A stretch of 32,987 nt of DNA from a virus, in the IMG/VR virus record IMGVR_UViG_3300008267_000192, positions 1-32,987 of that record; one strand, 5' to 3'. The notes under the pieces were generated by a model. The model had not been told where the DNA came from, searched no databases, and saw nothing but the letters and a program-made list of their open reading frames with translations. The number at the start of each line of letters is the position of its first letter. Positions within the stretch are counted from its first letter, which is position 1. Both the position numbers and the translations under genes were made by a program. Positions 1 to 32,987 of the stretch are shown piece after piece.

Positions 1-1
1 G

Positions 2-505
2 GAATCGTTTATAGAATTCCAGGATGGAACTACGCAAGGAACGGCTCCCAGTAGATTTTTTTATAGTTCTACTTCACCAGCTGGTGTCACCCAAGGTGAC
101 CGCTGGATGGATTCAGACAACGGAATTGAGTATGTTTACATCAATGATGGAAACACAAATCAATGGGTCCAGCCAACAAATACTGGCGGTTCTAGCACAA
201 CTTCTATTTCAGTTCTTGCGACCACTGCAGTAACTGGTTCAACATATGCAGCACTTCCAACAGACTATTATATTGGCGTAAGTTATGCTGGTCCAGTAAC
301 AATCACACTCCCAACAAACCCAGAGACTGGAAGAGAAATTGTAGTCAAAGATGAATCTGGAAATGCAGGAAACGGAGTCAATCGTCAGATCACGATTGTC
401 GGAGCCACTGCATCTAATAAAATTGACAATCAAAGTTCAGCAATAATTAATCTAGACAATGCCGGGTTGCATTTCATTTATAGAAATGGATGGAGACTAA
501 TATGA
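2..505 (+). CDS. Tail-fibre or virion surface protein, C-terminal part (5' end cut by window edge)
   Basis: The reading frame is open to the left edge, so this is the last 167 residues of a longer protein; an internal ATG at 107 is probably not the start. The visible part holds a short segment of the type PAGVTQGDRWMDSDNG followed by YINDGNTNQWVQP, a pattern I know from phage fibre and baseplate-associated proteins. It ends in a beta-rich domain (VTITLP, then GREIVVKDESGNAG, then WRLI at the terminus). The same C-terminal layout, with TLTMP, a YTIKN strand and a final NWFIV, ends the fibre encoded at 1745-3682, so both probably share a terminal fold. It overlaps the next gene by ATGA. The structural role is inferred from composition and neighbours. 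Confidence 0.7.
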   Translation, partial: ESFIEFQDGTTQGTAPSRFFYSSTSPAGVTQGDRWMDSDNGIEYVYINDGNTNQWVQPTNTGGSSTTSISVLATTAVTGSTYAALPTDYYIGVSYAGPVTITLPTNPETGREIVVKDESGNAGNGVNRQITIVGATASNKIDNQSSAIINLDNAGLHFIYRNGWRLI

Positions 506-1734
506 GCTATTTATTCAATGATATTGTTGGTTTCAAAGATAATTCAATCGATGCTTTCAACCGTTTAAAGGTTGCAAACCCATTTACTTTGTTTGATAGC
601 CAAAATAGATATCAACCAAATGATAAATGGGATATATTTGGCGTAACTGGAGGAACTTATTCTTATTCTATTACAGAAAGTGCTATTGATCTTATTGTTG
701 GTACTACTGCAGGATCAAAGGTTGCAAGAGAAACAAAAAGAGTATTTGCATACCAACCCGGTAAATCTCTTTTGGTGAACAGTTCATTTACATTTAATAC
801 ACCAAAATCTGGATTAAGGCAAAGACTTGGATATTTTGGAATTACTGGAGGAGCAACTTCTGGTATTCCATACAATGGAATTTATCTGGAACAAAATGGA
901 TTGACATTAAGTTTAAACCTTGTTTCTGCATCGCTTGGAACAACAAGGACAGCAAATCAAGCGGATTGGAATGGTGATCCTTTTAATGGAACAGGAACTT
1001 CAGGTAGAACCTTGGATGTATCAAAAGCAAATATTTTTTGGACTGATATTGAATGGCTTGGAGTTGGTGATGTGAGAGCTGGATTCTTCGTTGATGGAAA
1101 ACCTGTCATTGCTCACACATTCCACAATGACAATGAATTTTCTACGGCTTATATGACAACTGCATGCCTTCCTATTCGCCACGAACTTGAAAATTTAACT
1201 GGACAAACTGGTAGCAGTCAAGCAAAACAAATTTGTTCTTCTGTAATTTCAGATGGTGGATATGAAGGATTCAGCCGTCAATACAATATCTCTACAGATG
1301 CCGATGTAGTAAGATTGACAACCGCAAAAACATATTATCCAATACTTTCAATTCGTCTAAATTCAAATAGATTAGACAGCATTGTTGTACCATCTGCACT
1401 TAATATTGTCACAATTTCAAATGCTACGGTACACTATCGAATAGCCTTGAATGGAACATTTACAGGTGGAACACCCACATGGACAACCCACTATAATGGT
1501 AATGTGGACTATGTGGTACACAACGGATCATTGGGGATTACCGGATATACTGACATTCTCGGTGGTTATGTAAACAGTGGTTCGATTATTGATCTGAGCG
1601 GTCTTCGTACCAGTTTCAACTTCCAATTGGGGAGAACCCAAGCCGGTGTAAGTGATGTTATCAGTATAATTGCGGCAGGATTTTCTCCAAACGTAGATAT
1701 GGCAGCAGACTTTTCATGGTTCGAAATCGTCTAA
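502..1734 (+). CDS. Virion structural protein, probably tail-fibre associated
   Basis: A 410-residue protein beginning MSYLFNDIVGFKDNSIDAF. I chose ATG 502 because it overlaps the upstream stop as ATGA and has GGAGA seven bases before it; an in-frame ATG at 490 has no such signal. The sequence is rich in Gly, Thr, Ser and Asn, with no membrane segment or catalytic motif that I can see, and looks all-beta. I recall proteins with this N-terminal pattern near fibre genes of marine T4-like phages, but no function is established to my knowledge. Its place between two fibre-like genes supports a surface structural role. The exact position in the virion is unknown. Confidence 0.6.
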   Translation: MSYLFNDIVGFKDNSIDAFNRLKVANPFTLFDSQNRYQPNDKWDIFGVTGGTYSYSITESAIDLIVGTTAGSKVARETKRVFAYQPGKSLLVNSSFTFNTPKSGLRQRLGYFGITGGATSGIPYNGIYLEQNGLTLSLNLVSASLGTTRTANQADWNGDPFNGTGTSGRTLDVSKANIFWTDIEWLGVGDVRAGFFVDGKPVIAHTFHNDNEFSTAYMTTACLPIRHELENLTGQTGSSQAKQICSSVISDGGYEGFSRQYNISTDADVVRLTTAKTYYPILSIRLNSNRLDSIVVPSALNIVTISNATVHYRIALNGTFTGGTPTWTTHYNGNVDYVVHNGSLGITGYTDILGGYVNSGSIIDLSGLRTSFNFQLGRTQAGVSDVISIIAAGFSPNVDMAADFSWFEIV

Positions 1735-1737
1735 ATA
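1730..1737 (+). promoter_or_regulatory. T4-type late promoter core TCTAAATA
   Basis: TCTAAATA is followed by TTAAG and then ACATG. If the T4 late spacing holds (octamer at -13 to -6), transcription starts at 1743, two bases before the ATG of the fibre gene at 1745. The core overlaps the stop codon of the upstream gene. The same TCTAAATATTAAGACA string occurs upstream of the leftward gene starting at 8085. Confidence 0.6.
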
Positions 1738-1744
1738 TTAAGAC

Positions 1745-3682
1745 ATGCCATTAGATTTTCCTACATCCCCGTCACTAAACGAAATTTACACCTTTGGTGG
1801 ACGTTCTTGGATTTGGAATGGAACCGCGTGGGATGTTTATAGCACTGCCAGCGGGGATGGTGTGACCGAACTTAATGGGTTAACCGGTGGGGTAACCATT
1901 GCTGCAGGGACTAATATTACTCTAACACCTGTAGGGAATACTATTACAATTGATGCTGCTGGCGGAAGTGGCGGTAGTGGAATAACGGGACCATATGTAA
2001 TTTCATTCAATGGATTAACTGGAGCTGTTACAGGTGTTTCTAGTATTCGAGGTCTCACTGGTGCTGTAGGTATCACAAACGGGTCTGGTATCGGTCTATC
2101 TGTTTCTGGAAATACTCTAACAATTTTAAATACCGGAGTACTAAGTTTTAATGGATTTACTGGAACTGCTACAGGCGTTTCAAGTATTTTTGGTATAACT
2201 GGATCTGTTGGCTTGACAAATGGATCCGGAATTGATTTATTAATTTCTGGAAATACACTAACGGTTTCTAACGCTGCTGTATTGAGTTTTAATGGGCTTA
2301 CAGGTGCTGTTACAGGCGTAACCACTGGAATTGCAAATACATTTGGTTCAGTTCAAAGTTTTACTAATGGTATTATTGTTACGGGTGCAACAATGTCTGG
2401 AACGGTGTCTATCACCGGAGTCGTAACACCAACCACAGACTTGGATGCTGCCAATAAATTTTATGTTGACTCGGTAGCTTCTACCGGAATTCACTATCAC
2501 CAACCTGTAGTTCTTGCATCAACTGATGCCGAAACTTTTGCCTCTGGCGTGACTTATGACAATGGTGCAAGTGGAGTTGGTGCTTTCTTAAGAAAAACTT
2601 CTTCTTTTGCCAGAATAAACATTGATGGCATAGACGGCTCAACTGGAGACAGAATTCTTGTAAGATCTGCAAGCACCCAACAGTGGAACGGTGTCTATGA
2701 TGTTACAAATCAAGGAGATGGTAGTACTGGATGGATACTTACAAGGTCTTCTGATGCAGATAATTATCACCCACACGATCAAGATGGTCTTGGAGAAAAT
2801 GATTATTTCTTCGTACAAAATGGAACAACATTAAAAGGAAATGCATATATTTGCAGTGTTCCTGGGGGAATCACATTTGGAACAACGGCTATAACATTTG
2901 CCCTGTTTAGCACACCACCCGTTTACACCGCTGGAACCGGTCTTGCGTTGAATTCTCTGCAATTCAGCAATACAGGTGTTTTAAGTTTTAATGGTCTGAC
3001 TGGAGCCGTCACAGGAGTAACCACAGGAACCGAAAACACTTTTGGTCCTCTTCAACGTTTCACCAATGGGATTAGTGCTTCTAATGGCATCACTTTAACT
3101 GGTAGATTGTATATGCCATTTAATAGCTCAAATGATATTTATTTGGATGCACCCACCGTATATCTTGGAGACATCAATTATAATTATGATAATGCACATA
3201 TTCAAATTCTGCAAGATCCCGCTATTTATTTGTATGGCGGCGGCGGAAGTTTTGTTTCAATTAGTGGCAATTCAATTGATACTACTGGTGGTAGTGTAAA
3301 TCTTGGAAATTTAACTATAAATGGTTCTCAAGGCTCAAACAACCAAGTTTTGACATCTACCGGGTCAGGAATAACTTGGGCAAGCGTCAGTGGTAGCGGA
3401 ATATCCAGATCAATTTTTACAATTACCGGTTCAACGACTGCTGGCTCTAATGCAAGTACGGATTATGTCTATAATGGAAATACATCTGGAAATATTACTC
3501 TTACAATGCCAACAGCAGCCAGCAATACTAACAGATATACCATAAAAAATTCAAATACGGGTATTTTGACAGTAAGCACTACATCGTCGGAGACCATTGA
3601 CGGCGTAACTGCATATTACCTTAATAAACAATACCAAGCAATTGATTTACTTAGCAACAACTCTAACTGGTTCATAGTCTAA
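1745..3682 (+). CDS. Repeat-built tail-fibre protein
   Basis: A 645-residue fibre-like protein. Residues 1-30 contain FGGRSWIWNGTAWDVY, a short attachment-type module seen in many phage fibres. Four copies of a unit VxSFNGxTGxxTGV follow: three at about residues 85-200 and one near residue 420. The first two copies are each followed by a second unit GxTNGSGIxLxxSGNTLT. A central region (about 250-400) includes LDAANKFYVDS, a motif I associate with phage fibre repeats, then a globular segment. The C-terminus ends in a beta domain like that of the gene at 2-505. Residue composition (Gly, Thr, Ser, Asn) and the absence of enzymatic motifs support a trimeric beta fibre. It is expressed from the late core just upstream. 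The receptor is unknown. Confidence 0.8.
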   Translation: MPLDFPTSPSLNEIYTFGGRSWIWNGTAWDVYSTASGDGVTELNGLTGGVTIAAGTNITLTPVGNTITIDAAGGSGGSGITGPYVISFNGLTGAVTGVSSIRGLTGAVGITNGSGIGLSVSGNTLTILNTGVLSFNGFTGTATGVSSIFGITGSVGLTNGSGIDLLISGNTLTVSNAAVLSFNGLTGAVTGVTTGIANTFGSVQSFTNGIIVTGATMSGTVSITGVVTPTTDLDAANKFYVDSVASTGIHYHQPVVLASTDAETFASGVTYDNGASGVGAFLRKTSSFARINIDGIDGSTGDRILVRSASTQQWNGVYDVTNQGDGSTGWILTRSSDADNYHPHDQDGLGENDYFFVQNGTTLKGNAYICSVPGGITFGTTAITFALFSTPPVYTAGTGLALNSLQFSNTGVLSFNGLTGAVTGVTTGTENTFGPLQRFTNGISASNGITLTGRLYMPFNSSNDIYLDAPTVYLGDINYNYDNAHIQILQDPAIYLYGGGGSFVSISGNSIDTTGGSVNLGNLTINGSQGSNNQVLTSTGSGITWASVSGSGISRSIFTITGSTTAGSNASTDYVYNGNTSGNITLTMPTAASNTNRYTIKNSNTGILTVSTTSSETIDGVTAYYLNKQYQAIDLLSNNSNWFIV

Positions 3683-3683
3683 T

Positions 3684-4541
3684 ATGGCATACGGTGTAAG
3701 TTCAATAAATCAGCAAGTTTTGAAGCACACTTCCCAAAGCGAAAACTCTTCGCAGTTGGACATGATTTTTTTTACTGATTTGATGCAAGCTTCTGGCCCA
3801 TCTGGAACCTCACCTGCTCAGGGCGGTGTTTTTTATCTGCAAAATGCAAACGGTGGTAGCGTTTCAAATAATACTACATCGGTTTTTGTTGGCTTTGGGA
3901 TTACGGGATCCCATGGAACATGTTCTCTTTCTACAGGTGTTACTAGTAACACGACTGGATATTCTTCACTTGTTACAGCATTAAATATTCTTCCCGGATT
4001 GCCAACCCCTTCAGCGGGATTAGTTACCAAATACGAATATGAAGCTCTAATAAGAACTGACGGACTTATATTTGACGGAAGCACGCGTTGGGGATTAACC
4101 CGCTTGGGCTTTATGCAATCTGTTTCGGCAACACCGACAGATGGTGTTTATTTTGAGTTTGTTAGCGATGGTACGACAACAGACACCACATGGAATATTG
4201 CATTTAGGAGCACAGCAATTTCTCAATCAAGAGTAAATACCGGTGTTTCGTATGCAGCAAATAAAACATATAGGATGTATTTGTGCGTTGAAGTTAGTCC
4301 CGATGGAACTTATACTACGACTTACAAAATTAAAAATTTAACAGATAACACCAACACAGAATCAACAGCTACGCCATCAAATAATACTTTTTATCCAACC
4401 GCAGCAACCGATTATATGGGCCCCGCAATTACTGTATTGAAACAAGGTGTGGCGACAATAAACTCCACTTTATTCCATGTGGATTACATTGCGTGTAGAA
4501 TCAGAAGACCTTTAACGAGGGAAATATTAATATTTTCATAA
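3684..4541 (+). CDS. Virion surface protein, copy A of a tandem paralogous pair
   Basis: A 285-residue protein beginning MAYGVSSINQQVL. It is clearly homologous along its whole length to the next gene (284 residues, MAYGVNSTNELVL): both share TSPAQGGV, a LPTPSAGLVT block, an YEFEV-like strand, DGVYFEF, DTTWN, KTYRMYL, TYTTTYKIKNLTDNTNTE and a C-terminus IRRP, two residues, REILIFS. The alternating hydrophobic and polar pattern and the strong YKIKNLTD strand suggest a jelly-roll or lectin-like beta-sandwich, which is an inference. It sits one base after the fibre gene stop, in the same transcription unit. A role as fibre tip or decoration protein is likely but not proven. Confidence 0.6.
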   Translation: MAYGVSSINQQVLKHTSQSENSSQLDMIFFTDLMQASGPSGTSPAQGGVFYLQNANGGSVSNNTTSVFVGFGITGSHGTCSLSTGVTSNTTGYSSLVTALNILPGLPTPSAGLVTKYEYEALIRTDGLIFDGSTRWGLTRLGFMQSVSATPTDGVYFEFVSDGTTTDTTWNIAFRSTAISQSRVNTGVSYAANKTYRMYLCVEVSPDGTYTTTYKIKNLTDNTNTESTATPSNNTFYPTAATDYMGPAITVLKQGVATINSTLFHVDYIACRIRRPLTREILIFS

Positions 4542-4545
4542 CACT

Positions 4546-5400
4546 ATGGCATACGGCGTAAATTCAACCAACGAACTAGTTTTAATTGGAAGTTCCCAGA
4601 CAGAAAATCCAACACAGTTGGATACAATTGTATTTTCTGATTTTCATTCCGTTACAATACCGAGCACCACGAGTCCAGCGCAAGGTGGAGTTTTGTATGC
4701 CAACGCAGCAAACGGCGGGGCATTAACTTCCAATACCACCACACATTTTACAGCCATTGGCATTACTGCTGCATCTGGGGTTATCTCATTATCTACCGGC
4801 ACAACCAGCAATACAACAGGTTACGCATCCGTCTATACTAGCAATAACATATTGCGAGGGTTGCCGACCCCAAGCGCAGGTTTGGTTACAATATACGAAT
4901 ATGAAGTACTTTTAAGGACCGATACTACAATTCACGATAACACCGTAAGAGGATACTACCGAATGGGTTTCGGAAACTCAATTACAAACGCAGATCAAAG
5001 CGACGGTGTTTATTTTGAATTTTTATATAATGGAACGACAAACGACACAACATGGAACGTTGTATTTAGAAAAGATTCACTACAAGAAAGAGTGGATACC
5101 ACTGTAGCGGTAGCTGCAAGCAAAACTTATAGAATGTATCTATCGGTCCAAGCAAATTCCAATGGAACATATACGACGACCTATAAAATCAAAAATCTTA
5201 CAGATAATACAAATACAGAAGGCACCGCAGCACCCACTACAACAGCAAGAATTCCAACGGCAGCTGGAGACTACATGGGTGGCTTTATAACCAATTCCAA
5301 GACAGTAACAGCCACAGCAAGCGCAAGACTTATATTCCTGGATTACATCGGCATCAGAATACGCCGACCAGTAGCAAGGGAAATTTTAATATTCTCATAA
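4546..5400 (+). CDS. Virion surface protein, copy B of a tandem paralogous pair
   Basis: A 284-residue paralogue of the preceding gene, of almost the same length and with the same start (MAYGVN) and end (REILIFS). The core block from LPTPSAGLVT to NLTDNTNTE is well kept, while the loops between strands (for example residues 25-60 and 115-150) differ. That pattern is expected of a conserved beta fold presenting variable surface loops. The gap to the upstream stop is four bases and the downstream gene follows after three. I see no promoter of its own, so it is probably co-transcribed with the fibre. The function is inferred from position only. Confidence 0.6.
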   Translation: MAYGVNSTNELVLIGSSQTENPTQLDTIVFSDFHSVTIPSTTSPAQGGVLYANAANGGALTSNTTTHFTAIGITAASGVISLSTGTTSNTTGYASVYTSNNILRGLPTPSAGLVTIYEYEVLLRTDTTIHDNTVRGYYRMGFGNSITNADQSDGVYFEFLYNGTTNDTTWNVVFRKDSLQERVDTTVAVAASKTYRMYLSVQANSNGTYTTTYKIKNLTDNTNTEGTAAPTTTARIPTAAGDYMGGFITNSKTVTATASARLIFLDYIGIRIRRPVAREILIFS

Positions 5401-5403
5401 ACT

Positions 5404-5619
5404 ATGCCAAACCCAAGACCATTATCAATCGTAAAATTAGTTGATGTAAATTCAACACAGGCTGTAAATTTTCAACTTTCAGCGGATGATCGATTTATAT
5501 ACTGGGGAGAAATTGCACAGGATCCAACAAAATGTTTGGTTGAAGGTATATACTGTGGAAAAAGACTGATCTGGCTATCTCCTTCGGAATTTGTTGAAGC
5601 CGATATTAATGATTATTGA
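5404..5619 (+). CDS. Small protein of unknown function at the end of the fibre operon
   Basis: A 71-residue protein, MPNPRPLSIVKLVDVNS at the start, with no membrane segment or known motif. It follows the second paralogue by three bases and looks translationally linked to it. The sequence has alternating strands (FIYWGEI, CLVEGIYCGKRLIWL) and an acidic C-terminus. It could be a small fibre chaperone or cap, since such genes often close fibre operons, but nothing in the sequence proves this. A new promoter begins right after its stop, so it is the last gene of this unit. Confidence 0.5.
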   Translation: MPNPRPLSIVKLVDVNSTQAVNFQLSADDRFIYWGEIAQDPTKCLVEGIYCGKRLIWLSPSEFVEADINDY

Positions 5620-5647
5620 TTGACTTAACTGTGTTATTTGTCATAAT
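5620..5647 (+). promoter_or_regulatory. Early-type (sigma70-like) promoter of the dUTPase gene
   Basis: TTGACT at 5620-5625 and CATAAT at 5642-5647 are separated by 16 bp, with a TG two bases before the -10 (extended -10 type). The ATG at 5654 lies six bases after the -10 box, exactly where transcription would start, so the mRNA would be leaderless. The same 16 and 6 spacing recurs at 32108-32135 and 31953-31980. Confidence 0.6.
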
Positions 5648-5653
5648 ACCAAT

Positions 5654-6172
5654 ATGCATTTAAAATATTATAAAGTTGATTCAAGAATTGCAGATCCCAA
5701 CTACCAAACTAAGATGGCAGCTTGCTTTGATCTGGCTGCATATATCCCAAAAGATGAAAAAGTAAAAGTTTGGGAAGGTAAAGATGCAAACGAAATCGAA
5801 CCACAGTACGATCACGATAAGGAAGAATATTATATTCTTCTTATGCCCGGAGAGCGTGCCTTGGTTCGCACTGGTTTGACTTTTGACATCCCAAGCGGTT
5901 ATTCAATTCGTCTTCATCCAAGATCTGGAATGGCTTTGAAGTACGGTCTTACATTGTCAAACTGCGAGGGCGTTGTAGATGAAGATTATACATATGAAAC
6001 AAAATTGATCATGATCAACACCAATCTACAAGAACCTATTAAAATATATAACAAAGACAGAATTGCACAGGCTGAAATGGTTCAATATGAACAAGTTGGT
6101 TTTATGGAAACATACAAACAACCCGGCCTGAAGACAGACCGGGTTGGCGGATTTGGAAGTACTGGAAAGTAA
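5654..6172 (+). CDS. dut: dUTP diphosphatase (dUTPase), trimeric type
   Basis: A 172-residue protein with the five dUTPase motifs in order: motif I AACFDLAA (about 22-29), motif II HPRSGMALKYG (about 94-104), motif III NCEGVVDEDY with the catalytic-type Asp (about 110-119), motif IV RIAQAEMV (about 136-143) and motif V RVGGFGSTG near the C-terminus. The family hydrolyses dUTP to dUMP and pyrophosphate, which supplies the thymidylate synthase substrate and keeps uracil out of DNA. An insert of about 20 charged residues after motif I (KVWEGKDANEIEPQYDHDKEE) makes it longer than the usual 145-150. It has its own early-type promoter and no ribosome site. It works with the ThyX gene at 16394. Confidence 0.93.
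   Translation: MHLKYYKVDSRIADPNYQTKMAACFDLAAYIPKDEKVKVWEGKDANEIEPQYDHDKEEYYILLMPGERALVRTGLTFDIPSGYSIRLHPRSGMALKYGLTLSNCEGVVDEDYTYETKLIMINTNLQEPIKIYNKDRIAQAEMVQYEQVGFMETYKQPGLKTDRVGGFGSTGK
6119..6146 (+). other. GC-rich hairpin inside the end of the dUTPase gene
   Basis: CAACCCGG (6119-6126) pairs perfectly with CCGGGTTG (6139-6146). After one mismatch, CTG pairs with CAG inside it around a four-base loop. It lies about 25 bases before the stop codon, at a convergent gene junction (dUTPase stop 6172, leftward gene stop 6175), and is not followed by a T-run. It may slow or protect transcript ends, but this is inferred. Confidence 0.4.
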
Positions 6173-6174
6173 TT

Positions 6175-6804
6175 TTATTCTATGTTTATAGTGTATGGAA
6201 TTTGATCCAATACTGTTGATGTGGTAGCATTCGTTACCACTATGTTTCCTGTACCAACTCCTATACCACCGGGAGTACTTACCCCGATTTTTAAAGTATC
6301 TGTATTGCTTATTGTGAGTGCAGTGCTGTAGGTTTGGGCAGCAGCACCGTTTAAACTATATTTAATAGCAGATGGGTGTGCGCTTCCCGTACCTGTAGAA
6401 GTTGTAATGGTTACTGATATAGAAGCCCCGAGACCGCTGAATGCCACGTTTGCTGCGCTTGCTACAAGCAATTGTGCACCCGTTGACGATGCCCAATAAT
6501 CAGTAGAAGCAGTATCCATAGTATCAAGGTTACCCCAATCAGCTGGGGTCAATGTTGGTGTGTAATCGACAGAAACTGTAGTTCCATTATCACCACTGTC
6601 TACATCATAACCCATCATGAACATGTCTTGGAATGACACATTGTTCATAACCATGCCATTGTTGACGTTTTCCCACAATTGTGTGAGATCATTCCAGCGG
6701 AATGGACCCATTGGGGTTGATTTGATTTTTGGTCCATAACCGCCCATGCCGACTTGCTCGTTCATGGCGGCAAAGAAGGTTTTCATTGTTTTTCTTGCGC
6801 TCAT
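6175..6804 (-). CDS. Probable virion structural protein, late gene
   Basis: A 209-residue protein beginning MSARKTMKTFFAAMNEQ. The first 17 residues are basic and amphipathic, rather like a T4 capsid-targeting leader, although the possible cleavage site MNE is not a perfect L/I-x-E. Residues 100-209 are a Thr/Ser/Gly/Ala-rich beta domain (ISVTITTSTGTGSA, then IKYSLNG, then IVVTNA) typical of a decoration or Ig-like fold. The ATG lies directly after TCTAAATA-ATTTT, so its own late transcript would be leaderless; it is also last in the leftward operon. The stop faces the dUTPase stop with two bases between. No catalytic motif is seen. Confidence 0.55.
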   Translation of the reverse strand: MSARKTMKTFFAAMNEQVGMGGYGPKIKSTPMGPFRWNDLTQLWENVNNGMVMNNVSFQDMFMMGYDVDSGDNGTTVSVDYTPTLTPADWGNLDTMDTASTDYWASSTGAQLLVASAANVAFSGLGASISVTITTSTGTGSAHPSAIKYSLNGAAAQTYSTALTISNTDTLKIGVSTPGGIGVGTGNIVVTNATTSTVLDQIPYTINIE

Positions 6805-6808
6805 AAAA

Positions 6809-7039
6809 TTATTTAGACTCTTTCTTAAATTTTATAGATTTAAATTCTTTCCATGCTACCCACGACACTATTGCAACCATTATAAAATACCAAAAACTCC
6901 ATTCAGAACCCTGGTTCGGTGCGCCAAAAAAAGGTTCTTTCAATACGCTGTGAATCTGATTCCCGTCTTTATCTAGAGGAGAAATAACTTCGGGAGTTGT
7001 GCATGATGCCAATAAAAGCAGAGGTAAAAGATATTTCAT
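6809..7039 (-). CDS. Small lipoprotein with C-terminal membrane helix (possible unimolecular spanin)
   Basis: A 76-residue protein with an N-terminal signal, MKYLLPLLLLASC, whose LLAS-C13 is a classic lipobox cleaved by signal peptidase II. A single hydrophobic helix follows near the C-terminus (WSFWYFIMVAIVSWVAW, about 47-63), then a basic tail. An outer-membrane lipid anchor plus an inner-membrane helix is the plan of unimolecular spanins, which fuse inner and outer membranes at lysis. The linker of about 33 residues is short for that job, so a plain membrane lipoprotein is the alternative. A strong ribosome site, GGAGGAAAC, precedes the ATG, which overlaps the holin-like gene stop by three bases. 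Confidence 0.55.
   Translation of the reverse strand: MKYLLPLLLLASCTTPEVISPLDKDGNQIHSVLKEPFFGAPNQGSEWSFWYFIMVAIVSWVAWKEFKSIKFKKESK
6810..6817 (-). promoter_or_regulatory. T4-type late promoter core TCTAAATA (leftward)
   Basis: Read on the minus strand: TCTAAATA, ATTTT, ATG. With T4 late geometry the start site is the A of the ATG at 6804. The identical 16-base arrangement occurs at 32137-32152 on the other strand, and with ACTAAATA at 20978-20993. It lies inside the last codons of the upstream lipoprotein gene. Confidence 0.65.
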
Positions 7040-7470
7040 GATTTGTTTCCTCCTGCAGCTGTTCCAAAATAGAATCCGACAACTGCCAATAGAACTTGAC
7101 GGTTTTCTTCAGCAAACAGGTATCCCGGAATTTCTACAAAATACTTTCGGGTTGTCTCTGGAACCAGACCAAAGAAACTTTCAGGTTGCTTTTGAGTAAA
7201 CTCGGCAAAGGTTGAGATGCCAAAGAAAGGCAGTACAAACGGGGCAGCAACTACGGCAAATAAGCAAGACAACACAATAAGTTGTCTTACACCCTTGCCA
7301 AGATCCATTGGAACTCTTTGTGCGGCTTTATCTTGATTGTCTGTAGTTTGTTTATTGGCTTCGATAACCATCTTAAACATGTCTTTTTGGTCTTGGGCTC
7401 TTTGTGCCCAATATCGGAACAAAAATCCTGTTACGCCACCACCGAGTAAAGATATAAGTTCTGTCGGCAT
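7036..7470 (-). CDS. Holin-like membrane protein
   Basis: A 144-residue protein with three hydrophobic segments: about 5-20 (LISLLGGGVTGFLFRYW), 63-86 (LIVLSCLFAVVAAPFVLPFFG) and 124-140 (VLLAVVGFYFGTAAG). A charged, probably helical stretch lies between the first two (AQDQKDMFKMVIEANK). This is the size and topology of class I or three-helix phage holins, and I recall similar proteins in marine phages annotated as holin. Its neighbours on the same strand are a membrane-anchored protein upstream and a lipoprotein of spanin-like plan downstream, which fits a lysis module. GAGGT precedes the ATG. No endolysin is seen in this window. Confidence 0.5.
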   Translation of the reverse strand: MPTELISLLGGGVTGFLFRYWAQRAQDQKDMFKMVIEANKQTTDNQDKAAQRVPMDLGKGVRQLIVLSCLFAVVAAPFVLPFFGISTFAEFTQKQPESFFGLVPETTRKYFVEIPGYLFAEENRQVLLAVVGFYFGTAAGGNKS

Positions 7471-7476
7471 ATTACC

Positions 7477-8085
7477 TCAATTCTTTTGGTATGAAAGTTG
7501 CATTTCTACTGAACCGCGTATTTCTTCAAAATGTTTCATAAAAGTTTCTTCTTGGGCTAAAGTAGGTTGGTAGTCTTTATGCCATTGAATTAGAATGAAA
7601 CCAACGTTTGTATTTTTATTTTTTAATGGTAAACACGCAAAATGTGAAATAAACTCATCTTCAAAAAAATGCTTGGTAAAGCTGTTTTCCGGTAATGCAT
7701 TTACGGAATATATTAATGGACGATTTTCTAAAACTTTGGTTACAAGTGGAATAAAAAGTGAGCAAAGAGTATTTTTAAATTTTAGTGCTTGAGATGTATA
7801 ACCCTTGTAGGAAGATTCATGGGAAACTGAAAATTTTCTCATGGAAATCCCGTCCATGTAATATTCACCATTATGGAACTGCATTACACTGACTCGCATG
7901 GAATTTGATGAAACCCGGAGTTCTGTCAATCGTTCGTTGATTTCTCCGTGAATTAGTATAAAATTGTCTGTTTTTGTCTTGGACTTCCAAAATCTGTGGA
8001 CTCCAATGCTCAATCCGAGCACCCCGGCAACCCACCATGCTATGCTTTCTACAGTTTTCGGTACTTCTAGGAATCCAAATGACAT
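7477..8085 (-). CDS. Membrane-anchored protein with GAF-like domain
   Basis: A 202-residue protein. Residues 11-32 (VESIAWWVAGVLGLSIGVHRFW) form one membrane helix, followed by a charged helical linker (residues 38-60). A mixed alpha/beta domain then contains VMQFHNGEYYMDG, YSVNALPE, FACLPLKN and GFILIQWH, a pattern like GAF-type sensor domains. I know related phage proteins with an FHNGE motif but no proven role. First gene of the leftward late operon, it may act in lysis timing or host sensing; this is a guess from position. Unlike several neighbours it has a real leader of about 15 bases with GGAG before the ATG. Confidence 0.5.
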   Translation of the reverse strand: MSFGFLEVPKTVESIAWWVAGVLGLSIGVHRFWKSKTKTDNFILIHGEINERLTELRVSSNSMRVSVMQFHNGEYYMDGISMRKFSVSHESSYKGYTSQALKFKNTLCSLFIPLVTKVLENRPLIYSVNALPENSFTKHFFEDEFISHFACLPLKNKNTNVGFILIQWHKDYQPTLAQEETFMKHFEEIRGSVEMQLSYQKN

Positions 8086-8105
8086 TAAAATTCTCCGTGT
8101 CTTAA

Positions 8106-8113
8106 TATTTAGA
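8106..8113 (-). promoter_or_regulatory. T4-type late promoter core TCTAAATA (leftward operon)
   Basis: On the minus strand TCTAAATA is followed by TTAAG and a predicted start at 8100, giving a 15-base leader with GGAG before the ATG at 8085. It drives the leftward block 8085-6175. One base away begins the -35 box of a rightward early promoter, so early and late transcription diverge from one compact element. Confidence 0.65.
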
Positions 8114-8114
8114 C

Positions 8115-8142
8115 TTGACGTACCTTATAATGAAGGTATAAT
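8115..8142 (+). promoter_or_regulatory. Early-type promoter of the replication gene block
   Basis: TTGACG (8115-8120), 16 bp, TATAAT (8137-8142). The ATG at 8151 is eight bases further on, so the leader would be about two bases long. It is the only promoter I see before the polymerase gene and probably starts the rightward replication operon. A second TATAAT lies at 8126-8131 but has no -35 box at a suitable distance. Confidence 0.65.
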
Positions 8143-8150
8143 AACCGACC

Positions 8151-8483
8151 ATGACTAGAGAAGAATTATTCAAATTACATAGAGATATCTGCGACGAAGC
8201 CCTGGAATTAATGGAGAAAAAGAACAATGACTATGCTTCTGGCTCAGATCCATTCATGAATTTTAAACGGGCAGAATATTTGGGCTTTGCAACTGCAGAG
8301 CTGGGTGTTTTGATCCGCATGACGGACAAAATGTCAAGAATTTCCACCTTTCTAAAGAATGGCGATCTTTCTCTCTCCAATGAGAGTGTTTATGACGCCA
8401 TTGTGGATATGATTAACTATAGTGTGCTCCTTGCCGGTTTGATCGATGACCGTAAGGCAGGGGAAACCAAGAACGACAAATGA
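8151..8483 (+). CDS. DUF1599-type (all-alpha NTP pyrophosphatase-like) protein
   Basis: A 110-residue, mostly helical protein. The signature is MEKKNNDYASGSDPFMNF (about 22-39), then RMTDKMSRI (about 61-69), then ESVYDAIVDMINYSVLL (about 83-99). That order, K/NxDY, PFxNF, RMxDKxxR, ExxxDxxxDxxNY, is what I recall for the DUF1599 or nucleotide-modification-associated family, related to MazG-like enzymes with acidic residues binding Mg2+. A role in nucleotide pools fits its place as first gene of the replication block. The substrate is not known. It overlaps the polymerase gene by four bases (ATGA). Confidence 0.7.
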   Translation: MTREELFKLHRDICDEALELMEKKNNDYASGSDPFMNFKRAEYLGFATAELGVLIRMTDKMSRISTFLKNGDLSLSNESVYDAIVDMINYSVLLAGLIDDRKAGETKNDK

Positions 8484-10981
8484 AATTTTACACTGCCTGC
8501 GCCCTAAAAGGCAACAAAGTATTGGTTCGTGGTTATCGTAATGGAGAGCGGTTTACCGACTCCATTATGTTTAAGCCGTCCATGTACATTCGTTCGGAAA
8601 AGGATTCCAAGTACCGGACTCTAAATGGAGTCAAGGTAAAGCGAATGATCTTTGACAGTCTTTATGATTGCAGGGAGTTCATCGACCAGTACAGAGAATT
8701 GGAGGACTGTCCGATCTATGGCAACACTGATTTCATTACTCAATACCTCATGGAGACTTATCCGGCTGAGGTGGAATACAATCTTTCCCAGATCAAGGTA
8801 GCGTACATAGACTTGGAATGCGAATCCGAAAACGGATTTCCAGATCTTGATTCCCCAAACGAGAGAGTGAATCTAATGAGTATTCGCATATCTGGGGTGA
8901 CGCACGTCATAAGTTTTACTCCGATCACTCTGCCAGACTGCAAGGTTCATATGGTTGCCAATGAGAAAGAACTTCTCAAGAAGACCTTTGATATCCTTGC
9001 CAAGGAGGGGGCAGATATCCTTACCGGATGGAATATTAAGTTGTTTGATATTCCCTACATAATGGGTAGGGCATTGCTTTATTTTGAGGAGAAGGAAATC
9101 CAGAGTTGGCTTCCGTTTGGCTTCCTCAAGATGCGTGAAACGGATATCGGTGGAAAGAATTACAAGATCTACGAGTTTCCCGGCTATACGATCTTGGATT
9201 ACATGGATCTATATAAGAAGTTTTCCGGAACCAGTCAAGAAAGTTACGCCCTGCAAAACATAGCAAAGGTGGAACTCGATGCACAAAAACTGGATTACAG
9301 CGAATATGGATCGATGCGTGAGTTTTATCGCCAAAACTTTCAAAGGTTTGCGGAATATAACGTCCAAGACGCTATCTTGGTTGAACGACTTGACGATAAG
9401 CTCAAACTGATTGATTTGGCGGTATCTATTGCATATGAAGCAAAGATTACCTATGATACGGTTTTCTTTGCCACTCGCATTTGGGAAACTATTTGCTGCG
9501 ACTATCTTGCACAGAAAAATATTGTTCCACCACTGAAGCGCAGCTATGCAAAGGATGATCAGTTTGTCGGTGCCTATGTAAAGGAAGTGACACCCGGGCT
9601 ATACAAAAACGTTGTAAGCTTCGATGCCACCAGCCTGTATCCAAGCATCATCATGCAATGGAATATTTCTCCCGAGACCTGTGTTCACAAGGATTCCTCT
9701 CTCAATGCAGATGACTTTCTCCGAAGCAAAAGAAAAGATATTCCCGATCTGGTTAAGGAGGCAATCTCGAACAACAGTTCGCTTGCTTGCAACGGATCGG
9801 CTTTTACCACTCAAATCAAAGGCTTTATTCCCATTCTGATTGAAAAAACTTTCAATCAGCGCAAGGATGCAAAGAACAAGATGATTGAGTTGGAGAAGGA
9901 ATACGAGAAGACAAAGAACAAGGATCTTCTTCCTCGTATTGCAGCGTTGAAGATCCGTCAGTCAGTCAAGAAGATTCTTGCAAACAGCCTTTACGGTTGC
10001 CTTGGAAATCCTGCATTCGTCTATTCATCTCCGGAACTTGCTACTGCCGTGACCGTAACGGGTCAGGTAATCATTCGCAAGGCAGAGATGGCCATGAACG
10101 ACTATATTCAGCACCTTACAAAGGATGACAAGGACTATGTATTGGCGGTAGATACTGATTCAGTGTATCTGAATCTCAATGCTGTTGTTGAAAAGGTTTC
10201 TGCAAAAACAGAAATTCCAGATGTGACGCAGTTCATTCATGAAGTCTGTGAGCACAAGATTCAACCGCAGTTCAAGAAAGAGATGGAACTATTGGCATCT
10301 ACTTTGGGTTGCCCGGAGAACAAAATCTTCTTCAAGCGTGAGGCAATTGCTTCTGCCGGAATGTTTATTGCCAAAAAGCGGTATGCGCTCCTCATGCAAG
10401 ACCTTGAAGGTGTTCGGTTTGCGGATCCAAAACTGAAGATCATGGGTCTGGAGACTGCAAGAAGCAGCACACCAGCAGTCGTGCGGTCCAAACTAAAGGA
10501 TTGCATCAAGATCATTCTGACCAAGACTCCCGAGGAGCTTTGCTCATATGTCGATGAATTCTATGATCAATTTATGATTTTGCCAATCGAAGATATTGCA
10601 TCTCCTCGCGGGGTTAAGGGCATGGGAAAATACATTGATTCCTCCGACATCTACAAGTCAGGTACTCCCATCGCAACCAAGGCCGCATTGCTTCACAATG
10701 CCTATGTCAAGAAATTAAAACTCGACAAGGACATTCCTGCAATCAAAGAAAACGACAAGATGAAGTTTGTATTTGTCAAAGTCCCAAACCCATATGGGAT
10801 GGGAGGCCGTGATGCAGTCATTGGGTTTATCGGTAAGCCACCCGAGCAGTTTCAGTTGGAGAAGTATATTGACCGAAAGAAGCAGTTTGATAAGACTTTT
10901 GGTGAACCACTTGATAATGTTCTTCAAGCCATTGGTTGGTCAATAAATCAACAAGTCACACTTGAATCCTTTTTTGGATGA
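8480..10981 (+). CDS. 43: Family B DNA polymerase with proofreading exonuclease (T4 gp43 type)
   Basis: An 833-residue replicative polymerase. Exonuclease motifs: Exo I DLECES with D111 and E113, Exo II NIKLFDIPY (about 182-190), Exo III YNVQDAILV (about 293-301). Polymerase motifs: motif A SFDATSLYPSIIMQW with D382, motif B KKILANSLYG (about 496-505), motif C DTDS with D558 and D560. All catalytic residues are present. T4 gp43 is 898 residues, so this is a slightly compact member. It copies phage DNA from primers made by the primase at 15198, behind the helicase at 13783. It starts within the stop of the preceding gene (ATGA), and the next gene starts within its own stop. Confidence 0.97.
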   Translation: MKFYTACALKGNKVLVRGYRNGERFTDSIMFKPSMYIRSEKDSKYRTLNGVKVKRMIFDSLYDCREFIDQYRELEDCPIYGNTDFITQYLMETYPAEVEYNLSQIKVAYIDLECESENGFPDLDSPNERVNLMSIRISGVTHVISFTPITLPDCKVHMVANEKELLKKTFDILAKEGADILTGWNIKLFDIPYIMGRALLYFEEKEIQSWLPFGFLKMRETDIGGKNYKIYEFPGYTILDYMDLYKKFSGTSQESYALQNIAKVELDAQKLDYSEYGSMREFYRQNFQRFAEYNVQDAILVERLDDKLKLIDLAVSIAYEAKITYDTVFFATRIWETICCDYLAQKNIVPPLKRSYAKDDQFVGAYVKEVTPGLYKNVVSFDATSLYPSIIMQWNISPETCVHKDSSLNADDFLRSKRKDIPDLVKEAISNNSSLACNGSAFTTQIKGFIPILIEKTFNQRKDAKNKMIELEKEYEKTKNKDLLPRIAALKIRQSVKKILANSLYGCLGNPAFVYSSPELATAVTVTGQVIIRKAEMAMNDYIQHLTKDDKDYVLAVDTDSVYLNLNAVVEKVSAKTEIPDVTQFIHEVCEHKIQPQFKKEMELLASTLGCPENKIFFKREAIASAGMFIAKKRYALLMQDLEGVRFADPKLKIMGLETARSSTPAVVRSKLKDCIKIILTKTPEELCSYVDEFYDQFMILPIEDIASPRGVKGMGKYIDSSDIYKSGTPIATKAALLHNAYVKKLKLDKDIPAIKENDKMKFVFVKVPNPYGMGGRDAVIGFIGKPPEQFQLEKYIDRKKQFDKTFGEPLDNVLQAIGWSINQQVTLESFFG

Positions 10982-11607
10982 TGCATACTATGCATATGTT
11001 TAATAGAACTCCAAACGGTTATGGAGTGGAATGGAAACGACATGGAAAAAGTAATATTTCCAGTATTTTTTATGACAATGTAAATTTTTTGGATATTTAC
11101 ATTGAATATTATCTCCCCTCATGTAAACTTAAAATAACGGCTGCAGTTACAGATGACTTAAATCCTATGGCAGCATGCCCGCCTGTTATGCTATCTGGGG
11201 AGTATTCAATGGAACTGTTGGAAGACTTTGGAACTGACATCAGAGACATATCTAAGGTGTCGCAAGATCCTGAAAGATTTGTAATAAACGTTATAAAAAT
11301 TACAAGCGATCTGGGATACTGGAGTAAGCGTTTGCAGTCTTTTTTGATTTCTAAAAAGTATCAGAAAAAAACCAATTATAATAACATGCCTTTGAATTAT
11401 CCATCCACGTATAACGGTGCTCCGTCAAATTATCAAGAAAAGCAGTATTTCTATGATGAATCTATTGTGAGCAAAGACAAAGAAAAAATTAAAAGTCTTT
11501 CTGCACAAATTGAACAAAAAGATAACAAGATCAAAGACCTTGAGGAAGAACTTCAGGAACTCAAGGAAGAGATTGAGATGCTAAAAGCAGTTAACCAGGA
11601 ATATTAA
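10978..11607 (+). CDS. Unknown protein with C-terminal coiled coil
   Basis: A 209-residue protein that I do not recognise. Residues 1-120 are a mixed domain (YGVEWKRHGKSNISSIFYDN, PVMLSGEYSMELLEDFG), a loop with Asn, Tyr and Pro follows at about 128-155, and residues 162-205 form a heptad-rich coiled coil (IKSLSAQIEQKDNKIKDLEE and onward). The start lies in the polymerase stop (ATGATG); later in-frame ATGs at 10990 and 10996 are possible. Its place between polymerase and UvsX suggests an accessory or early regulatory role, but none is shown. Codons are more AT-rich than in the polymerase gene. Confidence 0.6.
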   Translation: MMHTMHMFNRTPNGYGVEWKRHGKSNISSIFYDNVNFLDIYIEYYLPSCKLKITAAVTDDLNPMAACPPVMLSGEYSMELLEDFGTDIRDISKVSQDPERFVINVIKITSDLGYWSKRLQSFLISKKYQKKTNYNNMPLNYPSTYNGAPSNYQEKQYFYDESIVSKDKEKIKSLSAQIEQKDNKIKDLEEELQELKEEIEMLKAVNQEY

Positions 11608-11610
11608 GAA

Positions 11611-11898
11611 ATGATGAAGAAAATTAAATCTAGATATGGTGATGAACGAATTATCACGCTTCTTGAAGACGGACGTTACAGAATCGAAGGTAGGAGTCTT
11701 TATACTCGCCATGGTGACGGGCTATTTGATTTTGAAGGTGGCCCATGCCTTATGGTTGGCGATAGACTTCTTGACGTTGAAGATAATGTAGTAATTAAAA
11801 AAATAGAAATTGATGATTCCATAGTTGCAGACAACTATGCAGGTGCTATACTTACAGTAACAAAAGTAAAAAAAGTAAGAAAGGTAAAAACAAAATGA
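11611..11898 (+). CDS. Small basic protein, unknown
   Basis: A 95-residue protein, MMKKIKSRYGDERIITLL at the start, with beta-rich character (RYRIEGRSLY, LFDFEGGPCLMVGDRLLDV) and a lysine-rich tail KKVRKVKTK. An alternative start is the second ATG at 11614. It overlaps the next gene by ATGA and lies three bases after the preceding stop, so it is part of the replication operon. I recognise no family. The basic tail could bind nucleic acid, which is only a composition-based guess. Confidence 0.55.
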   Translation: MMKKIKSRYGDERIITLLEDGRYRIEGRSLYTRHGDGLFDFEGGPCLMVGDRLLDVEDNVVIKKIEIDDSIVADNYAGAILTVTKVKKVRKVKTK

Positions 11899-12086
11899 TC
11901 AAAAAAGTTATTAATTTTGTTAAAGATTCTCTAAAGCGTAATTTTAAGATCTCCGAGTATTTTGAGCATGTTCAACGTTTGCTCATGGGTGCAGTTACAT
12001 TCATGGCATTTATGCTGGGCGGATGGGAACTTGGCTCCTGCATGCTCCTTGTTTCTCTAATTGATCCTCGTTGGTTTGACGAGTAA
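11895..12086 (+). CDS. Small membrane protein, unknown
   Basis: A 63-residue protein with a basic amphipathic N-terminus (MIKKVINFVKDSLKRNFK) and one or two hydrophobic stretches between residues 28 and 57 (LLMGAVTFMAFMLGGWELG, CMLLVSLI). It starts within the previous stop (ATGA) and ends four bases before the next ATG. Early phage operons often carry such small inner-membrane proteins, for example for exclusion or membrane attachment, but no function can be read here. Confidence 0.5.
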   Translation: MIKKVINFVKDSLKRNFKISEYFEHVQRLLMGAVTFMAFMLGGWELGSCMLLVSLIDPRWFDE

Positions 12087-12090
12087 TTTT

Positions 12091-12471
12091 ATGCCAAAGA
12101 AAAAAGTTAGAAAAATCAACAGACTAATCCGCTATAATCGGTATGATGAAATTCCAAAAGAATCGTTGGAAGAGTTGAAGAATCGTATAGCGGGTATGCC
12201 CGTACACATGCTGCTCACGGAGCACCAGACGCTCTCTGAGTATTATGGCACTCTACAAAAAACAAACAAAGATTGGTTTACGGGACCAATAATGGATGTC
12301 TTTGATAAAATTATGGCCGTCAGAGACAAAATTATGCATATTGTGCATTCCTTGCAAGACCATCTTTCGATGGCAGAATATCAAACAGACGAAGCCTATC
12401 GGCTTATGGAAAAGAAAGAAAAGAATGTCGAAGTATCTAAAAACACTAATAAGCAAAATAAACAATCCTGA
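12091..12471 (+). CDS. Unknown helical protein upstream of UvsX
   Basis: A 126-residue protein from ATG 12091 (MPKKKVRKINRLIRYNRYDE). A longer frame using TTG 12061 would intrude into the preceding gene and is unlikely. The sequence is basic at the start and helical after residue 45 (MDVFDKIMAVRDKIMHIVHS), with a Lys/Asn-rich tail. It overlaps the first 47 bases of the UvsX gene in another frame. I recognise no family. Context suggests a recombination or replication accessory factor, but no motif supports that. Confidence 0.55.
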   Translation: MPKKKVRKINRLIRYNRYDEIPKESLEELKNRIAGMPVHMLLTEHQTLSEYYGTLQKTNKDWFTGPIMDVFDKIMAVRDKIMHIVHSLQDHLSMAEYQTDEAYRLMEKKEKNVEVSKNTNKQNKQS

Positions 12472-13447
12472 CGCAACCCTAGTATCTGACGGCATCGATG
12501 GTGCTGACGTTACCGGGTTTATTGACACTGGCTCTTATGCATTGAATGCATTGCTGTCTGGTTCAATCTTTGGTGGTCTGCCAAACAACAAGATCTCCTG
12601 CTTGGCTGGCGATCCTGCAACAGGCAAGACTTTTTACGCAATCGGTATCGCAGGTCAGTTCCTCAAGGATCATAAAGACGGCGTAGTCGTCTACTTTGAC
12701 ACGGAGCAAGCAGTTACATCTGACATGTTCACTGCCCGTGGTGTTGATCCTGAGCGAGTTGCTGTAATTCCGGTTGCAACCATTGAGGAGTTCAAGACTC
12801 AGGCTCTCAAGATTGTCAATGACATCCTAGAGCAGCCCGAAGAAGATCGAAAGCCAGTGTTCATGATTTTGGATTCACTGGGAATGTTGTCAACCGAGAA
12901 GGAAATGAACGATTCTGCTGAAGGTAAAAATGTGCGCGACATGACCAAGGCACAGCAGACAAAGGCAACTTTCCGGGTTCTCACTCTAAAGCTCGGCAAG
13001 GCAAAGATCCCCATGCTGCTTACCAATCACACTTATCAGGTAATTGGTGCATATGTTCCCACAAAGGAACTTGGCGGTGGTATCGGACTAAAGTATGCAG
13101 CCAGCAATATCCTCACTCTTTCCAAGAGCAAGGATAAGACCGAAGAGGGAGTTGTCGGAAACTTTATCAAGTGCACCAACTACAAGAATCGATTCGTCAA
13201 GGAAAACATGAATGTTGAGACTCGTCTTAACTATACATCGGGTCTCAGCAGATATTATGGCTTGACTGACCTTGCACTGAAATACAACATCTTCAAGAAG
13301 GTATCGACTCGCATTGAATTGCCAGATGGTACAAAGGCGTTTGAAAAGAACATCGATGAAGATCCCGAGAAGTATTTTACTAAAGATATCCTAACTAAGT
13401 TGGATGAAGAAATTCAAAAGGACTTTAAGTATGGTCAAGGTACCTGA
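12425..13447 (+). CDS. uvsX: RecA-like strand-exchange recombinase (T4 UvsX type)
   Basis: A 340-residue protein from ATG 12425 (MSKYLKTLISK); in-frame extension to 12296 gives unrelated sequence and is rejected. Walker A is GDPATGKT (62-69) and Walker B is VFMILDSLG with D150. An EQAVTSDMF segment after strand 2, and LTNHTYQ followed by ELGGGIGLKYAAS, match the DNA-binding loop region of UvsX/RecA. T4 UvsX is about 390 residues. The enzyme polymerises on single-stranded DNA and drives recombination-dependent replication with the helicase. The start lies inside the end of the preceding gene, with purine-rich AAAGAAAAGA upstream as a weak ribosome site. Confidence 0.94.
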   Translation: MSKYLKTLISKINNPDATLVSDGIDGADVTGFIDTGSYALNALLSGSIFGGLPNNKISCLAGDPATGKTFYAIGIAGQFLKDHKDGVVVYFDTEQAVTSDMFTARGVDPERVAVIPVATIEEFKTQALKIVNDILEQPEEDRKPVFMILDSLGMLSTEKEMNDSAEGKNVRDMTKAQQTKATFRVLTLKLGKAKIPMLLTNHTYQVIGAYVPTKELGGGIGLKYAASNILTLSKSKDKTEEGVVGNFIKCTNYKNRFVKENMNVETRLNYTSGLSRYYGLTDLALKYNIFKKVSTRIELPDGTKAFEKNIDEDPEKYFTKDILTKLDEEIQKDFKYGQGT

Positions 13448-13745
13448 GTACAAGTTTATTGAAGAAATCGGCTCTGATATGGATACTTGTCCAATTAAAA
13501 TTTTAAATGGACAGTTTCAAGATATCATATACCGTTACGGAAAAATCTCATTAAAAGAAGAAAATGAAAATGTTTCCGTAACTATGGACATTACAATGGT
13601 TTCATGTCCTGAAAATTTTGATCAACAAGATCCAGAATTTACTCAGACAGTTGGAGAGATTTTTATTGATATTGTTGAAAAAAATTCAATCGTAGAAGAA
13701 AACAAAGAAACAACAGATCTTGAAGACGATGTTCATCAGGATTAA
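13431..13745 (+). CDS. Small acidic protein between uvsX and helicase, unknown
   Basis: A 104-residue protein from ATG 13431 (MVKVPEYKFIEEIGSDMDTC), with AGGA ten bases upstream; the in-frame ATG at 13404 lies deeper in uvsX and is less likely. The sequence is beta-rich with ILNGQFQDIIYRYGKISLKE and a central VTMDITMVSCPENF strand, then an acidic tail (TTDLEDDVHQD). It seems familiar as a small conserved protein next to uvsX in marine T4-like phages, but I cannot name a function. It overlaps uvsX by 17 bases, which suggests coupled translation. Confidence 0.6.
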   Translation: MVKVPEYKFIEEIGSDMDTCPIKILNGQFQDIIYRYGKISLKEENENVSVTMDITMVSCPENFDQQDPEFTQTVGEIFIDIVEKNSIVEENKETTDLEDDVHQD

Positions 13746-13748
13746 TGG

Positions 13749-13776
13749 TAGACTAGTAAACACTCTGTGATATAAT
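13749..13776 (+). promoter_or_regulatory. Early-type extended -10 promoter of the helicase gene
   Basis: TATAAT at 13771-13776 preceded by TGA (extended -10), with TAGACT 16 bp upstream as an imperfect -35. ATG 13783 is six bases after the -10, so the predicted start site is the start codon. The only ribosome-like sequence upstream would be outside the transcript. Confidence 0.55.
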
Positions 13777-13782
13777 AAAAAT

Positions 13783-15198
13783 ATGGAAACAGTCATTCTA
13801 AAGAACTTGGTACTCAATGAGGAGTACGCAAGAAAGGTCGTTCCGTTCCTTCAGGAAGAGTACTTTCACGATAAGTCCGAGAAGGCGGTATTCAACATCG
13901 TCAGCAAATTTATCCTAAAGTACAACAATATTCCTACCAAGGATGCTATCCTCATCTCATTGGAGAATGAGAAAGGACTTGGTGAGGTTGAGTTCAAGAA
14001 GTGTGTCTCTATCTCAGAGGAAATGTACAAGGAAGGGGAGAAGTCTGATACTGTATGGCTCGTTGAGAACACTGAAAAGTTCTGCAAGGAAAAGGCCATC
14101 TACAATGGTATCATGGCCTCCATCGGTATCATCGAAGGTAAGGACAAGGAACAGACTCAAAATGCTATTCCCGAGATTATGTCCAAGGCACTGTCTGTAT
14201 CCTTTGATACTCGGGTCGGTCACGACTTTTTGGAAGACGTTGACGAGCGATATGAGTATTACCACAGAGTAGAAGAGAAGGTTCCCTTTGATCTGGAGAT
14301 GTTTAATCTTATCACCAGAGGTGGAACGCGTAAGAAGACGCTGAACGTCGTCATGGCGGCATCTGGTGTCGGCAAGAGCGCATTCCTCTGCCACCACGCA
14401 GCAGCGTGTCTCTCACAAAATCTTAACGTTCTGTATATCACCCTTGAGATGGCTGAAGAGGAAATTGCAAAGCGCATCGATGCCAACCTGCTTGATACTG
14501 AGATGCATGTTCTTGAGCAGATGCCTTTGACGAAGTATGAAGGCAAGGTTGAAAACCTCAAGAAGACCTGCCGCGGAAAGCTCATTATCAAGGAGTATCC
14601 TACTGCAGCAGCAAACGTTACTCACTTCCGCAATCTTATGGAAGAGTTGAAGATCAAGAAGAAGTTTGCGCCAGATGTAATTTTTGTTGACTATCTAAAC
14701 ATCTGTTCTTGTGCCAGATTTAAACTTGGCAACGGCATGAACAGCTATACCTACGTCAAGGGTATTGCAGAAGAGCTTCGTGGTCTTGCCAAGCAGTTCA
14801 ACGTGCCTCTCTGGACAGCCACACAGGTCAACCGCGAGGGTGCAAAGAGCAGTGACATGGAGATGACCGATACCTCTGAAAGCTTTGGCTTGCCCCAGAC
14901 CGCAGACTTCTTCTTTGCATTGATTGAAAACGAGGAGTTGGCTGAAGGCGGACATCTGATGGTCAAGCAATTGAAGAATCGTGGCAACGACCTTACAAAG
15001 AACAGAAAGTTCTTGGTCGGAGTCAATAAATCCAAAATGAAGTTCTTCGATGTTGACAATACTAATAACAACCTCATCAATGCAAACAATACCGATGAGG
15101 AGGCGTTTGGCTCTGGGTCGGATGGTCAGGCATTCAATCCACAGTTCGGAAAGAAGAAGAACAAGGCCATCAACTGGACCTTTGAAGGCGCTAAATAA
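13783..15198 (+). CDS. 41: Replicative DNA helicase, DnaB-like (T4 gp41 type)
   Basis: A 471-residue hexameric helicase. The N-terminal helical domain spans about 1-155. The RecA-like core has Walker A AASGVGKSAF (G195, K198, S199), then LNVLYITLEMAEEEIAKR as motif H2, Walker B VIFVDYLNI with D303, and LWTATQVNREGAKSSD (about 345-360) with the sensor Gln and Arg. It unwinds DNA ahead of the polymerase and associates with the primase encoded next, which begins in its stop codon (TAATG). C-ending codons are frequent, unlike many neighbours. The size matches T4 gp41 (475). An own promoter just upstream is likely. Confidence 0.95.
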   Translation: METVILKNLVLNEEYARKVVPFLQEEYFHDKSEKAVFNIVSKFILKYNNIPTKDAILISLENEKGLGEVEFKKCVSISEEMYKEGEKSDTVWLVENTEKFCKEKAIYNGIMASIGIIEGKDKEQTQNAIPEIMSKALSVSFDTRVGHDFLEDVDERYEYYHRVEEKVPFDLEMFNLITRGGTRKKTLNVVMAASGVGKSAFLCHHAAACLSQNLNVLYITLEMAEEEIAKRIDANLLDTEMHVLEQMPLTKYEGKVENLKKTCRGKLIIKEYPTAAANVTHFRNLMEELKIKKKFAPDVIFVDYLNICSCARFKLGNGMNSYTYVKGIAEELRGLAKQFNVPLWTATQVNREGAKSSDMEMTDTSESFGLPQTADFFFALIENEELAEGGHLMVKQLKNRGNDLTKNRKFLVGVNKSKMKFFDVDNTNNNLINANNTDEEAFGSGSDGQAFNPQFGKKKNKAINWTFEGAK

Positions 15199-16175
15199 TG
15201 CTATACATTGACAAGAAGTATGTTAATCTTCTGTCAGGTTCACTTGAGAAGTTTAAGTGGAAGAAGGATACTTTAGCCACATGCAGATGTTTCAAGTGTG
15301 GCGACTCGCAGAAGAATAAGTCCAAGACAAGGGGATACTTCTTCGAGCACAAAGGAAATTATGTATACAAATGTCACAATTGCGGTGTTGCTTGCAATCT
15401 ATATTCTGTACTTGAAAGTGTCAGCCCATCTCTCTGCAAGGAATACGCATTCGAAGTCTACAAAGAAAAAAATCCAGTCTTGGAAGAAGAAACCAAGCCC
15501 GAGAAGCGTCAGCCTGTGTTTACAGAACTCGGGACAAGACTGGATCTGCTCAACGCAGAACATAAGGCGATAAAGTATGTTCAATCTAGATTTATTCCGA
15601 AAGAAAAGTACAGCAACTTTTATTACACTTCTGATTTTGGCAAGATCATGCGATCATTTGATCGGGATGGTAAGACGGAGGAGCGGCTTGTCATTCCCTT
15701 CTACAACGAAAGCGGAGAGCTTTTGGGTGTGCAGGGACGAGCGTTCAGCGAGAATGCGATCCGCTATATCACGCTTAAACAACAAGGTTGCGAGCGTCTT
15801 TGGTATAATCTAGATAAAGTAGATCCACGCTCAACCGTGTACGTCACAGAAGGGCCGATTGATTCGATGTTTTTGCCGAATGGAGTTGCGCTCCAAGGTG
15901 CAGGATGGATTGATACGCTTCCAGAAAAAATCAAGAAATCTAATGTTGTGTTTATATTTGACAATGAACCAAGAAACGAAGAGATTGTGCACCTCATTGG
16001 AAAATATGTTGATGCTGGAAGAAATGTCGTTATATGGCCGTCTGAGATAAACAAGAAAGATGTAAATGACATGGTAGTGGCTTATGGGCTGGAAATAACC
16101 TACAAGATCATTATTAATAATGTTTATTCTGGACTTAAGGCTAAAATGAAATATACTAACTGGAAGAAGGTTTAA
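15198..16175 (+). CDS. 61: DNA primase (T4 gp61 type)
   Basis: A 325-residue primase. The zinc-binding domain has CxxC at C31/C34 and at C59/C62, separated by the basic segment KNKSKTRGYFFEHKG. The TOPRIM core follows: VIPFYNESGELLGVQGRAF, then VTEGPIDSMFL with E218, then VFIFDNEPRNEE with D255, and a late IWPSEINKKDVNDMV. T4 gp61 is 342 residues. It makes RNA primers for lagging-strand synthesis on the helicase. GCTAAATA just before its ATG resembles a late core, but the distance to ATG is zero, so I do not call it a promoter. ATG overlaps the helicase stop by one base. Confidence 0.93.
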   Translation: MLYIDKKYVNLLSGSLEKFKWKKDTLATCRCFKCGDSQKNKSKTRGYFFEHKGNYVYKCHNCGVACNLYSVLESVSPSLCKEYAFEVYKEKNPVLEEETKPEKRQPVFTELGTRLDLLNAEHKAIKYVQSRFIPKEKYSNFYYTSDFGKIMRSFDRDGKTEERLVIPFYNESGELLGVQGRAFSENAIRYITLKQQGCERLWYNLDKVDPRSTVYVTEGPIDSMFLPNGVALQGAGWIDTLPEKIKKSNVVFIFDNEPRNEEIVHLIGKYVDAGRNVVIWPSEINKKDVNDMVVAYGLEITYKIIINNVYSGLKAKMKYTNWKKV

Positions 16176-16176
16176 A

Positions 16177-16407
16177 ATGGATGAAGAAGAAATTTCAGAA
16201 GAAGATATCTTAAAGGCTAGCGAAGCATACCTAACTTTTGTACAACGCTTTGGCGAGTACGTAAAGGAAATGGATCCTAAGCTTTGGGCTCGTGCAAGAG
16301 AGTACGCAGCCGATTTTACAAAAATCCCCGGTGTTAAGGTTGAACTTGTTGATGATGATGAGGTTGAAGATGACAGAGATAACGAACATAAAAATGGCGC
16401 AGACTAA
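16177..16407 (+). CDS. Small acidic protein, unknown
   Basis: A 76-residue, strongly acidic protein (MDEEEISEEDILKASEAYL), with a helical middle (VQRFGEYVKEMDPKLWARAREYA) and an acidic tail (VDDDEVEDDRDNE). It starts one base after the primase stop and overlaps the ThyX start by 14 bases. Highly acidic small phage proteins can mimic DNA or bind host factors, but here only composition supports such an idea. No family is recognised. Confidence 0.5.
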   Translation: MDEEEISEEDILKASEAYLTFVQRFGEYVKEMDPKLWARAREYAADFTKIPGVKVELVDDDEVEDDRDNEHKNGAD

Positions 16408-17104
16408 GTATTTTGTTTTGGATCATGGTCATGTTGACTTGATCGATTACATGGGTTCGGATCTCAGTGTTGTCAATGCTGCAAGAGTTTCCTTTAACAA
16501 GGAAAGTTATTGGGATGGAGAACACAACTGGACTGGATATCAAGACAAAAAGTTGCTAGAAAAAGATACAAAACTTATCAAGTATCTTGCAAAGCACAAT
16601 CACTTCACGCCCTTCTGTCATCCACAGATTAGCTTGCGTATCAAGTGCCCGATCTTTGTTCGTGCACAATTGGGCAAGCACCAGATTGGCCTCGTTATGA
16701 ATGAGGTCAGCCGCAGATATGTCACGTTTGAACCGGAAGTCTATGTTCCGGTTTGGCGTGGTGCTCCTACAGATGGAGCAAAGCAAGGAAGCAGTGGCGC
16801 AATTGAAGATATGAATCTTTGCGTCAATATGAGACAGGAATATCAAACTGTCGTCAACGAATGTCTTGATCTTTACAACAAACTTTTGGCAGACGGTGTT
16901 GCTCCCGAGCAAGCCCGTTCAATCTTGCCACAAGGAACTTATACGGAATTTGTGTGGACTGGTTCTCTCTACGCATTTGCCCGCGTTTATAACTTGAGAA
17001 TCGACAGTCACGCACAGTGGGAAATTCAAAAATTTGCTGAGGCAATTGGACAAATTATTGCTCCACTTTTCCCGGTTTCGTGGCAAACTCTAACAACTAA
17101 ATAA
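16394..17104 (+). CDS. thyX: Flavin-dependent thymidylate synthase
   Basis: A 236-residue protein from ATG 16394 (MAQTKYFVLDHGHVDLIDYM); the long in-frame extension is a shadow of the preceding gene. Family landmarks: SVVNAARVSFNK (about 25-36), HNHFTPFCHPQISLRIKCPIF (about 68-88), the signature region KHQIGLVMNEVSRRYV (95-110), and the C-terminal HAQWEIQKFAEAIGQIIAPLFP. ThyX makes dTMP from dUMP using FAD and methylenetetrahydrofolate. The canonical RHR-x7-S signature is here KHQ-x8-S, a variant I recall from phage ThyX. NEVSRRY keeps the Glu, Ser and Arg of the substrate site. It uses the dUMP made by the dUTPase at 5654. Confidence 0.9.
   Translation: MAQTKYFVLDHGHVDLIDYMGSDLSVVNAARVSFNKESYWDGEHNWTGYQDKKLLEKDTKLIKYLAKHNHFTPFCHPQISLRIKCPIFVRAQLGKHQIGLVMNEVSRRYVTFEPEVYVPVWRGAPTDGAKQGSSGAIEDMNLCVNMRQEYQTVVNECLDLYNKLLADGVAPEQARSILPQGTYTEFVWTGSLYAFARVYNLRIDSHAQWEIQKFAEAIGQIIAPLFPVSWQTLTTK
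17096..17103 (+). promoter_or_regulatory. T4-type late-like core ACTAAATA before the reductase gene
   Basis: ACTAAATA overlaps the ThyX stop codon and is followed by AAGAC and a predicted start at 17109. That gives a 21-base leader with AGGAG (17119-17123) eight bases before ATG 17130. This is a late-type core in front of an early-type function, so it may add late expression or be a chance match to a TAA stop. Confidence 0.45.
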
Positions 17105-17129
17105 AGACACCCACCAAAGGAGTCTCAAT

Positions 17130-19019
17130 ATGGCAGAAATTTTATCACCATTTCAATCGTTTATTTTTATTTCCCGCTACTCTCGCTGGATGCCGGATTA
17201 CAACCGCCGCGAATCCTGGGATGAGTGCGTTGACCGTTGGTGGAAATACTTTACCGCTAAGGTTCCTCAACTCGCAGAGCGTCCAGATGTGAAGGAAGCA
17301 ATTCTCAATCTTGAGGTATTGCCTTCCATGCGCAGTCTGATGACTGCTGGACCTGCTTTGGATCACGACAACACGTGCCTGTATAATTGCTCGTACTTGC
17401 CAATTGACAGTCTTGATTCGTTTGCAGAACTGTTTGTCGTTCTCATGAACGGCACTGGTGTTGGCTATTCTGTTGAGCACCAGTACACCGACAAGCTTCC
17501 ACAGGTTGCGAACAAGATCGAAAAGTCTTTTGAGATCACTTATGTAGTTGAGGACTCCAAGGAAGGTTGGGGCAACGCAGTCAAGTTCATCATGGATCAT
17601 TTGTATGCAGGTCGTCACGTTAAGTGGGATCTGTCAAACATTCGTCCAGCCGGTGCTAGACTGAAGACCTTCGGTGGTCGTGCAAGCGGTCCTGCTCCTC
17701 TTGACAACCTATTCAAGTTTATCGTCAAGGTGTTCTACAATGCACAAGGACGCAGACTCACTGCTCTTGAGTGCCACGATATCTGCTGCGCGATTGCAAA
17801 CGCAGTCATCGTCGGTGGCGTCCGTCGCTCTGCTATGATCTCTCTCAGCGATCTTTCTGATCGTGAGATGGCTCTCTGCAAGAGTGGTGCGTGGTGGGAG
17901 CAGGCCGGATTCCGTTCCTATGCGAACAACTCTGCGGTCTACCGTGGCCGTCCCCCTATGGGTCAATTCCTTGAGGAGTGGACTTCGCTCTACAACAGCC
18001 ACAGCGGTGAGCGTGGAATGATCAACCGTAAGGCATTGCAGGAGCAAGCAGCCAAGTGGGGCCGCGACGAGAATTGCGAGTATGGCACAAACCCATGCTC
18101 GGAGATCATCCTCAAGCCATTTGAGTTCTGCAATCTCTCAACAGTCGTTGTTCGTCCTGATGACACCTCTGCATCATTGAAGAAGAAGATTGAAATCGCA
18201 ACCATTATCGGTACGGTTCAATCGACCTTCACCAACTTCCCATACCTTCGTCCCGAGTGGAAAAAGAACTGCGAGGAGGAGCGTCTGTTGGGTGTAAGCA
18301 TGACCGGAATCTACGACAACAAGTTGACCAGTGGTCTTGAGGGCAAGCCAAAGTTGGTGCGTCTACTTGAAACCCTCCGCGACCATGCAACGGCAACAAA
18401 CATGAAGTGGGCAGAGAAGCTTGGCATCAATCCAAGCAAGTCCATCACATGCATCAAGCCAGAGGGCACGACTTCGTGCTTGGTCGATTCTGCATCGGGT
18501 CTCCACCCACGCTATGCTGAACACTACTACCGTAGAATTCGCATTGACAAGAAGGATCCGATTTATAATCTCATGAAGGATCAAGGCGTTCCTTGCGAAG
18601 ATGATGTGATCAATCCTAATAACACAGCGGTCTTTACATTTGCCATGAAGGCCCCAAGAGGCACAATCACCACGGAAGATCTCCGTGCATTGGATCACTT
18701 GGATCTGTGGAAGACTTATCAGGAACATTACTGCCACCACAAGCCATCGATTACCGTCAACTACAAGGACTCCGAGTTCCTTGAGGTCGGTAACTGGCTC
18801 TGGGAAAACTTCGATGTCGCAACAGGCATCTCGTTCCTTCCCGGTGGTGACAATCACACATACGCTCAGGCTCCATTTGAGCAAATTGATTCTGCAACAT
18901 ATGCAGCGCATCCTAAAGTTAAAGTTAACTTCAAGGATCTCTCTAAATATGAGGCAGAAGACAATACTGAGTCGGCAAAGGAATTTGCCTGCAGTGCTGG
19001 TGGTTGCCAGATAGTCTGA
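17130..19019 (+). CDS. Class II (adenosylcobalamin-dependent) ribonucleotide reductase, monomeric type
   Basis: A 629-residue reductase. Evidence for class II, RTPR-like: the N-terminal FISRYSRWMPDYNRRESWDE, a MNGTGVGYSVE glycine loop, GGVRRSAMISLSD, and active-site region NPCSEI with C323 (thiyl-radical type) and E325, then EFCNLS with C334, paired in the family with C87 near NCSYLPIDS. Thioredoxin-exchangeable cysteines C621 and C626 end the chain (CSAGGCQIV). The enzyme reduces ribonucleotides to deoxynucleotides using vitamin B12 and no second subunit or oxygen. Lactobacillus RTPR is 739 residues; this is about 110 shorter. The gene has an AGGAG ribosome site and strong C-ending codon bias. 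Which of di- or triphosphates is used cannot be read. Confidence 0.9.
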   Translation: MAEILSPFQSFIFISRYSRWMPDYNRRESWDECVDRWWKYFTAKVPQLAERPDVKEAILNLEVLPSMRSLMTAGPALDHDNTCLYNCSYLPIDSLDSFAELFVVLMNGTGVGYSVEHQYTDKLPQVANKIEKSFEITYVVEDSKEGWGNAVKFIMDHLYAGRHVKWDLSNIRPAGARLKTFGGRASGPAPLDNLFKFIVKVFYNAQGRRLTALECHDICCAIANAVIVGGVRRSAMISLSDLSDREMALCKSGAWWEQAGFRSYANNSAVYRGRPPMGQFLEEWTSLYNSHSGERGMINRKALQEQAAKWGRDENCEYGTNPCSEIILKPFEFCNLSTVVVRPDDTSASLKKKIEIATIIGTVQSTFTNFPYLRPEWKKNCEEERLLGVSMTGIYDNKLTSGLEGKPKLVRLLETLRDHATATNMKWAEKLGINPSKSITCIKPEGTTSCLVDSASGLHPRYAEHYYRRIRIDKKDPIYNLMKDQGVPCEDDVINPNNTAVFTFAMKAPRGTITTEDLRALDHLDLWKTYQEHYCHHKPSITVNYKDSEFLEVGNWLWENFDVATGISFLPGGDNHTYAQAPFEQIDSATYAAHPKVKVNFKDLSKYEAEDNTESAKEFACSAGGCQIV

Positions 19020-19026
19020 TCCTCAA

Positions 19027-19099
19027 TCCTCTGTAGCTCAGTCGGTAGAGCGGGAAGCTGTTAACTTCCATGTCACTGGTTCGATTCCAGTCGGAGGAG
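19027..19099 (+). tRNA. tRNA-Asn (anticodon GTT)
   Basis: A complete cloverleaf of 73 bases: acceptor TCCTCTG (19027-19033) with CGGAGGA (19092-19098, one G-U pair), D stem GCTC/GAGC, anticodon stem GGAAG/CTTCC with loop CTGTTAA and anticodon GTT at 19060-19062, T stem ACTGG/CCAGT around TTCGATT, discriminator G99. CCA is not fully encoded (CAT follows), so it must be added. It sits eight bases after the reductase stop, probably on the same transcript. It would help decode the Asn-rich late proteins. Confidence 0.95.
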
Positions 19100-19107
19100 C
19101 ATAAAAT

Positions 19108-19135
19108 AACCCCCTAGGAGCAATCCTGGGGGGTT
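19108..19135 (+). terminator. Very stable hairpin, probable terminator or tRNA 3' boundary
   Basis: A perfect 12-bp stem (AACCCCCTAGGA with TCCTGGGGGGTT, one G-U pair) closed by a GCAA tetraloop of the GNRA type. It starts nine bases after the tRNA. The usual T-run is replaced by TTATAAATATT, because a late promoter begins at the last base of the stem. Confidence 0.7.
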
Positions 19136-19142
19136 ATAAATA
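19135..19142 (+). promoter_or_regulatory. Canonical T4 late promoter TATAAATA
   Basis: The full T4 consensus octamer, then TTGGT, then ATG 19148. The predicted start is the A of the start codon, giving a leaderless mRNA. Its first T is also the last base of the hairpin stem just upstream. Confidence 0.75.
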
Positions 19143-19147
19143 TTGGT

Positions 19148-19996
19148 ATGCTGAGATTTAAACAATTTTTAACCGAAGGTATTGTAAGACCATCAAAATT
19201 ATCGATGGACCCTGCATTTAAGGCATCAGATTTAAGCAATGAGTTTGCTGCATTTTCAAAAGAAATGAGCGATTCTGATTTTTTGCAATCTTTTGCAACC
19301 CAAATAGAGGAATTAAAAGATAATCCAGCATACCGTGGAACATATAATGAGTGGAAATATGTTTTAAATAACCCGTCAAGTAGTCCAACAGAAAGATTGG
19401 AATCAATGTTGGCTGTGGCAAGATCCAATGTAGATCGTCAACAAAAACTATTAGATAATCCTGCAGCTACAATTGACGATGCTACTCAGGCAAAACCAAG
19501 ATCTATTTTTAATTCAGACAAGCCAAAAAATTTTGGTGATGTGATGAACCAAATGATGAGGAAAAATGCACTTGAAGATAAATTTGGTCCAAATATAGAA
19601 GTAACTGGAACAATTCCACCAAAGGACTCATACTTAGATAAGTTAAAGATGCCAGACGGTTTTGCCGCAACCGAAATGGATGCCAATAAATTAAGAATGT
19701 CAAGAGCAGCTAAATCCCTTGGAAAAACTGCTATAAAAATGTTGCCAGTGGTTGGAACTGCAGCATCTATAGCCGCCATGGCGGACAGAGCACAAGCAGG
19801 AGATTATGTTGGCGCTGGCTTGGAGGGAGCTTCTGAACTAGCAGATTACATTCCCGGCGCCGGTACAGCTGTATCTGGGTTAATACAAGCTCATCTTGCA
19901 GACCGAGATATGAGTGATGAAGAAAGAAAAGAAGCCAATCAAAAAATGGCCAGACAGGCTTTAAGATCGATGAACGTCCACAGCCCAAGATACTAA
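19148..19996 (+). CDS. Candidate capsid-targeted internal protein with hydrophobic C-terminal hairpin
   Basis: A 282-residue late protein. It begins MLRFKQFLTE-G, very like the T4 capsid-targeting leader MKTYQEFIAEA, with LTE fitting the L/I-x-E rule of the T4 prohead protease gp21. Residues 20-190 are charged and helical. Residues 198-248 form a small-residue hydrophobic hairpin (MLPVVGTAASIAAMADRAQ and DYIPGAGTAVSGLIQA), a plan also present in the protein at 22133. The last 30 residues are charged. I infer encapsidation with cleavage after residue 10. The hairpin might insert in a membrane when the protein enters the host. It has a leaderless late promoter and a terminator follows. Confidence 0.55.
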   Translation: MLRFKQFLTEGIVRPSKLSMDPAFKASDLSNEFAAFSKEMSDSDFLQSFATQIEELKDNPAYRGTYNEWKYVLNNPSSSPTERLESMLAVARSNVDRQQKLLDNPAATIDDATQAKPRSIFNSDKPKNFGDVMNQMMRKNALEDKFGPNIEVTGTIPPKDSYLDKLKMPDGFAATEMDANKLRMSRAAKSLGKTAIKMLPVVGTAASIAAMADRAQAGDYVGAGLEGASELADYIPGAGTAVSGLIQAHLADRDMSDEERKEANQKMARQALRSMNVHSPRY

Positions 19997-20011
19997 TAAC
20001 AATCCCTAAAT

Positions 20012-20044
20012 AAAAATCCTCCCCTTTGGTGGGGAGGATTTTTT
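20012..20044. terminator. Bidirectional Rho-independent terminator
   Basis: AAAAATCCTCCCC (20012-20024) pairs with GGGGAGGATTTTT around loop TTTGGT, followed by T's. Because the left side has an A-run, it can also work on the minus strand. It closes the gene 19148-19996. Confidence 0.85.
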
Positions 20045-20052
20045 CATAAATA
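20045..20052 (+). promoter_or_regulatory. Late promoter core CATAAATA directly after the terminator
   Basis: CATAAATA, then TTTTT, then A at 20058 as predicted start. The next ATG-bearing rightward frame only begins at 20164 and has its own TATAAATA, so the product of this promoter would be the GC-rich structured segment that starts three bases later. Confidence 0.5.
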
Positions 20053-20057
20053 TTTTT

Positions 20058-20145
20058 AGTCAGCGGCGGTGGGGTTGTTCCACGCATTCCTTTTGGGCCA
20101 ATCGAAGTAAACGCTCATCGTAATGCTCAGGAACCACCGTCGCTG
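20058..20145 (+). ncRNA. Candidate structured non-coding RNA
   Basis: Between a terminator and the resolvase gene, 90 bases (20061-20150) contain 51 G or C by my count, in an AT-rich surrounding. They fold into a long hairpin: 20061-20071 with 20135-20145 (11 bp, one G-U), a five-base bulge, GTTCC 20077-20081 with GGAAC 20130-20134, and GCATT 20084-20088 with AATGC 20122-20126. The G-U pair becomes a mismatch on the other strand, which favours the plus orientation. A late core places the RNA start three bases before the stem. Alternatives are a long 5' leader of the resolvase, or a short leftward frame (MSVYFDWPKRNAWNNPTAAD). Confidence 0.4.
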
Positions 20146-20152
20146 GCCAAGG

Positions 20153-20160
20153 TATAAATA
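20153..20160 (+). promoter_or_regulatory. Canonical late promoter TATAAATA before the resolvase gene
   Basis: TATAAATA followed by TATATGTTCC. The predicted start at 20166 falls inside the first possible start codon (ATG 20164), so the second ATG at 20173 would be used, with a leader of about seven bases. Confidence 0.65.
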
Positions 20161-20172
20161 TATATGTTCCAC

Positions 20173-20724
20173 ATGCTAATAGGTGTTGATTATTCGATAA
20201 CTTGCCCATGTCTCTGTCTTTATGACGAGAGAAAAGAATTTTTATTCGATAACTGTTTTTTCTATTATTTGACAAACACCAAAAAATATGCGGATAAAGT
20301 TCTGCCAAACATAACTGGCGAATCTTTTCAGGAATATATTCAAGATGTCGATAGATTCGATACTATATCTGATTGGGCAACCAATCTCTGCATTGGAGCA
20401 TCTGATGTTGCCATCGAAGGATACTCTTATGGCTCGAAAGGAAGAGTATTCAATCTAGCAGAGAACATGGGAATATTCAAGCACAAGTTATACAAGGCAG
20501 CTATCCCGCTTACAGTAATAGAGCCATCGAAGGCCAAGAAGATCGCCACGGGAAAGGGGAATGCTGACAAGCAGGCGATGTATGATGCCTTTGTAAAAGA
20601 AACAAAGGTTGACTTGATGTCAACCTTTGATCAAAAGACATTGTCTAATCCTGTTACGGATATAGTGGATAGCTATTTTATTCTGAAATCTCTGATTCAG
20701 TTAAGAGATTGTCAGAAAGATTGA
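20173..20724 (+). CDS. RuvC-like Holliday-junction resolvase or crossover endonuclease
   Basis: A 183-residue protein from ATG 20173 (MLIGVDYSITCPCLCLY). RNase H-fold acidic residues are in RuvC order: D6 in the first strand (GVDYS), E82 in AIEGYSYGS, and D163/D166 in TDIVDSYFI, with the segment KKIATGKGNADKQAMYDAF before the last helix, as in phage RuvC-like resolvases. The family cuts branched DNA during recombination and before packaging. I prefer 20173 to ATG 20164 because the late promoter would start inside the latter. The 3' end overlaps the leftward gene by 47 bases. It may do the job of T4 gp49, though it is a different fold. Confidence 0.8.
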   Translation: MLIGVDYSITCPCLCLYDERKEFLFDNCFFYYLTNTKKYADKVLPNITGESFQEYIQDVDRFDTISDWATNLCIGASDVAIEGYSYGSKGRVFNLAENMGIFKHKLYKAAIPLTVIEPSKAKKIATGKGNADKQAMYDAFVKETKVDLMSTFDQKTLSNPVTDIVDSYFILKSLIQLRDCQKD

Positions 20725-20980
20725 CAACCTTGAATTCAAAGATCGGCTCAAAATCAGATGTTCCATTTAATGTTCTGAGCTTGTAATCTCCATCCTCCAA
20801 GAACCATACATCCCCACTAATATTGAATGCTTCTACAATTGGAATAATTGGAGTGTCTGAAGTTTCAACCAAAACTTTTGAATTTTGATTTTCTATTAGG
20901 TGGCCGAGCAGTTCGTTCTTATATAAAAAATTGTATATTGTACAATTTTCCATTATAATTTTTTGAATGGTGTATTTCAT
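20678..20980 (-). CDS. Small protein of unknown function, late
   Basis: A 100-residue protein, MKYTIQKIIMENCTIYNFLY at the start, with beta-like strands (KVLVETSDTPIIPIVEAF, DVWFLEDGDYKLRTLNG, IFEFKVVNLSDN). No family is recognised. Its ATG lies directly after ACTAAATA-ATTTT on the minus strand, so it has its own late leaderless transcript. It ends antisense inside the resolvase gene, giving an overlap of 47 bases in which both strands are coding. Confidence 0.5.
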   Translation of the reverse strand: MKYTIQKIIMENCTIYNFLYKNELLGHLIENQNSKVLVETSDTPIIPIVEAFNISGDVWFLEDGDYKLRTLNGTSDFEPIFEFKVVNLSDNLLTESEISE

Positions 20981-20985
20981 AAAAT

Positions 20986-20993
20986 TATTTAGT
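20986..20993 (-). promoter_or_regulatory. Late promoter core ACTAAATA (leftward)
   Basis: Minus strand: ACTAAATA, ATTTT, ATG 20980. The core overlaps the stop codon of the upstream zinc-ribbon gene. The predicted start is the A of the ATG. Confidence 0.6.
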
Positions 20994-21291
20994 GTCTTTC
21001 AAACCGGCCAGCGTTAAAGGTTCTTGATTGCTCAATTCGGTCTTGCTGACTTCTGGGGGCTGCTCTCTTGACCTTATCCATTACTTCATTCCAAGCACTG
21101 CCGCAAACCTTGGTAGGAGTCAGCGTGGTGTCATAGGCAACAGAGTTTCTTTGTTCTCCCCAGTCCTTGGTTACTTTCTTTTTATTGCAATTGGGACAGG
21201 GCTTTTTTGTTGGAGCATCATTTTCAGCCATTTTAAGAAAAAGCTCAAACGAATGGTCACAGGATTCACATTTAAAAGCGTAGTTAGGCAT
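20989..21291 (-). CDS. FmdB-like zinc-ribbon protein
   Basis: A 100-residue protein. The N-terminus MPNYAFKCESCDHSFE with C8/C11 and then CPNC with C32/C35 is the zinc-ribbon pattern of the FmdB family of putative regulators, which usually starts M-P-x-Y-x-F-x-C-x-x-C. The remaining 60 residues (WGEQRNSVAYDTTLTP and a basic helix ending GRFERH) are specific to this protein. In phages such proteins may bind nucleic acid or assist transcription, but no role is proven. It overlaps the upstream HNH gene by eight bases, so they are co-transcribed leftward. Confidence 0.7.
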   Translation of the reverse strand: MPNYAFKCESCDHSFELFLKMAENDAPTKKPCPNCNKKKVTKDWGEQRNSVAYDTTLTPTKVCGSAWNEVMDKVKRAAPRSQQDRIEQSRTFNAGRFERH

Positions 21292-21781
21292 TTTTTTCTT
21301 TTCTAAAAGTAATTAGCATGTGTTCAAACAAAAAGCCATAAGATGGTTCTTTGGGTTTGATTTTTATTTGCATTTTAGCCTCTTTGAGGCTTCTGTTTCC
21401 CTTGAAAGTATTACAGTCCCTGCAAGCAGCCACCATATTGGTCCAGGTTGAACCGCCGCCCTTGCTCCTTGGAACTATGTGGTCCACGGTTGCGGTCTTG
21501 TCACAGAGGTCTATGCCGCAGTACTGGCACTTGTAGTGGTCTCTTTTGAAGATATTCTTTCTCGAAGGGGCAACCTTCTTGAAGGGAAGTTTAACATAAT
21601 ACTTCAAAATCAATACTTTTGGAATCTTTATGATTTTTGATACGGATATTACTTCGTAATATTCGCCAACAGATTCGTCCACCCATACTTTGTCTTTATC
21701 CAAGAGCTTAAAAGCTTTGGAGATAGTGATAATATTGAGGGGCGTATTGTCTTGATTCAACAGGAGTACCTGTTTCTTCAT
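21284..21781 (-). CDS. HNH endonuclease with CxxC zinc motifs
   Basis: A 165-residue protein from ATG 21781 (MKKQVLLLNQDNTPLN). The HNH core is C85-x2-C88, VDH with D100/H101, N115 in TWTNMV, then C120-x2-C123 and N124. This is the common McrA-like or RNA-free phage HNH type, close to proteins with the start VLxLNxxxxPLxI found in many bacteria and phages. It cuts DNA, and may act as a homing enzyme or a nuclease against other DNA. I rejected the 228-residue frame because its extra N-terminus crosses the divergent promoter region. A leftward late core is five bases plus spacer away. Confidence 0.88.
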   Translation of the reverse strand: MKKQVLLLNQDNTPLNIITISKAFKLLDKDKVWVDESVGEYYEVISVSKIIKIPKVLILKYYVKLPFKKVAPSRKNIFKRDHYKCQYCGIDLCDKTATVDHIVPRSKGGGSTWTNMVAACRDCNTFKGNRSLKEAKMQIKIKPKEPSYGFLFEHMLITFRKEKNA

Positions 21782-21791
21782 ACTTCTTAAG

Positions 21792-21799
21792 TATTTATA
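21792..21799 (-). promoter_or_regulatory. Leftward late promoter TATAAATA of the HNH gene
   Basis: Minus strand: TATAAATA, CTTAA, then predicted start, GAAGT, ATG 21781; the leader is about five bases. Four bases away begins the rightward late core at 21804, forming a divergent late pair. Confidence 0.6.
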
Positions 21800-21803
21800 T
21801 AAA

Positions 21804-21811
21804 TCTAAATA
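21804..21811 (+). promoter_or_regulatory. Rightward late promoter core TCTAAATA
   Basis: TCTAAATA, TTTTA, then a predicted start near 21817, and ATG at 21822 after about five bases. It heads the rightward late genes 21822-23164. Confidence 0.6.
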
Positions 21812-21821
21812 TTTTACAGCC

Positions 21822-22136
21822 ATGGATAATAACAAGAATAAACAATTTTTTTGGCAAGTCAAGGATTTTATGACCAAAAACAACAATCCTGCACCCAAAC
21901 CAAAGCAAAACAGTCTTTTGAATACAGTGACTAATGTTATGAATTCCTCAAAAAATGTTGGAACTCCCAATATTTATGAGGCCCGTAACGGTATAGTAAA
22001 TGGATCAAGCCAAGTAAAGAATTCTGTTTCAAATGTTTTGAACACAGTAAAAAATAGCAATGACAAGCAAAAAGCCAGTTGTGCTGGTTATTCAAACAAC
22101 ATAACCTCGAATCCTTTCAACTTATTCAAAAAATGA
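21822..22136 (+). CDS. Asn-rich small late protein, unknown
   Basis: A 104-residue protein, strongly enriched in Asn, Lys and Ser (MDNNKNKQFFWQVKDFMTKN, later SNNITSNPFNLFKK). Two similar segments, LLNTVTNVMNSSKNV and SVSNVLNTVKNSND, look like an internal repeat. No membrane helix or known domain is seen. It is the first gene after the divergent late promoter pair and overlaps the next gene by ATGA. Asn-rich late proteins of this size are often structural or internal to the head, but this is a guess. Confidence 0.5.
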   Translation: MDNNKNKQFFWQVKDFMTKNNNPAPKPKQNSLLNTVTNVMNSSKNVGTPNIYEARNGIVNGSSQVKNSVSNVLNTVKNSNDKQKASCAGYSNNITSNPFNLFKK

Positions 22137-23164
22137 AAAATAAAAACAATATTGTTTATGGCATCTTGGAAGAAAGGTACTTAAAAAATAAAGTATCTTA
22201 TCTCGTCAAACAGCATTATACTTTGGCAGAAGCTTATGGCTGGCAAGATGCAAAACAATTTGTAAATGACATATATCAAGGAATGGCTGCAAATCCATTA
22301 GAGTTTACACAAAGATATTTTGCAAATCTATTCTCAGATCCAGAAACATATCACTCTGCTGCGGCTTTCTCTGGAACAATACCCGTTTACGGTGATGCAC
22401 TCAGCATTGCAGACTCAGCCTTATACATGGCTCAAGGTGATACAGAATCAGCTAAACTTGCTTTGCTCTCATCGATCCCCTTTATTGGAGCCCCGGCGGA
22501 TGCAAATAGGGTGATGAAAGCCGTTGCTAAATTGGATACAATCCCAAGCAAACTTGATAACTTACCAAAATCAACACTTGTTTTGCCTGATAATCCAAAA
22601 ACAGTTCCAACGACGATTCCGGACTGGCAAGCCCCTAAACCACAGTTGCCGGGTTCAAAGCCAATAGAAATCGAACCCCAATTTGATCCTAATAGACCAT
22701 TCTGGAAGCCCGGACAAAAATCACCTGAACCATATAGTCCGCCACCGATTCCAGAAATACCCGCACCAAAACCATCTTTCCCAAGAAGGGCTCCAAGAAT
22801 TCCTCTGCCAGATATGCCAGAAGAAGAAAAAAATCTTGGAACAGATCCAATCTCATCAACAGGAATTGAACCATCCGAATTTGAAGCTTCTCCAAGAGTT
22901 GAAGGTGAAACCGGTATGCAAATACAAGCATATCCAAAACCAGATTTTATGAGAGCAATTCTTTCTAACTTGAAGCTTGCAACATCCTTGAAAAAAGAAG
23001 AAGATGAAGAGGATGATACTCCAGACTATGGCAGTGAAATGCAAAACATTGATTTTAAAAATGAATTAAAAAATGTAGAGCCAGACGCCAGCGCTAAAAA
23101 AATTGATGTAGATTTGCAACAAACAAAGTTAGGAAAATATTCTGGATCTTATAGAGTAAAGTGA
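22133..23164 (+). CDS. Late protein with hydrophobic hairpin and proline-rich region (candidate internal or ejected protein)
   Basis: A 343-residue protein from ATG 22133 (MKNKNNIVYGILEE); the earlier in-frame start lies in the preceding gene. I-L-E at 11-13 fits the prohead protease rule L/I-x-E. Residues 82-120 form a small-residue hydrophobic hairpin (TIPVYGDALSIADSALYMAQ then LLSSIPFIGAPAD) of the same plan as residues 198-248 of the protein at 19148. Residues 155-240 are rich in Pro (PYSPPPIPEIPAPKPSFP), then a highly acidic tail contains KKEEDEEDD. No enzyme motif is seen. Such a layout suggests an extended protein that may be packaged and threaded out, which is inference. Confidence 0.5.
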   Translation: MKNKNNIVYGILEERYLKNKVSYLVKQHYTLAEAYGWQDAKQFVNDIYQGMAANPLEFTQRYFANLFSDPETYHSAAAFSGTIPVYGDALSIADSALYMAQGDTESAKLALLSSIPFIGAPADANRVMKAVAKLDTIPSKLDNLPKSTLVLPDNPKTVPTTIPDWQAPKPQLPGSKPIEIEPQFDPNRPFWKPGQKSPEPYSPPPIPEIPAPKPSFPRRAPRIPLPDMPEEEKNLGTDPISSTGIEPSEFEASPRVEGETGMQIQAYPKPDFMRAILSNLKLATSLKKEEDEEDDTPDYGSEMQNIDFKNELKNVEPDASAKKIDVDLQQTKLGKYSGSYRVK

Positions 23165-23170
23165 TATAAT
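23165..23170 (+). promoter_or_regulatory. Extended -10 box (TGATATAAT) of the exonuclease gene
   Basis: TGATATAAT is the same nonamer as upstream of the helicase gene. The GTG start codon at 23178 is seven bases after the box. No good -35 is present (TGGATC at the expected place), so it depends on the extended -10 if real. Confidence 0.4.
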
Positions 23171-23177
23171 TAATTAA

Positions 23178-23843
23178 GTGACTATTCAAAATAAGTTTAT
23201 ACATCTAGACAATCAAATACCAGAAGTTACTCTAAAAGAAGTCCAGAAGGATGGAAAAAGATATTATTCCACTCCAGAAGGAGAATTTCCAAGCGTAACG
23301 ACTGTAGTGGGATTTGAAAAACAAAAGTTTTTTTCTGAGTGGAGACAAAGAAACCCGGAAGAAAGCAAGAGAGTAACTTCTCGTGGAACCAAATTTCACA
23401 GCATAATTGAAAATTACTTAAACAATGAGTCTTTAGATTTGGATGATACAAATTCCAATCTAAAGGCTCTTTTTCTTTTGCTTCAACCCGAATTAGACAA
23501 AATAAACAATATTGTCGCTTTGGAAACTCCTCTTTGGTCAAAAATACTTGGGTTAGCTGGAAGAACAGATTGCATTGCCGAATACGACGGAAAACTTTCA
23601 ATCATTGACTTCAAGGCAAGCACCAAGGAGAAAAGAAAGCAAGATATTGAAAATTATTTTACTCAGGCAACGGCATACGCCCTCATGTATCAAGAAAGAA
23701 CCGGAATTGTTATAGACAACTTTGCAATTCTTATTGCATGTGAGGATGGTTTGAGACAGGTTTTTCAGGATAAGCCAATAAAATATGTTAAAAAATTGCG
23801 AGAAGCAATAGTAAAATACAGGAATAATAATGGAAACACATAA
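23178..23843 (+). CDS. PD-(D/E)XK exonuclease, MGME1/Cas4-like
   Basis: A 221-residue protein with a GTG start. The nuclease core is GLAGRTDCIAEYDG with D131 followed by LSIIDFKAS with D144 and K146, then a helix NYFTQATAYALMYQE with the conserved Gln/Tyr. The N-terminal YYSTPEGEFPSVTTVVGFE and RGTKFHSIIENYL (His near motif I) match MGME1-type RecB-family exonucleases that I recall from marine phages. It likely trims single-stranded DNA ends during replication or recombination. It has its own early-like -10 among late genes. The 3' end overlaps the next gene by 14 bases. Confidence 0.82.
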   Translation: MTIQNKFIHLDNQIPEVTLKEVQKDGKRYYSTPEGEFPSVTTVVGFEKQKFFSEWRQRNPEESKRVTSRGTKFHSIIENYLNNESLDLDDTNSNLKALFLLLQPELDKINNIVALETPLWSKILGLAGRTDCIAEYDGKLSIIDFKASTKEKRKQDIENYFTQATAYALMYQERTGIVIDNFAILIACEDGLRQVFQDKPIKYVKKLREAIVKYRNNNGNT

Positions 23844-24405
23844 ACTGAAAACAGTTGAAGATGATGTGAATCGACGGGGATCCAAGCTTTGGACAAGAAT
23901 GAATGACAATTCAAAAGCTGTTTCTGCAAGAGCAGCTTTTGTTGCTGAATACGGCGGGTTCTTCAAGAAAGAAGGCAGGTATTGGGTCTGGGTCAGCCAA
24001 GTGGATGTGAACAATGGTTATTGGTTAAAGAGAGTTGATACCGATGAAAAGGTATTTTTTACCAGCATGACCGAATTCGGAGAGAAAAACGGTCTTACTC
24101 CCGTAAAAATTTGCGAATTGCTGAATGGAAAAAGAAAAACATATAAAGGCTGGACTGCGGTTGAACTGAGAGCCGTCAAAGATTCTGTCGGATCACATGA
24201 AAAGGATAAAAAAGAAGTAGTGAAGGTAAAATCCTACAATGGTGCAACTTTTCAAAATATCCAAACAAAAGAAATTTTTTACGTAGAAAACATCTCAGAA
24301 TACGCAAAAACCAATAATATAAACAAAAGCAATCTTTATAAGGTCGCCATTGGAAAAATGAAGAGCTACAAAGGACTGAAACTTTACAATCCTTTAGATG
24401 TTTAA
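23830..24405 (+). CDS. Protein with two nuclease-associated modular DNA-binding (NUMOD-like) repeats
   Basis: A 191-residue protein. Residues about 73-112 (VFFTSMTEFGEKNGLTPVKI, then LLNGKRKTYKGW) and about 148-188 (IFYVENISEYAKTNNINKSN, then VAIGKMKSYKGLKLY) are two copies of a small helix-turn-helix module. Such modules usually sit at the C-terminus of GIY-YIG or HNH homing endonucleases and bind their target. Here no nuclease domain is attached. The first 70 residues (RRGSKLWTRMNDNSKAVSAR) are unassigned. It is translationally coupled to the exonuclease. A free-standing DNA-binding protein or a relic of a homing enzyme are both possible. Confidence 0.6.
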   Translation: METHKLKTVEDDVNRRGSKLWTRMNDNSKAVSARAAFVAEYGGFFKKEGRYWVWVSQVDVNNGYWLKRVDTDEKVFFTSMTEFGEKNGLTPVKICELLNGKRKTYKGWTAVELRAVKDSVGSHEKDKKEVVKVKSYNGATFQNIQTKEIFYVENISEYAKTNNINKSNLYKVAIGKMKSYKGLKLYNPLDV

Positions 24406-24411
24406 TATTAT

Positions 24412-24419
24412 CATAAATA
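24412..24419 (+). promoter_or_regulatory. Late promoter core CATAAATA
   Basis: CATAAATA, ATTTA, then A 24425 as predicted start, one base before ATG 24426. The mRNA would be leaderless or have one extra base. Confidence 0.65.
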
Positions 24420-24425
24420 ATTTAA

Positions 24426-26807
24426 ATGAACTTCAAGGATCTTTTATTACGTTTAAACGAAGAAAGTCGTACCCAGGCAGATTCCTTCCGAACCACTGGA
24501 GAGGCTTTAAAGAAGGAAAAGGCGGTATCCACGGCCCCTGACAAGAAGGCTAAGGATGCTGCCAGAAAGCGTGCAGAGCGATCTAAGCAGATTCCTCGAA
24601 GCAGAAAAACAAAAGAAGAGCTGATCAAAGAAGTTGTTCCTGTAAAAACAGGTACAGGAAACGTTCAGTTAATTTTTAGAGATTCCTTCGACAAAGGAAG
24701 ACATACAAAATTGATGAAAGGCGAATCCCTTTCATTTGAAGAAGCAAAGTCTTTCACAAAAGATCCAAAATTTGAACAAACCGGTGCTTCAAAACTTCTC
24801 TTTGGTGAATTAAAAATAAAAGAAGAACCAAAAGAAAAGAGCGCTGAACAGGGAGCTGCAACCGCTCCAGGAAAAGAAGTAGAGAAAGAGGCGGAAGAAC
24901 AACAGGAAAAGGGTGCTCCTGAAGGCAAGCAGGCAAAGAAGGCAACCAAGGAAGATATCTTCAACATGCTTGGCCAGATGTCTCCCGAGCAACTTGCACA
25001 AGTTCCTTTCGAAGTTCGTCAAGAGTATTTCATGCAAACAAGGAAGCCAACTTCCAGTAATGCATTTGATAGCATGACATTCGAAAAACTGAGCAACTTG
25101 TTTGGTATTAACAGCCTAACAACCACCCCATACAACCAACAAGTAATCAACGCATTGGTTCTGTTGGCGAAGCTGAAGGCGGGTGCAAGCGAACAAGAAA
25201 TTCAATCATATGCCGCATTGTCACCAACAGCATTTGATTTTACCAAGATCGCATTTTCTCAGGCCAGAAAGATTCTGTCGCAAATGGGAGAGCAGTGCAT
25301 CCAAAACCTTGTTTCCACTGTAGAGAACAGCACTTCTGGAATAACCAATGAAGGAAACGTGGACATGGAGTGCGGTGGCTACAAATTCAAGGTAGCTGCT
25401 GGCGGTGAATTTTTGCTTACAACCGACAAGTTTGACCAAAAATCAAAAACCTATCGTGGTTTGATCAACGCTGCAATGGCCGAGACTCTTCAGAATCCAA
25501 GCATTGCAAAAGATCCAAAAGTAAAAGCTTTCGCAGATTCGGTAAATCAAGCAGGAAGCAAGTTTTCAAACGTATTGGTAAACCAACAATCCTTCGCAAT
25601 GATCAAGAAGAACCCAGAACTTCTTGCACAATTGCAACAAATGGAAATCCAAGATTCATCCGGTCAAAACCTTGGAAAGCTTGTTGATGAAAAGGGAAAT
25701 CTGAATGGTAAAGCTTCATTCGAGAAATACAAAGAGGAAATCTCAAAACCCTCTGTTTCTCTTTTCAAGAACAACCCAAAGAACCCATCTGAGTTTGTTG
25801 ATAACTTCATTCAATCCATACTCAAGATGTATTATCGCGGAGACAATCTAAAGGATCCCGAAAACGCTCCAAACCATCTGGTTACCCAAAATGGTATATT
25901 CAAACTTAGCGATGACTACATTGAAGAAATCGCAAGAACTGCAACTGTTTCCGTAAAGACAGTAAAGAAAGAACCAGGAACAGACAATATTCTCAAGGGA
26001 AATAAGCCATCCGAACTTTTCAATAGATTTGTAACAGTTGTTGAAGCCAAAGAGCAACCAACAAAAAATAAATTTTCTGTAGAAGATCTTTTGATCCGAA
26101 AAGAAACACTGGATCCTGTTCAAATGGCTCTGTCCCAAGCAAGTCAGAGCATGGACTTTGATATCAATGTCAGCCTGTTGCCAGGATTTACTCCAAAAGA
26201 TCTCAATACCATTCAGTACAATTACGTAAAAATTGGAAAAAAGACTGTAAAGATTCCTGTAGAAAAAACAGAGCTGGTTGCACTGCAGATGCAGGAGCAC
26301 GTTGCAATTCTAAGCAATGAACTGTTGATTGAATCACTTACAAACAATTTTGTTCTGGAAAAACTAATAAAGAGCGGATTGTTGACATCCGAAGAGGCAG
26401 AATCAATCGTCACTCCGGGGATATTGGCCGAAGAAAACTATATTAAGGTAGTTTACAATAACCTCTTGGAAAGAGTCCAAGAAAATCCAAACATACTTGT
26501 TTACATACTCAACGCCTACAATAGCGATCTTTATGAAAAATATGTTCGTGATTACAAGATGGAATACAGGAATTATCACGGAAAACCCAAGCAAAGAAAA
26601 GAACGCGCCGCAAGAACAAAGGCCAGAGAGCAGTTGATAAAAAAGGGTAGAGTCAAAAAAGGTGATGGCAAGGACGTAGACCATAAGGTTCCTCTCCGAA
26701 AGGGTGGTTCAAAAGGACTAAATAATGTGAGAGTCAGGGACAGATCTAACAATCGTTCCGACAATGGCCATAAAAAAGGCGAGAAACAAAATAAGGATTG
26801 GGAATGA
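24426..26807 (+). CDS. Large late protein with capsid-leader-like N-terminus and C-terminal HNH-like motif
   Basis: A 793-residue protein. It starts MNFKDLLLRLNE-ES, with L-N-E at 10-12 as a possible prohead protease site. Residues 30-65 are Lys/Arg-rich, 135-185 are a Glu/Lys/Ala-rich low-complexity segment, and a long mixed domain (about 190-720) is unassigned. The C-terminus is basic (KQRKERAARTKAREQLIKK) followed by VDHKVPLRKGG (D752, H753), GLNNVRVRDRSNNRSDNG, an HNH-type signature lacking CxxC zinc ligands. DNA cleavage or DNA binding is likely for the tail. The combination suggests a nuclease packaged in the head, which is a hypothesis. It overlaps the next gene by ATGA. Confidence 0.6.
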   Translation: MNFKDLLLRLNEESRTQADSFRTTGEALKKEKAVSTAPDKKAKDAARKRAERSKQIPRSRKTKEELIKEVVPVKTGTGNVQLIFRDSFDKGRHTKLMKGESLSFEEAKSFTKDPKFEQTGASKLLFGELKIKEEPKEKSAEQGAATAPGKEVEKEAEEQQEKGAPEGKQAKKATKEDIFNMLGQMSPEQLAQVPFEVRQEYFMQTRKPTSSNAFDSMTFEKLSNLFGINSLTTTPYNQQVINALVLLAKLKAGASEQEIQSYAALSPTAFDFTKIAFSQARKILSQMGEQCIQNLVSTVENSTSGITNEGNVDMECGGYKFKVAAGGEFLLTTDKFDQKSKTYRGLINAAMAETLQNPSIAKDPKVKAFADSVNQAGSKFSNVLVNQQSFAMIKKNPELLAQLQQMEIQDSSGQNLGKLVDEKGNLNGKASFEKYKEEISKPSVSLFKNNPKNPSEFVDNFIQSILKMYYRGDNLKDPENAPNHLVTQNGIFKLSDDYIEEIARTATVSVKTVKKEPGTDNILKGNKPSELFNRFVTVVEAKEQPTKNKFSVEDLLIRKETLDPVQMALSQASQSMDFDINVSLLPGFTPKDLNTIQYNYVKIGKKTVKIPVEKTELVALQMQEHVAILSNELLIESLTNNFVLEKLIKSGLLTSEEAESIVTPGILAEENYIKVVYNNLLERVQENPNILVYILNAYNSDLYEKYVRDYKMEYRNYHGKPKQRKERAARTKAREQLIKKGRVKKGDGKDVDHKVPLRKGGSKGLNNVRVRDRSNNRSDNGHKKGEKQNKDWE

Positions 26808-28210
26808 GCAACAAGAATATCCAACCACTTTTAGAAAAAGTATTTGAAAAATCCGGACTTGGAAAGTGGTTCAACAAGGAATCAGCCGGTGGCGGTCCTG
26901 GTTGGGATAGGTACAACACCAAGGGAGAACGGATCGGCAAGTGCGGTGATGCCGAAGAGGGTGAGTCTTATTCGGCTTGCTTGAGCAAGCAAAAGGCCAA
27001 GAAGCTAGGAAAAGAAGGCATTGGTTCTTTTGTTAGAAGAAAAAGATCTGCCCAAAAGAAGGCTGGACGTGGAACAAAAGGTTCAGTCAAAGGCAAAGGA
27101 AAAAAACCAGTATTCGTTAAAACTGGTGTGACAGAAGTAAAAGAATGCTTTGATTCTTTCTTGGTTGAAAGCTCTGCCAAGGTATTCGAGATGAGTTTTA
27201 TCTCGGTTGAGGCAAACGATCTTCTTCCATGCGACATCGTAATAAATGAGTCTGGTCAGATATTTGACATTGATTACATTATTGAAAATAATGGAAACCT
27301 GTTGATTGGAATGACTGACTTGGATGGAAATGAATTTGAAGAAAATTTTAATCCTTCCACCATCATGGGGTTCATAGACAATACTGAAGGACAATCTTAC
27401 ACCGAATATGGTGATAAAGTCGAAGTATATGAAGAGAGTGGAAGCAAAGTAAAGCTAAACAAGATCATGCGCGGAGATGTTAAAAAATACAAAGTTTACG
27501 TAAAAAATGACAAAGGAAATGTTGTCAAAGTAAATTTTGGTGATCCTAACATGGAAATCAAGCGCGATGATCCAAACAGAAGAAAGAACTTCAGAGCAAG
27601 ACACAACTGCGACAACCCGGGCCCAAGATGGAAGGCTCGTTACTGGGCCTGCAAAACCTGGAGCTCAAAGCCAGTCAGCGCAATGTTGAAAGAAGACATT
27701 GAATTGCTGGGCGAGGCTAAGAAAAACAAGCCAAAAGATCCTAAAAAGTGGTCAAGTTGCATTGCTCAGGCAAAGAAAAAATTTGAAGTTTATCCATCTG
27801 CTTATGCAAATGCATGGGCAGCAAAATGCTACAAGAGCAAAGGTGGAAAATGGAAGGCCCTATCAGAAAATATTTCTGATAATATTGTAAAATCTGTAAA
27901 TGAAACAAATTACAATCCAAATTTGTATGGTTTGATGAAAGAAGCAAACGACAGGCATCCTAGTTATTTTCCTTCATGGTATGACATTTATCACTATTGG
28001 AAAAATACTCCTTTCGGTATAAATCCTCGCCCAGAAAAAGACCGTTCAATAGAAGGCGAAGATTTTCATTATAGATTTTATGACCCATTAAATCCAAATG
28101 CGGAACCATCTCCAGTTGCACCCAGTTTTCATCATCCATTTGACCCATTTGTTTTTCCGGTAACGGGACCATATCAACAACCTGGAAATAATAGTACAGT
28201 CAGTCCTTGA
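26804..28210 (+). CDS. Multi-module basic protein with three Cys/Trp/Lys-rich phage domains, unknown
   Basis: A 468-residue protein from ATG 26804; TTG 26798 is an alternative. Module 1 (about 18-90) is GPGWDRYNTKGERIGKCGD, then YSACLSKQKAKKL and a basic tail, a small domain of unknown function common in large phages. A middle beta region (about 120-250) follows. Module 2 (about 262-285) is FRARHNCDNPGPRWKARYW then ACKTW. Module 3 (about 313-350) is KKWSSCIAQAKKKFEVYPSA then YANAWAAKCYKSKGGKW. I recall both from marine phage proteins without known function. The tail is Pro/His/Tyr-rich. Basic Cys-containing modules suggest DNA binding. It is coupled to the HNH-tailed gene, so the two products may act together. 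Confidence 0.55.
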   Translation: MSNKNIQPLLEKVFEKSGLGKWFNKESAGGGPGWDRYNTKGERIGKCGDAEEGESYSACLSKQKAKKLGKEGIGSFVRRKRSAQKKAGRGTKGSVKGKGKKPVFVKTGVTEVKECFDSFLVESSAKVFEMSFISVEANDLLPCDIVINESGQIFDIDYIIENNGNLLIGMTDLDGNEFEENFNPSTIMGFIDNTEGQSYTEYGDKVEVYEESGSKVKLNKIMRGDVKKYKVYVKNDKGNVVKVNFGDPNMEIKRDDPNRRKNFRARHNCDNPGPRWKARYWACKTWSSKPVSAMLKEDIELLGEAKKNKPKDPKKWSSCIAQAKKKFEVYPSAYANAWAAKCYKSKGGKWKALSENISDNIVKSVNETNYNPNLYGLMKEANDRHPSYFPSWYDIYHYWKNTPFGINPRPEKDRSIEGEDFHYRFYDPLNPNAEPSPVAPSFHHPFDPFVFPVTGPYQQPGNNSTVSP

Positions 28211-28219
28211 TAAAAATTA

Positions 28220-28227
28220 ACTAAATA
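28220..28227 (+). promoter_or_regulatory. Late promoter core ACTAAATA
   Basis: ACTAAATA, TAATT, predicted start 28233, then ATG 28237 after four bases. An in-frame TTG at 28231 would lie outside the transcript, which supports ATG 28237. Confidence 0.6.
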
Positions 28228-28236
28228 TAATTGACC

Positions 28237-28767
28237 ATGAAATTTAAACAATTATTACAAATTACCGGCCCAATTCATGAAAATTCAGGTGAACACACCT
28301 TTGGCGGTGGTTTGTTCATCGGAGATCCTTCAGCACCAAAGCTCCCAAGCACCCTGACGGACAAAGGAACTTTCAACATTAAGCTTCCAAGATCACTGGA
28401 CGCAATCAATGCTCTTCTTTATTCTTTGAGCCAAAAGGACTTCGTTGATCCAGATTCGGTATTGAACGTCGTAAAGCAAAAGCTCAACCATTTTGGCTTT
28501 GACTTTCAACAAGTCACTGCTCTTCCAGATGGTGAAACAAAAATTAAGCTCTATCAATACGGTAGCCCCTACATCGGTGTCTATGGAATGACACCACATG
28601 CCAATGTCGATGATACCGGATTCTCGACAGATGGTATAACAGAAAAACTCGGACATGGATTGGTTCTTTCAATTAATGTGGTCAAGCAACCAAATTATTT
28701 GCGTAAAGTCCAAATGGTGATTATTCCTGATAATGTTTTGGACTCAGACTGTGGTTGTGAACACTAA
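28237..28767 (+). CDS. Late protein with capsid-leader-like N-terminus, unknown
   Basis: A 176-residue protein beginning MKFKQLLQITGPIHE-N, with I-H-E at 13-15 as possible protease site. The rest is a compact alpha/beta domain: FNIKLPRSLDAINALLYSLS, VLNVVKQKLNHFGFDFQQV, ETKIKLYQYGSPYIGVYG, HGLVLSINVVK, and a Cys-containing end DSDCGCEH. No family is recognised. The late promoter just upstream and the leader-like start put it in the candidate head-internal set. The next gene starts before its stop (overlap 35 bases for ATG 28733, 11 for GTG 28757). Confidence 0.5.
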   Translation: MKFKQLLQITGPIHENSGEHTFGGGLFIGDPSAPKLPSTLTDKGTFNIKLPRSLDAINALLYSLSQKDFVDPDSVLNVVKQKLNHFGFDFQQVTALPDGETKIKLYQYGSPYIGVYGMTPHANVDDTGFSTDGITEKLGHGLVLSINVVKQPNYLRKVQMVIIPDNVLDSDCGCEH

Positions 28768-29173
28768 TAGAAAATTAAAAACTAATAAACCGCTCCTGAC
28801 AGAAGAAGTCTTCCTGACTTTCTGTCAGGAGAATTATTTTAATCCAGAGTGCTCTGGAAAAAATGAGTTCATTGACGACCTAAAAAGAATAAAATACGTC
28901 AAAAGACTCATTCAAAAAATACATAAGCACAAGACCTTAAAATCTATACGTGAAAGATTAATAATAAATCACATAATAATCCTCAAAAATGTATTTGGTG
29001 AGGAAAATTGTGCCAGAATATTATTTTTCAAGCTTGAACCAAAACTCCATTCATATCTTAAATCCTTCTTGGTTCACTTGGAGTTTTCAATACAAATTTT
29101 GCCTGAAGCAGAATACAGAAAAATAAACACGGATCCCCGGGTTGACAGAAAATTAAACACTCCCCAGACCTAA
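28733..29173 (+). CDS. Conserved phage protein of unknown function (ENYxNPxC, RIKYVKRL type)
   Basis: A 146-residue protein. Its landmarks are PLLTEEVFLTFCQENYFNPEC (about 20-40, with two Cys), then FIDDLKRIKYVKRLIQK, then RERLIINHIIILKNVFGEEN and ARILFFKLEPKLHSYLKSFL. I have seen this pattern in many T4-like and other large phages as a family of unknown function, usually near structural genes. The start is uncertain: ATG 28733 gives residues overlapping the previous gene, while GTG 28757 gives VNTNRKLKT. A perfect 12-bp inverted repeat (28793-28831) lies within its first third. Confidence 0.6.
   Translation: MFWTQTVVVNTNRKLKTNKPLLTEEVFLTFCQENYFNPECSGKNEFIDDLKRIKYVKRLIQKIHKHKTLKSIRERLIINHIIILKNVFGEENCARILFFKLEPKLHSYLKSFLVHLEFSIQILPEAEYRKINTDPRVDRKLNTPQT
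28793..28831 (+). repeat. Perfect 12-bp inverted repeat inside a coding region
   Basis: CTCCTGACAGAA (28793-28804) and TTCTGTCAGGAG (28820-28831) are exact reverse complements; the 15-base loop itself contains GAAG/CTTC. It lies 26 bases after the stop of the preceding gene but inside the next one. AATTATTTT follows, so it resembles a weak terminator or an RNA-processing site. Confidence 0.6.
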
Positions 29174-29176
29174 ATA
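29169..29176 (+). promoter_or_regulatory. Late promoter core CCTAAATA
   Basis: CCTAAATA, ATCTT, predicted start 29182, ATG 29183: a leaderless or one-base leader. The core overlaps the stop codon of the preceding gene. It makes ATG 29183 a better start than TTG 29180. Confidence 0.6.
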
Positions 29177-29182
29177 ATCTTG

Positions 29183-30868
29183 ATGGGTCGCCCACAGTAT
29201 ATTCCCTCATTCTTTTTTTATAAATTTGCACAAACACTTGCAGATCCGTATACTTCTTTTGAAGCATATCGTGCAGGAAACATCGATGCTAGTGGCAATA
29301 TAACTGGAAACGAAAGCAATATAGATCCATTTGAGTACTTTGTAATCAAGCTCAAAAAAATATTGGAAGAATTGCCACCTGGATCTACCAAGTATAAAAC
29401 GAACAATCTATTTGGAGTCCTTCAGCTGTTCTCGGAGCATGCAGAAAACTTTGGAATCACCAATGAAGATTTTCAAATCTTGGTTGAAGCCGAATTGATG
29501 GCAAAAGAATTAACCGAAGACATGACAACCGGAGGAGCAGCTGGAGCATTGGGAACCCCAGCAGAAGCCCCCGGAGCAAACAAAGGAAATGTCTCTGGCT
29601 ATGATCCAGTAATGGGATCAATGGCAACTAGATCTGGTCCTGTCAATATGTTTGCTTCTGTTGAGATGTTTAACATTCCAACATCGGAGTACAAGCTCTT
29701 TAAGCTGGATAAAGGATATCCAAAGACTGCAACTGGAAACTATGTTCGCAGATACGGACAAAGAAACTCAAATCAGAAGCTAGCCGTCAGAGATGAGGAT
29801 AGCGGAGAAATATACTGGTTGCCTGCACCCAACAAAAAAACATTTGTAGAGACATATAATTTAAAAAATTTAAAATTATTGGATGAAAGTGTTGTCGGGG
29901 ATTATACGGACTCTGTAAAGGATGATGAAATAAACGTGGCAACAAGAACAAATGCCCAAGAAATTAAGCCTCTGGAAATAAGCGGAAAAGAATTAAAAAC
30001 TACCGCTGAAATAGTAAGACAAAGATATGAAGATGAAAAGCAAAAAGAAGACGAGCGCAGGAAGCAACCGTATTTAAAAGCTGGATCTGCAGAAAAATAT
30101 GCAGCAGGAACTGAGTTAGAAAAAAGTATTCCAACTGCACTTGAGATAATGAAAAGACTGGGCAATAGAGGAGCGGAAATTGCTCAAAAATGGCATGGCC
30201 AATTCAGACACTCGGCAGAAAAAGAAATATCAACACACGGGGAACCGGATTACTACGGTTTGGGAAATTTAGAGGGGTTAGAAGATTTAGAAAATCCTGA
30301 AGATCTCATTAAAGCTTTTGATGCAAAAAATATAAAAGCCAGAGGACAAGTAAACATAGATCCAACAGAGTTTTTTAAAGATACAGAAGTTGGTGGTGTT
30401 AAGGGATTCCCAACTGTTTCTGGAACCCCTGCCCATATAGCAAGAGCATTGGCAGCAAAAGCCGGTGACACAAGAGAAGCTGCAAGAATAAGATCTGATG
30501 TTCTTACTCCGTTTTATTCAGACCCTGGAGTTCAAAATCAACTTCGCACCCATTACATGACTCAAACTTTTCCACAAAATAATGATGTGTCATTAAGATT
30601 GGCAACAAAAAAAGGAAGAGAGTTAATTCCAATAGGCGTTGCGGATGCTGAAACGATCTTAAGAAAAGGAATCGCCGTAAGAACAACTAGGGGCGGCTCT
30701 CAACCAGTGGAAAAATCAAAATTGGGAATACAGTCTAGCAGTGATTTTGGTGTTATTGCTGTTGGAAAAAATGATCCTCTCCAGACACTGTCTAGAGAGG
30801 ATCAATCTAGTTTGGAAAGATTGTCGCCAGAACTAAGAAGATTTAGTTCTTGGTTAAGAACAACTTAA
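29183..30868 (+). CDS. Large late protein of unknown function
   Basis: A 561-residue protein from ATG 29183 (MGRPQYIPSFFFYKFAQTL). Residues 1-105 are helical with PFEYFVIKLKKILEELP. Residues 115-140 are a Gly/Ala/Thr-rich linker, a beta segment follows (EYKLFKLDKGYPKTATG, RRYGQRNSNQKLAVRDEDSG). Residues 265-300 form a charged helix (IVRQRYEDEKQKEDERRKQP), and the C-terminal third contains SGTPAHIARALAAKAGDTRE and ends RRFSSWLRTT. No enzyme motif or capsid-leader start is seen. A virion-associated role is likely from its late promoter and neighbours. Its stop overlaps the convergent leftward gene by four bases. Confidence 0.5.
   Translation: MGRPQYIPSFFFYKFAQTLADPYTSFEAYRAGNIDASGNITGNESNIDPFEYFVIKLKKILEELPPGSTKYKTNNLFGVLQLFSEHAENFGITNEDFQILVEAELMAKELTEDMTTGGAAGALGTPAEAPGANKGNVSGYDPVMGSMATRSGPVNMFASVEMFNIPTSEYKLFKLDKGYPKTATGNYVRRYGQRNSNQKLAVRDEDSGEIYWLPAPNKKTFVETYNLKNLKLLDESVVGDYTDSVKDDEINVATRTNAQEIKPLEISGKELKTTAEIVRQRYEDEKQKEDERRKQPYLKAGSAEKYAAGTELEKSIPTALEIMKRLGNRGAEIAQKWHGQFRHSAEKEISTHGEPDYYGLGNLEGLEDLENPEDLIKAFDAKNIKARGQVNIDPTEFFKDTEVGGVKGFPTVSGTPAHIARALAAKAGDTREAARIRSDVLTPFYSDPGVQNQLRTHYMTQTFPQNNDVSLRLATKKGRELIPIGVADAETILRKGIAVRTTRGGSQPVEKSKLGIQSSSDFGVIAVGKNDPLQTLSREDQSSLERLSPELRRFSSWLRTT
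30772..30804 (+). other. Hairpin within the end of the 29183-30868 gene
   Basis: TGATCCTCTC (30772-30781) pairs with GAGAGGATCA (30795-30804), 10 bp perfect. After one mismatch, AGA pairs with TCT around a five-base loop. Like the hairpin at 6119-6146, it lies shortly before the stop at a convergent gene junction and has no T-run. Confidence 0.4.
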
Positions 30869-31077
30869 TCCTGAATAAAATTTTTACAGCATTTGGGCTT
30901 GTCGCAGCCTGAGTTTTCTCTGGCTTCTGCAATTATCTTTTTGTGTGCATCATCCCATCCAGTCATCCATTCTTGGATGTATACATTGGCAACGTCTGCA
31001 CTGATAACATCACGGCTGTGACCTTCCATCCGAGCCTTGAAACCAGCACTGTATCCGGAACCTGGAATATAAGTCAT
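30865..31077 (-). CDS. Small protein resembling ribosome modulation factor (RMF-like)
   Basis: A 70-residue protein: SGYSAGFKARMEGHSRDVIS (about 7-26) then IQEWMTGWDDAHKKI (about 34-48). The pattern GYxAGxxxR, then a spacer, then WxxGWxxA is that of RMF and of RMF-like phage proteins. A Cys-rich tail (CDKPKCCKNF) is added. RMF-type proteins bind the ribosome; whether this one does is inferred from the short motif. It overlaps the upstream gene by four bases and its stop overlaps the convergent gene stop. Confidence 0.45.
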   Translation of the reverse strand: MTYIPGSGYSAGFKARMEGHSRDVISADVANVYIQEWMTGWDDAHKKIIAEARENSGCDKPKCCKNFIQD

Positions 31078-31472
31078 TTATTTTCCTTCCAGACAATTTG
31101 AATTTGATTGAGCAGTTTGTCCAGAGCCTTCACGTGGGCATACTGTTCGGTGATATTGAGATAACCACGAATTTCAATTAGCTTCATGTAATCTTCTTGA
31201 TTGAAGATTGCAGGCTTTTGATCGTTTTTATGGTTTTGTGAAACCTTACGTGGCTTCTTTGAAGGCTTGATGTCATCCATGTGAAAATATTCTTTCATGT
31301 ATTCCATCGGATCTTCATTCTTGTGCATGTTTTCCCAGATCTTCTTGAAGGCATCCTTGTTGGATCCATAATAGAAGAAGCCCCCCTTGGGGAACCAGTT
31401 ATTGGGGTTGTTCATTTCATTCTCATCCCCATTTTGCCAGTTGTTGAAATCATTGTAGTCAGAATTATTCAT
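31074..31472 (-). CDS. Unknown protein with Asn/Trp-rich N-terminus
   Basis: A 132-residue protein. The first 40 residues are Asn, Asp and Trp rich (MNNSDYNDFNNWQNGDENE, then NNWFPKGGFFYYG). A middle helix (DAFKKIWENMHKNEDPMEYM) and a basic linker (KPSKKPRKVSQNHKNDQK) follow. The C-terminal helix pair is NQEDYMKLIEIRGYLNITEQ then KALDKLLNQIQIVW. AAGGACA before the ATG is a good ribosome site. No family is recognised. It is part of the leftward early operon beginning at 32101 or 31946. Confidence 0.5.
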   Translation of the reverse strand: MNNSDYNDFNNWQNGDENEMNNPNNWFPKGGFFYYGSNKDAFKKIWENMHKNEDPMEYMKEYFHMDDIKPSKKPRKVSQNHKNDQKPAIFNQEDYMKLIEIRGYLNITEQYAHVKALDKLLNQIQIVWKENK

Positions 31473-31480
31473 AGTGTCCT

Positions 31481-31780
31481 TTAGTTAGTGTCGAAAAACT
31501 GTTCGTAAACAACCTTGCCACGATTGTCGGTGACAGAGATATAGCGAACATGGCGCTCAATTGCGTCAGAGATATTTAGTGGGTCTTGAGGACCAAAAGA
31601 CATATGCTTGATCCAAGCGGGGCATCCACCAAGGGAAATGCGCACCTCTGCACCAGTAGCATCAGTTCCATAAAAATCAAATGTAGATTTGTCACCATCG
31701 TAGTAGGTAAAAAAGCAGTCAATTGAATCGTACTTCTTGCGTACATCCGCAAGAGCCATTTGGGTTTCAGTTTTAGCCAT
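31481..31780 (-). CDS. Unknown small early protein
   Basis: A 99-residue protein from ATG 31780 (MAKTETQMALADVRKKYDSI); the longer frame up to 31888 covers another gene and is rejected. The domain is alpha/beta: IDCFFTYYDGDKSTFDFYGT, VRISLGGCPAWIKHMSFG, RHVRYISVTDNRGKVVYEQF. I recognise no family. The ATG lies within the end of the upstream small gene (overlap of eight bases), so translation is probably coupled. Confidence 0.5.
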   Translation of the reverse strand: MAKTETQMALADVRKKYDSIDCFFTYYDGDKSTFDFYGTDATGAEVRISLGGCPAWIKHMSFGPQDPLNISDAIERHVRYISVTDNRGKVVYEQFFDTN

Positions 31781-31946
31781 TAGGCAATCTCTTTTGCTTG
31801 ACAGACTTGGGAAGTTGGCCAATCGCGTCAAGCGCACGAAGAGTACCAACCTTTGCCTCCATGAGGCTTTCAGCGCGGTTACGGGCAATCCGTTCCTTGC
31901 GCTTCTTATGATGACGAGCTGTAATACGCTGTTTTGAATTAGGCAT
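31773..31946 (-). CDS. Small basic protein (57 residues), unknown
   Basis: A 57-residue, Arg/Lys-rich protein: MPNSKQRITARHHKKRKERI at the start, then a helical MEAKVGTLRALDAIGQLPKS and the tail KQKRLPNG. The charge suggests nucleic-acid or ribosome binding. It has its own promoter with TTGACA and TATAGT at 16 bp, and the ATG is six bases after the -10, with no room for a ribosome site. Its 3' end overlaps the next gene. No family is recognised. Confidence 0.6.
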   Translation of the reverse strand: MPNSKQRITARHHKKRKERIARNRAESLMEAKVGTLRALDAIGQLPKSVKQKRLPNG

Positions 31947-31948
31947 GA

Positions 31949-32101
31949 TTAAACTATACCCTTTTTCTTTCTTTTGTCAAGCTTTTTCTTCTTTTTGGGA
32001 ATTTCCTTGTTTCCAAAAATTTTATCCCAATTTTTACAATATTTGTCGTAATCGACATGGCGATAGGAATCGCCTTTTCCTGCACCGTGTATACCTTCCA
32101 T
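31949..32101 (-). CDS. Small GKGDxYR/NWDxIFG-type phage protein (50 residues)
   Basis: A 50-residue protein, MEGIHGAGKGDSYRHVDYDK at the start, then YCKNWDKIFGNKEIPKKKKK and a Lys-rich tail. The GKGD-x-YR and NWDxIFG motifs are common in tiny phage proteins of unknown role. I chose the second ATG (32101) because it lies six bases after TATAAT, as in the other early genes; the first ATG (32107) directly abuts the -10 box and would be outside the mRNA. The tail codons overlap the promoter of the next leftward gene. Confidence 0.65.
   Translation of the reverse strand: MEGIHGAGKGDSYRHVDYDKYCKNWDKIFGNKEIPKKKKKLDKRKKKGIV
31953..31980 (-). promoter_or_regulatory. Early-type leftward promoter (TTGACA-16-TATAGT)
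   Basis: Minus strand: TTGACA at 31980-31975, 16 bp, TATAGT at 31958-31953, six bases, ATG 31946. It is embedded in the 3' end of the preceding small gene. The predicted start is the start codon. Confidence 0.65.
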
Positions 32102-32107
32102 ATCCAT

Positions 32108-32135
32108 ATTATAGCATTTATCAAGCGGGAGTCAA
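32108..32135 (-). promoter_or_regulatory. Early-type leftward promoter (TTGACT-16-TATAAT)
   Basis: Minus strand: TTGACT at 32135-32130, 16 bp, TATAAT at 32113-32108, six bases, ATG 32101. The -35 box lies one base from the rightward late core at 32137-32144, the same arrangement as at 8106-8120. Confidence 0.7.
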
Positions 32136-32136
32136 A

Positions 32137-32144
32137 TCTAAATA
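32137..32144 (+). promoter_or_regulatory. Late promoter core TCTAAATA
   Basis: TCTAAATA, ATTTT, ATG 32150: predicted start on the A of the ATG, identical to the leftward arrangement at 6802-6817. It supports ATG 32150 over the longer frame from 32057. Confidence 0.65.
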
Positions 32145-32149
32145 ATTTT

Positions 32150-32803
32150 ATGAATAAGAAAATTAACCGCTTTTCCTGGATCCACGATTTAAATCGATCT
32201 GCCTTGGAAGCAAAAATGATTGCCGAAGCAAAGCTTTTTGCCAAAAAAGTAAATTTAAAAGAAGCCTTGGGCGATGATTTGAGCGATGTAAATCCACAGG
32301 ATTTTGCAAAAATGGTTATGCAGGGTCTCGGGCAAACCAGAGCTACCACAATTAAGTCGGGTGGTGGTGACCCAATGATCTATCGCAAAGAAAAACAAGC
32401 AAAGATGGCTGCAGAAAGATCTGCACTTGGAAGCCGCCCCGATTTGCGAGTAACAGACGTAAATGGAGATGGTTCGGAGAATGCCGAAGACGTAAAAGCA
32501 GATGCTAAAAACTGGGAAATGGGAGAGACACAATCAAGATTGCCAAGTTTTGATTGGGCCCACCAAGAAGCAACTCCTGTTTCGCGTGTTCACCCACCAG
32601 CTCCAAATTTTGGTAACATGACCCCAAACGAAATTACCAGAAAAGCCAATGAGCAGTTGAAAGCCGATGCGGTAATAGATGATCTTTATTCTAGAATGGA
32701 TGCCGATGCCGAGATGAAGAGATTCATCAAGACTGCACCACCCGGAAGAAATTACACAATTCAAGATTTAAGATACATTGCAGATTTGCTTGGAGGCCGC
32801 TAA
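32150..32803 (+). CDS. Late protein, candidate head-internal, unknown function
   Basis: A 217-residue protein from ATG 32150 (MNKKINRFSWIHDLNRSALE). The N-terminal 35 residues are basic and amphipathic with I-A-E at 23-25, a possible prohead protease site, although the leader is less typical than in the other genes. Residues 65-115 are charged (TRATTIKSGGGDPMIYRKEK, then NGDGSENAEDVK), and a C-terminal helical region follows (EITRKANEQLKADAVIDDLY, RRxxADLLGG-like end IADLLGGR). No family is recognised. It overlaps the next gene by one base (TAATG). Confidence 0.5.
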   Translation: MNKKINRFSWIHDLNRSALEAKMIAEAKLFAKKVNLKEALGDDLSDVNPQDFAKMVMQGLGQTRATTIKSGGGDPMIYRKEKQAKMAAERSALGSRPDLRVTDVNGDGSENAEDVKADAKNWEMGETQSRLPSFDWAHQEATPVSRVHPPAPNFGNMTPNEITRKANEQLKADAVIDDLYSRMDADAEMKRFIKTAPPGRNYTIQDLRYIADLLGGR

Positions 32804-32987
32804 TGAAAAAGCTAGAAGATTTTTTAGTTACTGGAATCTATGAAGAGATCGGTGATTCACCGAGTCCTGCAATGCTTAAAGCATATACCAGGAAGTATCA
32901 GAAGCAAGGCTACAATCCCACAGAAGCAGAAACCCTAGCCCAAGACGAACTCTCTACATACAGAGAACTTGGGAAAAAAGGATTTAA
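32803..32987 (+). CDS. Late protein with capsid-leader-like start (3' end cut by window edge)
   Basis: The first 61 residues of a gene running off the right edge. The start MKKLEDFLVTGIYE-E carries I-Y-E at 12-14, matching the L/I-x-E rule, and resembles the starts at 19148 and 28237. Next comes a helical charged stretch (SPAMLKAYTRKYQKQGYNPT, then EAETLAQDELSTYRELGKKG). The ATG shares one base with the preceding stop. Assignment to head-internal proteins is inferred from the leader only. Confidence 0.55.
   Translation, partial: MKKLEDFLVTGIYEEIGDSPSPAMLKAYTRKYQKQGYNPTEAETLAQDELSTYRELGKKGF

Follow-up and report, generated by a model that had tools for sequence, protein, structure and literature searches.

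The window, a 33-kb IMG/VR fragment analysed over its whole length of 32,987 nt (IMGVR_UViG_3300008267_000192), carries genes for a gp43-type polymerase, UvsX/gp41/gp61-type replication proteins and nucleotide metabolism, and a tRNA-Asn at 19027. This gene content marks the source, read from sequence, as an uncultured T4-like myovirus. The polymerase shares no more than 43% identity with those of isolate phages, cyanophages being the nearest, and has relatives of up to 98% identity among viral contigs. No relatives sharing the same DNA were found in the phage collection. Fourteen records of relatives were read, and gene starts were called with our own script.

Downstream of a reductase gene and the tRNA-Asn, a gene encoding a 282-aa protein with a variable body (19148–19996; features are on the plus strand unless stated otherwise) stands alone between two terminator-like hairpins, with no immunity gene adjoining it. 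The left hairpin (19110–19133) ends the upstream tRNA-Asn unit, and the right one lies at 20013–20045. A T4-type late promoter (TATAAATA, 19135–19142) is placed 5 nt upstream of the ATG, followed by a capsid-targeting-like leader, MLRFKQFLTE (19148–19177), whose predicted cut is after E10. Residues 188–275 (19709–19972) form a glycine-rich hydrophobic C-terminal module that is present in most proteins encoded at this position (alignment A1). The promoter is kept in 22 such loci, where TATAAATATT(G/A)(G/A/C)T-ATG leads into a MLRFKQFLxE-type leader.

The middle of the gene differs between relatives. The window matches the DNA of one of them (L131) at about 94% identity across the flank; the match breaks off at 19171 and picks up again at 19721, within the C-terminal module. 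With another (L133) the corresponding positions are 19178 and 19728. In L130 and L132 identity ends at 19109 and resumes at 20007, the whole gene being absent between the two terminators. The bodies, grouped by hand, fall into at least 11 types. Five of these carry HExxH, whereas among clade proteins 250 aa or longer the motif occurs in 15 of 589 (p = 1e-5), and one body type has a weak SprT-like match. The locus thus combines a constant leader with a variable body, as a polymorphic locus does, and by these alignments it is a swap slot: promoter and leader are kept, the C-terminal module is usually kept and the middle is exchanged.

The body of the window's own slot protein matched no Pfam family, and its only full-length relative found, among the viral contigs, is L228 (33%). 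The AlphaFold model was unusable (pLDDT 40). PHROG matches, to peptidases and endolysins, were confined to the C-terminal module. A tblastn search with the module found related segments in 132 phage records, mainly from cyanophages; in the regions inspected these segments lie near tail-hub genes, a neighbourhood that agrees with a membrane role for the module and does not prove it. An ADP-ribosyltransferase identity considered for L148-type bodies gained no support from Pfam, with no match for L148, or from PDB profiles, with no match for A2.

In T4, the prohead protease gp21 cuts after L/I-X-E, and in the internal protein IPIII residues 4 and 7 act in targeting and residues 8 and 10 in processing (PMC9026906). 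In the T4 record the ipII and ipIII leaders both read MKTYQEFIAE/A (the slash marks the cut), and that of ipI reads MKTFKEFTSTTTPVSTITE/A, a form with a displaced cut. The 19148 leader, MLRFKQFLTE/G, matches all four functional positions (F4, F7, L8 and E10) and so has the hydrophobic or aromatic residues at 4 and 7, I/L at 8 and E at 10 of a capsid-targeting sequence. The preliminary description had proposed T4-like leaders at this gene and at 24426, 28237, 32803, 22133, 32150 and 6804, and each of these starts is present in the window. In two of them, 24426 and 28237, F3, L6 and L7 go together with a displaced cut resembling that of ipI; 32803 has L4, F7 and L8, likewise with an ipI-like displaced cut. 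No F/Y-x-x-F/L start is present at 22133, 32150 or a further gene, 26804, which we counted against a cargo leader at these three. A leader ending in [LI]xE was found at 19148, 24426, 26804, 28237, 32150 and 32803, and in their orthologs.

The largest of these genes (24426–26807) starts MNFKDLLLRLNEE and has a late-type promoter (CATAAATA, 24412–24419) 6 nt upstream of its ATG. Its leader, MNFKDLLLRLNE (24426–24461), has a predicted cut after E12; leader length varies from about 11 to 19 residues in the family, and [LI]xE ends it in all 31 distinct orthologs. The 793-aa product carries a C-terminal HNH-type domain (residues 705–790, window 26538–26795; phrog_4590, E = 9e-21), for which Foldseek gave matches to viral HNHc proteins at 44–57% identity. 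Structure matches in the viral library covered this domain only, apart from a weak match to cyanophage S-RIM50; the model has a pLDDT of 68, and no PDB entry matched at E < 1. Searches of 50,697 records of isolate phages found relatives neither of the body of this protein nor of the 28237 protein. A separate HNH-type protein (CQYCGIDLCDKTATVDHIVPRSKGG) is encoded on the minus strand at 21284–21970.

The 28237 gene starts MKFKQLLQITGPIHEN, with a late-type promoter (ACTAAATA, 28220–28227) 9 nt upstream; the leader of its 176-aa product, MKFKQLLQITGPIHE (28237–28281), keeps [LI]xE followed by N, S or Y in 17/17 distinct orthologs. At 26804, the leader MSNKNIQPLLE (26804–26836) of a 468-aa protein was absent from the preliminary list; by its orthologs (16 of 16 distinct ones with [LI]xE followed by K) this protein belongs to the leader set, and it has short domains in common with marine phages. 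The gene at 32150, which starts MNKKINRFSWIHDLNRSALEAKMIAEA and has its promoter (TCTAAATA, 32137–32144) 5 nt upstream, bears a long leader, MNKKINRFSWIHDLNRSALEAKMIAE (32150–32227), with a predicted cut after E26. It had been graded as a weak case; [LI]xE is kept in all three family members and repeated about 12 residues further on in the two orthologs (G014 and G015), a better standing than that grade.

Where the window ends, it truncates a gene that starts MKKLEDFLVTGIYEE, with the leader MKKLEDFLVTGIYE (32803–32844). Its counterpart in G015 (61173) reads MKKISDFLVSYIIE. The G014 gene at 97391 agrees with it in MKKLEDFLVTG and in the DNA surrounding the start, beyond which lies an unrelated 815-aa body. 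Compared with G014, this is, on the alignments, a second locus at which the leader is kept and the body replaced. The gene at 22133 starts MKNKNNIVYGILEE and has a possible leader, MKNKNNIVYGILE (22133–22171). Three of its four tblastn relatives have [LI]LE near the start, and the fourth is a slot protein (L151), with which it has a hydrophobic domain in common. Its membership is plausible from these matches.

Two candidates were dropped. The start at 6804 (MKTFFAAMNEQ, with an in-frame Met at 6786) has a late-type promoter, and its proposed leader failed because the E is not conserved: MNE in the window is replaced by SLGEQ, MQGQ, MQSG, MQAN and FLNQ in orthologs. At 29183 the leader is absent both from the window and from 11 relatives.

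When all families were scanned without prior screening, [LI]xE was fixed near the start in 5 of 43, whereas shuffled sequences gave a mean of 0.03 and never more than 1. No other residue was fixed after [LI]x in as many families as E, K coming next with two. Two of the five matches, 23178 and a 100-aa family, are probably accidental because the motif lies within conserved body sequence. The strict leader pattern matched 1–7 genes per long record in the window's clade; in 98 kb of T4 it found ipII and ipIII and nothing else, and in the complete cyanophage Sf-CH5 it found nothing. Across the clade the leader pattern occurred at 35 of 3074 start-region ATGs, compared with 5 of 7341 internal Met codons (p = 3e-14). 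Among 70 distinct N-termini picked on residues 4, 5, 7 and 8 only, 53 have E at residue 10, compared with 7 of 43 internal occurrences. The statistics count sequences from related contigs and so treat them as more independent than they are, a weakness that affects the evidence from body exchange and orthologs less. Another reading is that a short amphipathic start containing an E is commonplace and the resemblance carries no meaning, which is conceivable for individual proteins, 6804 for one and perhaps 22133. Chance is already disfavoured for the main members by the enrichment at starts, the excess of E at residue 10 and the lack of false matches in T4 and the cyanophage, and as a general account it is extremely improbable. 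In relatives, some small proteins with MKKFKEFLENYDVYLD-like starts (G003 6674, G014 about 114380, L093 18644) have the E one residue earlier, at 9 and not 10, possibly an uncut variant.

The bodies behind the leaders are unrelated, as had been claimed: all-against-all BLASTP of the window proteins with leaders removed gave no significant match. The 44 type A proteins fall into 15 body clusters. The likeness to T4 leaders was also borne out, both position by position and by the persistence of [LI]xE across orthologs whose leaders otherwise vary. On sequence grounds the leader proteins would thus be a variant of the T4 internal-protein type; the leaders themselves are confirmed, and the cargo model is well supported at the level of sequence.

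Most of these genes had been described as promoter-proximal. A late-type promoter precedes 19148, 24426, 28237, 32150 and the rejected 6804; 22133, 26804 and 32803 have none. In the four accepted cases the promoter (TATAAATA or CTAAATA) lies 5–9 nt from the ATG. Distances from TAAATA to the ATG in the window (19135–19148, 24412–24426 and 32137–32150) and in late genes of relatives peak at 5, 7 and 10 nt, where a Shine-Dalgarno sequence is mostly absent, with a second mode at 24–27 nt, where one is present; in the T4 late genes checked the distance was always at least 13 nt. If transcription starts at a T4-like spacing, the 5-nt distance would mean that the mRNA begins at the ATG. The conserved start might be a DNA cassette of late promoter and first codons, kept for gene-exchange homology or for the first-codon needs of mRNAs lacking an untranslated leader, with no targeting role for the peptide. 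At the slot, DNA identity extends from the tRNA across the promoter as far as codons 8–11 and ends there, and many late genes of the clade have their ATG 5–10 nt from TAAATA with no Shine-Dalgarno sequence. The same peptide pattern, however, is also found where the promoter is missing, downstream of ribosome-binding-site-like sequence and encoded by other codons; [LI]xE is kept although leader length varies; and the T4 internal proteins that the peptide matches are translated from ordinary mRNAs. We regard a DNA cassette alone as quite improbable.

The gp21, gp22 and gp23 genes would lie beyond the ends of the window fragment. A search of 17 relative records, many of them fragments themselves, detected the gp21 protease family (PF03420) in five, all of them long relatives. 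Near gp21 in three of them (G002, G003 and G004), [LI]xE sites are present in gp22 (MISE/A, TISE/A and IIKE/N) and in gp23 (HLYE/D, HLVE/D and YLTE/I). Adjoining gp21 and gp22 in G003, a 204-aa protein (98615–99229) starts MDREFLEAFILTE/A, and its hydrophobic segment (PIIGTAA) resembles the C-terminal module of the slot proteins.

Targeting and cleavage by gp21 could serve head assembly and not delivery, were the leader proteins part of the prohead core or scaffold like T4 gp67, gp68 and gp22. T4 core proteins also contain [LI]xE sites, and the genes at 24426, 26804 and 28237 are conserved at the same place in many relatives, so that these three may be core or structural and not delivered cargo. 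The variety of bodies in the slot and its emptiness in two relatives, the replaced body at 32803 and the enzyme-like HExxH motifs speak against such a role and fit dispensable, swappable cargo, at least at those loci. For the set as a whole we consider a core or scaffold function unlikely.

Relatives of the window phage, and not the window itself, carry a second, longer start, MNYLTNYYKNLSEQLQ...[LI]xE, on at least 14 unrelated bodies (for example G002 80484/80522, G003 132085/132467, G004 87747 and G014 2441). In all 28 non-redundant MNYLTNYYKNLSEQLQEQIN-type starts [LI]xE falls at residues 19–38 (shuffle mean 0.34, maximum 0.61). One consensus query, run by tblastn against the 50,697 isolate phage records, gave a single poor match (E = 0.8). 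From this pattern we read the start as a putative second packaging leader.

Taken together, a shared cuttable tag on unrelated proteins and a swap slot suggest that the virus carries a group of packaged proteins destined for the host. We think it probable that the leaders are capsid-targeting sequences of the T4 internal-protein type, and that their proteins are packaged and cut by gp21, with at least the non-core bodies being ejected. We infer packaging, cleavage, ejection, the membrane role and the functions of the bodies as follows. Late in infection, the leader genes would be transcribed from T4-type late promoters or in operons behind them. The amphipathic N-terminus, hydrophobic at about positions 3–4 and 6–8, would bind the scaffold core of the growing prohead, and a gp21-type protease would cut after [LI]xE, at residue 10 in the 19148 protein and further along the leader at 24426, 26804, 28237, 32150 and 32803. 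Cutting would release the bodies into the head interior, and those outside the core, at least, would leave with the DNA. The 19148 gene would be an exchangeable cassette of constant promoter and leader, swapped body and usually constant C-terminal hydrophobic module; some slot bodies in relatives appear metalloprotease-like, and the module may help cargo to meet or cross the cell membrane.

More tentatively, the system may be a modular head-packaged effector system, in which the slot cassette, its C-terminal module usually constant and membrane-active, allows enzymes to be swapped between near-identical phages and the second leader class has cargo of its own. If so, each genome would deliver about 10 or more proteins with its DNA. 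The leader could serve as a tag for listing delivered proteins from sequence alone, with exact cut sites predicted, and the slot as a natural catalogue of candidate host-takeover or counter-defence proteins.

Several known systems invite comparison. Like bacterial polymorphic toxins, the slot proteins join constant parts to an exchangeable enzyme-like part; unlike them, the variable part sits between an N-terminal leader and a C-terminal module, and the slot holds no immunity gene as a partner. In the giant phages SPN3US and phiKZ many head proteins are cut by a gp21-like protease at a short motif ending in E (PMC9026906); these phages are unrelated, and we liken them by description, not by propeptide sequence. 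T4 Alt is a head-packaged ADP-ribosyltransferase, which gp21 cuts and which is ejected along with the DNA (PMC9026906), and an enzyme carried, cut and ejected in this way is what we propose here from sequence. No sequence match to Alt was found, and the ADP-ribosyltransferase-like look of the L076, L148, L155 and L160 slot bodies is an impression only. The closest likeness is to T4 IPI, IPII and IPIII; such internal proteins have been described chiefly from T-even phages infecting enteric bacteria, in which they inhibit restriction enzymes at infection (PMC12373910). By comparison, the bodies described here reach a larger size, up to about 800 aa, with enzyme-like motifs in relatives and a constant C-terminal module at the slot, and the promoter lies 5–9 nt from the ATG, with no Shine-Dalgarno sequence at 19148 and 24426. 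Both groups have a 10-residue leader with functional positions 4, 7, 8 and 10, an [LI]xE site, an ipI-style variant with a displaced cut, late expression, unrelated bodies behind one leader and a polymorphic locus. The T4-type leader logic, together with a swap slot and enzyme-like bodies, is now seen in an uncultured aquatic T4-like clade.
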